Source: Bacteroidales bacterium (GTDB lineage Bacteria; Bacteroidota; Bacteroidia; Bacteroidales; F082). From it: a stretch of 50,884 nucleotides of DNA. The stretch's first letter is position 1. Every line of letters starts with the position of its first letter. Location of the stretch: the NCBI GenBank assembly GCA_015491905.1, contig WGGC01000196.1, positions 1 to 50,884 of the forward strand, in the 5' to 3' direction. Positions 1 through 50,884 of the stretch are shown piece after piece. The notes under the pieces are model-generated. The model was given only the letters and a program-made list of their open reading frames with translations, was not told the origin of the DNA and did no database searches. The translations under genes were made by a program, and so were the position numbers.

Positions 1-403
1 ATCAACTTATATTCTAGTGTTAACCTTAAGTGTTTTATTTTGTTATAAAATATAATGCTATAAAATTAGTTTATTTTAATCCAAAATCAAAAAAAATATT
101 TAATTTAAACATACATTAATTTTAATCACCTAAAAATTATGCCAGGATTTTGTTTTAATGGTAATAAATTCATTTTCAAAATGATTAGGTTTTTATAATT
201 ATTTATAAAACACTTATTTGATTCTCACATTGAGATTTTATCTCTTAAAACAAGAAAATTTTATGAATTAAGGGGTTTCATATTAAAAAGAATAATTATA
301 CTACTTAATATTCAGAATGATAAAGTGTAAAATACATTTCAAAATTAATTTTGAAAAAAAACATCAACAATAAAATTACAATCCCGATAAATAAAACTAA
401 AAT
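1..403. other. Gene-free AT-rich stretch
   Basis: No convincing coding region, RNA gene or repeat was seen in this very AT-rich stretch. One short perfect palindrome (TTTCAAAATTAATTTTGAAA, 337-356) is followed by A residues rather than T on the plus strand and is not flanked by a T-run on the minus strand, so it is not a terminator in either direction. The region lies downstream of the tRNA-Glu terminator and may be the upstream region of a gene outside the window. Confidence 0.5.
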
Positions 404-438
404 AAAAAAAGTCACTTAATATATATTAAGTGACTTTT
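404..438 (-). terminator. Rho-independent terminator of tRNA-Glu
   Basis: Reading the minus strand, the 10-bp arms GTCACTTAAT and ATTAAGTGAC (425-434 and 411-420) enclose a 4-nt loop and are followed by a run of T (404-410). It starts 14 bases after the tRNA 3' end, as expected for a monocistronic tRNA. Confidence 0.8.
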
Positions 439-448
439 AAAGGTGCTG

Positions 449-522
449 TAGTCCGTACGGGATTTGAACCCGTGTTACCAGGATGAAAACCTGGCGTCCT
501 GACCTGGCTAGACGAACGGACC
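449..522 (-). tRNA. tRNA-Glu (UUC)
   Basis: The minus strand folds as a full cloverleaf. The acceptor begins GGTCCGT and pairs with ACGGACT, leaving a G1-U72 pair and discriminator A73. The anticodon arm CCAGG-TTTTCAT-CCTGG gives anticodon TTC (glutamate). The T arm is ACGGG-TTCAAAT-CCCGT. The 3' CCA is not encoded (CAG follows A73), so it must be added by the CCA-adding enzyme. The ending ACGGACTA is what I know from other Bacteroidota tRNA-Glu genes. Confidence 0.97.
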
Positions 523-541
523 GTGTCATATTTTGGAGGTG

Positions 542-572
542 CAAAAGTAAAATAAATTTTTATTCCCGCAAG
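542..572 (-). promoter_or_regulatory. Probable promoter of tRNA-Glu
   Basis: On the minus strand there is a Bacteroidota -7 box TACTTTTG (542-549), preceded after 19 bases by CTTG (569-572), close to the -33 consensus TTTG. It lies 20 bases before the tRNA 5' end, which agrees with a short 5' leader. Confidence 0.6.
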
Positions 573-599
573 CCTTTTTTCAAACTTTTTTAAGTTTTT

Positions 600-1301
600 T
601 TATTCCGATACATCAGCATCAGCATTAAATTGGAATCCAAGACGCTTTCCTGTGGCAAAACCAAATGAATCCCAGGTACTCTGCATATCAGAAACAGTGA
701 GTAATTTCACCTGGTCATAAGGGGGAATCAACAAATCAAAACTAAGAGTGTATTCAATGGCAGAACTGATTATTTTATCCACATTAGCTTCATTAATAAT
801 ATGATTTCGAAAATTATTGTACATAAATCCCAACTCACTTTTCCCATCAATAAAATAATGATGCTCCTTATTGATAAAAATTCTGCCTATTAAATATCCC
901 AAGTCATTTGTTCTGTTATATTTAAATGAATCCGTTAGAAAATTATAAATATGAACAATACCACAATACGATCGCTCCGGATCTTCTTTTATATATTTCG
1001 ATCGCATCACATTATGATCTCTGGGAATCTCAAAAATATTAGTATGCAAAAGAAATACCAGGGTATCACCGCCAAACTTCAATGAAAAGTCTAATTCTCC
1101 ATGTGATTCCACTTCCAATGGAACTGAAAACTTTGGAGCTTTTTTTTCTTCATAGTTTTTGTATTCTTCTGAAAGTGTCAATGAAACTTTTTTCATCACT
1201 TCAAACGATTCTTTCGCTGCTGAAAAAACCTCTTGCTTCATAATAGACTTTTCCATTACGTCAGTGAACAATTTCTTTCGGGAAATTTTTTTTGTAGTCA
1301 T
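600..1301 (-). CDS. Hypothetical protein, 233 aa, next to porT
   Basis: I do not recognise this family with confidence. The protein is soluble, with no signal peptide or membrane segment. It has a lysine-rich N-terminus (residues 1-25), a helical stretch around 25-55 rich in Glu and Lys, and a mixed alpha/beta remainder with aromatic residues. It starts 9 bases after the porT stop, so the two are very probably co-transcribed as the end of the aspC-ubiE-porT group. The tRNA-Glu promoter lies beyond its stop. It resembles conserved Bacteroidota hypothetical proteins only in general character. The coding call rests on a long open frame in a tight operon; the function is unknown. Confidence 0.75.
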   Translation of the reverse strand: MTTKKISRKKLFTDVMEKSIMKQEVFSAAKESFEVMKKVSLTLSEEYKNYEEKKAPKFSVPLEVESHGELDFSLKFGGDTLVFLLHTNIFEIPRDHNVMRSKYIKEDPERSYCGIVHIYNFLTDSFKYNRTNDLGYLIGRIFINKEHHYFIDGKSELGFMYNNFRNHIINEANVDKIISSAIEYTLSFDLLIPPYDQVKLLTVSDMQSTWDSFGFATGKRLGFQFNADADVSE

Positions 1302-1310
1302 AACAATTAA

Positions 1311-2120
1311 TTATTCAAAAATAAAGGATAACATAAACATTTTAGAATGCATACTTTTTATACTTCCCGAATATAGGTCATTTTCTTTTATTATCAGATT
1401 ATTTAGTCCATAAATCATTTTAGCTTCTACTCCCAGTTTAAAATAAGGCGTATAAAAATCAAATCCTGCCCCGGCTTGTATAGAAAAATCATGAGTCCGC
1501 ATTTTAATTATCCCGCTGTTGGTATTATTTGCATTTTGTTTTGTCCTTTTTGCCGCCGCCAAATCAATACTGTAACTTATTCCACCAAGGAAATATGCTC
1601 CAATATTATTATCTCTGTATGACCGGTATTTTATCAGTAAAGGGAAGGTAATATAAGTACTGTTTATTTGTTTTTTAACATGAACAAATGTAGAATCAGA
1701 ACTCCCCTTATCATAAACTATATTACCATTTTTAAATGCCCTAATGGTATATAGTAAATTCCTGCTTCCAAACGACAAAGTGGGTATAAATCTTAAATCT
1801 AAATACTTTCGTAATCGTAAACTCCCTAAAATTCCAACCGAGAAACCCGGTGCCCCGGTAGTATTAACAGAATAAACAAAAAGAGAATCTGCTGCAATAT
1901 CCGGCGACTGGGAATTATTCCATTTTATACCCGTCATGTTATCTACGGGCTTTAATGTAAATAGCATCTGATTTAACCCCAGGATAAAGCCAAAATGATA
2001 GGGTTGCTCATTATAACCTTGCAAATTCATTACATACCGCTGCTGACCATGAGCCTTCGGCAAGACTAAAATTATCAGACTTAAAAACAATATTGATAAA
2101 TAAACAGGGTTTTTCCTCAT
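1311..2120 (-). CDS. porT: PorT/SprT-like type IX secretion outer-membrane protein
   Basis: The 269-aa protein begins with a signal peptide (about residues 1-25, ending AHGQ) followed by alternating hydrophobic beta strands with Gly and aromatic residues, ending in F-I-F-E. This is an outer-membrane beta-barrel of the PorT type. PorT is a known requirement for T9SS secretion in Porphyromonas and, as SprT, in Flavobacterium. The gene sits 101 bases after ubiE, an arrangement I know for porT/sprT in many Bacteroidota and the main reason for choosing PorT over a generic 'outer membrane beta-barrel protein'. T9SS cargo genes are present elsewhere in the window (10113, 27643, 28690). Its exact role in the secretion machine is not settled in the literature. 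Confidence 0.8.
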   Translation of the reverse strand: MRKNPVYLSILFLSLIILVLPKAHGQQRYVMNLQGYNEQPYHFGFILGLNQMLFTLKPVDNMTGIKWNNSQSPDIAADSLFVYSVNTTGAPGFSVGILGSLRLRKYLDLRFIPTLSFGSRNLLYTIRAFKNGNIVYDKGSSDSTFVHVKKQINSTYITFPLLIKYRSYRDNNIGAYFLGGISYSIDLAAAKRTKQNANNTNSGIIKMRTHDFSIQAGAGFDFYTPYFKLGVEAKMIYGLNNLIIKENDLYSGSIKSMHSKMFMLSFIFE

Positions 2121-2221
2121 TAAATATAATTTTATTTATAACGAATTAATTTCATAATTCGTATAAGCTTTCTAACAAGTACTATTTATAATATATATTT
2201 TAGCTAAAAAGTAAGTCTAAG

Positions 2222-2935
2222 CTATTTATCTGCAATATAAAGTGTTGAAATCCCAAAAGTAAGCCGGTTTTGTTTAATATTTCTAAACCCGGCTTTTTTT
2301 AGTCGTTGCATAAACTCATCGCCTTCAGGAAAAGCTGCTACCGAATTGGGTAAATAAGTATATGCTGTTTCGTTACGGGAAACCAATTTCCCTATTCCCG
2401 GCAAAATATACCTAAAGTAAAACTGATATACCTGTTTCATAGGAAATGCCGAAGGTTTTGAAAACTCTAACACTGCTACTCGGCCACCTGTTTTAACTAC
2501 ACGGTACATTTCTTTCAACCCCTTATCAAGGTTTTCGAAGTTTCGTACTCCAAAAGCAACAGTAACAACATCAAAAGATGCATCTTTATATTTCATATTC
2601 TCTGAATCACCCACTTCCATTTCTATCAGGTTTTCCAGCCCTTTCTTTTTTATTTTTTTCCTGCCTATATCTAACATCTCTGCGGCTATATCCATTCCGA
2701 TAATCTTCTTCACCGGCAGTTTTGACAGTTCTATAGCTAAATCACCGGTACCACTTGCAACATCCAAAATTGTTTCAGGTTGGTTTTCTTCCAGCGATTT
2801 CCTTACTTTCTTTCTCCAAATCTTATCTATATCAGCAGACAGCAAATGATTAAGCAAATCATAACGAGGTGCAATGTCGTTAAACATATCCTGAACCATT
2901 TCTTTTTTGCCACCTACTGCTTTTTTTTCACTCAT
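2222..2935 (-). CDS. ubiE: Demethylmenaquinone methyltransferase
   Basis: This 237-aa SAM-dependent methyltransferase carries the family signatures: YDLLNHLLS near residue 25, SAM motif I ILDVASGTGDLA at 56-67, GVRNF at 129-133, and YLPNSVAAFP at 194-203 near the C-terminus. It catalyses the last step of menaquinone synthesis, C-methylation of demethylmenaquinone; Bacteroidota use menaquinone, so MenG is the better functional name. Length is normal for the family. It lies 51 bases after the kinase gene and 101 before porT, probably in one operon with both. Confidence 0.95.
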   Translation of the reverse strand: MSEKKAVGGKKEMVQDMFNDIAPRYDLLNHLLSADIDKIWRKKVRKSLEENQPETILDVASGTGDLAIELSKLPVKKIIGMDIAAEMLDIGRKKIKKKGLENLIEMEVGDSENMKYKDASFDVVTVAFGVRNFENLDKGLKEMYRVVKTGGRVAVLEFSKPSAFPMKQVYQFYFRYILPGIGKLVSRNETAYTYLPNSVAAFPEGDEFMQRLKKAGFRNIKQNRLTFGISTLYIADK

Positions 2936-2986
2936 CTTATCTATATTTTTTTCTTTTAAATTTTATTTCAAATGAGTATCTCAACA

Positions 2987-4006
2987 TTAGCCCTGTTTAA
3001 GATACGATTCGGCTTCCTCAAAAAACTTATCCTTATTAACAGGAACTACGCCAACATCTTCACATACCAACCCACCGGCAAGATTCGACAACAAAGCCAT
3101 ATCCTCAGGTGATAAGCCATAAGCAAGACCTAAGGCAGCCACACTAATTACCGTATCACCGGCACCCGATACATCCGAAATATTTCTTAAAAAAGCTGGA
3201 ATAACAGCATCTTGCAGCTTTTTATCTTCTTCCCAAATTACATAAACGCCTTTTTCCGAAAGGGTATTTAAAATCATATCTGCCTGCAACATACTTCGTA
3301 GCATTCCGGCTGCCTCTTGCAGACTTTCTCTTTTCGAGGCGTCAACATCTATTCCAAGTCCTTCTGCCAATTCTTTTAAATTGGGTTTTATCAAGGTAAC
3401 TCCTTTATAATTTAAAAAATTCTTTTTCTTAGGATCTACCAGTATTGGAATATCTTTCTTTTTTGCCAAATCAACAACAAAATCAATAAGTTCAGGTGAC
3501 ACAACGCCCTTATCATAATCCTGAAATATAACCGAACTAACCTGTCGCTCGTTAAAAAAATACTGAATTCTTTCCCGCAACCTATTGTAATCGGTTTCAT
3601 TCAAATCTTCTGTCGTTTCTTCATCTACCCTTAACATTTGAACATTATTGCCGATTACCCGAAATTTTGTTGTTGTAACACGGCTTTCACTCTCTATCAT
3701 GCCGCCGGCATCAAGGCCCACAGCCAACATTAATTGTTTTAGCTCTCTACCTCGCTCATCATCGCCAATTACCGAGCATAATATAGTTTCTGCTCCCAAC
3801 GAACGTAAATTCAATCCTACATTTCCGGCTCCACCTAACCGGCTTTCCCTTTTATTTACGGCTACAACAGGTACCGGTGCTTCAGGAGATATACGCTCTA
3901 CATTCCCAAACAAATAGGCGTCCAGCATAACATCTCCTACAACAAGTACTCTTTGCCCGGCAAAAGATTCAAAAAAATCTTTTAGTTGCTCCAGATTAAT
4001 AGCCAT
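2987..4006 (-). CDS. PfkB-type heptose-7-phosphate kinase (HldE/RfaE1 kinase domain)
   Basis: This 339-aa ribokinase-fold protein matches the N-terminal kinase half of HldE: VLVVGDVMLDAYLFGNVERISPEAPVP near residues 20-46, GGAGNVG at 58-64, and the anion-hole/catalytic motif SGAGDT at 280-285 with Asp284 as catalytic base. The nucleotidyltransferase half of HldE is absent, so this is a stand-alone kinase. The expected reaction is phosphorylation of D-glycero-beta-D-manno-heptose 7-phosphate for LPS-core ADP-heptose. Gaps to aspC (21 bases) and ubiE (51) suggest one transcript. Another sugar substrate is possible because PfkB members are hard to tell apart. Confidence 0.85.
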   Translation of the reverse strand: MAINLEQLKDFFESFAGQRVLVVGDVMLDAYLFGNVERISPEAPVPVVAVNKRESRLGGAGNVGLNLRSLGAETILCSVIGDDERGRELKQLMLAVGLDAGGMIESESRVTTTKFRVIGNNVQMLRVDEETTEDLNETDYNRLRERIQYFFNERQVSSVIFQDYDKGVVSPELIDFVVDLAKKKDIPILVDPKKKNFLNYKGVTLIKPNLKELAEGLGIDVDASKRESLQEAAGMLRSMLQADMILNTLSEKGVYVIWEEDKKLQDAVIPAFLRNISDVSGAGDTVISVAALGLAYGLSPEDMALLSNLAGGLVCEDVGVVPVNKDKFFEEAESYLKQG

Positions 4007-4027
4007 TATTTTATAGTTTCAATAATA

Positions 4028-5236
4028 TTATTTTAATTTCTCAAGTGCCGCTTTCATCCTCTCTATGGCCTCCTCAATAAGACTTTTGGAAGTAGCATAC
4101 GATATTCTAATAGAATTAGCTTCGCCAAAGGCTTCTCCCGGAACTACTGCTACATTAGCTTCATTTAAAAAGTACATGCTCAAGTCATAACCATTTTTTA
4201 TCTCCTCTCCTTTAAAGCTTTTACCAAAATAATAACTTACATCAGGAAACAAATAAAAAGCCCCATCCGGAACATAAGTTATAACCCCCGGAATCTTCGA
4301 CATGAGTTCTACAAGTATATCACGACGCTCTTTAAATGCACTCACCATAGTATGAATGTATTTCGAATCTTTTGGCGAATTTTTTAATGCTGTTAATGCA
4401 GCCATCTGTGAAATACTTCCCGGTCCACTGGTATATTGCCCCTGCAACTTAATACATGCCTCTGCCAAAAACTTCGGCCCGGCCATATAGCCTATGCGCC
4501 AGCCCGTCATAGCATAACATTTAGATACGCCGTTAACAATAACAACCTGATCTTTTACTTCTGCAAATGATCCTATACTAACATGTTTCCCCGAAAAATG
4601 TATATGCTCATAAATCTCATCCGAAACAATCAAAATATCAGGATATTCTTTCAATACCGCTACTAATGCCGCAATTTCATCTTCCGAATACACCATTCCG
4701 GTAGGATTGGATGGCGAATTAAATAAAAAAGCCTTTGTTTTAGGCGTTATAGCCTTCCTCAGATCTTCCGGCTGTATCTTAAAATGTTTCTCTACCCCGG
4801 TAGAAACTGCAACAACAGTACCGCTTGCCATCTTAATAATATCGGAATAAGAAACCCAGTATGGAGCCGCAAGAATTACTTCATCCCCGGGATTTAATAT
4901 CGACATAAAAATATTAGCCAGCGATTGCTTGGCGCCATTAGAAACCACCACCTGTTCCGGACTGTAATCCAGGTTGTTATCACGCTTCAATTTCATACTT
5001 ACCGCCTCCTGCAGCTCTCTGAATCCTGCTACTGGCGGGTAATGCGTAATATTGTTATCAATAGCTTTCTTGGCTGCTTCCTTTACCGGATCCGGTGTGT
5101 TAAAATCAGGCTCGCCAATGCTCAAATTAATAATATCTTTCCCCTGTGCACGCAATTCGCGGCTGCGTCTTGTCATCTCCAAAGTCGCCGACAAAGAAAT
5201 TCGCTGTACTCGTTTTGATATAATACTTTTATTCAC
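4028..5236 (-). CDS. aspC: Aspartate aminotransferase (class I, subgroup Ib)
   Basis: This 402-aa fold-type I PLP enzyme has NLSIGEPDF at 37-45, SPSNPTG at 174-180, SDEIYE at 205-210 and the PLP-binding SKCYAMTGWR with Lys239, then Arg in the C-terminal SIRISYATS. It transfers the amino group between aspartate and 2-oxoglutarate. The start is GTG at 5236: the nearest upstream ATG is out of use because it opens a three-codon frame (ATGGATAAGTGA) whose stop overlaps the GTG. Family members begin at the same distance from the GEPDF motif. A TACCTTTG -7 box lies at 5259-5266. It leads the run aspC-kinase-ubiE-porT. Related aminotransferases (tyrosine, methionine) cannot be fully excluded. Confidence 0.92.
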   Translation of the reverse strand: MNKSIISKRVQRISLSATLEMTRRSRELRAQGKDIINLSIGEPDFNTPDPVKEAAKKAIDNNITHYPPVAGFRELQEAVSMKLKRDNNLDYSPEQVVVSNGAKQSLANIFMSILNPGDEVILAAPYWVSYSDIIKMASGTVVAVSTGVEKHFKIQPEDLRKAITPKTKAFLFNSPSNPTGMVYSEDEIAALVAVLKEYPDILIVSDEIYEHIHFSGKHVSIGSFAEVKDQVVIVNGVSKCYAMTGWRIGYMAGPKFLAEACIKLQGQYTSGPGSISQMAALTALKNSPKDSKYIHTMVSAFKERRDILVELMSKIPGVITYVPDGAFYLFPDVSYYFGKSFKGEEIKNGYDLSMYFLNEANVAVVPGEAFGEANSIRISYATSKSLIEEAIERMKAALEKLK

Positions 5237-5258
5237 TTATCCATTTTTTTAAGAAGCG

Positions 5259-5266
5259 CAAAGGTA
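5259..5266 (-). promoter_or_regulatory. -7 promoter box for the aspC operon
   Basis: TACCTTTG on the minus strand matches the Bacteroidota -7 consensus TAnnTTTG and lies 22 bases before the GTG start of aspC. No good TTTG is seen 19-21 bases upstream. Confidence 0.5.
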
Positions 5267-5403
5267 ATAATTCCCTACAAACTTATCATTTTTATTACAT
5301 TCTGAAAAATATGTTTTTTATTTTTATTCCATTCATTACTACCTGTAAATCATTATAGGGGTTGCGGTTCCCTCCCGCCTTCTTTACTAACCGCACCGGG
5401 CCG

Positions 5404-5517
5404 TCCGCTATAGTGCCGGCAACAAAAGCCGTGTGCCGCAACTGCCTCCGGGGCGCTCCCGTGTCGCACCCTACAGCAGGCGGCACATCGCCTTTCGTTA
5501 CCACCAGCTGCCGCTGC
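5404..5517 (+). repeat. GC-rich hairpin repeat, copy A
   Basis: A GC-rich island in the divergent space between aspC and the 188-aa membrane protein. It begins TCCGCTATAGT (5404-5414) and ends CTGCCGCTGC (5508-5517), the same ends as copy B at 36490. The arms at 5418-5439 and 5480-5502 can pair: GTGCCGC with GCGGCAC is perfect and is followed by shorter paired blocks. The loop contains GGGGCGCTCCCGTGTCGC, shared in part with copies B and C. No ribosome binding site or believable protein is seen in it. It may be a structured RNA, a DNA cruciform or a mobile repeat. Confidence 0.7.
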
Positions 5518-5616
5518 CACCCCTACCCCAAAAAGTACATTACAACGAAATTATTTCATTATTGCTCCGAATCAAAATAAGTTGTTATTTTGTATAACAA
5601 ATTAAAACATTTCGTA

Positions 5617-6183
5617 ATGAATACACTACTCGAAATATTAAAATATACCATCCCCGCACTGGTAGTGGTTTTTCTGGCTTATATTATGCTTCGTGCCTTT
5701 ATCAAATACAACGATAAACATCTGGACTTTTTAAAATCTGAACACGATCTGCTGAAACAAAAATTAAATGAAACATCACGACAAGTACAAAATAAAACCT
5801 TGCTGCAAGCTAAACTACAGGCTTACGAACGAATGACACTATTCCTGGAACGAATTAACCCATCCAATCTAATCCCCCGTGTTCTGGAACAAGGTGGAAC
5901 TGTGTCTTCACTTCAAAAACAACTTCTTAATATTATACGGGAAGAATATGAACATAACTTGTCACAACAAGTGTATATATCTGAACTGGCATGGGAACTT
6001 ATTAAAACAGCTAAAGAAAATGTAATTCAATTAATAAATACCGAATCTGCCCGGCTTAAACCAAATGATAATGCTGCAAATTTGGCTCAAAATATTTTAA
6101 TGAAAGCTTACGAAAAAGAAAATGACTCCATACTGCAAGCCCTTTCGGTGTTAAAAAAAGATATCGCACAAATGCAAGATTAA
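5617..6183 (+). CDS. Membrane-anchored coiled-coil protein, 188 aa, function unknown
   Basis: From the ATG at 5617 the protein has one N-terminal membrane segment (about residues 8-28, IPALVVVFLAYIML) followed by a long charged helical, probably coiled-coil region (30-75) and a helical C-terminal domain. A TTG 27 bases upstream keeps the frame but gives no better start. The topology suggests a single-pass inner-membrane protein with a cytoplasmic coiled coil. The next gene starts 4 bases after its stop, so it heads the cluster with the DUF2520 gene, kdsC, the prenyltransferase and maf. I do not recognise a named domain beyond a conserved Bacteroidota hypothetical family. Confidence 0.85.
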   Translation: MNTLLEILKYTIPALVVVFLAYIMLRAFIKYNDKHLDFLKSEHDLLKQKLNETSRQVQNKTLLQAKLQAYERMTLFLERINPSNLIPRVLEQGGTVSSLQKQLLNIIREEYEHNLSQQVYISELAWELIKTAKENVIQLINTESARLKPNDNAANLAQNILMKAYEKENDSILQALSVLKKDIAQMQD

Positions 6184-6187
6184 TTAT

Positions 6188-6967
6188 ATGGCGAATATCA
6201 TTAATAATATAGTTTGTATCGGCTCCGGAAATGTAGCTACACATTTGACTTCTGCTCTTGCTAAAGCCGGAAAAAATATTGTACAGGTATATTCTCCTAA
6301 TGCTGCACATGGGCAAACTCTGGCAAAAAAACTAAATTGTCTGTATATTTCTAATATTAACAACCTGCAACCTAATGCGGATATGTACCTCATCGCTATA
6401 TCTGATGACGCAATTGAATCTGTTGCTAAAAAAATAAATACTGAAAAAGGAATTGTAGTACATACATCCGGAATTACCGACATAAAAGTATTAAACCACC
6501 ACAAAAATTTTGGAATATTTTATCCTCTGCAAACTTTTTCTAAAAATGTAACCGTTAACATGCAAGATGTTCCCTTCTTAATAGAAGGCAGCTCCCAAAA
6601 CACTCAGCAACAACTAATTCAACTTGCGAAAAGTATAAGTAATAATATTCATTTAATAGATAGCGAAAAAAGAAAGAAATTTCATCTGACGGCTGTATTA
6701 GTAAATAATTTTCCTACATATCTTTATTTGCAGGCATACGAATATCTAAAAAGTGCAAACCTGAATTTTGATTTATTACTACCCCTTATTCGTGAAACAG
6801 GGAATAAAATTAAAACCGTAAATCCCGAAAAAGCACAAACAGGTCCCGCACGACGTAAAGATTTAAATGTTTTGGAAACCCACAGGCGTATGTTGTCCAA
6901 TTTTCCTGATACACTAAAAATTTATAATGTAATAACACAACAAATAGTAAAAAAATATTATGAGTAA
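6188..6967 (+). CDS. DUF2520 Rossmann-fold oxidoreductase-like protein
   Basis: The 259-aa protein opens with a dinucleotide-binding motif, IGSGNVATHL (about residues 11-20), and resembles the Rossmann/DUF2520 family related to pyrroline-5-carboxylate reductase (ProC) and F420-type NADP reductases. HTSG near residue 92, FYPLQTF near 111-117 and the C-terminal GPARRKD are family features. The C-terminal helical domain would complete the substrate site. No reaction is established for the family. It starts 4 bases after the preceding stop and overlaps kdsC by 8 bases, so translation is probably coupled. The same neighbourhood is common in Bacteroidota. Confidence 0.85.
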   Translation: MANIINNIVCIGSGNVATHLTSALAKAGKNIVQVYSPNAAHGQTLAKKLNCLYISNINNLQPNADMYLIAISDDAIESVAKKINTEKGIVVHTSGITDIKVLNHHKNFGIFYPLQTFSKNVTVNMQDVPFLIEGSSQNTQQQLIQLAKSISNNIHLIDSEKRKKFHLTAVLVNNFPTYLYLQAYEYLKSANLNFDLLLPLIRETGNKIKTVNPEKAQTGPARRKDLNVLETHRRMLSNFPDTLKIYNVITQQIVKKYYE

Positions 6968-7481
6968 TTATAAAGCTTTATTAACCGAAGTTACCACTTT
7001 CATTTTTGATTACGATGGCGTTATGACTGATGGCAGAGTTATCCTGCAACATAACGACCCGCCGCTTAGAACAGCTAATGTAAAAGATGGATATGTTTTA
7101 CAACTTGCTGTTAAACTAGGATATAATGTAGCTGTTATTTCCGGGGGATATTCACCATCAATGGAAAACCGTTTCGAAACACTCAATATCAAAGACGCCT
7201 TTATTGGTGTCCGTAATAAAAAAGAAGTCTTCGATAAATATATAAAAGAAAGGAATATAAACCCAAAACAGGTAATATATATGGGAGACGACCTGCCTGA
7301 CCTGCCTGTAATGAAAGAAGTAGGGGTTCCGGTTTGCCCTGCCGATGCCGCTGAAGAAATAAAAAATGCTGCTTTATATATTTCTGATAAAAAGGGTGGC
7401 GAAGGTTGTGTACGGGATATAATTGAACAGGTTTTAAAAGTACAAGGTAAATGGATGACTCCCGAAGCTTTTTCATGGTAA
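6960..7481 (+). CDS. kdsC: 3-deoxy-D-manno-octulosonate 8-phosphate phosphatase (KdsC)
   Basis: This 173-aa HAD phosphatase without a large cap has motif I FDYDGVMTDG with nucleophile Asp17 and acid/base Asp19, motif II ISGG (60-63), the lysine of motif III in NKKE (about 87-88), and motif IV GDDLPD (109-114). It removes phosphate from Kdo 8-phosphate to give Kdo for lipid A-core synthesis and probably works as a tetramer. The usual DVDG is DYDG here; both aspartates are kept, so activity is expected. It overlaps the DUF2520 gene by 8 bases and is followed after 12 bases by the prenyltransferase. Confidence 0.92.
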   Translation: MSNYKALLTEVTTFIFDYDGVMTDGRVILQHNDPPLRTANVKDGYVLQLAVKLGYNVAVISGGYSPSMENRFETLNIKDAFIGVRNKKEVFDKYIKERNINPKQVIYMGDDLPDLPVMKEVGVPVCPADAAEEIKNAALYISDKKGGEGCVRDIIEQVLKVQGKWMTPEAFSW

Positions 7482-7493
7482 AAATTTAATGTG

Positions 7494-8432
7494 ATGATAA
7501 AAAGTTTGCTGAAATTAATAAGATGGCCTAATTTACTGATGGTTGCTTTTAGTATGTGGCTTGTATATGAGTTTCTTCTTGTAAAACTACTGGGAAACCA
7601 GTCGGTTCATTATGGTATGACCACGTGGCAACTTGTACTGTTAATCTTAAGTGCTATTACTATTGCAGCCGGAGGATATATTATTAACGACATAGTGGAT
7701 ATACCGGCAGACAGGATTAATAAACCGGGGAAAAACCAGGTCGATGCCGGGCTAACCATTAAAACAGCAAAAGTATGGTACTGGATATTCACATTTACAG
7801 GATTATCAACAGGTATTTTTCTGGCCTTTTATATCCATAAACCCTTCTATCTTTTAATTCCCGTTTTAACAGCAGGACTATTGTGGTTTTATGCAAAAGA
7901 CTACCAATGCCAGCCTTTATGGGGAAACCTTGTTATTGCAATATTAAGTGCTGTCTCCTTCGGCCTTGTTTTTCTGGTTCAGCTGATTATTCTAGACCAA
8001 AACGGGTTTAAAGTATCAAATCCAGCTTCTATTTTAATGGTCTTAAGCGTGTCCATTATCTATATTGGTTTTGCTTTTTTTACAAGCTGGTTACGCGAAA
8101 TTGTAAAAGATATTGAAGATGTAAAAGGTGATGAAAAAACAGGATGTCAGACATTACCGGTTGTTTACGGTGTAAAAGCTGCTAAAATTACAGCTACTAT
8201 AATAAATGGGATTGCATTACTTGGATCATTTTCCGTTCAATGGTTTTTTTATGAAAAAAATATGTTTTTATCATTTTTTTATTTTTTCCTTATCGACTTT
8301 ATTTTTGGTTGGGTTATAGTGCGCCTGCAATTTGCTACAGAGAAAAAAGATTTTCATAATTTATCAACCTGGATAAAAATCCTTATGGTAGCAGGTATTC
8401 TTTCCATGATTCTGATTCCTTATAATTTTTAA
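7494..8432 (+). CDS. UbiA-family prenyltransferase (geranylgeranylglycerol-phosphate synthase-like)
   Basis: A polytopic membrane protein of 312 aa with 8-9 hydrophobic segments. The first Asp-rich motif is NDIVDIPAD (65-73) and the second is DIEDVKGDE with the following KTGCQTLPV (about 203-220), which bind prenyl diphosphate through magnesium. It moves a prenyl chain onto an acceptor in the membrane. Bacteroidota homologues at this position are usually named geranylgeranylglycerol-phosphate geranylgeranyltransferase, but the acceptor is unproven; MenA is a less likely alternative. The ATG at 7494 is preferred to the GTG immediately before it. The maf start is 1 base after its stop. Confidence 0.85.
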   Translation: MIKSLLKLIRWPNLLMVAFSMWLVYEFLLVKLLGNQSVHYGMTTWQLVLLILSAITIAAGGYIINDIVDIPADRINKPGKNQVDAGLTIKTAKVWYWIFTFTGLSTGIFLAFYIHKPFYLLIPVLTAGLLWFYAKDYQCQPLWGNLVIAILSAVSFGLVFLVQLIILDQNGFKVSNPASILMVLSVSIIYIGFAFFTSWLREIVKDIEDVKGDEKTGCQTLPVVYGVKAAKITATIINGIALLGSFSVQWFFYEKNMFLSFFYFFLIDFIFGWVIVRLQFATEKKDFHNLSTWIKILMVAGILSMILIPYNF

Positions 8433-8433
8433 T

Positions 8434-9030
8434 ATGCTTATAGATAGTTTAAAAGAAAAAGATATTATACTTGCATCAGGCTCTCCGCGAAGAAAGTTAC
8501 TTTTGGAAGAAATGGGTATTTCATTTTGTGTGGAAACACGTTCTGTAAAAGAAAATTTCCCTGAAGGATTAAACCCCCGGGAAGTAGCAGTCTTTTTAAG
8601 TCGCTTAAAAAGCAATGCCTTTAAAAATAACGAATTAATACCTGATAAATTATTGATAACAGCTGATACCGTGGTAGCCTCGGGAAATACAATATTAGGA
8701 AAACCTACAGATGAAAATGATGCTTTTAATATGTTAAAAATATTGTCAGGCAAATCACATGATGTTATAACAGGAATTACACTTCGAACAGCACAAAAAG
8801 AAAGAAGCTTTTTTGCAAGTACTACGGTTTATTTTTCAAACCTGTCCGATGAACTGATATCATACTATATTACTCATTATAAACCTTATGATAAAGCCGG
8901 CGCATATGGAATACAAGAATGGATAGGACATGTAGCCATTGAAAGAATTGAAGGTTCTTATTTTAATGTGATGGGATTACCCACCCATAAACTATATACA
9001 GAGTTGATATCTTTTACTAAAAAAGAATAA
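8434..9030 (+). CDS. maf: Maf nucleotide pyrophosphatase (dTTP/UTP type)
   Basis: The 198-aa protein shows the Maf signature ILASGSPRRKLLLEEMG (residues 11-27), ITADTVV near 70-76, GKPTDENDA near 88-96, SHDVITGI near 107-114 and KPYDKAGAYGIQ near 149-160. Maf proteins hydrolyse nucleoside triphosphates to monophosphates and are thought to clear non-canonical or modified pyrimidine nucleotides. The last motif fits the dTTP/UTP (YhdE) group. It begins 1 base after the prenyltransferase stop and ends 6 bases before the convergent PorP-like gene, with no obvious terminator between them. Confidence 0.93.
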   Translation: MLIDSLKEKDIILASGSPRRKLLLEEMGISFCVETRSVKENFPEGLNPREVAVFLSRLKSNAFKNNELIPDKLLITADTVVASGNTILGKPTDENDAFNMLKILSGKSHDVITGITLRTAQKERSFFASTTVYFSNLSDELISYYITHYKPYDKAGAYGIQEWIGHVAIERIEGSYFNVMGLPTHKLYTELISFTKKE

Positions 9031-9036
9031 AGATTC

Positions 9037-10101
9037 TTAAAATGGAGAACACTCCAGAGTGTTTCTTGACTGTACGGGAATGCGAATTTTATTTGGGTCA
9101 ACAAGTCTTGCATTGTCAAGTTCAAAAATAATGCTAATCTCATGTGATGGCCCTGTAAAAGCAGCTCCACCTTTAATATTCATATCAAAGGAATACATTA
9201 TTTTCATTCTGCTATCACTGTTAAACGGTACATTTAACCCTGCAAGCCAAACAAAATTGCCAAAGCTTGTTTTACGATACATCTCATTTTTATACCACAT
9301 ACCTACATAAACATTGGAGATATATGCATTTGTACCAATAGCAAACAAACTCATCTGAGCTTGTGTTTGGTATAAAATTCCGGGATTCAGTTTAATATGG
9401 CGGGCACGATAATAAAAACCACGGTGACGTTTAAAGTCAATAACAAAATCCATGTGTGCCACCCATTTTCTGGGTAAAGGAGCTACATCTTGTAAAAACG
9501 ACTGATTAGGTTGTGTAATATGATGTACCGCCAATCCGAAGGTCCCTGTTACCCTTTCAGTCATAAGCTGATAAATTCCACCAATAGAAAAATCAGGAAA
9601 TACAATAGGGCTGCTACCCGGATTTCTAAAACTAGTTGGACCTATATTTCCTAATCGTGGGTCTAGCTGATCTGAAAAAACCAAACTGCTCCAGTTTACT
9701 TGCTTTGACACTACTGAAACCAAAGCTCCAAGTTGAAAAATAGAAAATCTGTTTATAGGAATACGTACTGCCGGAATAATGCCCACCATAGTAGATTTTA
9801 TCACGCCTAGCCCCTCAATATTAGAGCTGGCCAAAAATCCAATACCTCCTGCACCCGGTATATTCCTGTCTGCAATGTCTGCACTAAAGGCATACGAATG
9901 ATATTCCCCCGGCATCCTTGTCCATTGCTTTCTTAAATTCAACCGCGCTTTAAAACCCATGGTAAGTCCAACATAAGCCGGATTAAAATAAGTGGGATTA
10001 TTAAAATATTGTGAAAAATTAATATCCTGCGATTTCACAGTGAAAAATGAAACCATTAACACTATGAATAAACCGGTTCGTATTATTTTTAAAAACTTCA
10101 T
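9037..10101 (-). CDS. PorP/SprF-family type IX secretion membrane protein
   Basis: The 354-aa precursor has a signal peptide (1-24, ending VKSQ) followed by the PorP/SprF signature: INFSQYFNNPTYFNPAYVG at about 27-45, LRKQW (55-59), then beta-barrel strands. PorP/SprF proteins are outer-membrane partners of the T9SS. SprF-like members are needed to export particular cargo with type B C-terminal domains. The gene lies 11 bases after the giant PKD protein, which carries such a domain, so the pair most probably forms a cargo and its dedicated partner, as sprB-sprF does in Flavobacterium. Confidence 0.9.
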   Translation of the reverse strand: MKFLKIIRTGLFIVLMVSFFTVKSQDINFSQYFNNPTYFNPAYVGLTMGFKARLNLRKQWTRMPGEYHSYAFSADIADRNIPGAGGIGFLASSNIEGLGVIKSTMVGIIPAVRIPINRFSIFQLGALVSVVSKQVNWSSLVFSDQLDPRLGNIGPTSFRNPGSSPIVFPDFSIGGIYQLMTERVTGTFGLAVHHITQPNQSFLQDVAPLPRKWVAHMDFVIDFKRHRGFYYRARHIKLNPGILYQTQAQMSLFAIGTNAYISNVYVGMWYKNEMYRKTSFGNFVWLAGLNVPFNSDSRMKIMYSFDMNIKGGAAFTGPSHEISIIFELDNARLVDPNKIRIPVQSRNTLECSPF

Positions 10102-10112
10102 CCTTATGCTAT

Positions 10113-13100
10113 TTAACGTATTAAAGTAACAGTTCCAAAAGGTTTTAAATTACCATCGCCATTATCAGAACCTTCCCAATATGTATTATCAATAAATTTA
10201 GCAGAAACTTTCCAAAGATAATTTCCTTCAGGCATGGGTTGCCCTTTATATGTTCCATCCCAACCTTCTGTAGGCTCTCCTTCGGGCGATAACTTGTTAC
10301 TTTCCCACAGCAAAGTTCCCCACGAACTGAAAACCTGTATGTGATATTCTTTCAAATGAATACCTTTAGGTTGAAAAATATTTGTTCCGGGAACATTGCT
10401 TGATGGAGCAAAAGAATTTGGTATGAACAAGCCCAATGTTAAATCATAGACCTTCGTAGCAGTATCGGAGCACATATATTTACTGGTAGCAATTAATATA
10501 ATATTATATATACTTCCCGATTCATATTTATTTACAGGGCTTTTTTCTGTTGAAGTTTTTCCGTTTCCAAAATCCCAAAAATATGTTGAGGCTCCTATAG
10601 TTGTATTCTCCATTTTTACCTGCCCTGTAACCTGCTGATAACCATAAAGAATATTAAAGCCGGCTTTCGGAACTGAATGGACTGCAACATCCTTCACAAA
10701 AGTATCTGAACATGACCTGTTATCAACAACAATTAATCTAACAGGATATGACCCCACCGAATCATATTTATAAACAGGATTTTGAACGGAAGATGTATCA
10801 TGTACATTGTACGGATCACTAAACTTCCAATCCCAGCTTACCAGATGTGTACCAAAAGTCTGGGTGGTATCAGTAAATTGTATGGAATATCCTGCACAAG
10901 AAATTCCGGTATAAAAATCAGCCTTAGGTGGTTTAGTAATTCTAACTTTTTTAGTTACAGAATCATCACATCTAAACCGATTGGTTATAAGTAATTTAAC
11001 ATTAAACGTATCAGGTCGGGAAAAACTATGTACCGGATTTTGCAGTTCTGAAGTATCCGAAAGTCCGCCAGTATCACCAAAATTCCAGTGCCACTGGGTG
11101 ACAGCCTCTCCATTGTCGGCAGAATTATCAAGAAACCTGGTATTACTGCCAAAACAAACTCCCGAAAAGGAAAAATCAGCAACCGGTCGAGGACGTACAA
11201 CTACCGTTGAATCATAAAATTTTGAAAAAATTACATTATTTTCTTTTGCTGTTATTGTTAACCTTACAATATAAGTTCCTCCACGTTGATAGGTATGACA
11301 AACTTTATTTTTCTTTATAGTATAAGCGATAGTTTTACCATCTCCGAAATCCCAATGCCAACGTAAAATAGATCCATTATTGGAATGTAATACTGACCTG
11401 TCGGTAAAACAAACTGAATCCAAAGCACAATCACGCCCTGCTATACTTTTATAATTAACTTTCAAACAAGACTCTCTGGGAATAGCTTTGGTAATGCTAT
11501 TATGGCATGAATTGAAGTTTGTTACCACAAGACTGGCAAAATAAACACTGTCCTGAGGTCCATACAGATGATTGGGATTTCTTAATGTGGATACATTACC
11601 GGCACCGGAAACACCATCTCCGAAATTCCAGTTCCATGAGCGTATAAAATTACCTCCGCCTGTCGAATGATCCGTAAAATAAGTAGCTCCGTCACATGCT
11701 GTAGTGGTAAAAGAAAAATCAGGAACAGGCAAAGAATCAACGGTTACCTGATGGGCTGCTGTTGCATTGCATCCATTGGTGTCGACAGCACTTAACTTCA
11801 CATTAAAAGTTCCTGGCCGGTAAAAAATATGGTTTATGGTATCTTTATAGGTTATACGCCCGGAACTTCCATCATTAAAACTCCAGGTAAAAGTAGTGAT
11901 GGAATCATTAGAAGGAATATAACTCGTCTGAAAAGGAGTGGGTTGCTTAAAACAAACCTTTTTAGCTGAAAAATCAATTCGTAAACTATCACGTAAACAG
12001 ACTTTTGTAGTGTCAATATTAGCACAACCATTTGTATCAACAACTTTTAGGGTAACCTGATAACAAGTATCAAAAGCTCTAAACTTATAAACAGGATTCT
12101 GCTGCTGAGAAGTGTCACTTTCGTAAAATGTCCATAAATATGATTTTATAGGACTTTTCCCTGATCCCTGTACCGATTGATCCTTAAACGTAACCTGAGA
12201 CGCCGGACTACAGGCCTGCTGGTAAATAAATGCGGGCTTTGGCCTGTCATGAACATTGACAAACTGAAAACTTGTATCAGAACATCCGTAGTTGTTTACA
12301 ACAATCTGTCGTACATTATAACTATTAATATTTGCATAACGATGGGTGGGGTTTTGAATTTGTGAAGTATCTCCATCTCCAAAATCCCAATGCCACCGGT
12401 CCACATATCCATCAGTATCGCTGGAACCATCAGTAAAATAAGTTGAATCACCTATACAGGTTAAACTTACCATAAACTTTGACTTAGGTAGAGCAAATAT
12501 TTTTACGGGATAAGCAATACTATTCTGACAACCTTTTAAATTCGTAACTGTAAGTTTTACTTGATAATTTCCTGGTTTTTTATATCTATAAATCGGATTT
12601 TGAAAATTGGAAGTATCACCATTTCCAAAATCCCAGTGCCAATTCACAATGTTCTTTGCAATCCCAAAAAAATATGACTTTTCGCCAAAACAAATAGAAT
12701 CCTTCTTAATTGTAAAGTCTACTGCCGGTAAAGAATCAATTTTTACTACCTGAACAGTTGTATCGCGACAACCATCAGCATTACCAATAATTAACCTTAC
12801 AGAATAACTTCCCGGACTACTTAAAACATGAACAGGATTTTGCATAGAAGAAGTATCATCAACGCCGGAAGCAGGATCATCAAAATTCCATTTCCACGAA
12901 TTTATTGCAGAACCATTATTAGTTGAAGAACGGTCGAAAAATGAAGTGGGCTTTGAATAGCAGGTATCATTATATGTAAAATTAGCCTGAGGCTTTAAAT
13001 GAACAGAAATATTTTTCGAAATACTTCTTTTGTACCCTGCTGAATCAATAACCAATAAAGTGACCTGATATGTGGTTTGATGGAGATATATATGTTTTAC

Positions 13101-14069
13101 GTCAGGATTTCCCGGACGGTTAACAATTATACTGTCTCCATCCCCAAAATACCACTTCCATGTTTTAATGTATCCATTGGAAGTTGTAGATAAATCTTTA
13201 AAAAATGTAGTGTCGTTTAAACAAACCGGCGAAATTGAAAAATCCGGAACAGGTAATGGTTGAATTGAAACAGTTTGTGTAACGGAATTAGTACATATAC
13301 CATCAACAACAATAGAAAGTTTAACCTGATAATTACCAATAGCAGTAAACTGATGAGTGGGGTTTTGAATATTTGAAGTATCCCCATCACCAAAATTCCA
13401 ATGCCATGAAGTTACATTTCCTTGCCCCGTACCGGAAAATTGAATGTTATCAGTGGTGGCAGCAGGATTAATATCCCATGTAAAACTAACAGAAGGTGGC
13501 AAATTTACCCTTTGATTATAAGCCGGGGAATTTTGATTACCACAACCCAAACTATCTATAACATGTAATACTACATTATAATTTCCCGTATCAGAAAACT
13601 GATGAACAGGATTTTGAACAGTATCAGAAGTACCGTCACCAAAATCCCATTGCCAGCTTACAATAGGATGACCGGAAGAACCAAAAAAATTAGCCGGAAC
13701 TGTAAGACAGGAAGGATTAGGATTACTGGCAACATAAACAGTAGGCAGAGAATGTATTACCAATGTTTTAACAATTGAATCCTGACATGTAACTCCGGAA
13801 GAATCAGCTGTAACAACTAATTTTACGTTAGTTGTAATTCCGGGCTGAAAGGTGTGAGTTACTGTTTGACCGGTAGCAGTACTACCATCACCAAAATCCC
13901 AACTCCATTTTACCAACTGATAATTTACTGACGCTGAAGATGAATCGACAAACTCTATGGTGCTACATCCTTTATAAGTGTAGGTATAATTTGCAGTTGT
14001 GCTACACTGTGCCTTTATCATGCCTATAGAGGCAATTAAAAATAATACAGTTAATGTATATTTTTTCAT
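10113..14069 (-). CDS. Giant PKD-repeat surface protein with gliding-type (type B) T9SS C-terminal domain
   Basis: The 1318-aa precursor starts with a signal peptide (1-20, ending IKAQ). I count 14 PKD-like repeats by their WxWxFGDG cores or variants (for example WSWDFGDGS, WHWNFGDGD, WDWKFSDPY, YFWDFGNGK), each about 85-90 residues. The last ~95 residues (about 1222-1318), from FIPNSFAPSS through GWDGTYKGQPMPEGNYLW, match the gliding motility-associated C-terminal domain, a type B T9SS sorting signal. The protein should be exported to the cell surface and act as an adhesin or filament. Cysteines are frequent near repeat borders and could form disulfides. It is transcribed with the PorP-like gene 11 bases downstream. 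The ligand is unknown. Confidence 0.93.
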   Translation of the reverse strand: MKKYTLTVLFLIASIGMIKAQCSTTANYTYTYKGCSTIEFVDSSSASVNYQLVKWSWDFGDGSTATGQTVTHTFQPGITTNVKLVVTADSSGVTCQDSIVKTLVIHSLPTVYVASNPNPSCLTVPANFFGSSGHPIVSWQWDFGDGTSDTVQNPVHQFSDTGNYNVVLHVIDSLGCGNQNSPAYNQRVNLPPSVSFTWDINPAATTDNIQFSGTGQGNVTSWHWNFGDGDTSNIQNPTHQFTAIGNYQVKLSIVVDGICTNSVTQTVSIQPLPVPDFSISPVCLNDTTFFKDLSTTSNGYIKTWKWYFGDGDSIIVNRPGNPDVKHIYLHQTTYQVTLLVIDSAGYKRSISKNISVHLKPQANFTYNDTCYSKPTSFFDRSSTNNGSAINSWKWNFDDPASGVDDTSSMQNPVHVLSSPGSYSVRLIIGNADGCRDTTVQVVKIDSLPAVDFTIKKDSICFGEKSYFFGIAKNIVNWHWDFGNGDTSNFQNPIYRYKKPGNYQVKLTVTNLKGCQNSIAYPVKIFALPKSKFMVSLTCIGDSTYFTDGSSDTDGYVDRWHWDFGDGDTSQIQNPTHRYANINSYNVRQIVVNNYGCSDTSFQFVNVHDRPKPAFIYQQACSPASQVTFKDQSVQGSGKSPIKSYLWTFYESDTSQQQNPVYKFRAFDTCYQVTLKVVDTNGCANIDTTKVCLRDSLRIDFSAKKVCFKQPTPFQTSYIPSNDSITTFTWSFNDGSSGRITYKDTINHIFYRPGTFNVKLSAVDTNGCNATAAHQVTVDSLPVPDFSFTTTACDGATYFTDHSTGGGNFIRSWNWNFGDGVSGAGNVSTLRNPNHLYGPQDSVYFASLVVTNFNSCHNSITKAIPRESCLKVNYKSIAGRDCALDSVCFTDRSVLHSNNGSILRWHWDFGDGKTIAYTIKKNKVCHTYQRGGTYIVRLTITAKENNVIFSKFYDSTVVVRPRPVADFSFSGVCFGSNTRFLDNSADNGEAVTQWHWNFGDTGGLSDTSELQNPVHSFSRPDTFNVKLLITNRFRCDDSVTKKVRITKPPKADFYTGISCAGYSIQFTDTTQTFGTHLVSWDWKFSDPYNVHDTSSVQNPVYKYDSVGSYPVRLIVVDNRSCSDTFVKDVAVHSVPKAGFNILYGYQQVTGQVKMENTTIGASTYFWDFGNGKTSTEKSPVNKYESGSIYNIILIATSKYMCSDTATKVYDLTLGLFIPNSFAPSSNVPGTNIFQPKGIHLKEYHIQVFSSWGTLLWESNKLSPEGEPTEGWDGTYKGQPMPEGNYLWKVSAKFIDNTYWEGSDNGDGNLKPFGTVTLIR

Positions 14070-14136
14070 TCGCAGAAAATTTATTCAAAAAAAGCGGAAT
14101 CTATCCTTTTAGTTTTCCAAAGAACGAAAAAATTTC

Positions 14137-15540
14137 TTAATTATTGTTAATTTTTTCTTTTAAATAATGGTTTAAAATAGCTTTAAGCTGATTTATCGAA
14201 AATTTTTTGGCAATTATGACCTTTTTCTTATTCAATAAATATAATTGAGGAGTACCCGGTATATCATAGGTTTTGGTAAAATCACCTTTTATACTGTGTG
14301 TGCCATTTACATTTATCCATGGATAACTCCTTTCTTTCAATGCTTTTTTCCAATTACTTATATCAGGGTTTATAGAAATGGCATAAACACGAAGATCATA
14401 TTTTTTATGAAGATAAGGAATCATCTCTTTTAGTTCTGCCAACTCCTTTTTACAAATACCACAATGATAATCCCAAAATACCAACAATGTAAATTGCGCT
14501 TTTAAGGATTTAAAATCAACATATTGGCCTGAAGAGTCAATTAAAATTAAATCAGGGGCTACATTTCCCATTAAAGTCGGGCGCAGTTTATCTGCTCTTT
14601 CCTTTAACATTTTCTTAATAGATGGAGTTGCGTTTAGAACAGGCTCTTTCATAAAATATTTGTCCACCAGGTTCACAAATACCTTATCAAAACCCATATA
14701 TTTTGGGTTTTGATAGTCAGAGATAAACTTCCAGGCAAGAAAACTAAAGCATTCCTGACAGGGTTTGGCTTTACGCATCACTAGTCCTATGGACTGTATC
14801 ACAGAATCAGGTATCATAGGTACATAATATTTAAAATACCTGGAAACCTTCATCGCATACAAAGGCGTCCGGAAAAGCCCTTTATTACCAAGGTTAAAAT
14901 TATCCCAATAATGTGCTTTCAGATATCTAAATCGATATAGGGTATCATGTGAATGTCCTTCAGGAATTTTTATTTCATCAGAAGCCTTTAAAATTTTTGT
15001 TAAAAAAAGATTGGGATATTTTTGCTCTATAAGGGCTTTAAAATTCCGGATATCCATATTAACAGATATAATCTTTTTTTTAATTTGAGCTTTCTTTTCG
15101 GAGGAAAGGGTAGGATTCTTCAGCTCCTTTTTCAGATTTTTTAATATTTTGTAAAGCCGATTATTTTTATTTATAAACTGAAAAAACATTTGATTTTCCA
15201 GTGATTTTGAAACCTGCATATTACCTGTAAAATCCGGGCCTTTTGTTTCCAATAAAAAGGATGTTTTCTGAGAAATTACAAATTCGAAGAGCTTTTGCCT
15301 TTTAAAATTAGCAACCATATATACACCTTTCGGAAACCCTCCCGATCTCTTAAAATAAAAATTTTGCCTCTTCGTTTTGTAAGCAGTATCCATAACCTCA
15401 ATTCGGTTTCCGTAATAGGAAGCTAAAATCAAAGCAGTATCAGGATAATTCTCTAACCTCAATTTAACCACCTGGGTTTCTTGAGAATACAAAACGGATG
15501 TTGGAACCAGAAGTAACATTAACCATAATAAACCTTTCAT
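14137..15540 (-). CDS. Exported TlpA-like thioredoxin-fold protein
   Basis: From the ATG at 15540 the 467-aa protein starts with a clear signal peptide (MKGLLWLMLLLVPTSVLYSQ); an upstream in-frame ATG at 15576 would add 12 residues that spoil it. The N-terminal half resembles the DUF4369/DUF5106-type helper region found before Bacteroidota TlpA domains. The C-terminal third is a thioredoxin fold with FWDYHCGICKKEL (active-site CGIC) and a cis-proline in GTPQLYLL. It is expected to act as a periplasmic disulfide reductase or oxidase; the substrate is unknown. A CxxC with Gly-Ile instead of Pro-His or Pro-Pro occurs in this subgroup. It is upstream of the PKD gene (67-base gap), possibly co-transcribed. 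Confidence 0.87.
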   Translation of the reverse strand: MKGLLWLMLLLVPTSVLYSQETQVVKLRLENYPDTALILASYYGNRIEVMDTAYKTKRQNFYFKRSGGFPKGVYMVANFKRQKLFEFVISQKTSFLLETKGPDFTGNMQVSKSLENQMFFQFINKNNRLYKILKNLKKELKNPTLSSEKKAQIKKKIISVNMDIRNFKALIEQKYPNLFLTKILKASDEIKIPEGHSHDTLYRFRYLKAHYWDNFNLGNKGLFRTPLYAMKVSRYFKYYVPMIPDSVIQSIGLVMRKAKPCQECFSFLAWKFISDYQNPKYMGFDKVFVNLVDKYFMKEPVLNATPSIKKMLKERADKLRPTLMGNVAPDLILIDSSGQYVDFKSLKAQFTLLVFWDYHCGICKKELAELKEMIPYLHKKYDLRVYAISINPDISNWKKALKERSYPWINVNGTHSIKGDFTKTYDIPGTPQLYLLNKKKVIIAKKFSINQLKAILNHYLKEKINNN

Positions 15541-15683
15541 ATCCTGACTTGTTATTTTTGCGGTAAAAATAAACAATTATGCATAATTAAGACTGAAAAA
15601 TTGGAAGAGGGAAAATTATGCAGAGACATAAACGTGAATTCTCCGGAATTAAATATACAAAAAGGGTAAAACTACCATAAAGT

Positions 15684-16274
15684 TTAACTGTTACTCTTAT
15701 TCAGAGCTTCCACAACTTCTTCAGTTAGACAAACTTTACCTAAAAACGGAAGAACATTTTTTATGGAACAAAAATGTTCTTCCGGTGCTCTTGCCGACAT
15801 GGCATCTTCAACAAACAGTTGGTTATAACCCCGTTCATAAGCATCCCTGGCAGTGCTTTCCACTCCTTTGTTAGTGGATATCCCCAGCAAAATAATTGTT
15901 TGTATTCCACGGCGCCGGAGCTGCAGGTCCAGTTCGGTACCATAAAATGCTCCCCATTGTCGTTTCAAAATCTGAAAATCGGAAGGTTGCACTCTTAATT
16001 CCGGTACATATTCTGCCCAGTCTTCAGGCAAATTCTCAAAGGACAAGTTTTTTTCTGATTGTGGACGTAATGCATCTTTAAAATCTCTTGAAGGTGATAC
16101 ATGCACCAAAAAAATTGGCATATTCAATTTCCTGGAAACATCAAGAATTTTTACTGTATTTTGTATTACCTTTCCTGTTTCATGCGGCCGGGAGGGAAAT
16201 GCTGTTATTCCTTTCTGTAAGTCTATAACAACCACCGCTGTAGTTTTCGGATTAATATGAAGCTTTGATTCCAT
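15684..16274 (-). CDS. Isochorismatase-like hydrolase lacking the catalytic cysteine
   Basis: The 196-aa protein has the isochorismatase-like fold: VVVIDLQKG with Asp18, the central lysine in ILKRQWGAFYGTELD (Lys104), and LLGISTNKGVESTARDAYERGY (129-150). In active cysteine hydrolases of this superfamily the residue before VE is the nucleophilic Cys; here it is Gly137. E. coli YecD, from memory, has the same GVESTAR change. The protein may use another mechanism, as true isochorismatases do not need the cysteine in every case, or may be non-catalytic. It stands alone: the genes around it are about 100 and 285 bases away. The 285-base gap upstream shows no clear promoter or small gene. Confidence 0.85.
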   Translation of the reverse strand: MESKLHINPKTTAVVVIDLQKGITAFPSRPHETGKVIQNTVKILDVSRKLNMPIFLVHVSPSRDFKDALRPQSEKNLSFENLPEDWAEYVPELRVQPSDFQILKRQWGAFYGTELDLQLRRRGIQTIILLGISTNKGVESTARDAYERGYNQLFVEDAMSARAPEEHFCSIKNVLPFLGKVCLTEEVVEALNKSNS

Positions 16275-16559
16275 AGGAATTTGTTTTTAAACATTTTAAC
16301 AAAATAAAAAACTTTTTTACTAACTACCTTATATCATATTTATTGTTAGCTCTCATACTTCTTACTGTCAAGGACTAATTTCAATTTCAAAATTACAAGG
16401 TTAAGGATTACCTTTTTAATTTTTAATTATTTTTAACTGGCTCAGTAATACATATAAAACATTCAAGAGATATTTCAGACTTATATAAACATCAACTTTT
16501 TAGCAAAGAAACCAATAAAGCAGAAGTTTGTACGAAAATAAATTTTAATGAAAAAGATG

Positions 16560-18080
16560 TTACTTTTTACTATTTAGAATATATAAGGCATCTATTTTCA
16601 GCATTGAATCTACAGTAATATGTTTCTTTTTTGCTTTTTTTTCTATTAACGAAAACCAGTTTTTGTCAGCTTTAATACGTTGAATAATTGTTTCGATATT
16701 TTCCTTTCTTGTCACTTTTGAGAAACTTTCCGATTGACCCTTTAATGCCCGGTCATAATCGGGATGTACCAGCAAATACTTAAAATCAGATGTAGGATGT
16801 ACTCTGCCAAAGGAATTAAAATAAGCTTTATTTGACATTGAATCCCAATGTATTGCACCATAATAATACTGAACATTATAAAAAGCCCCTAAAACTGCAG
16901 ACGCCACAATAAATATAACTAAAATAAATTTAACTACAGCCTTTCTTTCTGCTGTCCAGGCATAAACCGTGGCAAGAGGAATAGCCATAACAGGATAAAT
17001 ATCAATAAGAGCCCTTTGGCCGAGGCTGCCACCGTACCACCATGACCACCAAGATGAAACCACATAAAGATAAGCTACAAAAAGCACTAAAACCGGCCAA
17101 AAGAACTTTTTATTTTTATAATAAAGCAAAATAATTCCTATTAAAGAAAAAAACATCACCGGGGTATATATTAACCAACCTTTTCTAAAGCTTAAAAGGA
17201 CATTCATAAATTGAGGGTGCAAAAAGAAAAAACCTTCATTTCCATATGAATAATAGATCCAATGACCGGTAATAATTTTCCAATACCATAACTGAGGAAT
17301 CATCATCAGAAAGCCAAAAAAAATCATCACTATAATAAGACGCCATCTCTTAATAAGAAATAAAAAACGTAACTTTAAATCAGTAAAACTTTTAACATCA
17401 AACAACAAAAAAAATAAAATAAACAAAAAATTAACAGGCCGGATAAGAGTCAATAACCCCATTACCATTCCTATAAAAACTGACTTGAAAAAGGTACTGC
17501 CGGAGTACCATTTAATTGTTAAAAACAAAAATATAGCAGCCAAAGCAAAATCATATACATGTGGCATACCAGGCTCGAAAGTGCTGTACCAAAACAAATT
17601 GGTTCCCAAACCCAATGTTAAAATAACAAGTCCGATAACCACTTTAGAAAAATATTGACGTAAAACCAACGATAAAAACATTAATCCTAAAGCAAGATAA
17701 AAAAGAGCAGCCAATACAATTGCCAGCCTATATGGTGGAGAATAACCTCCTGAATTATATCCTAAAGGAGAAGCCAGATTATTTGCCGCAAAGAAAAAAG
17801 GAGAATACATTATTGATAAACCCATGGTATATTTAAAAGCATATTTACCATTGGGAAGTTTTTTAGCCCAGAAAACAAATTTCTTTTTTCCTTTATAGTT
17901 CTCTTTAAACTTTAATGAAACGTCATGATAAATAAAAGCAGCCGGTAAATAGCCATAATAATCTATTACATCCCATTGTATCACCCGGTTTTGGTCTTTC
18001 CATATATTAGTATTAAAATCTGACCAGATAGCAGCTATCATGACAAGTAAAATACTGAATTCAATAAAATATCTTTTCAT
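16560..18080 (-). CDS. Polytopic membrane protein, probable GT-C type glycosyltransferase
   Basis: From the ATG at 18080 (an ATG at 18101 adds seven residues) the 506-aa protein has about 11-12 hydrophobic segments and an extracytoplasmic loop after the first one containing QWDVIDYYGYLP, reminiscent of the acidic first-loop motif of GT-C enzymes. A soluble C-terminal tail of about 90 residues is rich in Lys. It follows the GT2 gene by 37 bases. Together with the two upstream genes it suggests polyprenyl-phosphate-sugar synthesis followed by transfer to a surface glycan. No sequence motif fixes the sugar or acceptor. Confidence 0.75.
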   Translation of the reverse strand: MKRYFIEFSILLVMIAAIWSDFNTNIWKDQNRVIQWDVIDYYGYLPAAFIYHDVSLKFKENYKGKKKFVFWAKKLPNGKYAFKYTMGLSIMYSPFFFAANNLASPLGYNSGGYSPPYRLAIVLAALFYLALGLMFLSLVLRQYFSKVVIGLVILTLGLGTNLFWYSTFEPGMPHVYDFALAAIFLFLTIKWYSGSTFFKSVFIGMVMGLLTLIRPVNFLFILFFLLFDVKSFTDLKLRFLFLIKRWRLIIVMIFFGFLMMIPQLWYWKIITGHWIYYSYGNEGFFFLHPQFMNVLLSFRKGWLIYTPVMFFSLIGIILLYYKNKKFFWPVLVLFVAYLYVVSSWWSWWYGGSLGQRALIDIYPVMAIPLATVYAWTAERKAVVKFILVIFIVASAVLGAFYNVQYYYGAIHWDSMSNKAYFNSFGRVHPTSDFKYLLVHPDYDRALKGQSESFSKVTRKENIETIIQRIKADKNWFSLIEKKAKKKHITVDSMLKIDALYILNSKK

Positions 18081-18117
18081 CAATGATTTAAATACATACA
18101 TATATGCAATAAGCTGA

Positions 18118-18855
18118 TTACATTATTTTTTTATACTTCTTATCAAACAGATTATACTTTATAACACAATAAATAGCATGGAAACCATCTCTCCAGTTTA
18201 TTTTTTTCCCTTCTTCATAGGTTCTTCCATAATAAGATATACCTACTTCATAAATACGTACTGCAGGAATACGAACGACTTTTGCCGTTACTTCAGGTTC
18301 AAAGCCAAAACGTTTTTCTTTAAGATATAATCCTTTTAAAATATCCGCTTTAAAAAGCTTATAACAAGATTCCATATCGGTTAAGTTCAGGTTAGTAAAC
18401 ATATTTGACAAAGTTGTTAGCAATTTATTACCAAGGGAATGCCAAAAAAATAAAATACGATGCGGTTCTCCTCCCATAAACCTTGACCCATAAACAACAT
18501 CGGCAAAACCATCAAGAACAGGTTGCAATAAACGATTATATTCACGGGGATCATACTCCGTATCTGCGTCCTGAATAATAATATAATCTCCGGTAGCAAT
18601 TTCAATACCGCGGTGTATAGCGGCTCCCTTTCCGCTGTTTATCATTTGGTCAATAAGTTGAAATTTTATTTCTGAATGCTGTGAAAAAAATGATTTAATA
18701 ATTTTTCCCGTATCATCTGTGGAAGCATCATTAACTACAATAATCTCCTTTTTGATTCCATCTGGCAAAGTCACTTTTAAAATATTCTCCAATATGTTTT
18801 CTATAGTTTGTGATTCATTGTAGGCAGGAATAATAATGGATAAAATTTTGGGCAT
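18118..18855 (-). CDS. GT2 family glycosyltransferase (DPM1/polyprenyl-phosphate-sugar synthase-like)
   Basis: The 245-aa cytosolic GT-A protein has IIPAYNES at about 7-14, VVNDASTDDTG near 40-50, the metal/nucleotide motif IQDADTEYDP near 94-103 and GSRFMGGEP near 122-130, all typical of dolichol-phosphate mannose synthase-like GT2 enzymes. No membrane segment is present at the C-terminus, so it belongs to the soluble DPM1 type. It should make a polyprenyl-phosphate sugar from a nucleotide sugar for use by the membrane GT-C-like neighbours. It is 36 bases after the upstream membrane gene. A MurNAc- or protein-linked role cannot be excluded. Confidence 0.9.
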   Translation of the reverse strand: MPKILSIIIPAYNESQTIENILENILKVTLPDGIKKEIIVVNDASTDDTGKIIKSFFSQHSEIKFQLIDQMINSGKGAAIHRGIEIATGDYIIIQDADTEYDPREYNRLLQPVLDGFADVVYGSRFMGGEPHRILFFWHSLGNKLLTTLSNMFTNLNLTDMESCYKLFKADILKGLYLKEKRFGFEPEVTAKVVRIPAVRIYEVGISYYGRTYEEGKKINWRDGFHAIYCVIKYNLFDKKYKKIM

Positions 18856-18891
18856 ATTAAGAGTTTCAAAAGATTATAAAACAAATGTACA

Positions 18892-20514
18892 TTATTTATT
18901 TTTAGAACTTTTATTATCGGGAAAAACTAACTGGACTACACCTTCTCCATTCACAGGGTTCTCAAATATCAATTTTGTTATAATGCGTTTATTAAAGTTA
19001 CTGTCTGGAAAAAAGCGGTAAATTGCCTTTTTAAGTAATTTTTTGTTATTTTTTTCCAAATACAAATAAATAGGTTTTCCGGATTTAGCAACCTCATTTT
19101 GATCAAATTTTTTACCCCAGTATTTTAAAGAATTATCCCATGTAAAGTACTGATATGTATTTGGATATAACTTATTTAGTTTAGAATTATAATCCGGCCA
19201 GTTTTTTCCGCCCATACAAAAACTGTACATAATCGAATATTCCTGTAAGGGGCTTCCATAATCTTTAGAAACAATTATTTTGTAACTGTTATTAGGTAAT
19301 GTATTTATAACATTACGTGTTTTTATCCGTGCAGCCATTTGTCCACTCACACTTTTCGAAACAACACGTATATATGGAATCCTCTGTTTTAAAACATAGC
19401 CAACAGCCAAAATTAAAATTACATTAAGAATAATTTTAATTGCCTTACCGGGAATAAACAGTTCAATTTCTTTAGCCATTAAAATCAAAACAAAGGGAAA
19501 TAACAATAAGGCCGGGATGAAATAACGCATTTCATAATGCTTTCCCATAAAAAAGAAAAATCCCAGAATTACTACTAATAAACCTGCGTTTATTCTTGTA
19601 TAGATATTTTTTATTTTCTTTGTGAACAAAACCACAAGAAATAAAGCAATAAATCCCAGAAAAACATAAAAGAAAATGGACTGTGCGTGGATTAACTGCA
19701 CTATATTTTTTGAAAAAACTGACGTGTTAATAATGGTTTCTTCGCCCGACTGATAAATTCCATTATGAAAAAACAATCCTTTCATCCACCCTGTAAAACG
19801 ATGAAACTGTACCAAAACCGGTAACGAAAAAAAGAAAAAAGATATAACGGAAAAAATCAGATACTTTAGTTTTCTCCATACTCCTTCAATAACGAATAAA
19901 GGTAGGAATAAAAATGGCAGAAAAGTCATTTTCATTGAAAGTCCAAGTCCAATTGTAATACCATACCACAAAGTTTTATATGGATATTTTTGCTTTTCGT
20001 ATAATTCCTTAAAAAGCATAACTTCCAAAATTAATATGGGAATTACAAAAAGCACTTCCACATATATCCTAGCCATAATGTCATACCATATTTCAAGAGT
20101 AAAGGGTGCTGTTTGTATTAGAATTCCATATAATACATTTTTTGATATTCGTGTTATTGATTTCCCTGCCCAGAATAATGATACTGCAACGATAGTAGTA
20201 ATAACCAGATTTGCAGTAGCAAGATATAAATCGGAATTTTTAATAACATCTTCAAAATAAGGTAATTGATGAGACCGGAAAAAATATACAACACGAAAAA
20301 TAAATGCTAACAATAAATGTAATACCGAAGCAGGCTGGTCAATATTAGCATCGCTAAACCTACCTGCTGAAACACTTAACCCACTGATAAAATGAATATA
20401 ATCAGGATCAAAAGATCGAAGAGACAAATCACCGAAAACCTGTCTGAAATAAAACCCGATAAGCAAATAGAGAGTAGGGAAAATTAATAATAGTATTTTC
20501 TCTGTTCGGCTCAT
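18892..20514 (-). CDS. ArnT/PMT-like GT-C membrane glycosyltransferase
   Basis: The 540-aa protein has about 11-12 membrane segments. After the first one comes FGDLSLRSFDPDYIHFISG (about 25-43), an acidic first-loop pattern like that of GT-C transferases using polyprenyl-phosphate sugars (PMT/ArnT superfamily). The C-terminal ~130 residues form a soluble extracytoplasmic domain. It heads the three-gene minus-strand cluster with the GT2 gene and the 506-aa membrane protein. A surface glycan, lipid A or protein acceptor is possible; the sequence alone does not decide. Confidence 0.8.
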   Translation of the reverse strand: MSRTEKILLLIFPTLYLLIGFYFRQVFGDLSLRSFDPDYIHFISGLSVSAGRFSDANIDQPASVLHLLLAFIFRVVYFFRSHQLPYFEDVIKNSDLYLATANLVITTIVAVSLFWAGKSITRISKNVLYGILIQTAPFTLEIWYDIMARIYVEVLFVIPILILEVMLFKELYEKQKYPYKTLWYGITIGLGLSMKMTFLPFLFLPLFVIEGVWRKLKYLIFSVISFFFFSLPVLVQFHRFTGWMKGLFFHNGIYQSGEETIINTSVFSKNIVQLIHAQSIFFYVFLGFIALFLVVLFTKKIKNIYTRINAGLLVVILGFFFFMGKHYEMRYFIPALLLFPFVLILMAKEIELFIPGKAIKIILNVILILAVGYVLKQRIPYIRVVSKSVSGQMAARIKTRNVINTLPNNSYKIIVSKDYGSPLQEYSIMYSFCMGGKNWPDYNSKLNKLYPNTYQYFTWDNSLKYWGKKFDQNEVAKSGKPIYLYLEKNNKKLLKKAIYRFFPDSNFNKRIITKLIFENPVNGEGVVQLVFPDNKSSKNK

Positions 20515-20660
20515 TTTCAGATAGGTTTTATTTATGTTCTTTTAATTAAATATAAAAAAATAAACATTATTAGTTTCTTTTTATATTAGTTTTTTCTATT
20601 AAGGAGATATAACGTTAAAGGATTAAAAAATAAATTTAAATGTAAAAAACATATTCTTTA

Positions 20661-23168
20661 TTACCCTTCATGATAATAAACACGTTTTACTCTTCTTGAA
20701 ATTCGACTTAATATTTCATAAGGAATTGTTTCTGCAGCCTCAGCCAATTCATTTACCGGATGTTCAGAATCAAAAATAATTACCGGATCACCCTCTTTAA
20801 CCGGTATATCACTAACATTAACCATACACATATCCATACAAATATCTCCAATAATTGGTGCCGGTTGTCCTTTAATCCATACAGAAAAATGCCCGTTTCC
20901 CAATTTCCGGAATAAACCGTCTGCATACCCAACAGAAATTGTTGCGATTTTCATTTTATTTTCGGCAATAAAACTCCTGTTATAACCCACGGATTCTCCA
21001 GGTTGAATTTCCTTTATTTGAGAAATCTCACTTCTAAGTGACGTTACATTTTTTAATTTACTTAAAAATTCTAAGTTTGAGGATATCCCATACAGTCCTA
21101 TGCCGAGGCGTACCATATCAAACTGCGCATCAGGAAAACGTAACACACCTTCCGAATTAAGTATATGCATCATCACATCATGCCCGGCCTCAGCTTTAAT
21201 TTTACGCGCCATTTTTTCAAAAGATTCTATTTGCTGATAAGTAAAACTGTCAAGTTGCTTCTTATCACTTCCCGCCAAATGCGAAAATATAGATTGAACA
21301 TAAATTAATGAATTTGATTTTAACCTGTCAATAAGTTCAGATATATCATCTTCATCAAATCCCAGCCTATGCATTCCTGTTTCCAGTTTTATATGAATTT
21401 TTATGGGTTTATTTACTGGTAATACATTTCTTTTTATAGCTTTTTCGAGCATGGTAAGTGCACGGAAACTAAACATTTCCGGTTCCAGCTGATGTTTTAT
21501 CATTATATCAAAAGCATACTCTTCCGGATTCATTACCATGATAGGTAAACTTATACCTGCCTGCCGTAATTCAACACCTTCATCAACATAAGCCACAGCA
21601 AGATAATCAACATGATGAAATTGTAACACATTGGCAATTTCAAAGCTTCCACTACCATAGGAAAAGGCTTTTACCATAGCCATGACTTTTGTTTCCGGCT
21701 TTAAACGTGAACGATAAAAATTCAGATTTTCTATAAGGGCATTTAGGTTAATTTCAAAAACTGTTTCATGGACTTTTTGCTGTAACAGCCTGTTAATTTT
21801 CTCAAATTCAAACACTCTGGCACCTTTTAGCAGTACTGTTTGATTACGCAAGGAGGTTATAGAAAAATTCTTTAAAAATTCATTTGTAGAAGAATAAAAC
21901 TCCTTTTCCATATGAAACAGATCTGAAAAACGTGATATGGAATTACCTATACCAATAACTCTTGAAATATTTTTTTTATGCATCAATTCAGCCACATCAG
22001 CATATAGCTCAGCTTCCCCCCTGCCGCTTTGCAAAATATCTGATAGTATAACTACTTTATTACGATGCTGGTTTTGTTGCTCAAGTAAATCCAAGGCTAT
22101 AGATAGAGAGTTAAAATCGGAATTATATGCATCATTTATAACTGTACAATTATTAATTCCTTCTTTTTGCTCAAGGCGCATAGCCACAGACGAAAGGTTA
22201 TTCATTTCGTCATTTATAACCTCCTGAGGATATTCCAAAAAAAGCATTGCAGCCCAGCAATGACTTGCATTTTCTATAGAAGCACTATCCTGAAAGGGAA
22301 TTGTAATTTCTATGGGTGCGTCCTTATATGTTGCACATATACGAGTACTTTTACCTTCTTTGATTTTTTCTTTTATCCTTAAATTACAGTTTTCATCCTT
22401 ACCCCATGTAAAAACTTTAATATTTTCCAAAATTCCGGTCCGAATAATAACTTCTTGCAATTCTTTTTGATCACTATTGTATATCAGTGTATCTACTTTT
22501 GTAAAAAGTTTTAATTTTTCTCCAATTTTTTGGGCAGGATTAATAAAATTCTCATTATGCGCCTCACCAATATTTGTAAATATTCCAATTGACGGCTTTA
22601 TCATTTGCTGAAGGTATTCCATTTCATCAGGCTCAGAAATTCCAGCTTCAAAAATGGCCATTTCATATTGATCGTTTAATTGCCATACAGATAAGGGAAC
22701 TCCAATTTGAGAATTGTAACTTTTAGGGCTTCTCAAAATACTTTTATGCTTATTTAATAATTGATACAGCCATTCCTTTACAATAGTTTTTCCATTACTT
22801 CCTGTAATTCCAATTACCGGGATATCAAAGTGATTCCTATGTGCTGTTGCCAATAATTGCAATGCTCTCAAAGTATCTTTCACAATAAAAAAAGAGGCCT
22901 TAGGAAATTCTGTAAGCCATTCATTTTTCTGTGATACTACAAAATAGCGAATTCCTTTTTTATAAAGTTCTTCTATATATTTATGCCCGTCGTTGCGTTT
23001 TGTTTTTAAAGCAAAAAATATACAATTCGCAACAGATATTAATTTACGGCTGTCAATAAGAATATCTCCTACTTTTATTTTTTCAGGATGATTCGATAAT
23101 AACTGTGCTTTGGTAATTTCTTTTATTTCCTCACCGTTATAAATTCTATGTTGTAATAATTTAAACAT
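20661..23168 (-). CDS. murF-alr: Bifunctional MurF ligase / alanine racemase
   Basis: The 835-aa fusion has a MurF half (1 to about 460) with the ATP loop VIGITGSNGKT (118-128), EAGISEPDEM (174-183) and NDAYNSDFNS (345-354), then an alanine racemase half (about 468-835) with the PLP lysine in MVKAFSYGSG (Lys500), the catalytic tyrosine motif ESVGYNRSF and GYADGLFRKLGNG near the end. It isomerises L-alanine to D-alanine and joins D-Ala-D-Ala to UDP-MurNAc-tripeptide in the cytosol. This fusion is known in Bacteroidota. The racemase lysine motif reads SYGSG where free enzymes have AYGHG. It follows pdxA by 46 bases, linking a PLP enzyme with a PLP-synthesis gene. Confidence 0.95.
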   Translation of the reverse strand: MFKLLQHRIYNGEEIKEITKAQLLSNHPEKIKVGDILIDSRKLISVANCIFFALKTKRNDGHKYIEELYKKGIRYFVVSQKNEWLTEFPKASFFIVKDTLRALQLLATAHRNHFDIPVIGITGSNGKTIVKEWLYQLLNKHKSILRSPKSYNSQIGVPLSVWQLNDQYEMAIFEAGISEPDEMEYLQQMIKPSIGIFTNIGEAHNENFINPAQKIGEKLKLFTKVDTLIYNSDQKELQEVIIRTGILENIKVFTWGKDENCNLRIKEKIKEGKSTRICATYKDAPIEITIPFQDSASIENASHCWAAMLFLEYPQEVINDEMNNLSSVAMRLEQKEGINNCTVINDAYNSDFNSLSIALDLLEQQNQHRNKVVILSDILQSGRGEAELYADVAELMHKKNISRVIGIGNSISRFSDLFHMEKEFYSSTNEFLKNFSITSLRNQTVLLKGARVFEFEKINRLLQQKVHETVFEINLNALIENLNFYRSRLKPETKVMAMVKAFSYGSGSFEIANVLQFHHVDYLAVAYVDEGVELRQAGISLPIMVMNPEEYAFDIMIKHQLEPEMFSFRALTMLEKAIKRNVLPVNKPIKIHIKLETGMHRLGFDEDDISELIDRLKSNSLIYVQSIFSHLAGSDKKQLDSFTYQQIESFEKMARKIKAEAGHDVMMHILNSEGVLRFPDAQFDMVRLGIGLYGISSNLEFLSKLKNVTSLRSEISQIKEIQPGESVGYNRSFIAENKMKIATISVGYADGLFRKLGNGHFSVWIKGQPAPIIGDICMDMCMVNVSDIPVKEGDPVIIFDSEHPVNELAEAAETIPYEILSRISRRVKRVYYHEG

Positions 23169-23214
23169 AATTTTCTTGATTTACCCTTCTCATAAACTTA
23201 TAAATGTTTAACAG

Positions 23215-24318
23215 CTAATCGTCTAGCTGGCTACGACTCCGGTTCTGGTTTGAATCTGCCGAAACAGTAAGTGGGTTTTTATTCATTTCGTCCCATTTTT
23301 TTCTGTTTTTATAAATATCTAGTGCAAGATATATAGCATTTCTAAATGAGCCGGTTGAAGCAATAAACTTACCTGCAATATCATATGCTGTTCCATGGTC
23401 GGGAGAAGTCCTTACAATAGGTAAGCCGGCGGTATAATTTACCCCTGTTTCGCCGGCGAGTACTTTAAACGGAGTGAGTGCCTGATCATGATACATTCCT
23501 AAAACAGCATCAAACTTTTTATAATTTCCTGAGCCAAAAAGGCCATCGGCAGGATATGGGCCAAAAACAAGCATTTTTTGTTCATTAGCCTGTGTAATTA
23601 CATCTTCAATAAAATCTTTTTCTTCGGTTCCTATAAGCCCATTATCACCGGCATGAGGATTTAATCCCAAAACAGCTATTTTTGGCATGTCTATTAAAAA
23701 GTCTTTTCGAAGAGATTGGTGCAAAATTTTTAACTTTTCCATGATAAGATCAGGTGTAAGTTGCCGGGATATTTCACTAACAGGAATATGATTAGTAACT
23801 GTAGCAACGCGCAAACTTCCTGAAACCATCAGCATCAAAGATTGTGAGGTTTTAAATTTTTCAGTTAAATACTCTGTATGCCCATGAAAAGGAAAAGCTT
23901 CCGAGTGAATGTTAAACTTATTAATTGGAGCTGTAACCAAAATATCTACTTTTTTATCTTTTAAATCATTGGTCGATTTTTCCAAAGCTTTAAATGCCAT
24001 TTTCCCTGCTTCTGCAGAACTATTTCCCGGCTCTATTTTTACTTCAGCATCATCACCTACATTAATAATATTAACTTTTTGATCAACGGTCTTTTCAGGT
24101 CTGGTTATAGTATGATAATTAAATTCTTTAATGTTTAAAGATTTTCTGAAGAATCCCATTACTTTAGGTAATCCATATACAACAGGAGTAAACATCTCCA
24201 ACAATCTGTTATCAGAAAGAGTTTTTATAATCACCTCATAACTAATACCATTAAAATCGCCATGGGTTATGGCTACTTTAATTTTTTTATCTTTATTATG
24301 ATTTATTTTCTTAAACAT
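23215..24318 (-). CDS. pdxA: 4-hydroxythreonine-4-phosphate dehydrogenase
   Basis: The 367-aa protein shows PdxA signatures: ITHGDFNGIS near 18-27, TAPINK near 141-146, FHGHTEYL near 155-162 (metal-binding His), LGLNPHAGDNG near 218-228 and MYHDQALTPFK near 280-290. It oxidises 4-phosphohydroxy-L-threonine with NAD in the DXP-dependent vitamin B6 pathway. It is about 35 residues longer than the E. coli enzyme, with a short Asn/Ser/Arg-rich C-terminal tail. A TACCTTTG box at 24336-24343 lies 17 bases before the ATG. The murF-alr fusion follows after 46 bases. Confidence 0.94.
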   Translation of the reverse strand: MFKKINHNKDKKIKVAITHGDFNGISYEVIIKTLSDNRLLEMFTPVVYGLPKVMGFFRKSLNIKEFNYHTITRPEKTVDQKVNIINVGDDAEVKIEPGNSSAEAGKMAFKALEKSTNDLKDKKVDILVTAPINKFNIHSEAFPFHGHTEYLTEKFKTSQSLMLMVSGSLRVATVTNHIPVSEISRQLTPDLIMEKLKILHQSLRKDFLIDMPKIAVLGLNPHAGDNGLIGTEEKDFIEDVITQANEQKMLVFGPYPADGLFGSGNYKKFDAVLGMYHDQALTPFKVLAGETGVNYTAGLPIVRTSPDHGTAYDIAGKFIASTGSFRNAIYLALDIYKNRKKWDEMNKNPLTVSADSNQNRSRSQLDD

Positions 24319-24335
24319 GGCTATAAATTATTGAA

Positions 24336-24343
24336 CAAAGGTA
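24336..24343 (-). promoter_or_regulatory. -7 promoter box for pdxA-murF/alr
   Basis: TACCTTTG on the minus strand matches TAnnTTTG and ends 17 bases before the pdxA start. The -33 box is not clear. Confidence 0.5.
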
Positions 24344-24488
24344 AAATTTTCTTTTTCATTTGTTGCATTATTTTATTATTGGAATTTCCGGAAAAAGAAA
24401 TTAATAATAAGTAAATCTGTTTATTTACTTAAACCTTAAAGGAAATTACAATAGTGTTAAAGGCTTATGATTGGATATGTTTTAAAAC

Positions 24489-25613
24489 CTATTTTTTAAA
24501 ACAAAAGTAACCGGGAATAATTCCTGCTTTTAATGAATCAACCGGAGCAAAAGCTGCAGAATAAACAAAAACTTTTCCTCGCTGCATAAAATCCAAAGCA
24601 TCGGCAACATAAACAAATCCGTTGCCATAATCAATTCCCAAAGAATAAAAAGTCCTGGCGTTTTGTGGTATAACTGGTAATTCCGGAAGTTTTTCCGAAT
24701 TAATATTCATTGAATAAATACCTGGCTTATTAACTTTTCCTCCTGCCCAACTATTGTAAATAAAAAATAGTGAGTCTTTATCAGGATTTATTCTCAAATG
24801 AGAAGGTGAAACGGACATCTCTTTAAATAAAAACACTTTTTCTATCTTTCTATTAACAGGATTAATTTTAGTTAATGCAGCCATTTCCTGTCCATATGGA
24901 CTTTGTGGATATCCGCCATCTGATAGCACCCAAAGGGTACCATTCCGGTCTAATACCATACTGTTAGGTTGTTTGGTTACAGTGATACTATCTATTAAGC
25001 TATCTGTGCGAGTATCTATAATCAAAATCTTATTATCGTACGACCAGCTATTTACAAAGGCATATGAACCATATAACAGAATTTGTTCCGAGGAATGGTG
25101 CGGTGTGGAAATAAAACCTGTTATTTTATTTGTAGTGGGATTTACAATTTGTATTGATTCGGCATATAAATCACTTACATATGCTTTATGATCAGAAATA
25201 AAGGCCATTTGACGTGGAGAAATAAAACCGGTAATTTTTCCTCTATATTTAAAGGTATTTTTATTGATAATATATATTTTTCCTGAATTGTTTACAACCA
25301 GGTACGCCAGTGAATCATGAATTATCATAAAATCAGCCACATCACCCAGTGGAAGCGAGTTACTTTTATAAAAAACATCATTTAACACTTTTCCGGTTTC
25401 AGGATTGTAATATGTTAAAGAGGAATTTCCATACATAAAATTACCTTCGTTAACAATAAATACAGCATGTCCTTTTGTTCTTACCTGTAACTTGTTAAAG
25501 TCATGTATCAAACTATCTTTCATACAAGATGATAACAACATCCCTAACAAAAAAATAAAAACACTTTTTTTAATGCTATTTATTATCATGTTATATTTTT
25601 TTAGATGTATCAT
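24489..25613 (-). CDS. BtuG-like surface lipoprotein beta-propeller (YncE/DUF5074 type)
   Basis: The 374-aa protein has a lipoprotein signal ending LGMLLSSC (Cys30 when counted from 25613; an ATG at 25589 is an alternative start). The mature part begins with the VNEGNF motif (about 53-58) and continues as repeated beta-propeller blades, the pattern of the YncE/DUF5074 propellers to which Bacteroides BtuG belongs. BtuG binds cobalamin at the surface and passes it to BtuB. The gene is last in an operon led by a cobalamin riboswitch, and its ATG overlaps the TonB-receptor stop (ATGA), so translation is probably coupled. Position and family both support B12 capture. Ligand binding is inferred. 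Confidence 0.82.
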   Translation of the reverse strand: MIHLKKYNMIINSIKKSVFIFLLGMLLSSCMKDSLIHDFNKLQVRTKGHAVFIVNEGNFMYGNSSLTYYNPETGKVLNDVFYKSNSLPLGDVADFMIIHDSLAYLVVNNSGKIYIINKNTFKYRGKITGFISPRQMAFISDHKAYVSDLYAESIQIVNPTTNKITGFISTPHHSSEQILLYGSYAFVNSWSYDNKILIIDTRTDSLIDSITVTKQPNSMVLDRNGTLWVLSDGGYPQSPYGQEMAALTKINPVNRKIEKVFLFKEMSVSPSHLRINPDKDSLFFIYNSWAGGKVNKPGIYSMNINSEKLPELPVIPQNARTFYSLGIDYGNGFVYVADALDFMQRGKVFVYSAAFAPVDSLKAGIIPGYFCFKK

Positions 25614-27607
25614 ATATGAAAAGTAAAAAGTAACATAACATTTCTCCCTGGCATTGGCCGCCCCAACACCGACCTGTAATGCTCGTTAAATAGATTATAA
25701 ATTTTTAGCTGAACGGTACCATTGGACTTTTTGCTATATGAAAAATGCCCTCCTATATATAAATTATTCATAAAATAGGGATATAGCCAATCGCGCAGAT
25801 TCAACTGATTGGCAGAAGTAGTATAACGCTCAGAGTAATCATGATTTACCCAGGTAAAGAATATATTCTTATAGATAACATTAAATACTACATTACCAGA
25901 ATGAACCGGAACATAAGGAATTTGTTTTCCAACAGCATCACTTCCCCATTTTACAGAACTTCCAAAATTAATACTCTTTGTAAAGGTATATCCCGCTTGT
26001 AAATTAAATTTCCAATTATGAATATGATAATACAGTTTCCATTTAAGTTCAAATCCGTAGGAATGTACTTTTTTGATATTTTGCGGTGACCAATAACCCA
26101 TAGGACTGGGAACCCAAATTATCCAGTTTTTAATATCGTTATAAAACACAGTCCCTGAAAACTTCCCGTTTAAAGAGCCGAAAAGAAATTTCGTTTTAAT
26201 TCCTAACTCAGTAGCTAATCCACTTTCAGGCAATAAATGCGGATTTCCTCCGGGTTTCCAATATAAATCATTTAAATTTGGGTATTTATAATTATATGCA
26301 ATATTCCCATGCAAGACGCTCAGATATTTTTTATTTAGAACCCAGTTGAAACCAACATACGGGATTACAGGTAATAACTTACTGTTTATACGTTCATTTC
26401 GTATTAAAAGCAGTACAGAAAATGCTTTGGTAAATTTCTCCTGCAACGACAACATAACCCCCGGATGACTTCTATATTTATTATAGCCTGTACCCGAAAC
26501 CGTATCGCGTGTATTTACATGATAATAATTGAAAAATGATGACGCTTTAATAATAGTATTACTGTTGGGAACCCATGAAAATTGTACCTTATTATATACA
26601 CCGGTAATATCAGATTTGGAATAAACAGCATTATAATAACCTCTGCCGAAAATTTGGTTTTTTACAATATAAAGCATTCCTGTTTTCATAATTCCGGAAG
26701 AAATATCCCACTTTGTTTTAGCTGATATTTTGAAAAACCGGATAATTCCTCTTTGAACCTTCTCCTGCTGCCGGCTTAAATTAGCAGCATCATTACCCTC
26801 ATAGGTATTCAAACGAGGTAATGCTCTGTTAACATATTGATACCAGTAGTAAGCTTTCAGTTTCCAGTTGTGCTTAAATCGAAAAGCTAATCCCTGCATT
26901 AACCCGGAAATTAAATATTCTGCATTATTGTTTCTTTGAATAGGATAAATATATTCTCCTGTAACCGGATTTATAGAGGCTATATTTTTATTTATGAAAG
27001 GAAAATCATTTTTTGAGCTATTATAATAAATTCGTGTGGAAGTTTGGATTTTTTTATTACCACCAAGAATATGCAACATCTCATTCCAGGTATCAAAACT
27101 CCCATAACCCGACAACCCTGAAATATGCCACCCTTTTTTCCATTTAAAATCAGTAGATAAATCAATGCTGCCCCCCAGAGCACCACTTCCTTCAATTAGC
27201 GAAGATGCTCCCGGAATAATTTTAATATTATCCATCAGATAAACAGGAATTAGAGAAAAATCTACCTGTCCCAGCATCGGCGACTGCAAACTCATACCAT
27301 TCCAATAAACCTCTGTATGTGAAGATGCTGTTCCCCTAAATGAGGCTGTAGACAATGCCCCCCTCCCTTCGCTTTTAATAAAAACTGCAGAGTAACGGCT
27401 TAGCACATCCGACAAAGAAGCATCATTTTCCCTCTTCATAACCAGTGTATCAATTTGATAAACAGAAATACCGGCATTTTCCAATCCTTTAGCTCTTTTA
27501 ATTTCTATTTCAGGAATTGAAACCGTATCAGATAACATAAACTGGCCTTTCATAGGATCCAGGAAGGAAAAAAATATACAGCACAATATCAACAATTTGG
27601 TTTTCAC
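25610..27607 (-). CDS. btuB: TonB-dependent outer-membrane receptor, BtuB-like (cobalamin)
   Basis: The 665-aa precursor has a signal peptide (about 1-21, ending KGQ), then a plug domain (about 30-150) with SLSDVLSRYSAVFIKSEGRG, ASFRGTASSHTEVYWNG and SGALGGSIDL, followed by a 22-strand-type barrel ending in a terminal aromatic pattern (LLFTFHI). No carboxypeptidase-like extension is present, so it is not SusC-type. Size and lack of extension fit BtuB. The assignment to cobalamin rests on the riboswitch upstream and the BtuG-like neighbour, not on residues I can check. It lies 35 bases after the preceding surface-protein gene. Confidence 0.85.
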   Translation of the reverse strand: MKTKLLILCCIFFSFLDPMKGQFMLSDTVSIPEIEIKRAKGLENAGISVYQIDTLVMKRENDASLSDVLSRYSAVFIKSEGRGALSTASFRGTASSHTEVYWNGMSLQSPMLGQVDFSLIPVYLMDNIKIIPGASSLIEGSGALGGSIDLSTDFKWKKGWHISGLSGYGSFDTWNEMLHILGGNKKIQTSTRIYYNSSKNDFPFINKNIASINPVTGEYIYPIQRNNNAEYLISGLMQGLAFRFKHNWKLKAYYWYQYVNRALPRLNTYEGNDAANLSRQQEKVQRGIIRFFKISAKTKWDISSGIMKTGMLYIVKNQIFGRGYYNAVYSKSDITGVYNKVQFSWVPNSNTIIKASSFFNYYHVNTRDTVSGTGYNKYRSHPGVMLSLQEKFTKAFSVLLLIRNERINSKLLPVIPYVGFNWVLNKKYLSVLHGNIAYNYKYPNLNDLYWKPGGNPHLLPESGLATELGIKTKFLFGSLNGKFSGTVFYNDIKNWIIWVPSPMGYWSPQNIKKVHSYGFELKWKLYYHIHNWKFNLQAGYTFTKSINFGSSVKWGSDAVGKQIPYVPVHSGNVVFNVIYKNIFFTWVNHDYSERYTTSANQLNLRDWLYPYFMNNLYIGGHFSYSKKSNGTVQLKIYNLFNEHYRSVLGRPMPGRNVMLLFTFHI

Positions 27608-27642
27608 CTGATCTTCATTTATTTAGTAAGCTAAAGAATACT

Positions 27643-28683
27643 TTAATGTATAACACTCATTTTTAATATCGAAATATTTCTGTTTTGCATAATCTTAACA
27701 AGATAAATACCTGCAGGCCAATTGCCAACACTTATATCTGTTTCTTTTTCGATACCTTTCTTTTCATAAACAATTTTACCATTGAGGGAAAGAATAACTA
27801 AATGATATGGTTTTTCTAATTCTAATGTGCTTATTTTTACTGTGGTAGAAACAGGGTTGGGAAACAGTTTCCAAACGTGCCGCTGATTTTTAAAATCTAA
27901 AACATCCAAAACAGTTTTCTGGTGAATAACGGCAACAGCATCTAAATCAAAGCCTCCTGTCCAATAAGGTGTAGGATAAGGGTCGTTAATAATATTACCT
28001 TTGGAATCATACCGGGCAAAAGCAGGATTAATATCTCCCACTACATCTACAACACGAATATAATTAATACTGTCGATATTTATTCCTACACTATCTTTTA
28101 AGTCTTGCAAATCAAAAGGAGTACCATAACGGGCTACATACTTTCCTGCCAGGTTATGAATAGATGTTGGGTTAAGCATCCCAAAACCACCTACCTGCAC
28201 ACTATCCCGGGTATTAGAAACAGATGGAAAACGAACAAAATGTTTACCATCTGTACTAACTTCTATAAATGCCAGTTCCAAATAATATAAATTAGGATTT
28301 GTCTGAGATAAAAATCCATTTTCAAAAACAGCAAAATCATAACCATCCCCATTGGTTATTGGGTTTTTGAATCCCAGCGTTGCTATTCCTCCATCACCCA
28401 AGCTTACTACAGTAACAGAATCGCCTGTAGGCCCCACTGCATTTTCCGGAACACCAAAAAAAGCACGGTTAGAAGTAATATTACCGTGAGTATAAGTTTG
28501 TGAAGTATCCTCAATATTTATGTAGCCCCGCGCAATACTGCAACTTGTGGCCCAGGCCACAATAGCAGAACTGTCGGCAGCCACAGCCGTAGTGCCTGCT
28601 TGTCCTGCCCCGGGTGCATACTGTGCAAAAAGATTCCCCCAAAGCAGAACAAGCAAAAATGTAAATGCATTTTTTACGGCCAT
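27643..28683 (-). CDS. T9SS-sorted cell-surface protein of the B12 operon
   Basis: The 346-aa precursor has a signal peptide (1-20, ending LFAQ). The mature domain (about 22-260) has GDGGIATLGF, DFAVFENGF and IEVSTDGKHFVRFPS, a beta-sandwich-like family that I associate with surface proteins in Bacteroidota cobalamin loci. The C-terminal ~80 residues (LFPNPVSTTVKIS ... GIYLVKI) form a type A T9SS sorting domain, so it should be cleaved and anchored outside. It is 6 bases after the DUF4465-type gene and 35 before btuB. Function inferred from position: B12 or corrinoid binding at the surface. Confidence 0.8.
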   Translation of the reverse strand: MAVKNAFTFLLVLLWGNLFAQYAPGAGQAGTTAVAADSSAIVAWATSCSIARGYINIEDTSQTYTHGNITSNRAFFGVPENAVGPTGDSVTVVSLGDGGIATLGFKNPITNGDGYDFAVFENGFLSQTNPNLYYLELAFIEVSTDGKHFVRFPSVSNTRDSVQVGGFGMLNPTSIHNLAGKYVARYGTPFDLQDLKDSVGINIDSINYIRVVDVVGDINPAFARYDSKGNIINDPYPTPYWTGGFDLDAVAVIHQKTVLDVLDFKNQRHVWKLFPNPVSTTVKISTLELEKPYHLVILSLNGKIVYEKKGIEKETDISVGNWPAGIYLVKIMQNRNISILKMSVIH

Positions 28684-28689
28684 TACAAA

Positions 28690-30330
28690 TTATTTTTTCA
28701 ATATTTTCTTCACACTGTTATAATTCCCTTTCCGAATCTTTATAAGATACAACCCATTGGGATAAGCGGACATATCTACATTTACAATATCTTGATTAGA
28801 AATAGAATGATATAAAATACGTCCGGTTAAGTCTACAATTGAAACATAAGCTCCTTTAACACCATTAATATTAAGGGTAGAAATCACCGGGTTAGGATAG
28901 ACTGTTATATTCTCTTTATTATTGACATCATGATAACTATCAACTGCATTTGTTATATCATTAAGATTATCAAGACAGAAATATGCCGGAGTATTTATTC
29001 CATACTGTCCTACATCGCTCGAACTCAGATTAAATGTAAGACTGTCGACATTACCTAGAGCCGTAAGATCGACCCATGCCCAACTATTTAAAATAAAGTC
29101 TTTGGAATTATCTGTAAAACGAAAATCAGCAAGATAGAAATTTACTGAATCTGTAATTGTTCCACCATAAAAACCTTTTATAGTCAGTAAAAACCAATCA
29201 GGGTCATTACCTGTTGAACCACCAAATTTTTTAGCAAAAGAATCTCCATTCTTCATAGATAAATAGGCATAAGTGGAATTGGTTATAAATACACCTTTAA
29301 CAACACCTCCTCGCAAATTACCTCGTAAGCTTACAGATGCTCCGTTCCCGGCATAAGATACGCCATAATTAGCAGAGCCATTCACTCCAATACCTGTTAT
29401 AGCACTATACTGATTTGTATATCCTGCCGTAGTGGTATCTTTCATATTAGAATATGCAAACCCTTTCCAGTTTCCCCATTTTTGATTGTAGGTATTATAA
29501 AAGTAAGCCATACCACTTTGAAACCCTCCGGATAAATCAGAACCATTCCAATAAGCATCAACAGGGTCCAGACTTAAATCATCAAAAGTAGAAATACCTG
29601 TGTGGGAATATACAGTATCGTTAAAATTATCCATACAGAAATAAGCAGGAGTATTCATACCGTATTGTCCTACATCACTAGAACTCAACACAAAAGTTAC
29701 AGAATCCACTTTACCCATACTGCTTAAATCTACCCATTTCCATGTTTTTATAATATAATCTTTAGAATTATCGGAAAAGCGATAATCAGCAAGGTAAAAA
29801 TTAACCGAATCAGTATAAGCTCCATGAAAATATCCTTTAACCGTCAGCAAAAACCAATCAGGATCATTACCTGTTGAGCCACCAAATTTTTTAGCATAAG
29901 AGTCGCCATTTTCCATTGACAATGCCGCATAAGTTGAGTTTGTAACATACATGCCTTTAATAACAGCGCCATCTTTCAAAACACCTTTCAGTTTTAATGA
30001 ACTTGGTGTAGCAGCATAACTTACAGAATATTTATCCGAGTTAAAAACTCCGGCCCCTGTAACCGCACTGTATTGATTTGTATAACCTGCTGTTGTTGTA
30101 TCTTTTACATTGGAATAAGCAAAGCCTTTCCAAATGCTCCAGGCAGTATTGTACTTATTAAAAAAATAGGCACTGCCACTTTGAAAACCTCCGGCTGTAT
30201 CAGCGCCATTATAATAAGCATTAGCAGAATCAAGAGGTAAATCATCAAAAGTTGAAATTTGCGCTGTCCCCTTTCCGGGAATTAAAAATACCAGCATTAC
30301 AAATGCTGTTAAAAAGTAAATTTTTTTCAT
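28690..30330 (-). CDS. Tandem DUF4465-type surface protein with T9SS sorting tail (BtuH-like candidate)
   Basis: The 546-aa precursor begins with a signal peptide (about 1-23, ending TAQ). Two tandem copies of one ~220-residue domain follow (about 24-245 and 246-462). Both have STFDDL, WNG or YNG, GGFQSG, WKGFAYSN, TTTAGYTNQYSA, GDS-AKKFGGSTGNDPDWF, NFYLAD and SSSDVGQYG, in the same order. This is the DUF4465 pattern. Bacteroides BtuH, a surface B12-binding lipoprotein, is from memory of this family. Here the C-terminus (YPNPVISTLNI ... GLYLIKI) is a type A T9SS sorting domain instead of a lipid anchor. It is the first gene after the cobalamin riboswitch. Confidence 0.82.
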   Translation of the reverse strand: MKKIYFLTAFVMLVFLIPGKGTAQISTFDDLPLDSANAYYNGADTAGGFQSGSAYFFNKYNTAWSIWKGFAYSNVKDTTTAGYTNQYSAVTGAGVFNSDKYSVSYAATPSSLKLKGVLKDGAVIKGMYVTNSTYAALSMENGDSYAKKFGGSTGNDPDWFLLTVKGYFHGAYTDSVNFYLADYRFSDNSKDYIIKTWKWVDLSSMGKVDSVTFVLSSSDVGQYGMNTPAYFCMDNFNDTVYSHTGISTFDDLSLDPVDAYWNGSDLSGGFQSGMAYFYNTYNQKWGNWKGFAYSNMKDTTTAGYTNQYSAITGIGVNGSANYGVSYAGNGASVSLRGNLRGGVVKGVFITNSTYAYLSMKNGDSFAKKFGGSTGNDPDWFLLTIKGFYGGTITDSVNFYLADFRFTDNSKDFILNSWAWVDLTALGNVDSLTFNLSSSDVGQYGINTPAYFCLDNLNDITNAVDSYHDVNNKENITVYPNPVISTLNINGVKGAYVSIVDLTGRILYHSISNQDIVNVDMSAYPNGLYLIKIRKGNYNSVKKILKK

Positions 30331-30397
30331 CAGATAACATAAATTTAGTTAAACATTATAAAAATTAATACCTAATTTTCATAAGCTAACCGGACAT

Positions 30398-30428
30398 AAA
30401 AAGTGGGAAGAAGTAATGAATTTCCTCC
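30398..30428 (-). terminator. Possible intrinsic terminator in the B12 riboswitch expression platform
   Basis: Reading the minus strand, GGAGGAA (30422-30428) can pair with TTCTTCC (30406-30412, one G-U), followed three bases later by TTTTT (30398-30402). A second hairpin, AGCTTT with AAAGCT (30442-30447 and 30429-30434), lies just before it and abuts GGAGG. The arrangement would let ligand binding change termination before the first gene. The stem is short, so this is tentative. Confidence 0.35.
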
Positions 30429-30459
30429 AGCTTTTCCACCGAAAGCTTCGAAAAATAAT

Positions 30460-30608
30460 TATAATGGCAGGTCTTCCGGCTTATCGTATTTTGTACGCCT
30501 TCCCATCACGAATAAATGTGACAGTGACTTCAGAATGACAAAACTTTATTACGATTTACGGCTGCGGGGACAGCTCCTGTTTCTCACAGGATTCCCTTAA
30601 CCATCATA
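30460..30608 (-). promoter_or_regulatory. Cobalamin (AdoCbl) riboswitch
   Basis: On the minus strand the aptamer runs from P1 TATGATGG (30601-30608) to CCATTATA (30460-30467). Inside are the conserved blocks AAGGGAATC, a CCTGTGAGAAACAGG hairpin, GCTGTCCCCGCAGCCGTAA (30556-30574), GTCACTG, GGGAAGGCG and the B12 box GCCGGAAGACCTGCC (30466-30480). The -7 box at 30616-30623 puts the transcript start almost at P1. It precedes the two surface proteins, btuB and the BtuG-like gene, so high cobalamin should shut down the whole capture operon. Confidence 0.95.
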
Positions 30609-30615
30609 TTCTCAG

Positions 30616-30642
30616 CAAAGATATAAATTTTTATTCTCTGAA
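30616..30642 (-). promoter_or_regulatory. Promoter of the B12 operon
   Basis: The minus-strand -7 box TATCTTTG lies at 30616-30623. A TTTT that may serve as a -33 box follows 17-18 bases upstream (within TGTTTTC). The same weak -33/-7 pair is seen on the opposite strand before the thioredoxin gene. Confidence 0.55.
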
Positions 30643-30717
30643 AACATATTCTCAACACAAAAATAGATTTGCTACACATCTTATCTTTAGTAGTATATTT
30701 ATTTTTAAATTTTTATG

Positions 30718-30747
30718 TTTTCCATTAAAAAGTAAATATTATTTTTG
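30718..30747 (+). promoter_or_regulatory. Promoter of the small thioredoxin gene
   Basis: A TATTTTTG -7 box at 30740-30747 with TTTT (30718-30721) 18 bases upstream. It overlaps an in-frame TTG at 30745 and so rules that out as start codon, leaving the ATG at 30763. Confidence 0.55.
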
Positions 30748-30762
30748 CGGCTCAAAAAAACA

Positions 30763-31104
30763 ATGGAAATGCAAAACGAATTAAATAGTCTTGATCAAGT
30801 TGAATCAATGGTACAGCAGGAAGCTGCAACAATATTATATTTCTATAATGACAACTGTGCACCATGCCACAGTCTTCGTCCTAAAGTTATTAAACTGGTA
30901 GAAGAAGAATTTCCAAAAATGAAACTTGCTTTTATTAATTCAGAAAAATATCCGGAACTTCCTGCACGTTATCAGGTATTTGCCAACCCTACTTTGTTGT
31001 TATTTTTTGATGGAAGAGAATTCAAAAGAGAAAGTAAATATATTTCCATACCTCAATTATCAGAACAAATAGAGCGTCCTTATAAGCTGATTTTTGAAAA
31101 TTAG
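30763..31104 (+). CDS. Thioredoxin-family protein, 113 aa
   Basis: From the ATG at 30763 the protein is a small soluble thioredoxin fold. The active site is NDNCAPCHSLRPKV with CAPC (about residues 30-33) and the cis-proline lies in FANPTLLLFF (about 72-81). No signal peptide is present, so it works in the cytoplasm, probably in thiol-disulfide exchange. CAPC in place of CGPC will change the redox potential. It is divergent from the B12 operon and converges on hutH, with 7 bases between stops. Confidence 0.9.
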   Translation: MEMQNELNSLDQVESMVQQEAATILYFYNDNCAPCHSLRPKVIKLVEEEFPKMKLAFINSEKYPELPARYQVFANPTLLLFFDGREFKRESKYISIPQLSEQIERPYKLIFEN

Positions 31105-31111
31105 TTCTCAA

Positions 31112-32632
31112 TTATATTCCCGGCAACAACGTGTCAGCAAGTTCATAATCAGTATTATGAATAAAATCAATAGATTTCTCAATCTCATCATGCATCACTG
31201 TATCCTGTTCGATGAAAGGAACAATAGCTCTGTATTTAGAAAAAAATCCCTCTAAATAAGCAGATGTTTTAAGTGGTCGTCGAAATTCAAGTGCCTGTGC
31301 CGCATTAAACAATTCTATTCCCAATATACGTTCCACATTCTGCATAACACGATATGCCTTTACTGCACCGTTAGCTCCCATACTTACATGATCTTCTTGT
31401 CCTTGTGAGGAAACAATAGAATCGACAGAAGCCGGAGTACACAATTGTTTATTTTGATTGACTATGGAAGCTGCTGTATATTGAGGAATCATAAAACCCG
31501 AATTCAGTCCGGGGTTGGCAACTAAAAATGATGGCAGTCCACGTACTCCGTTTATCAACTGATAAATTCGGCGTTCAGAAATATTCCCCAGTTCGGCAAC
31601 AGCAATGGCAAGATAGTCTAACACCAGCGCCAACGGCTGACCATGGAAATTACCACCGGAAATAATAAGATCTTCATCAGGAAAAATAGTGGGGTTATCG
31701 GTAACAGCATTAATTTCACGACTCAATACAGCGGCCACATGATTAAAAGCATCTTTTGAAGCTCCATGAACCTGCGGAATACACCTAAAAGAATATGGAT
31801 CCTGCACATGTTTCTTGGGCTGTTTAATAATCTGACTGCCTTTAAGAAGCATACGGAACCTCTCCGCGGTTTGTATCTGCCCCAAATGCGGCCGGATAGA
31901 ATGCAATCCTGACTGAAATGGTTCAATGCGACCATCAAAAGCTTCCAATGAAAGAGCTCCAATGATATCTGACATATCTGATAACCGGAATACCTTCAGC
32001 ATAGTATAAACACCATAAGCAGACATAAATTGAGTGCCGTTTAACAATGCCAGGCCTTCTTTCGACTGCAATCTTAGCGGCTTTAACCCTAGTTTTTTAA
32101 GAACTTCGCCACTTTTCCTTCGCTTGCCTTTATAAAAAACTTCTCCTTTTCCCAACAAGGGCAAAGACATGTGTGCCAGCGGTGCCAAATCACCGGAGGC
32201 ACCCAACGATCCCAGACGAAATACAACCGGTATCACATCATGGTTATAAAAATCAACAAGACGTTCTACTGTTTCCAGTTGTACTCCCGAATAACCTTGT
32301 GAAAAAGCCTGAATTTTCAGCAACATCATAAGTTTAACAATTTCATTAGGCACAAGTTCGCCGGTGCCACTTGAATGCGACATAACCAGGTTTTCCTGTA
32401 ATTTTCCCAAATCTTCACTGGAGATACTTGTATCGCATAACGAACCAAATCCTGTGTTAATACCATAAATGGGTTCAGTGGTTTCTGCTATTTTTTTATC
32501 AAGATATGTACGGCATTTTACGATTCTTTCTTTCACCTCATTGCTAAGCTGTATTTTTAAGTCGTTTTTCAGAATATTAAAAATACCTCTGAAAGTAAGC
32601 TGCTGTAAGTCTATTTTATGATAATTGTCCAT
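31112..32632 (-). CDS. hutH: Histidine ammonia-lyase
   Basis: The 506-aa protein contains the MIO-forming Ala-Ser-Gly in GSLGASGDLAPLAH (ASG at 145-147), YGINTGFG (56-63), GNFHGQPLA near 329-337 and the Tyr/Glu region SMGANGAVKAY near 415-425. It removes ammonia from L-histidine to give urocanate, the first step of histidine breakdown. Length is normal. Tyrosine or phenylalanine ammonia-lyases share the fold, but the overall pattern fits HutH. No other hut gene is nearby; the only linked gene is hisS, 11 bases upstream. Confidence 0.92.
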   Translation of the reverse strand: MDNYHKIDLQQLTFRGIFNILKNDLKIQLSNEVKERIVKCRTYLDKKIAETTEPIYGINTGFGSLCDTSISSEDLGKLQENLVMSHSSGTGELVPNEIVKLMMLLKIQAFSQGYSGVQLETVERLVDFYNHDVIPVVFRLGSLGASGDLAPLAHMSLPLLGKGEVFYKGKRRKSGEVLKKLGLKPLRLQSKEGLALLNGTQFMSAYGVYTMLKVFRLSDMSDIIGALSLEAFDGRIEPFQSGLHSIRPHLGQIQTAERFRMLLKGSQIIKQPKKHVQDPYSFRCIPQVHGASKDAFNHVAAVLSREINAVTDNPTIFPDEDLIISGGNFHGQPLALVLDYLAIAVAELGNISERRIYQLINGVRGLPSFLVANPGLNSGFMIPQYTAASIVNQNKQLCTPASVDSIVSSQGQEDHVSMGANGAVKAYRVMQNVERILGIELFNAAQALEFRRPLKTSAYLEGFFSKYRAIVPFIEQDTVMHDEIEKSIDFIHNTDYELADTLLPGI

Positions 32633-32643
32633 TTTATCAATTT

Positions 32644-34008
32644 TTATTTTTTTACATGCTTTATAATTTCTTCTACTACATATTTATCCTGTACACCTGT
32701 AGTCATATTTTTTAGTGTCAACGCCCCGCTTTCCATTTCTTCTTCACCAATCATTATTACAAAGGGAATATTTTTCTGATCGGCATATTTCATTTGTTTT
32801 TTAATTTTAACAGTGTCAGGATAAAATTCGGATGATATACCTTCCTGTTGTAACTGTTGCAATACCGACAAAGCATAAGAAGTTTCCTTATCACCGAAGT
32901 TTAATATTAACACACGAGTGGCGGAAGCTGCTTCCGAAGGAAACAAGTTCAATTCTGTCAGCACATCGTAAATCCTGTCGGCACCAAAAGAAACACCTAC
33001 GCCTGAAACGCCAGGCAATCCAAATATACCGGTGAGATTATCATATCTACCTCCACCGCATATACTGCCAATTTTAACATCCGCAGCCTTCACTTCAAAG
33101 ATAGCTCCGGTGTAATAATTCAATCCTCTGGCAAGCGTCTGATCTACTTCCACTTCCGACTCCAGAGTAAAAGCCGACAGATAATCCAGTATTTCACGAA
33201 CTTCTTTTAGTCCGGTTGCTCCGTCAGGAGTATCTCCTATCAGGTCTTCCAGCACCTCCAGTCGCATACAGTTACCACCTTGCAACTTTAAAACAGGCTT
33301 TAGCTTTTCAATGGCATCATCACTAATTCCCCGATCATGAAGTTCTGCATAAACTTTCTCAGCTCCGACTTTGTCAAGTTTGTCCATAGCCATGGTAATA
33401 TCCATCATTTTTTCAGGTGCTCCAATAGCCTGGGCAATACCGCTCAAAATTTTTCTGTTGTTCATTTTTATAACAACATTTATTTTCAGTAACCTGAACA
33501 CTTCATCCATCATCCGTATTAAATCCAGCTCGTTCAGCAGCGAGTCGGAACCGACAACATCAACATCGCACTGAAAAAATTCCCGGTAACGCCCTTTTTG
33601 AGGCCTGTCGGCACGCCATACCGGTTGCATCTGGTAACGTTTAAAAGGAAATGACAATTCATTGCGGTGTTGCACAACAAAACGTGCAAACGGTACCGTC
33701 AAATCATAACGCAATCCCTTTTCACTTATTTGCGTGCTTATTTTCAATGAGTTTTTTTCTTCCAGTAACGCATCATCAGCTTTGGATAAAAAATCTCCTG
33801 AATTTAATATTTTAAAAAGTAGTTTATCTCCTTCTTCCCCGTATTTCCCCATCAATGTGGATAAATTTTCCATTGCAGGTGTTTCAATAGGCTGGTAACC
33901 ATATTTTATGAAAACCTTTTGAATAGTAGAAAAGATATAATTCCTTTTAATCATTTCTGCCGGACCGAAATCACGGGTTCCTTTTGGAATAGATGGTTTC
34001 TGTGCCAT
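32644..34008 (-). CDS. hisS: Histidine-tRNA ligase
   Basis: Starting from the ATG at 34008 ([14 protein letters not shown]), the 454-aa protein shows class II motifs: PKGTRDF, motif 2 [16 protein letters not shown], the HisRS signature [15 protein letters not shown], and GGGRYDNL near 308, with an anticodon-binding C-terminal domain. An in-frame ATG 39 bases upstream would add an implausible N-terminus. It charges tRNA-His in the cytoplasm. hutH follows after 11 bases, so the pair is probably one transcript. A TACTTTTG -7 box lies at 34037-34044. Confidence 0.95.
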
Positions 34009-34036
34009 TTTATTTTCCCTTATTATATTTAAAATG

Positions 34037-34044
34037 CAAAAGTA
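34037..34044 (-). promoter_or_regulatory. -7 promoter box for hisS-hutH
   Basis: TACTTTTG on the minus strand matches TAnnTTTG and ends 28 bases before the hisS ATG. No convincing -33 TTTG is seen at the right distance. Confidence 0.5.
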
Positions 34045-34157
34045 CAAATTTGCATATGATATTCATTTCTTTTTTTCATAGCGTAATTCCGGTAACCAGT
34101 CATTTTTTTAACCAAATTATAACATTTATTTACCTTATTAGATATACAAACATCAAA

Positions 34158-35237
34158 CTATTTAGGTGCCTTTTTCAACAGATAAACAGTGATTAGCAAA
34201 AATATTATGTTCGGTATCCAGGCACCTATAGAAGGATCAAGATTTCCCTGGGTAGAAAAAACAGTTGTCACCTGCATCAGTAAAATATAAGAAAAAGCAA
34301 GTAAAAGTCCCAGTCCGAGATGCATACCTATCCCTCCTCTTGTTTTTCGGCACGAAAGTGCCATTCCCATAAACGTTAAAATTATAATGGCTACAGGTCC
34401 TGCAATACGCTTATATTTTTCTATTTCAAACTTTTTATACAACAGTGATCCCTTTTCTTTTTCTGCCTTTATATAATGGTTTAATTCCGCAAGGGTCATT
34501 TCATCATACTTAGGTCGTATTTTATATAAATCCGTAGGTTTTAGCCGCAAAGTAGTGTCCAATACTGCTCCTTTAAATAAATGCTGCCGCTCCAGCGAAT
34601 CCAACGTACGGCCATGATAATCGGATAATATCCACTTGTTTTCTGTAGTGTCCCATTTTACCGTCCGGGCATCAAGCTTATAAACTAAATGCTCGCCCTT
34701 AAATTTTTCCAGCGAAAAACGATATCCCGACATACGCTTGGGGTTAAATGACTGAACATAAGCAAACACCCCCGGACTCAACTGTACATGAACATTTCGT
34801 TTGTTATTAACGGGTGGCGTGTCAATATATTTATCCATAAATACATGCATTTTCTTATTGGTTTTAGGAATTAGAAAATTGCCCATATAAAAAGATAAAA
34901 CCGCCAAAAACATAGAAGCCAGAAAGTATGGATACAACAAACGTTTAAAACTTACACCATTACTTAACATGGCAATAATCTCAGTATTTGCCGCTAACCG
35001 CGAGGTGAAAAACACCACTGAAATAAAAGTGAATAAGTAAATAAAAAGGTTAATAAAATACGGAATGAAATTTACATAATAATCAAAAATAATTTCATGT
35101 AAACTGGCATGTTTGCTAATAAAATTACCTATTTTTTCAGATATATCAAAAACTATAACAATTACTATTAGTAACGTAATTGAATAAAAAAACGTCCCCA
35201 GAAACTTTTTTATGATATATCTGTCAAGTAATTTCAA
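34158..35237 (-). CDS. LptF/LptG family permease (YjgP/YjgQ)
   Basis: The 359-aa protein has six membrane segments in the LptF/G arrangement: three near the N-terminus (about 13-35, 55-76, 98-118), a large periplasmic beta-jellyroll-like region (about 130-265) and three near the C-terminus (275-295, 303-325, 332-353). RYIIKKFLGTFFYS at the start is typical. The family forms the inner-membrane part of the LPS export machine with LptB. Only one copy is in the window; Bacteroidota often have two unlinked genes. It starts 28 bases after the tgt stop, a pairing common in this phylum. Confidence 0.9.
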   Translation of the reverse strand: MKLLDRYIIKKFLGTFFYSITLLIVIVIVFDISEKIGNFISKHASLHEIIFDYYVNFIPYFINLFIYLFTFISVVFFTSRLAANTEIIAMLSNGVSFKRLLYPYFLASMFLAVLSFYMGNFLIPKTNKKMHVFMDKYIDTPPVNNKRNVHVQLSPGVFAYVQSFNPKRMSGYRFSLEKFKGEHLVYKLDARTVKWDTTENKWILSDYHGRTLDSLERQHLFKGAVLDTTLRLKPTDLYKIRPKYDEMTLAELNHYIKAEKEKGSLLYKKFEIEKYKRIAGPVAIIILTFMGMALSCRKTRGGIGMHLGLGLLLAFSYILLMQVTTVFSTQGNLDPSIGAWIPNIIFLLITVYLLKKAPK

Positions 35238-35265
35238 AAGCAGAATTTATTTTTATTTGCTATTA

Positions 35266-36396
35266 TTATAATCTTTGCCTAACTCTCACCACCATCTTGT
35301 TTTTCCATTCAGCGAAATCTCCTGCTAAAATATGCTTTCTTGCCTCACCTACCAACCAAAGATAAAAAGCCAGATTATGCTGACTGGCAATCATACTGCC
35401 TAGAAACTCCCTTGCCGAAAATAAATGTCTCACATAAGCTTTGCTGTAAGCCTTATCCACGAAAGAAGTCCCGTCAGGGTCAAGAGCACTGAAATCAGCC
35501 TCCCATTTTTTATTTTTTATATTTATAATACCATTTTGGGTAAATAACATGCCATTCCTTCCATTTCTGGTAGGCATAACACAATCCATCATATCCACCC
35601 CAACGGCAATACTCTCTAAAATATTCTCCGGTGTGCCCACGCCCATTAAATACCTTGGCTTGTCGTTGGGAAGAATGCCGCACACCAGTTCAGTCATTTC
35701 ATACATCATTTCATGTGGCTCTCCTACCGACAAACCACCAATAGCATTCCCATCGGCATCGTAGCTGGCTATTTCTTCTGCCGACTTCTTCCGTAAATCT
35801 TTATACACACTACCTTGCACAATAGGAAACAAACTTTGCTGATAACCATATTTCGGCTCTGTTTCATTAAAACGTGTTACACAACGCTTTAACCAATGAT
35901 GTGTTATATCCAACGATTTGGAGGCATAATCATAATCACAAGGATATGGCGTACACTCGTCAAAAGCCATCATAATGTCGGCACCTATACTGCGCTGCGT
36001 ATCCATTACATTTTCAGGCGTAAACTTATGCTTTGAACCATCAATATGCGAACGAAACAACACTCCTGTTTCATCAAGTTTGCGTGTTCCCGAAAGCGAA
36101 TAAACCTGATAACCGCCACTATCTGTAAGTATTGGACGTTCCCACGAGTTAAACTTATGCAACCCACCGGCCTGCTCAATAATTTTAGTGCCCGGCCGCA
36201 AAAATAAATGATACGTATTTCCCAGAATTATCTGCGCTTTAACATCCTCTTTCACCTCTTTCATATGGATTCCTTTCACCGAACCCACCGTTCCCACAGG
36301 CATAAATATAGGCGTTTGTATCTTGCCGTGGCCTGTAGAAATCTCCCCCGCCCTGGCCGCCGATTTTGTATCTGTTTTTTCCAGCTTAAACTGCAT
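35266..36396 (-). CDS. tgt: Queuine tRNA-ribosyltransferase lacking zinc cysteines
   Basis: From the ATG at 36396 the 376-aa protein carries the TGT signatures LTDSGGYQVYSL, MAFDECTPYP, IGGLSVGEP and DCVMPTRNGRNGMLF, including both catalytic aspartates. It exchanges guanine 34 for preQ1 (bacterial substrate) in tRNAs with GUN anticodons. In the E. coli enzyme the zinc ligands are in the block CDCYTC; here the aligned block reads GTSFVD, while the later QHN histidine is kept, so the zinc site is lost. The open frame reaches 36570 into a GC-rich repeat, but the -7 box TATCTTTG at 36413-36420 lies within that extension, so the ATG at 36396 is preferred. lptF/G follows after 28 bases. Confidence 0.93.
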   Translation of the reverse strand: MQFKLEKTDTKSAARAGEISTGHGKIQTPIFMPVGTVGSVKGIHMKEVKEDVKAQIILGNTYHLFLRPGTKIIEQAGGLHKFNSWERPILTDSGGYQVYSLSGTRKLDETGVLFRSHIDGSKHKFTPENVMDTQRSIGADIMMAFDECTPYPCDYDYASKSLDITHHWLKRCVTRFNETEPKYGYQQSLFPIVQGSVYKDLRKKSAEEIASYDADGNAIGGLSVGEPHEMMYEMTELVCGILPNDKPRYLMGVGTPENILESIAVGVDMMDCVMPTRNGRNGMLFTQNGIINIKNKKWEADFSALDPDGTSFVDKAYSKAYVRHLFSAREFLGSMIASQHNLAFYLWLVGEARKHILAGDFAEWKNKMVVRVRQRL

Positions 36397-36412
36397 ACTC
36401 AAAAAATTTGCA

Positions 36413-36420
36413 CAAAGATA
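36413..36420 (-). promoter_or_regulatory. -7 promoter box for tgt-lptG
   Basis: TATCTTTG on the minus strand matches TAnnTTTG and ends 16 bases before the chosen tgt ATG. It decides the start against a longer open frame that runs into the repeat upstream. Confidence 0.55.
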
Positions 36421-36489
36421 ATCCAAATCAACAATTCCTGTTAATAAAGTGCGTTTCCCTTTAAAATTATTTGGCGGCCTGTGGTGCTT

Positions 36490-36602
36490 TCCGCTATAGT
36501 CCTCGGTGCAAAACAGGGTGTGCCAACGGTTTTTCAGGGGCTCCTGTTGTCGCCCTGCCTCACCGGGCACTCCTCTGTTTTGCCCCTGCGGGCTGCCGCT
36601 GC
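36490..36602 (+). repeat. GC-rich hairpin repeat, copy B
   Basis: Starts TCCGCTATAGT and ends CTGCCGCTGC, exactly like copy A. The arm GCAAAACAG (36508-36516 region) pairs perfectly with CTGTTTTGC (36574-36583 region), followed by GTGCC pairing with GGCAC. The loop contains CAGGGGCTCCTGTTGTCGCC, a block shared with copy C. It lies in the divergent space between tgt and the phosphoesterase gene. No coding signal. Confidence 0.7.
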
Positions 36603-36724
36603 AATCACCGGCCGAAATTATTCACAAAACAATATCATACAATATAAAGTTTCCTTAAATCCGAAATAAATACCAATTATCATTTAAAATAAATACCATT
36701 GAAGCAAGATTTGCGGCAAGGATG

Positions 36725-36839
36725 GAAGCGGCAGCGAGACCCCGGCAGGGTGTTGTGAGACCGGTGAGAAAGGGGCGACAACAGGAGCCCCCTGAAACAC
36801 CATGGACGAACACACCCTGCCGGGGTTGACTAAAGCGAA
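36725..36839 (-). repeat. GC-rich hairpin repeat, copy C (inverted relative to B)
   Basis: Read on the minus strand it starts TTCGCTTTAGT and ends CTGCCGCTTC. Its arms are a perfect 14-bp inverted repeat, CCCCGGCAGGGTGT (plus strand 36740-36753) and ACACCCTGCCGGGG (36812-36825), around the loop block shared with copy B. GGGGC/GCCCC near the centre (about 36773-36790) could pair inside the loop. Arm sequence differs from A and B but pairing is kept. Additional GC-rich DNA continues to about 36892. Confidence 0.7.
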
Positions 36840-36968
36840 CAGCCTGGTGCAATTGCTGCAGGCTTGCGCGAAGCATTGCAGCCGCCCCGAAAAATCATTT
36901 TATCTTAATATATAAATGTACCATAATCCTTATTTTTATTTATTTTCGCAACATTAATACTTAAAATC

Positions 36969-37019
36969 ATGAAACATCCATTCTTGAATAATTTTTTAGG
37001 CATGGTAAGTTCCATTTGA
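36969..37019 (+). other. Possible 16-codon leader ORF
   Basis: ATG at 36969 opens a 16-residue frame (MKHPFLNNFLGMVSSI) ending 26 bases before the phosphoesterase start. It could be an untranslated chance frame; there is no attenuator structure visible beside it. Recorded only because it is the first ATG after the likely promoter region. Confidence 0.2.
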
Positions 37020-37045
37020 CCAATAAAATTCAAAATTATAAACAG

Positions 37046-39724
37046 ATGAACAAAATTTTATTTCCGCTACTAAGCATTTTAGCCCTTTTATTTTTTGGAT
37101 GTCAGCAACAAAATGGCAGCCATAATTCAGCACAAAAAACCGGAAACCTTAAAGACTCGGTACTAACAATGCCCTACAACAAAATTTTAAAGCCTGCAGG
37201 AAAGCAACTGTTTTTTGGAGATTCGGCACTGGAAAACCATGCTTTGGATGTAGCCCTTTCGCCGGATAAAAAAACGGCGGCAGTAGAAGGACGTTATAGT
37301 GTTGTTTTTGTCGATGTACCCACAGGAGAAATTGTTTACCGACTGGTTTTAAGGAAGTTCTACAAAGGAAAAGCTATGAACACTTACTCGGGAATAAAAT
37401 GGTTTACCGACAAAGGACAGCAAAAATTGCTCTGGGGCACGCGTAATAATGTTATGGAGGCGGTTTGGAATGGAAAAACTGCAGAAATTGTAAAAACCTA
37501 TAATTTCCAACCAAAAAAAGGTGTAAGAGCTTCCATACCAAATGAATCGGTGATACGAAAAGAAAACGGAAAAATGGTGGCCTATACTGTTTTAAACGGT
37601 AACGACAGAGTTGTAAAATTTGAACTGGGTACAGGGAAAATAATATGGCAAAAAGCTGTAGGCCTTGCTCCATACGGAATTGTAATGGCAAAAGGAAAAC
37701 TTTATGTTACCAACTGGTCGGGAGCAGTTCCTCCTCCCAACGCTAAACCTACAGCAGGCATTCCATGGGAAAAAGCATATGTTAACAAATATGGCGCCGT
37801 TTCATCAGGAACAGTAAGTGTTTTAAATCCAAAAACCGGAAAAACACTAAAAGAAATAAAAACAGGATTACATCCTAATGCTGTTATATCTTCTCCAAAT
37901 CAACAATTTGTTTATGTTGCCAATGGAAATGATGACAATATTAGCGTAATAAGTACCAAGACCAACCGGGTAGTAGAAACAATATCAGTACGGTTAAATA
38001 AGGAAACAAATCCTTATGTTGGCGATTCTCCCAACGGACTGGCTATTACCAGCAATGGAAAAACATTGTATGTTGCTAACGGAATGGATGATGCATTGGC
38101 GGTTATTAAACTAGGAAAAAAATCATCACAGAACAGTAATGTCAATGTTTCTGCTATTACCGGATTTATTCCCACAGCTGCCTATCCCGGTGGTATAAGC
38201 CTTTTGAACGATTCTGTTTTATATGTTGCCAACATAGAGGGAATTGGAGCCCGTTTAACATCTCCTAATAAAAACAATCCTGCCTATCGCACTTTTATAA
38301 AGGTAAATGGAAAACGTACTTCCACAGCCGGTGCATATAACAGTCACCGTATGATGGCTACAATATCTATTATTCCGGTTCCAGATAACAAACAACTGAA
38401 AGCATACACCCAAACAGTAAAAACTACCAACAGACAGGCACGCTTGGCAATGCTGAAGTTATTACCCCGTAAAAATATGAAACCTGTTCCTGTTCCGGAA
38501 CGGATTGGGGAACCTTCTGTTTTTAAACACGTTATTTATATTATTAAAGAAAACAGAACCTACGATCAGGTGCTGGGAGATATTAAAAAAGGTAATGGCG
38601 ATCCTTCACTGACAGTTTTCGGAAAGAAAATCACTCCTAATTCGCATAAGCTTGTAAATGATTATGTATTATTGGATAATTACATGGCTTCAGGAAAATG
38701 TTCAGCTGAAGGACATGTGTGGACAGATGCATCAATAGTTCCTGATTACATTGAAAAAAATGTGCGAGCATGGTTTAGAAGTTATACTCATGTTTTGTAT
38801 GATGCTATGGCGTATCCCAAAACAGGTTTTATTTGGGACAATGCTTTGGATCATGGTAAAACAGCAAGGATTTATGGTGAAGCATGTAAACCGGAATGGA
38901 AAAGTGGGGAAAAATGGACAGGTGTTTACAATAATTTTATAGCCGGAAAGCCTTTTAAATTTCAAAATATCACTACTATCGACAGGGTACGTGGAATTTT
39001 ATCCCCTGCCTATCCTGGCTATGACAGTCACAATGTACCGGATGTATTGCGTGCTGCCTCATTTATAAAAGAGTTGAAAGCATTTGAAAAAATGAAAGGC
39101 GATGCACTTCCTGAATTAATTGTTATGGCACTTCCTAATGATCATACATCCGGAACTTCGCCGCAACATCCAACACCGCGCGCTATGGTTGCCGATAATG
39201 ACGTAGCATTGGGCCGTATTGTAGAGGCTGTAAGTAAAAGTCGTTTTTGGAAAAATACTGTTATTTTTGTTACTGAAGATGACTCACAAAACGGATGGGA
39301 TCATGTGTCGGCATATCGTACTGTAGCAATGGTAATAAGCCCATACAGCAAAACAGGTAAAGTAGTTTCTACAAATTATAACCAAACATCCATGATTCGT
39401 ACTATTGAACAAATTTTGGGCTTACCGCCAATGAATATTATGGATGCTTCGGCAAAACCTATGTTTGACGTTTTTTCCAATCAACCTGATTTTTCTGCTT
39501 ATTCACCACTAAAAAATAATATTCCATTAAATGAAATGAATCCTCCACTAAGTGCATTAAAAGGAAACGCAAAAGAATTTGCAAAAGAATCTTTACAAAT
39601 GGCACAGAAAGGTATTGATGCCGGTGATGACCAGCTATTTAACAGAATATTATGGGAAGCATCAAAAAAAGGAAAACCTTATCCTGAAAAATATTCAGGT
39701 AATGAAAAAGACTGGGATGACTAA
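37046..39724 (+). CDS. YncE beta-propeller / alkaline-phosphatase-family phosphoesterase fusion lipoprotein
   Basis: From the ATG at 37046 the 892-aa protein has a lipoprotein signal ending ALLFFGC (Cys19). An N-terminal propeller (about 40-470) carries repeated NPKTGKTL, HPNAVISSPNQQFVYVAN and SPNGLAIT-type blades. The C-terminal half (about 495-830) is a phosphoesterase with HVIYIIKENRTYDQVLGD, DNYMASGKCSAEGH and TEDDSQNGWDHV, resembling the PF04185-type alkaline phosphatase-like fold. Such 'bifunctional YncE/alkaline phosphatase' proteins are known only by annotation. It probably cleaves phosphate esters at the cell surface or periplasm. An earlier in-frame TTG at 37016 is less likely. A convergent hairpin follows the stop. 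Confidence 0.88.
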   Translation: MNKILFPLLSILALLFFGCQQQNGSHNSAQKTGNLKDSVLTMPYNKILKPAGKQLFFGDSALENHALDVALSPDKKTAAVEGRYSVVFVDVPTGEIVYRLVLRKFYKGKAMNTYSGIKWFTDKGQQKLLWGTRNNVMEAVWNGKTAEIVKTYNFQPKKGVRASIPNESVIRKENGKMVAYTVLNGNDRVVKFELGTGKIIWQKAVGLAPYGIVMAKGKLYVTNWSGAVPPPNAKPTAGIPWEKAYVNKYGAVSSGTVSVLNPKTGKTLKEIKTGLHPNAVISSPNQQFVYVANGNDDNISVISTKTNRVVETISVRLNKETNPYVGDSPNGLAITSNGKTLYVANGMDDALAVIKLGKKSSQNSNVNVSAITGFIPTAAYPGGISLLNDSVLYVANIEGIGARLTSPNKNNPAYRTFIKVNGKRTSTAGAYNSHRMMATISIIPVPDNKQLKAYTQTVKTTNRQARLAMLKLLPRKNMKPVPVPERIGEPSVFKHVIYIIKENRTYDQVLGDIKKGNGDPSLTVFGKKITPNSHKLVNDYVLLDNYMASGKCSAEGHVWTDASIVPDYIEKNVRAWFRSYTHVLYDAMAYPKTGFIWDNALDHGKTARIYGEACKPEWKSGEKWTGVYNNFIAGKPFKFQNITTIDRVRGILSPAYPGYDSHNVPDVLRAASFIKELKAFEKMKGDALPELIVMALPNDHTSGTSPQHPTPRAMVADNDVALGRIVEAVSKSRFWKNTVIFVTEDDSQNGWDHVSAYRTVAMVISPYSKTGKVVSTNYNQTSMIRTIEQILGLPPMNIMDASAKPMFDVFSNQPDFSAYSPLKNNIPLNEMNPPLSALKGNAKEFAKESLQMAQKGIDAGDDQLFNRILWEASKKGKPYPEKYSGNEKDWDD

Positions 39725-39732
39725 ACCATAGC

Positions 39733-39777
39733 TTTTAATGGCTGGAAAAGAATAAATTACTTTTTCAGCCGTTAAAA
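39733..39777. terminator. Hairpin between convergent genes
   Basis: TTTTAATGGCTGGAAAAG (39733-39750) pairs along its length with CTTTTTCAGCCGTTAAAA (39760-39777) with two G-U pairs. It overlaps the metX stop and follows the phosphoesterase stop. T-runs are weak on both sides, so it may be a shared, rather than classical, terminator. Confidence 0.45.
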
Positions 39778-40791
39778 ATAAGGTTGTGCTTTTAAAAAGT
39801 CTTTTATTTCTTTTGTAAGAGCATCATATTCCAGTAAAAACCCATCATGACCATAATCTGAATGAATCCGGTGTAATATGGCATTAGGTATAAACTTTTC
39901 TATTAACATCTGATCTTCTTTTGGGAAAAGCATGTCGGTATCGATAGCGATACCGAGGGTACGGGCTTTTATTTTTAGCAGAGCAGTCTTAAGTCCTCCT
40001 CTGTTTCGGCCTACATGATGGCTATCGAAAGCTTTAGAAAGCACATAATAAGAGTAAGCATTAAAGCGCTGCGCTAATTTTTCACCCTGATATTGTTGAT
40101 ATGATACAGCTTTTAGGTTTTCAGAATCATCATCAGGCAGTCTGGGCTGAGTAATATTATAAGCTTTTGCATTACGATAACTTAATAAAGCCATGGCCCT
40201 GGCCGCTTTCATTCCTTCTATGCCGCCGAGGGGATTATTTTCGAAAAAACTTTTATCAGCACGAATTGCCATGCGTTGTGTTTCATTCAAAGCAATATTC
40301 CATGGTGTTGCCATTACACCGCCGGCAATAATAATCAGATTCCCTATTAATTCCGGTTCCATTATTGCCCATTCTACAGACTGAAAACTGCCGATACTTC
40401 CCCCTGTAATAACTTGTATTTTTTTTATTGCCAGGTGTTTTCTAAGTTCTATATGGGCATTCACCATATCTCTAATGGTGATATCCGGAAAATCCTGATA
40501 CCAGGTATTACCATTTTCGTTTTTTGATAAAGGCCCGGTAGTTCCATAACACGAACCCAACACATTGGCACATACGATAAAATGTTTTTCCGGATCAAAA
40601 ACTTTACCTGTACCTACGAGGCCGCTCCACCAGTCGGCAACATCCGAATTTGCTGTGAGTGCATGACATATCCAAACCACATTATCACCGGTGGAATTTA
40701 TTTCACCATAAGTGTGATAAGCAATTTCAACACCGGAGAGTTTTTTACCGCTCTCCAGTGTAAAGTCCTTCTTTAACCTAAAAATTTTCAT
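39772..40791 (-). CDS. metX: Homoserine O-acetyltransferase
   Basis: The 339-aa alpha/beta hydrolase has the nucleophile elbow GGSIGSFQSVEWA (Ser near 133) and the acid/His parts DTDMLFPKEDQ and DYGHDGFLLE at the C-terminal end. LGSCYGTTGP near 78-87 is a MetX feature. It acetylates homoserine with acetyl-CoA in methionine synthesis. Elbow residues vary (usual GGSMGGMQ). A homoserine O-succinyltransferase function is possible in this fold; acetyl is more likely next to metY. It follows metY by 7 bases under the SAM riboswitch. Confidence 0.92.
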   Translation of the reverse strand: MKIFRLKKDFTLESGKKLSGVEIAYHTYGEINSTGDNVVWICHALTANSDVADWWSGLVGTGKVFDPEKHFIVCANVLGSCYGTTGPLSKNENGNTWYQDFPDITIRDMVNAHIELRKHLAIKKIQVITGGSIGSFQSVEWAIMEPELIGNLIIIAGGVMATPWNIALNETQRMAIRADKSFFENNPLGGIEGMKAARAMALLSYRNAKAYNITQPRLPDDDSENLKAVSYQQYQGEKLAQRFNAYSYYVLSKAFDSHHVGRNRGGLKTALLKIKARTLGIAIDTDMLFPKEDQMLIEKFIPNAILHRIHSDYGHDGFLLEYDALTKEIKDFLKAQPYF

Positions 40792-40798
40792 TTCAGAA

Positions 40799-42091
<1,293 letters not shown>

Positions 42092-42176
42092 TTATTTTTT
42101 AAAAAGTAATGAAATAATTAAATTAGGGAAAACAGAATTTATTTTCCGATTGCAGAAAAGTGGGGACATTTTGTTG

Positions 42177-42302
42177 TTAAAAGAAAACAAAATATCCCGA
42201 CAGCATTCGCATACTATTACTTGAAAAGATAAAAAGTAAATTAATATGAAATTTTAATTTTTGACCGGCCGAGATATTAGCCCCTGTTGTTTGTGATTTC
42301 AT
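42177..42302 (-). CDS. Possible leader ORF between SAM riboswitch and metY, 41 aa
   Basis: An ATG at 42302, just after the aptamer's P1, opens a 41-residue frame (MKSQTTGANISAGQKLKFHI at its start, then a hydrophobic LLFIF and a C-terminal YFVFF). It stops 91 bases before metY. A longer frame upstream runs through the aptamer and is not credible. The start codon lies in ATGAAAT, which can pair with ATTTCAT at 42246-42252. It may be a translated leader or chance; no homology known to me with certainty. Confidence 0.35.
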   Translation of the reverse strand: MKSQTTGANISAGQKLKFHINLLFIFSSNSMRMLSGYFVFF

Positions 42303-42311
42303 TTTTTTACC

Positions 42312-42431
42312 GTTTAAATTATAATTCCCTCTCCATTTTGCTGGAGATGGCAGGTATTGGCACCTTTCCAAAAGGCAGGTTGCCGGAGTTTCACTGAGCC
42401 TGATCTCTTCACTCCTCTGTATAATTCAAAC
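42312..42431 (-). promoter_or_regulatory. SAM-I (S-box) riboswitch
   Basis: On the minus strand P1 pairs GTTTGAATTATA (42420-42431) with TATAATTTAAAC (42312-42323), 12 bp with one G-U. Inside are a kink-turn-bearing P2 bounded by GGAGT and ACTCC, the S-box core CCGGCAACC (42378-42386), AAGGTGCCAATACCTGCC (42349-42366) and a CTCCAGCAAAATGGAG hairpin. It precedes metY-metX, so SAM should repress methionine synthesis. The position and order of motifs fit SAM-I rather than SAM-II. Confidence 0.93.
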
Positions 42432-42461
42432 ATTCCCTTAAGGAGTATTTGAACAACGCAA

Positions 42462-42492
42462 CAAAACTATGCAAAAAACTTTTTCATACAAT
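42462..42492 (-). promoter_or_regulatory. Promoter of the SAM-riboswitch operon
   Basis: Minus-strand -7 box TAGTTTTG (42462-42469) with TTG (42489-42491) 19 bases upstream. It places the transcript start about 20-25 bases before P1 of the riboswitch. Confidence 0.6.
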
Positions 42493-42654
42493 TTTTTATT
42501 AAAAAAACATCCAAAAGCTTTATTTACCTGTTTTACATTATTTTATATCATTTAAAAGGCATCTGATTAAATTTTATGGAGTAAATATTATATATTTCTG
42601 TTCTGTTTTAAGTAAAGATTTAACAAGTAAATGAACTGCCTTGAAATTATTTTA

Positions 42655-42662
42655 TAAATTTG
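42655..42662 (+). promoter_or_regulatory. -7 promoter box for rsmG
   Basis: TAAATTTG fits TAnnTTTG and ends 15 bases before the ATG at 42678. The adjoining TAAATTTGCTTTTTC recurs before the POT gene at 47647. Confidence 0.45.
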
Positions 42663-42677
42663 CTTTTTCAAAAAAAT

Positions 42678-43316
42678 ATGGACGCAGCAGTCATTTTCAA
42701 TTATTTTCCACATCTCAGCGAAACGCAAAGAAATCAATTTATACAGTTGGGAAGCCTCTACGAAGAATGGAACAGTAAGATAAATGTCATTTCCCGTAAG
42801 GATATGGCGTCTTTTTACGTCCACCATGTATTGCACTCTTTATCTATTGCTAAATTTGTTTCCTTTAAACCGGGCACACAAATTATGGATGCAGGAACGG
42901 GAGGTGGATTTCCGGGTATTCCTATGGCAATTTTATTTCCGGAATCGCGTTTTTTTCTGGTTGACTCTATTGGAAAAAAGATAAAAGTGGTAAATGCCGT
43001 TGCCGAATCATTGAAATTAACTAACGTAAAGAGTGAACAAATAAGAATGGAAAAGGTAAATAAAACTTTCGACTTTGTAATAAGCAGAGCCGTTACCGAC
43101 CTTGAAACATTTAGCAGATGGACATTATATAAAATTCATTCAAGGTCGGTAAATAAAATTCCTAATGGAATTATTTATTTAAAAGGAATTAATATTGATG
43201 ATGAAATATCAAGAGTAAAAAAAATAAAAGGCGTTAAGGTAAAAACAAAACTTTTATCTGATTTTTTCAAGGAAGATTTTTTTACCAGCAAGCAAATTGT
43301 TCATGTATATAAATAA
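42678..43316 (+). CDS. rsmG: 16S rRNA (guanine527-N7)-methyltransferase
   Basis: From the ATG at 42678 the 212-aa protein has the RsmG pattern: WNSKINVISRKD near 34-45, HVLHSLSIAKF, then SAM-binding MDAGTGGGFPGIPMA and FVISRAVTDLETF. It methylates G527 in the 530 loop of 16S rRNA. An in-frame upstream TTG at 42660 overlaps the -7 box and is rejected. The ending is slightly degenerate compared with E. coli. It is a single gene; the next gene begins 145 bases later. Confidence 0.93.
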   Translation: MDAAVIFNYFPHLSETQRNQFIQLGSLYEEWNSKINVISRKDMASFYVHHVLHSLSIAKFVSFKPGTQIMDAGTGGGFPGIPMAILFPESRFFLVDSIGKKIKVVNAVAESLKLTNVKSEQIRMEKVNKTFDFVISRAVTDLETFSRWTLYKIHSRSVNKIPNGIIYLKGINIDDEISRVKKIKGVKVKTKLLSDFFKEDFFTSKQIVHVYK

Positions 43317-43461
43317 TCAGGGTAAAATAATCAGAAGAATAAAAATAAAATGAGCGAAAAAAAACAGTAAAATAATAACACAAAAATGCTGACTCCGAAA
43401 AAATGTTTAATTTCGCCCGATTTCCTATTTATGCAATTATTATCTCATTAAAATAAAAAAT

Positions 43462-45147
43462 ATGACTGAAGTTATAAGAAAATCGTTAAGAGATTCGGCC
43501 AAAGCCCGTTGGGCAGCTATGGTGGTAGTTTCATTGTCCATGTTTGGCGCTTATTTTTTCAATTATGCCATGTCACCGGTAAAACCTATACTGGAAAGTG
43601 CACTGGGATGGAATAGTGCTGATTTTGGTATTTATACAGGATCATACGCATGGTTCAATGTATTTTTCCTTATGCTGATTTTCAGCGGAATAATATTGGA
43701 TAAATTAGGAATACGGTTTACAGGCCTTGCATCAACAGCAATTATGGTAATTGGTACCGGTATTAATTACTGGGCAATTACAAGTGTTTCACCCAGCCTA
43801 AACACACATGTTATCTTTTTGGGTGATATTAAAACACAAGTATTACTTTCAGCACTTGGTTTTGCCATTTTCGGTGTTGGTAGCGAAGCAACGGGAATAA
43901 CTATTTCCAAGGCAATTGTAAAATGGTTTAAAGGAAAAGAAATGGCCCTGGCTATGGGTTTACAAATGTCGATTGCGCGTATTGGAACAGCCCTGGCTTT
44001 AATTGTATCACTTCCTCTGGCATTACATTTTAATTACAGTGCACCTATATTACTTGCCTTTATTTTAATGTTGATTGGAGTTCTTGCCTTTATCACCTAT
44101 ACAGTAATGGATAAAAAGCTGGATGCTTCCGAAAAAGACCTGGATCTTCCTGAAGAGGAGCCTTTTAGAATATCTGATATCGTTTCTATTATCAGTAATA
44201 AAGCATTCTGGTATATTGCAATTTTATGTGTTTTATTCTATGGAGCCGTTTTCCCATTCTTATTTTATGCTACTGATTTTATGATTAACAAATATCATGT
44301 TGCACCAAGATTGGCCGGAATTATTCCGGGGCTATTACCTTTTGGAACCATTTTTCTTACACCTCTTTTTGGAGGAATTTATGATAAAAAAGGTAAAGGT
44401 GCAACCATTATGATTATTGGATCCTTGATGCTGATTTTTGTTCATGGTTTACTGGCAGTGCCATTTCTTAATAATTGGATTATAGCTGCAATTCTGGTTG
44501 TAATTCTTGGAATTGCTTTTTCTCTGGTACCATCAGCAATGTGGCCTTCCGTACCAAAAATTATTCCTGAAAACAAGCTGGGAACTGCTTATGCTGTTAT
44601 CTTTTACATTCAAAATATTGGATTAATGTTGATACCGATGTTATTAGGATATGTTTTAACTGCTACTAATCCAAATGTTGCTCCAAATAAAGCTATGATT
44701 AAGTCATCGATAGAACAAAGTTTCCGTAAAGCTATTGCAGAGAACCATATAAAGGCTAACGAAAGAGATATTGCAAATGCTGTTGATAAAACCACCGGAC
44801 GGGTAGTAGATTCAATTGTACATACTACATTTTATGTTGCGAAACCACAAAACGAAGTAAGCTTACCTACTGTTAAAAATGAAATTATAACCAACAACAT
44901 TAATAATATTCATGTTAACTTAGGCTCTGCAAATACGTTAAAAGGATTAGAGACAAGTTTTACAAGAGCAACATTTAAAGTTTTGGCAAATCAAAAATTA
45001 AATATCAGATATAATTATGAATATGACATACTTATATTTACTGCATTAGGAATTTTATCATTTTTATTTGCTCTTTTATTAAAAAGAGAAGACAAGAAGA
45101 AAGGATATGGTTTAGAGTTACCTAATATAAAGAAAGAAGAAGGATAA
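43462..45147 (+). CDS. MFS transporter with a large extracytoplasmic insert (MFSD1-like)
   Basis: The 561-aa protein has 12 predicted membrane segments with MFS motifs (GIILDKLGIR after TM2, GGIYDKKGKGA between TM8 and TM9). Unusually, about 115 soluble residues (roughly 400-515) sit between TM11 and TM12, which should put them outside the membrane. Overall it recalls the MFSD1-like group, whose animal member moves dipeptides, but this is my recollection of a distant likeness. It lies 90 bases before the dipeptidase gene and two genes before a POT transporter, which supports peptides as substrates. I would not fix the substrate. Confidence 0.75.
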   Translation: MTEVIRKSLRDSAKARWAAMVVVSLSMFGAYFFNYAMSPVKPILESALGWNSADFGIYTGSYAWFNVFFLMLIFSGIILDKLGIRFTGLASTAIMVIGTGINYWAITSVSPSLNTHVIFLGDIKTQVLLSALGFAIFGVGSEATGITISKAIVKWFKGKEMALAMGLQMSIARIGTALALIVSLPLALHFNYSAPILLAFILMLIGVLAFITYTVMDKKLDASEKDLDLPEEEPFRISDIVSIISNKAFWYIAILCVLFYGAVFPFLFYATDFMINKYHVAPRLAGIIPGLLPFGTIFLTPLFGGIYDKKGKGATIMIIGSLMLIFVHGLLAVPFLNNWIIAAILVVILGIAFSLVPSAMWPSVPKIIPENKLGTAYAVIFYIQNIGLMLIPMLLGYVLTATNPNVAPNKAMIKSSIEQSFRKAIAENHIKANERDIANAVDKTTGRVVDSIVHTTFYVAKPQNEVSLPTVKNEIITNNINNIHVNLGSANTLKGLETSFTRATFKVLANQKLNIRYNYEYDILIFTALGILSFLFALLLKREDKKKGYGLELPNIKKEEG

Positions 45148-45237
45148 TGTCTAATATCCATAAGAAACTTTTAGTAAAATTTTGAAAATAATTAGTATAA
45201 TTTGTAATTTCACAAAATAAATTAAAAAATTAAAATA

Positions 45238-46701
45238 ATGAGTAAGGACATATTAAATCTGGAGCCTAAAGCTCTCTGGAAAAATTTTTACAGCTTAACA
45301 CAAATACCCAGGCCATCTAAAAAAGAAGGAAAAGTAATTGAATTTATGAAAAAATTTGGTGAAGATCTGGGGTTAGAAACTGTTGTTGATGAAGTAGGAA
45401 ATGTAATCATCAGAAAACCGGCTACCAAAGGGAAAGAAAATCTTAAAGGAGTTATCCTGCAAGCTCATCTGGATATGGTGCCACAAAAAAATTCCGATTC
45501 AGATCATGACTTTGAAAAAGACCCTATTGACGCATACGTTGATGGCGAATGGGTAACTGCCAAAGGAACAACTTTAGGAGCTGATAATGGTATAGGAGCA
45601 GCTGCAGCTATGACTGTTCTTGAGTCAAAAGAAATAGAACATGGACCGGTAGAAGCTTTGTTTACAATTGATGAAGAAACAGGTATGACAGGAGCTGAAG
45701 GATTAAAGCCGGGCCTTTTAAAAGGGGATATTCTGTTAAACCTCGACTCCGAAGATGAAGGAGAACTATATATTGGATGTGCAGGCGGAGTTAATACTAA
45801 TGCAGAAGCTACCTACAAAGAAGAAGATACTCCGGAAAACACCTCTGCTTATCTTGTTTCGGTAAAAGGATTAAAAGGAGGCCACTCAGGATTAGATATT
45901 AACCTTGGAAGAGGTAATGCAAATAAAATTATCAATGCTTTACTTTCTACAGCCGCAGAAAAATATGGTTTGAGAGTTGCAAACCTGGAAGGCGGAAATT
46001 TAAGGAATGCCATTCCCAGAGAAGCCTTCGCAACTGTTGTTGTTCCCGAAGAAAATAAAAATGATTTTGAAAAATTCGTTACTGAATTTAATGAAATCGT
46101 TAAAGACGAGTTTAAAGATGCTGATGCAGGTGTAAATGTAACTGTAAAAGAAACTGATAAACCGGCAAAAGTTATGGAGCCTCAAGCACAATTAAACCTT
46201 TTCAAGGCTGTTGCAGATTGCCCCAATGGCGCCATTGCCATGAGTAAAGACCTGGAAGGAATTGTAGAAACATCTACTAACCTGGCAATTGTAAAAGCTA
46301 AAGATGGTAAAATAGAAATAGCAACATTACAACGTAGTCTCGCTGAAGAAGGAAAGAATAAACTTGCCGAAGAAGTACGAAATGCATTTACAAATGCAGG
46401 TTTGAAAGCTGAAAGTTCAGGAGACTATCCCGGCTGGGAACCAAATCCTGATTCTCCTATTCTTAAAGAAATGAAAGAAGTGTATAATAAAAATTTCGGA
46501 AAGGTCCCTGAAGTAAAAGTTATACATGCCGGACTTGAATGTGGACTTCTTGGAAGTGTATACCCTAACTGGGATATGATTTCCTTTGGCCCAACGATTC
46601 GCTGGCCTCATTCTCCTGATGAAAAAGTAAATATTGCCACCGTTCAAAAATTTTGGGACTATCTGGTGGAAACATTAAAGGAAATTCCGGTAAAAGAATA
46701 A
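45238..46701 (+). CDS. pepD: Aminoacyl-histidine dipeptidase (PepD, M20C)
   Basis: The 487-aa metallopeptidase has the M20 metal sites: AHLDMVP near 79-85 (first His), LGADNGIGAAA near 114-124 (bridging Asp), TIDEETGMTGA near 142-152 (catalytic Glu and metal Glu), and a C-terminal HAGLECG near 435-441. It cleaves Xaa-His and other dipeptides in the cytoplasm with two zinc ions. A lid domain sits in the middle (about 210-400). A strong terminator follows the stop. It is 90 bases after the MFS transporter gene. Confidence 0.94.
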   Translation: MSKDILNLEPKALWKNFYSLTQIPRPSKKEGKVIEFMKKFGEDLGLETVVDEVGNVIIRKPATKGKENLKGVILQAHLDMVPQKNSDSDHDFEKDPIDAYVDGEWVTAKGTTLGADNGIGAAAAMTVLESKEIEHGPVEALFTIDEETGMTGAEGLKPGLLKGDILLNLDSEDEGELYIGCAGGVNTNAEATYKEEDTPENTSAYLVSVKGLKGGHSGLDINLGRGNANKIINALLSTAAEKYGLRVANLEGGNLRNAIPREAFATVVVPEENKNDFEKFVTEFNEIVKDEFKDADAGVNVTVKETDKPAKVMEPQAQLNLFKAVADCPNGAIAMSKDLEGIVETSTNLAIVKAKDGKIEIATLQRSLAEEGKNKLAEEVRNAFTNAGLKAESSGDYPGWEPNPDSPILKEMKEVYNKNFGKVPEVKVIHAGLECGLLGSVYPNWDMISFGPTIRWPHSPDEKVNIATVQKFWDYLVETLKEIPVKE

Positions 46702-46716
46702 ATTACTTGCCTTAGT

Positions 46717-46757
46717 AAGTAACATCCTAAAATATTTTAGGATGTTACTTATTTTTT
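46717..46757 (+). terminator. Rho-independent terminator after pepD
   Basis: Arms AAGTAACATCCTAAAAT and ATTTTAGGATGTTACTT (46717-46750) form a 17-bp perfect hairpin, followed by T-rich ATTTTTT. It separates pepD from rpmH. Confidence 0.85.
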
Positions 46758-46767
46758 AAACTTATTT

Positions 46768-46798
46768 TTTGCTAAATAAAAAATTTAGTCTATTTTTG
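46768..46798 (+). promoter_or_regulatory. Strong Bacteroidota promoter of rpmH
   Basis: A full match: -33 TTTG (46768-46771), 19-base spacer, -7 TATTTTTG (46791-46798). The ATG of rpmH is 23 bases further on. This is the best promoter in the window and supports the use of the TTTG-N19-TAnnTTTG pattern elsewhere here. Confidence 0.9.
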
Positions 46799-46821
46799 CA
46801 CTCCCAAAATAATTCAGGAAA

Positions 46822-46974
46822 ATGACAAAAAGAACATTTCAACCATCGGTAAGAAAAAGAAAGAATAAACACGGCTTTCGTGAAAGAATGTCAACTGTTA
46901 ACGGCCGTAAAGTTTTAAAAAGAAGAAGAGCCAAAGGCAGGAAGAAATTATCAGTATCTGACGAACTTAGATAA
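46822..46974 (+). CDS. rpmH: 50S ribosomal protein L34
   Basis: A 50-aa, very basic protein ([19 protein letters not shown] at the start, then [27 protein letters not shown]) that matches L34 along its whole length. It is a small structural protein of the large ribosomal subunit. It is transcribed alone: a strong promoter precedes it and an imperfect terminator hairpin follows at 47026-47060. dnaA and rnpA, its usual partners in many bacteria, are not beside it here, as is common in Bacteroidota. Confidence 0.97.
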
Positions 46975-47025
46975 ATTCCATTTATTTTCCTTCTTGGTTT
47001 TTATTTATACCGCTTATAATATAAA

Positions 47026-47060
47026 AAGAGACTTTTCAAATAAGAGAAGCCTCTTTTTTG
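47026..47060 (+). terminator. Terminator after rpmH
   Basis: AGAGACTTTTC pairs with GAGAAGCCTCT (one mismatch, one G-U) and is followed by TTTTTT. Located 52 bases after the rpmH stop. Confidence 0.65.
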
Positions 47061-47640
47061 TGTTGTAGCTCATCCATTATTTTTTAATATATTAACCTTA
47101 CCTTCTTAAATATTGGAATATTTATTTATAAGCATTTATCTTTTTAATGTGTTTATAATTTTATATTTCATTGGCCACATGGAACTTACCATAATTGAAT
47201 AATCATTCTCCTTGCCCTGTGAAATAGCAAAAATTTCACAGGGTTAATGTGATTTAATAATTATTCAATCATGGACATTTATATGTTTAAAAACACATCC
47301 TGAACAGCATCATTAGCCGCATGGTTATTATTCAAAATCCTCAAAGCGAAACAAAAAAGTTTACTATTAGGAGGCAACCACTTTTTTCCATATTCTTATC
47401 CATGCTTTAAATATAAGTAACAATTAACACTTGAAATAGATTCAAATATCTAAAATAAGCCTTTAATCATTCTCGGTAAAAAATATTAAAAATTGTAAAT
47501 AATAATATAGTATTAAAAAAAATCAAATTTAATTGTACTTTTATTTATTAATGAAAAAAGTAAATAAATTATTAAATTTTATATTAAATTGTTTATCAAT
47601 TATTTATATATGGATATTAAATACTTTTATTTCACAAAAA
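47061..47640. other. Gene-free AT-rich stretch upstream of the POT gene
   Basis: No protein-coding gene or tRNA was seen in this stretch. Its only marked structure is the hairpin at 47189-47274. The rest is AT-rich with poly-A and poly-T tracts. An AGGAGG at about 47373-47378 is not followed by a credible start. Confidence 0.55.
47189..47274. other. Unassigned long intergenic hairpin
   Basis: Inner arms CCCTGTGAAAT and ATTTCACAGGG (47215-47225, 47233-47243) are a perfect 11-bp stem with a 7-base loop. Outer arms ATTGAATAAT and ATTATTCAAT (47194-47203, 47260-47269) are perfect, extended by CCAT/ATGG after one mismatch (47189-47192, 47271-47274). No T-run follows, so it is not a terminator. 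It could be a structured RNA, a regulator binding site or a small mobile remnant. Confidence 0.6.
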
Positions 47641-47646
47641 TTTAAT

Positions 47647-47654
47647 TAAATTTG
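47647..47654 (+). promoter_or_regulatory. -7 promoter box for the POT gene
   Basis: TAAATTTG fits TAnnTTTG; a TTTT at 47625-47628 lies 18 bases upstream. The box with its next bases, TAAATTTGCTTTTTC, is the same as before rsmG at 42655. Confidence 0.5.
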
Positions 47655-47692
47655 CTTTTTCCAAAAAATTAAATTCAAAATATTATTTACTT

Positions 47693-49336
47693 ATGTTTAA
47701 AGGACACCCAAAAGGATTATACATTGCATTTTTTGCCAATATGGGAGAACGTTTTGGATTCTATACCATGATGGGAATTCTGGTATATTATTTAACTTCT
47801 AAATACGGATTAAGCGGCTCTGATGCCGGCATTATTTACAGTGTTTTTTATGGTCTGATTTATGGTCTTGCTCTGGTTGGCGGTATTGTTGCTGACCGTA
47901 CAAGAAACTACAAAGGAGTTATTTTTATTGGGTTAATTACTATGCTTGCCGGATATTTACTTATGTCAATACCCGGTTTCGGATTAGTTTTCACTTTAAT
48001 AGCTTTATTTATTATCGCTTTTGGTAATGGCTTGTTTAAAGGGAACCTCCAGGCTGTAGTAGGCCAATTATATGATGATAAAAAGTATTCTCATTTACGG
48101 GATTCTGCTTTCAACGTTTTTTACATGGGTATAAATATTGGGGCTTTATATGCTCCATACGCTGCCTCCGGCATTATTGGCTGGTTTATAAAAAAGCAAG
48201 GGTTTGAACGTAATGACTTGCTGCCTTCATTAATTCATAAATTAAAAGACGGCATTATCACTACTGATGAGGCTGCCAGTCTCCAGCATTTGGCTGATAA
48301 AGTTGCCGGAACACATATTACTGATCTTTCGGTTTTTGCAAAGGACTACCTTGCTGCTTATAGTACCGGATTTAATTATGCTTTTGGCGTAGCTGCCATT
48401 ACTATGATTTTTTCTTTTGTGGTATATTGGATATTTAAGAATAAACTTCCTGATGTAAAAAAGACCAAAGCCGATGGCACCACAGAAAAAATTCCGGAAA
48501 TGTCAAAAGAAGAGACACGCCAGAGGATGACAGCTTTATTTTTGGTTTTCGGTGTTGTGATTTTTTTCTGGATGGCTTTTCATCAAAATGGACTTACTAT
48601 GAGCCTTTTTGCACGTGATTACACAGTTCAATCAGTTAATTCTGGCACATATTTATTATTTAACGTTTGGTCATTAACGGCAATTGTTGCAGGCTTTTAT
48701 GGACTAATGACTCTATTAAGCAGAGGCACAAAACCATTGGCAAAGTTTATCGGTGGTACTGTATTAACAGGATCTGTCATAGTTGCTTACTTATTATATA
48801 AAAGCTTCCCGTCAAAAAATCCATTTTCACCCGAATTATTTCAACCATTTAACCCTGCCTTTATAGTTATTTTAACACCTATTATTCTTGGTATTTTTGC
48901 ATGGCTTAACAAAAGAAATAAAGAGCCATCAGCACCTCGTAAAATAGGATATGGAATGATTATTACATCTATTGCTTTTACCATTCTTCTAATAGGTTCT
49001 TTGGGGCTTACTCCCTTTAGTCAACTTACTCCCGATTCGCCAAGAATTGGTGTTGGCTGGTTAATTGGCACATATTTTACCATGACCATTGCTGAACTTT
49101 TCTTAAGTCCTATGGGTATTTCCTTTGTTTCTAAAGTATCTCCACCCAAATACCAAGGATTGATGCAAGGAGGATGGTTAGGTGCAACAGCACTTGGAAA
49201 TCAGATGTTATGGATTGGTAGTTATTTATACGAAAGAGTTGCAATATGGCAGGTATGGTTAGTTTTTATAATACTTACATTAATAGCAGCAGCATTTATT
49301 TTCTCCATTATGAAGAAATTGGAAAAAGTTTCCTGA
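47693..49336 (+). CDS. POT-family proton-dependent oligopeptide transporter
   Basis: The 547-aa protein shows POT features: GERFGFYTMMGIL near 18-30 (the ExxER-like helix 1 part, here N-M-G-E-R-F), GGIVADRTRNYKG near 62-74, GNGLFKGNLQ near 110-119 and NVFYMGINIGALYAP near 141-155. About 12-14 membrane segments. It takes up di- and tripeptides with protons. A ~70-residue loop rich in charged residues follows TM5 (about 168-235). Near pepD and the MFS gene it fits a peptide-use neighbourhood. A perfect terminator hairpin follows. Confidence 0.92.
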   Translation: MFKGHPKGLYIAFFANMGERFGFYTMMGILVYYLTSKYGLSGSDAGIIYSVFYGLIYGLALVGGIVADRTRNYKGVIFIGLITMLAGYLLMSIPGFGLVFTLIALFIIAFGNGLFKGNLQAVVGQLYDDKKYSHLRDSAFNVFYMGINIGALYAPYAASGIIGWFIKKQGFERNDLLPSLIHKLKDGIITTDEAASLQHLADKVAGTHITDLSVFAKDYLAAYSTGFNYAFGVAAITMIFSFVVYWIFKNKLPDVKKTKADGTTEKIPEMSKEETRQRMTALFLVFGVVIFFWMAFHQNGLTMSLFARDYTVQSVNSGTYLLFNVWSLTAIVAGFYGLMTLLSRGTKPLAKFIGGTVLTGSVIVAYLLYKSFPSKNPFSPELFQPFNPAFIVILTPIILGIFAWLNKRNKEPSAPRKIGYGMIITSIAFTILLIGSLGLTPFSQLTPDSPRIGVGWLIGTYFTMTIAELFLSPMGISFVSKVSPPKYQGLMQGGWLGATALGNQMLWIGSYLYERVAIWQVWLVFIILTLIAAAFIFSIMKKLEKVS

Positions 49337-49365
49337 TTCCGGGATATATTTCATATCGGTAATTT

Positions 49366-49396
49366 AAAAAAAGCAGGGATCAATCCCTGCTTTTTT
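49366..49396 (+). terminator. Rho-independent terminator after the POT gene
   Basis: GCAGGGAT (49373-49380) and ATCCCTGC (49383-49390) pair perfectly across a 2-base loop, extended by flanking A- and T-runs and ending in TTTTTT. Confidence 0.85.
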
Positions 49397-49399
49397 ATC

Positions 49400-49407
49400 T
49401 ATTTTTG
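49400..49407 (+). promoter_or_regulatory. -7 promoter box immediately before the YhcC-type gene
   Basis: TATTTTTG matches TAnnTTTG and ends 4 bases before the ATG at 49412. If used, transcription would start at or next to the start codon, giving a leaderless mRNA. No Shine-Dalgarno-like sequence lies between. Confidence 0.5.
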
Positions 49408-49411
49408 CTCC

Positions 49412-50356
49412 ATGAATCAAAAAGCAACTACAAAACACCGTTTTAACAGTTATTCTGATTATTTTAAAAAAATATTCGGACAGCGTATTCAGAAAATTAC
49501 TGTAGATGCAGGATTTACTTGCCCTAACCGCGATGGACTTGTAGGAAGAGGTGGATGCACATATTGCAACAATGATGCTTTTAACCCCTCTTACTGCAAT
49601 CCTCAAAAAAGTGTTGCTCAACAGGTTGCCGAAGGAATCGAATTTCACAAAGTACGTTATCGCCGGGCTTCACAATATTTGGTTTATTTTCAGGCTTACT
49701 CCAACACATATGCAACCTTGGATAAGTTAAAATCGTTATACAGCCAGGCTCTTGCTCAAGAAGGTGTACGCGGCATTGTTATCGGCACCCGTCCCGACTG
49801 CATAGATGATGAAAAACTGGATTATCTTCAGCAATTATCAGAAAAATATTACGTAATAGTTGAATACGGAATTGAAAGCATATACGATAGAACACTAGAC
49901 CTAATCAACAGGAAACATTCCTATCAACAGTCGGAAGATGCTATTAAAGCTACTGCAAAAAGAGGAATACATACAGGAGCCCATATGATTTTCGGTTTAC
50001 CGGGAGAGACAAGAGAAATGATGATGCAATCAGTGTCAACAATATCACAATTACCATTGACAACCATAAAGTTTCATCAGCTGCAAATAGTTTCAGGAAC
50101 GGCTATGGCGCGCGACTATAAAAACAATCCGGAAGCATATTCCCTTTTTTCCTTTGATGAGTATATCGATTTTATAATTAGATATACTGAACGCCTTAAT
50201 CCAAATTTTATAATTGAAAGGTTTGCCGGTGAAGTACCACCACGCTACCTTGCAGGGCCGGGTTGGGGGAATATAAGAAACGACCGCATTAATATCGCCA
50301 TTGAAAAAGAAATGGTAAAAAGAGATACCTGGCAGGGTAAATATTTTAAACTATGA
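49412..50356 (+). CDS. TIGR01212-family radical SAM protein (YhcC-like)
   Basis: The 314-aa protein has the [4Fe-4S] cysteines at 37, 49 and 52 in CPNRDGLVGRGGCTYC, an 11- then 2-residue spacing typical of the YhcC/TIGR01212 group rather than the CxxxCxxC of other radical SAM enzymes. Further marks: IGTRPDC, EYGIES and IFGLPGET. YhcC proteins have no settled reaction; Elp3-like tRNA work has been suggested. Its start is fixed by the family pattern RFNSYSDYFKKIFG near residue 10. It overlaps the next gene by 4 bases (ATGA), so the two are translationally coupled. Confidence 0.92.
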   Translation: MNQKATTKHRFNSYSDYFKKIFGQRIQKITVDAGFTCPNRDGLVGRGGCTYCNNDAFNPSYCNPQKSVAQQVAEGIEFHKVRYRRASQYLVYFQAYSNTYATLDKLKSLYSQALAQEGVRGIVIGTRPDCIDDEKLDYLQQLSEKYYVIVEYGIESIYDRTLDLINRKHSYQQSEDAIKATAKRGIHTGAHMIFGLPGETREMMMQSVSTISQLPLTTIKFHQLQIVSGTAMARDYKNNPEAYSLFSFDEYIDFIIRYTERLNPNFIIERFAGEVPPRYLAGPGWGNIRNDRINIAIEKEMVKRDTWQGKYFKL

Positions 50357-50868
50357 CTGTAAATAATTCATACGAACTATTTAAAGAAAAGAAGGAGCTT
50401 CACAATTTAAACGAAAACCGTCCTGTCATTATCGCCGATAATATCATGTCGCCAATGAACGTAGGAGCTATACTGAGGTTGGCAGCAAACATCAACGCAG
50501 CAAAGGTTTGGTTCGTTCATAAAAGCGATCCGGGTTTTCGTTTATATAAAATTAAACGAACCTCCTCCGGAGCCAGTGAAAAAGTTGACTGGGAAATTGT
50601 CACTCATGATGTATTACCGGAAGTTTTACCGGAAGACTATACTGCTATAGCCATTGAGACCACAGAAGACTCCGAAAATATTTATGACACCAAACTCCCT
50701 GAAAAAGTTATTTTTATAGTAGGTAATGAGCGTTACGGAATATCAGATGAAGTATTACAATATGCACATAAAAAGGTTTTCATTCCTGTTCCCGGTGTTA
50801 TTTCATCATTAAATGTAAGTCATGCATTGGGAATTGGACTTTTTGAATGGTACAGACAGCAAAAATAA
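50353..50868 (+). CDS. SpoU/TrmH-family RNA 2'-O-methyltransferase
   Basis: The 171-aa SPOUT protein has the three SpoU motifs: NVGAILRLAANINA near 34-47 (motif 1), IFIVGNERYGISDEVL near 118-133 (motif 2) and IPVPGVISSLNVSHALGIGLF near 143-163 (motif 3). It methylates a ribose 2'-OH in tRNA or rRNA with SAM, using the trefoil-knot site. There is no extra L7Ae-type N-terminal domain, so it is the short TrmH/TrmL-like type; the target nucleotide cannot be told. It overlaps the radical SAM gene by 4 bases. The window ends 16 bases after its stop. Confidence 0.92.
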   Translation: MTVNNSYELFKEKKELHNLNENRPVIIADNIMSPMNVGAILRLAANINAAKVWFVHKSDPGFRLYKIKRTSSGASEKVDWEIVTHDVLPEVLPEDYTAIAIETTEDSENIYDTKLPEKVIFIVGNERYGISDEVLQYAHKKVFIPVPGVISSLNVSHALGIGLFEWYRQQK

Positions 50869-50884
50869 TCCCTTTTCCTTAACC

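Follow-up and report, generated by a model that had tools for sequence, protein, structure and literature searches.

Flavo-1-related DNA hairpins in a Bacteroidales genus are accompanied by a directional, G-rich footprint on their 3' side

What is the GC-rich hairpin that occurs three times between the genes of one Bacteroidales contig, and does it act as RNA or as DNA? The stretch analysed here, hereafter the window, comprises 50,884 nt of contig WGGC01000196.1 (assembly GCA_015491905.1), from a genome of 3.0 Mb (G000). A first-pass annotation had described three copies (A, B and C) with shared ends, a common loop block and arms that pair within each copy, all of which we recovered at the places described. 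A covariance model (R1), oriented as R, the strand that folds better, was built from 37 aligned copies (alignment A1). These came from 41 loci after exclusion of L015, L016 and L017, which are short and lie inside genes, and of L047, which is the same place as L036; the overlapping or fragmentary loci L025, L026, L031, L032, L034, L043, L046, L049 and L050 were not used. The model-defined limits show that the 113-115 bp initially assigned to the copies were too short, and R is the reverse of the strand initially given, being the minus strand for copies A and B and the plus strand for copy C. The features of the three loci are as follows:

5393..5531, minus (R strand): copy A, element core, model positions 1-140 (121.4 bits, E 1.4e-27; fold)
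5354..5392, minus: copy A, GC-rich variable 3' extension (limits approximate, by eye)
5453..5467, minus: copy A, conserved tip of the GCGAC...GGAGC type (sequence and alignment)
36479..36616, minus (R strand): copy B, element core (119.1 bits, E 5.5e-27; fold)
36540..36553, minus: copy B, conserved tip (sequence and alignment)
36711..36850, plus (R strand): copy C, element core (124.9 bits, E 1.8e-28; fold)
36775..36788, plus: copy C, conserved tip (sequence and alignment)
36851..36890, plus: copy C, variable 3' hairpin (limits approximate, by eye; fold)
4028..5236, minus: aminotransferase gene, 3' of copy A on R (four-fold-site skew +0.36 on R)
34158..36396, minus: genes 3' of copy B on R, tgt (+0.31; start inferred) and an LptF/LptG-family gene (+0.40)
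37016..39724, plus: phosphoesterase-domain gene, 3' of copy C (skew -0.12 over the whole gene, unlike the footprint described below)

All three copies lie in divergent intergenic DNA, as originally proposed. Copy A is located between the aminotransferase gene (minus) and a DUF7935 gene (plus), while copies B and C form an inverted pair, 94 bp apart and with the R 5' ends facing, between tgt (minus) and the phosphoesterase-domain gene (plus). The tgt open reading frame starts inside copy B; since the first Met of this frame is at residue 59 and the Pfam match covers nothing before residue 71, copy B is very probably upstream of where tgt truly starts. RNA fold z-scores for A, B and C were -3.28, -3.65 and -6.68 on R, and -1.33, -2.81 and -5.45 on the complementary strand. 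An Rfam scan of the window assigned no family at its gathering score to the three copies. Elsewhere in the window, matches at curated scores comprised a cobalamin riboswitch (30449-30620, minus), a SAM riboswitch (42316-42427, minus) and a tRNA (449-522, minus).

The element is a single hairpin of about 140 nt (137-144 nt in the 37 copies), composed of a conserved basal core, arms that vary freely in sequence while remaining paired, and a conserved GCGAC-N-GGAGC-like tip. On R, the 5' strand runs GGG-A-TG-GAA-GC-GGC-AG(C), followed by the variable arm and by the tip on a GC stem; after the tip, the returning arm leads into ACTATAGC-GGA-CA-G-CCC. The internal loops are purine-rich, and many copies contain a further variable hairpin on the 3' side. 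The tip motif was present in 37/37 copies of A1, 40/44 of A2 and 41/44 of A3, which includes four copies shared with model training. In A1, standard pairs occupied 92.2% of cells and double-sided changes were found at 24 of the 29 pairs, with a covariation score of 0.605 versus 0.200 for shuffled and 0.08-0.17 for slid alignments. The seven basal pairs were paired in 259 out of 259 cells, with double changes at every one of them. The 44 copies of G004, a one-contig genome of another species of the genus, are outside the model. They were 88.8% paired, with double-sided changes at 26 of the 29 pairs and a score of 0.563 versus 0.167 shuffled, in an alignment fitted to the model that therefore leans toward the model pairing. 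The pattern of a selected hairpin, which had been read from three copies, thus extends to 37 copies and to 44 independent ones: this is a long hairpin with a defined folding strand, its pairing kept by selection. A further pairing of its outermost ends was rejected, as it was slight in G000 (own ends 5.24 vs 4.84) and made no difference in G004.

The R1 model retrieved 77 matches in G000 (worst E 3.9e-7) and 44 in G004, which answers the question of whether further copies exist in the genome. BLAST searches of the same genome with copies A, B and C returned 17, 19 and 14 matches, mostly to related sub-families, on many contigs. Mean GC across the 77 copies was 0.57, compared with 0.30 in their flanks, a contrast noted earlier for the three window copies. 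All 11 same-genus genomes sampled carry the element, with 3-54 copies each. It was also detected in the family (2 of 12 other genera), in the order (3 of 16 genomes, and 17 of 198 in a broader sample) and in the phylum (31 of 296 genomes, where per-genome counts are lower bounds). Among 52 named loci found by pattern, 24 were confirmed by the model (E <= 1.3e-4), all labelled Bacteroidota; the initial impression of similar islands in other members of the phylum was therefore correct. In other genomes, short (~64-100 nt) and long (~138-143 nt) matches coexist. Carriage by phages, plasmids or viruses was rejected, as a BLAST search with copy C alone gave no match; a viral pattern search gave 7 and 0 hits, and none of the 7 fitted the model.

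Some local arrangements were also recorded. Five close inverted pairs occur in G000, on contigs C196, C156, C68, C173 and C107, with gaps of 41-246 bp, and a sixth on C145 is 1094 bp apart; the R 5' ends face each other in all six. No element pair closer than 1.5 kb was found among the 44 G004 copies, of which only two lie in the interval 1.87-2.72 Mb, a quarter of contig C1. On C38 of G000 (L260, about 4111-4376), the basal core of the copy is interrupted by an insert of ~270 bp whose inverted ends are imperfect. The same junction is seen on C86 and, at a contig end, on C179 (further loci L261, on C86, and L012), and the insert resembles a small mobile element with the repeat as its landing site.

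The first-pass annotation knew of no name for the element. The nearest family does have one, Flavo-1 (RF01705), at scores that fall short of membership. Full-length Flavo-1 matches were obtained for 4 of the 37 copies scanned, on the right strand and with agreeing limits, at 22.3-31.4 bits against a gathering score of 42 bits, which no long copy reached; for the window copies, relaxing the E-value limit to 5 still yielded no match. A single G000 site, a shorter form on C200, exceeded the threshold (43.2 bits). The element and Flavo-1 have in common the basal stem with its internal-loop pattern and, on the same strand, its key bases (4/37 copies match in basal helix and internal loops), as well as their occurrence in Bacteroidota and the lack of a tie to any single gene. 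The element differs in being about twice as long (~140 nt versus 76 model positions), and in having an additional long arm that ends in a separate conserved tip, a high copy number and a footprint in the genus. Since only 4/37 copies match, below threshold, and none of those in the window, we regard it as a long-armed relative of Flavo-1 rather than a member by score. It is related to Flavo-1 in its basal core and has been amplified in this genus.

A structured non-coding RNA, either an RNA gene or part of a UTR, with the pairing kept for RNA function, is a reading that we consider somewhat unlikely. It agrees with the strong covariation in training and independent copies, with the better folding of R than of its complement, with the purine-rich internal loops and with the excess of G.T over A.C pairs on R in the window's genome (59:14 and 42:13, but 30:25 in G004). 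Flavo-1 itself is rated a probable RNA, and not cis-regulatory, in a table of Weinberg 2010 (PMC2864571). Another report ranks it with the most abundant sRNA families of bacteria and names no function for it (PMC9029176). However, an RNA-seq study of F. psychrophilum places Flavo-1 hits sense or antisense to transcribed regions, with many in none (PMC9723704).

The genomic context of the copies also weighs against an RNA. Every orientation to genes is seen, and the 77 G000 loci have no evident common gene context: the strand of the gene at 600 bp relative to R is split 38:38 in G000 and 22:22 in G004, and the neighbours in G000 are laid out divergently at 21 loci, in tandem antisense at 17, in tandem sense at 15 and convergently at 12, with 12 unclassified. 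The -7 promoter motif of Bacteroidetes is TAnnTTTG. With this single consensus, no promoter was evident at the start of R, where only 6 motifs were found in 74 x 200 bp upstream in G000 and 5 in 44 x 200 bp in G004. The motif is over-represented 50-100 bp 3' of R, chiefly at copies with a gene start on that side. It lies between the element and a sense 3' gene in 27/43 cases in G000 and 18/27 in G004, whereas for antisense 3' genes a motif reading away from the element was found in 2/33 and 5/17 cases, respectively. Several of these antisense genes have, by eye, a terminator-like hairpin before the element. Because the motif is rare at the R start and present where genes start, gene promoters often lie between the element and the gene. 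The mixed orientation, the promoter pattern and the published RNA-seq data on Flavo-1 lead us to favour an element that acts at the DNA level.

A role as a cis-acting leader, or as an upstream regulatory element for certain genes, is very improbable. The three window copies had pointed to a nearby gene, and this bias vanished over all copies, so that a cis-regulatory leader was rejected. For several genes, two or three species do share an element on the same side and in the same orientation, as would fit such a role; the neighbour layouts are nonetheless mixed, and the promoter motif follows the element in most of the G000 sense cases.

The hairpin could instead be a miniature mobile element, REP/REPIN- or MITE-like, moved by a transposase in trans and without host function, with its structure kept since only foldable copies move. 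We judge this unlikely. Copy number varies between 3 and 77 within the genus, the distribution in the order is patchy (17/198), the six close inverted pairs share one arrangement, and eight phosphoesterase-gene loci in relatives, six of them with 1.5 kb of upstream sequence, are devoid of the element, all of which suits mobility. Since tgt was not found beside them, those eight loci fall short of clean empty sites. Moreover, near-identical young copies are absent, except for two contig-end copies at 97%, and the basal pairs are intact nearly everywhere, which implies few decayed relics, albeit the model may miss them; mobility would also leave the footprint described below unexplained. An insertion-sequence end had been named as a possible refutation of the hairpin. 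For Y1 transposases, 12 of 13 Y1_Tnp loci had no element nearby and one had an element within ~1.5 kb (46 Y1 matches were listed across 12 genus genomes). The only Y1 matches found in G000, both partial, are C32:3538-3696 and C177:3798-4010, the former ~740 bp from an element. Like REP/REPIN sequences, the element is an extragenic hairpin with many copies (77) and six inverted pairs closer than 1.5 kb; in contrast to REP/REPIN-RAYT systems, it has no flanking Y1 transposase in those 12 loci. REP elements, as commonly outlined, are several times shorter.

Several elements keep gene, side and orientation between species, which also weighs against mobility. An element was present beside both genes in 18 reciprocal orthologue pairs, of which 12 agreed in side and orientation; the 12 represent eight distinct genes, as two genes recur in three species pairs each, and come from regions chosen around elements. 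At five sites shared between G000 and G004, the similarity ranks of the element sequences were 36, 25, 13, 1 and 7 of 44, the closest relationship occurring only at AhcY (the gene names RecG, AhcY, CysD, aconitase-like and MenB are our presumptions from the protein starts). As the sequences are mutually closest at only one of the five sites, they may have arrived independently. Integron attC sites and plasmid single-strand origins are precedents in which one strand folds and the arm sequence is free while pairing is kept. Unlike these, the element is dispersed over the chromosome.

The element also has a compositional footprint: on its 3' side, the R strand is G-rich. Skew was measured at four-fold degenerate sites and balanced for gene direction; gene calls were our own ORF picks, and thresholds of 100-300 aa gave similar results. 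In G000, the excess of R-strand skew on the 3' side was 0.437, 0.320, 0.268, 0.109, 0.108 and 0.055 in successive bins from 50 bp to 4 kb, while on the 5' side it was near 0 within 2 kb. The footprint thus reaches about 2 kb at synonymous sites, whatever the gene direction; it passes gene boundaries and genes of opposite direction, and fades by the third gene. Skew was positive on the 3' side of 73/77 G000 copies, versus 34 positive and 30 negative on the 5' side, these counts covering all matches, including the short form on C200 and the contig-end copies on C38, C86 and C179 with the other insert, where an assembly effect is possible. The 3' count exceeded all 1000 orientation flips, and with one element per contig it was 53 vs 3 (p 8e-13). 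The median 3' skew at G000 elements was 0.34. No significant gradient was found inside single genes.

On the 3' side, G rises from 0.15 to 0.29, and A, T and C all fall. At two-fold sites on R, G/(G+A) increases from 0.237 to 0.368 while C/(C+T) is unchanged (0.256 and 0.242), and C-to-T change through exposure of R was thus not supported as the source. We know of no mutational process that gains G at the expense of all other bases and leaves the C/T ratio as it was. No specific G-rich motif was seen, and GG, GA, AG and TG were generally enriched.

In 378 kb of element-free G000 sequence, 213 genes had a mean skew of -0.081 (sd 0.203), and intergenic control gaps averaged +0.05. When the better of two orientations was taken at each control gap, the median was 0.15 and 4% reached 0.34 or more. 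In G004, control gaps gave 0.038 versus 0.168 at elements. Controls at tRNAs (4 and 15) were noisy and were set aside, with 3' means of 0.078 and -0.016 and 5' means of -0.511 and -0.198, in a run that double-counted loci (e.g. L096/L179, L099/L173, L102/L159), so that its p-values are too small. Replication-strand bias was rejected, as R is leading at 20 and lagging at 24 G004 copies, relative to an origin and terminus guessed from the skew of sampled stretches, and the footprint appears in both groups. Promoters were also rejected as its driver, since TAnnTTTG occurs mainly where a gene begins.

The footprint was reproduced in G004 (38:5 on the 3' side), with a weaker skew on the 5' side as well (29:13; 0.129 nearest the element). 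Genome G008 gave 15:4 (p 0.0014; best 20 of 40 copies) and G009 a weak 10:7 (p 0.098; best 20 of 47 copies). Family f22, which we take to be Flavobacteriaceae, had no footprint at 20 long copies (9:9, p 0.51), and its 20 short forms gave 11:8 (p 0.08). Neither of two other genomes of the order was significant (G413, 1:6; G368, 8:3). The footprint is not general: it did not replicate in one other family of the order or at the 20 long copies of the distant family f22. Genes with an element had a skew of 0.25, versus 0.11 in reciprocal orthologues without one (n=16, p 0.093). For G004 orthologues far from an element, five in sense showed no difference (0.16, 0.19) and 3/3 in antisense had no skew. 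The non-replicating families, the orthologue results, the missing gradient and the gene beside copy C argue against a general or causal reading of the footprint.

The order of events could also be the reverse, with the G-rich R strand coming first and elements inserting or surviving only in already skewed DNA, in one orientation. The wide variation in skew among genes without an element (sd 0.20), the non-significant orthologue comparison and the families lacking a clear footprint would fit this order, which we nevertheless regard as quite improbable. Only 2.8% of the 213 control genes fall below -0.4, whereas antisense 3' genes average -0.44; few control gaps match the elements even in their best orientation; the skew in G000 stops at the element on its 5' side; and the three antisense orthologues far from an element have none.

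We therefore return to the reading that the element is a DNA hairpin starting a strand-specific process that leaves the 3' footprint, an account that we find plausible, if short of probable, and in which the action on DNA, the process and a protein are all inferred. Opening of the duplex would let the R strand fold, and a putative protein would recognise the conserved core and tip of the folded strand. A strand-specific process, which might be nicking with strand displacement, a restart of DNA synthesis or directional recombination, would then run from the hairpin toward the R 3' end for about 2 kb. Long repetition could leave the R strand G-rich, independently of gene and replication direction. 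Copies would rarely multiply and, once placed, would not move.

The Flavo-1 family itself was known before; what is new here is the directional G-enrichment 3' of the element, and the literature searched contained no evident description of a footprint of this sort. We argue that one branch of Flavo-1 works at the DNA level. That Flavo-1-type elements as a whole are strand-specific DNA hairpins, and not RNAs, that launch a directional DNA transaction is possible though doubtful. With similar reserve, each copy in the genus might, on that reading, repeatedly start strand-biased synthesis, repair or recombination toward the R 3' end. If so, the element would represent a novel class of cis-element on the chromosome, one that rewrites synonymous sites over ~2 kb and thereby leaves a molecular footprint open to reading. 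In this genus, a directional footprint in base composition marks the sites and is visible from sequence alone. Should the element be the cause of that footprint, dozens of natural start points of a strand-specific process would exist in each genome, and the function of Flavo-1 would become directly testable.
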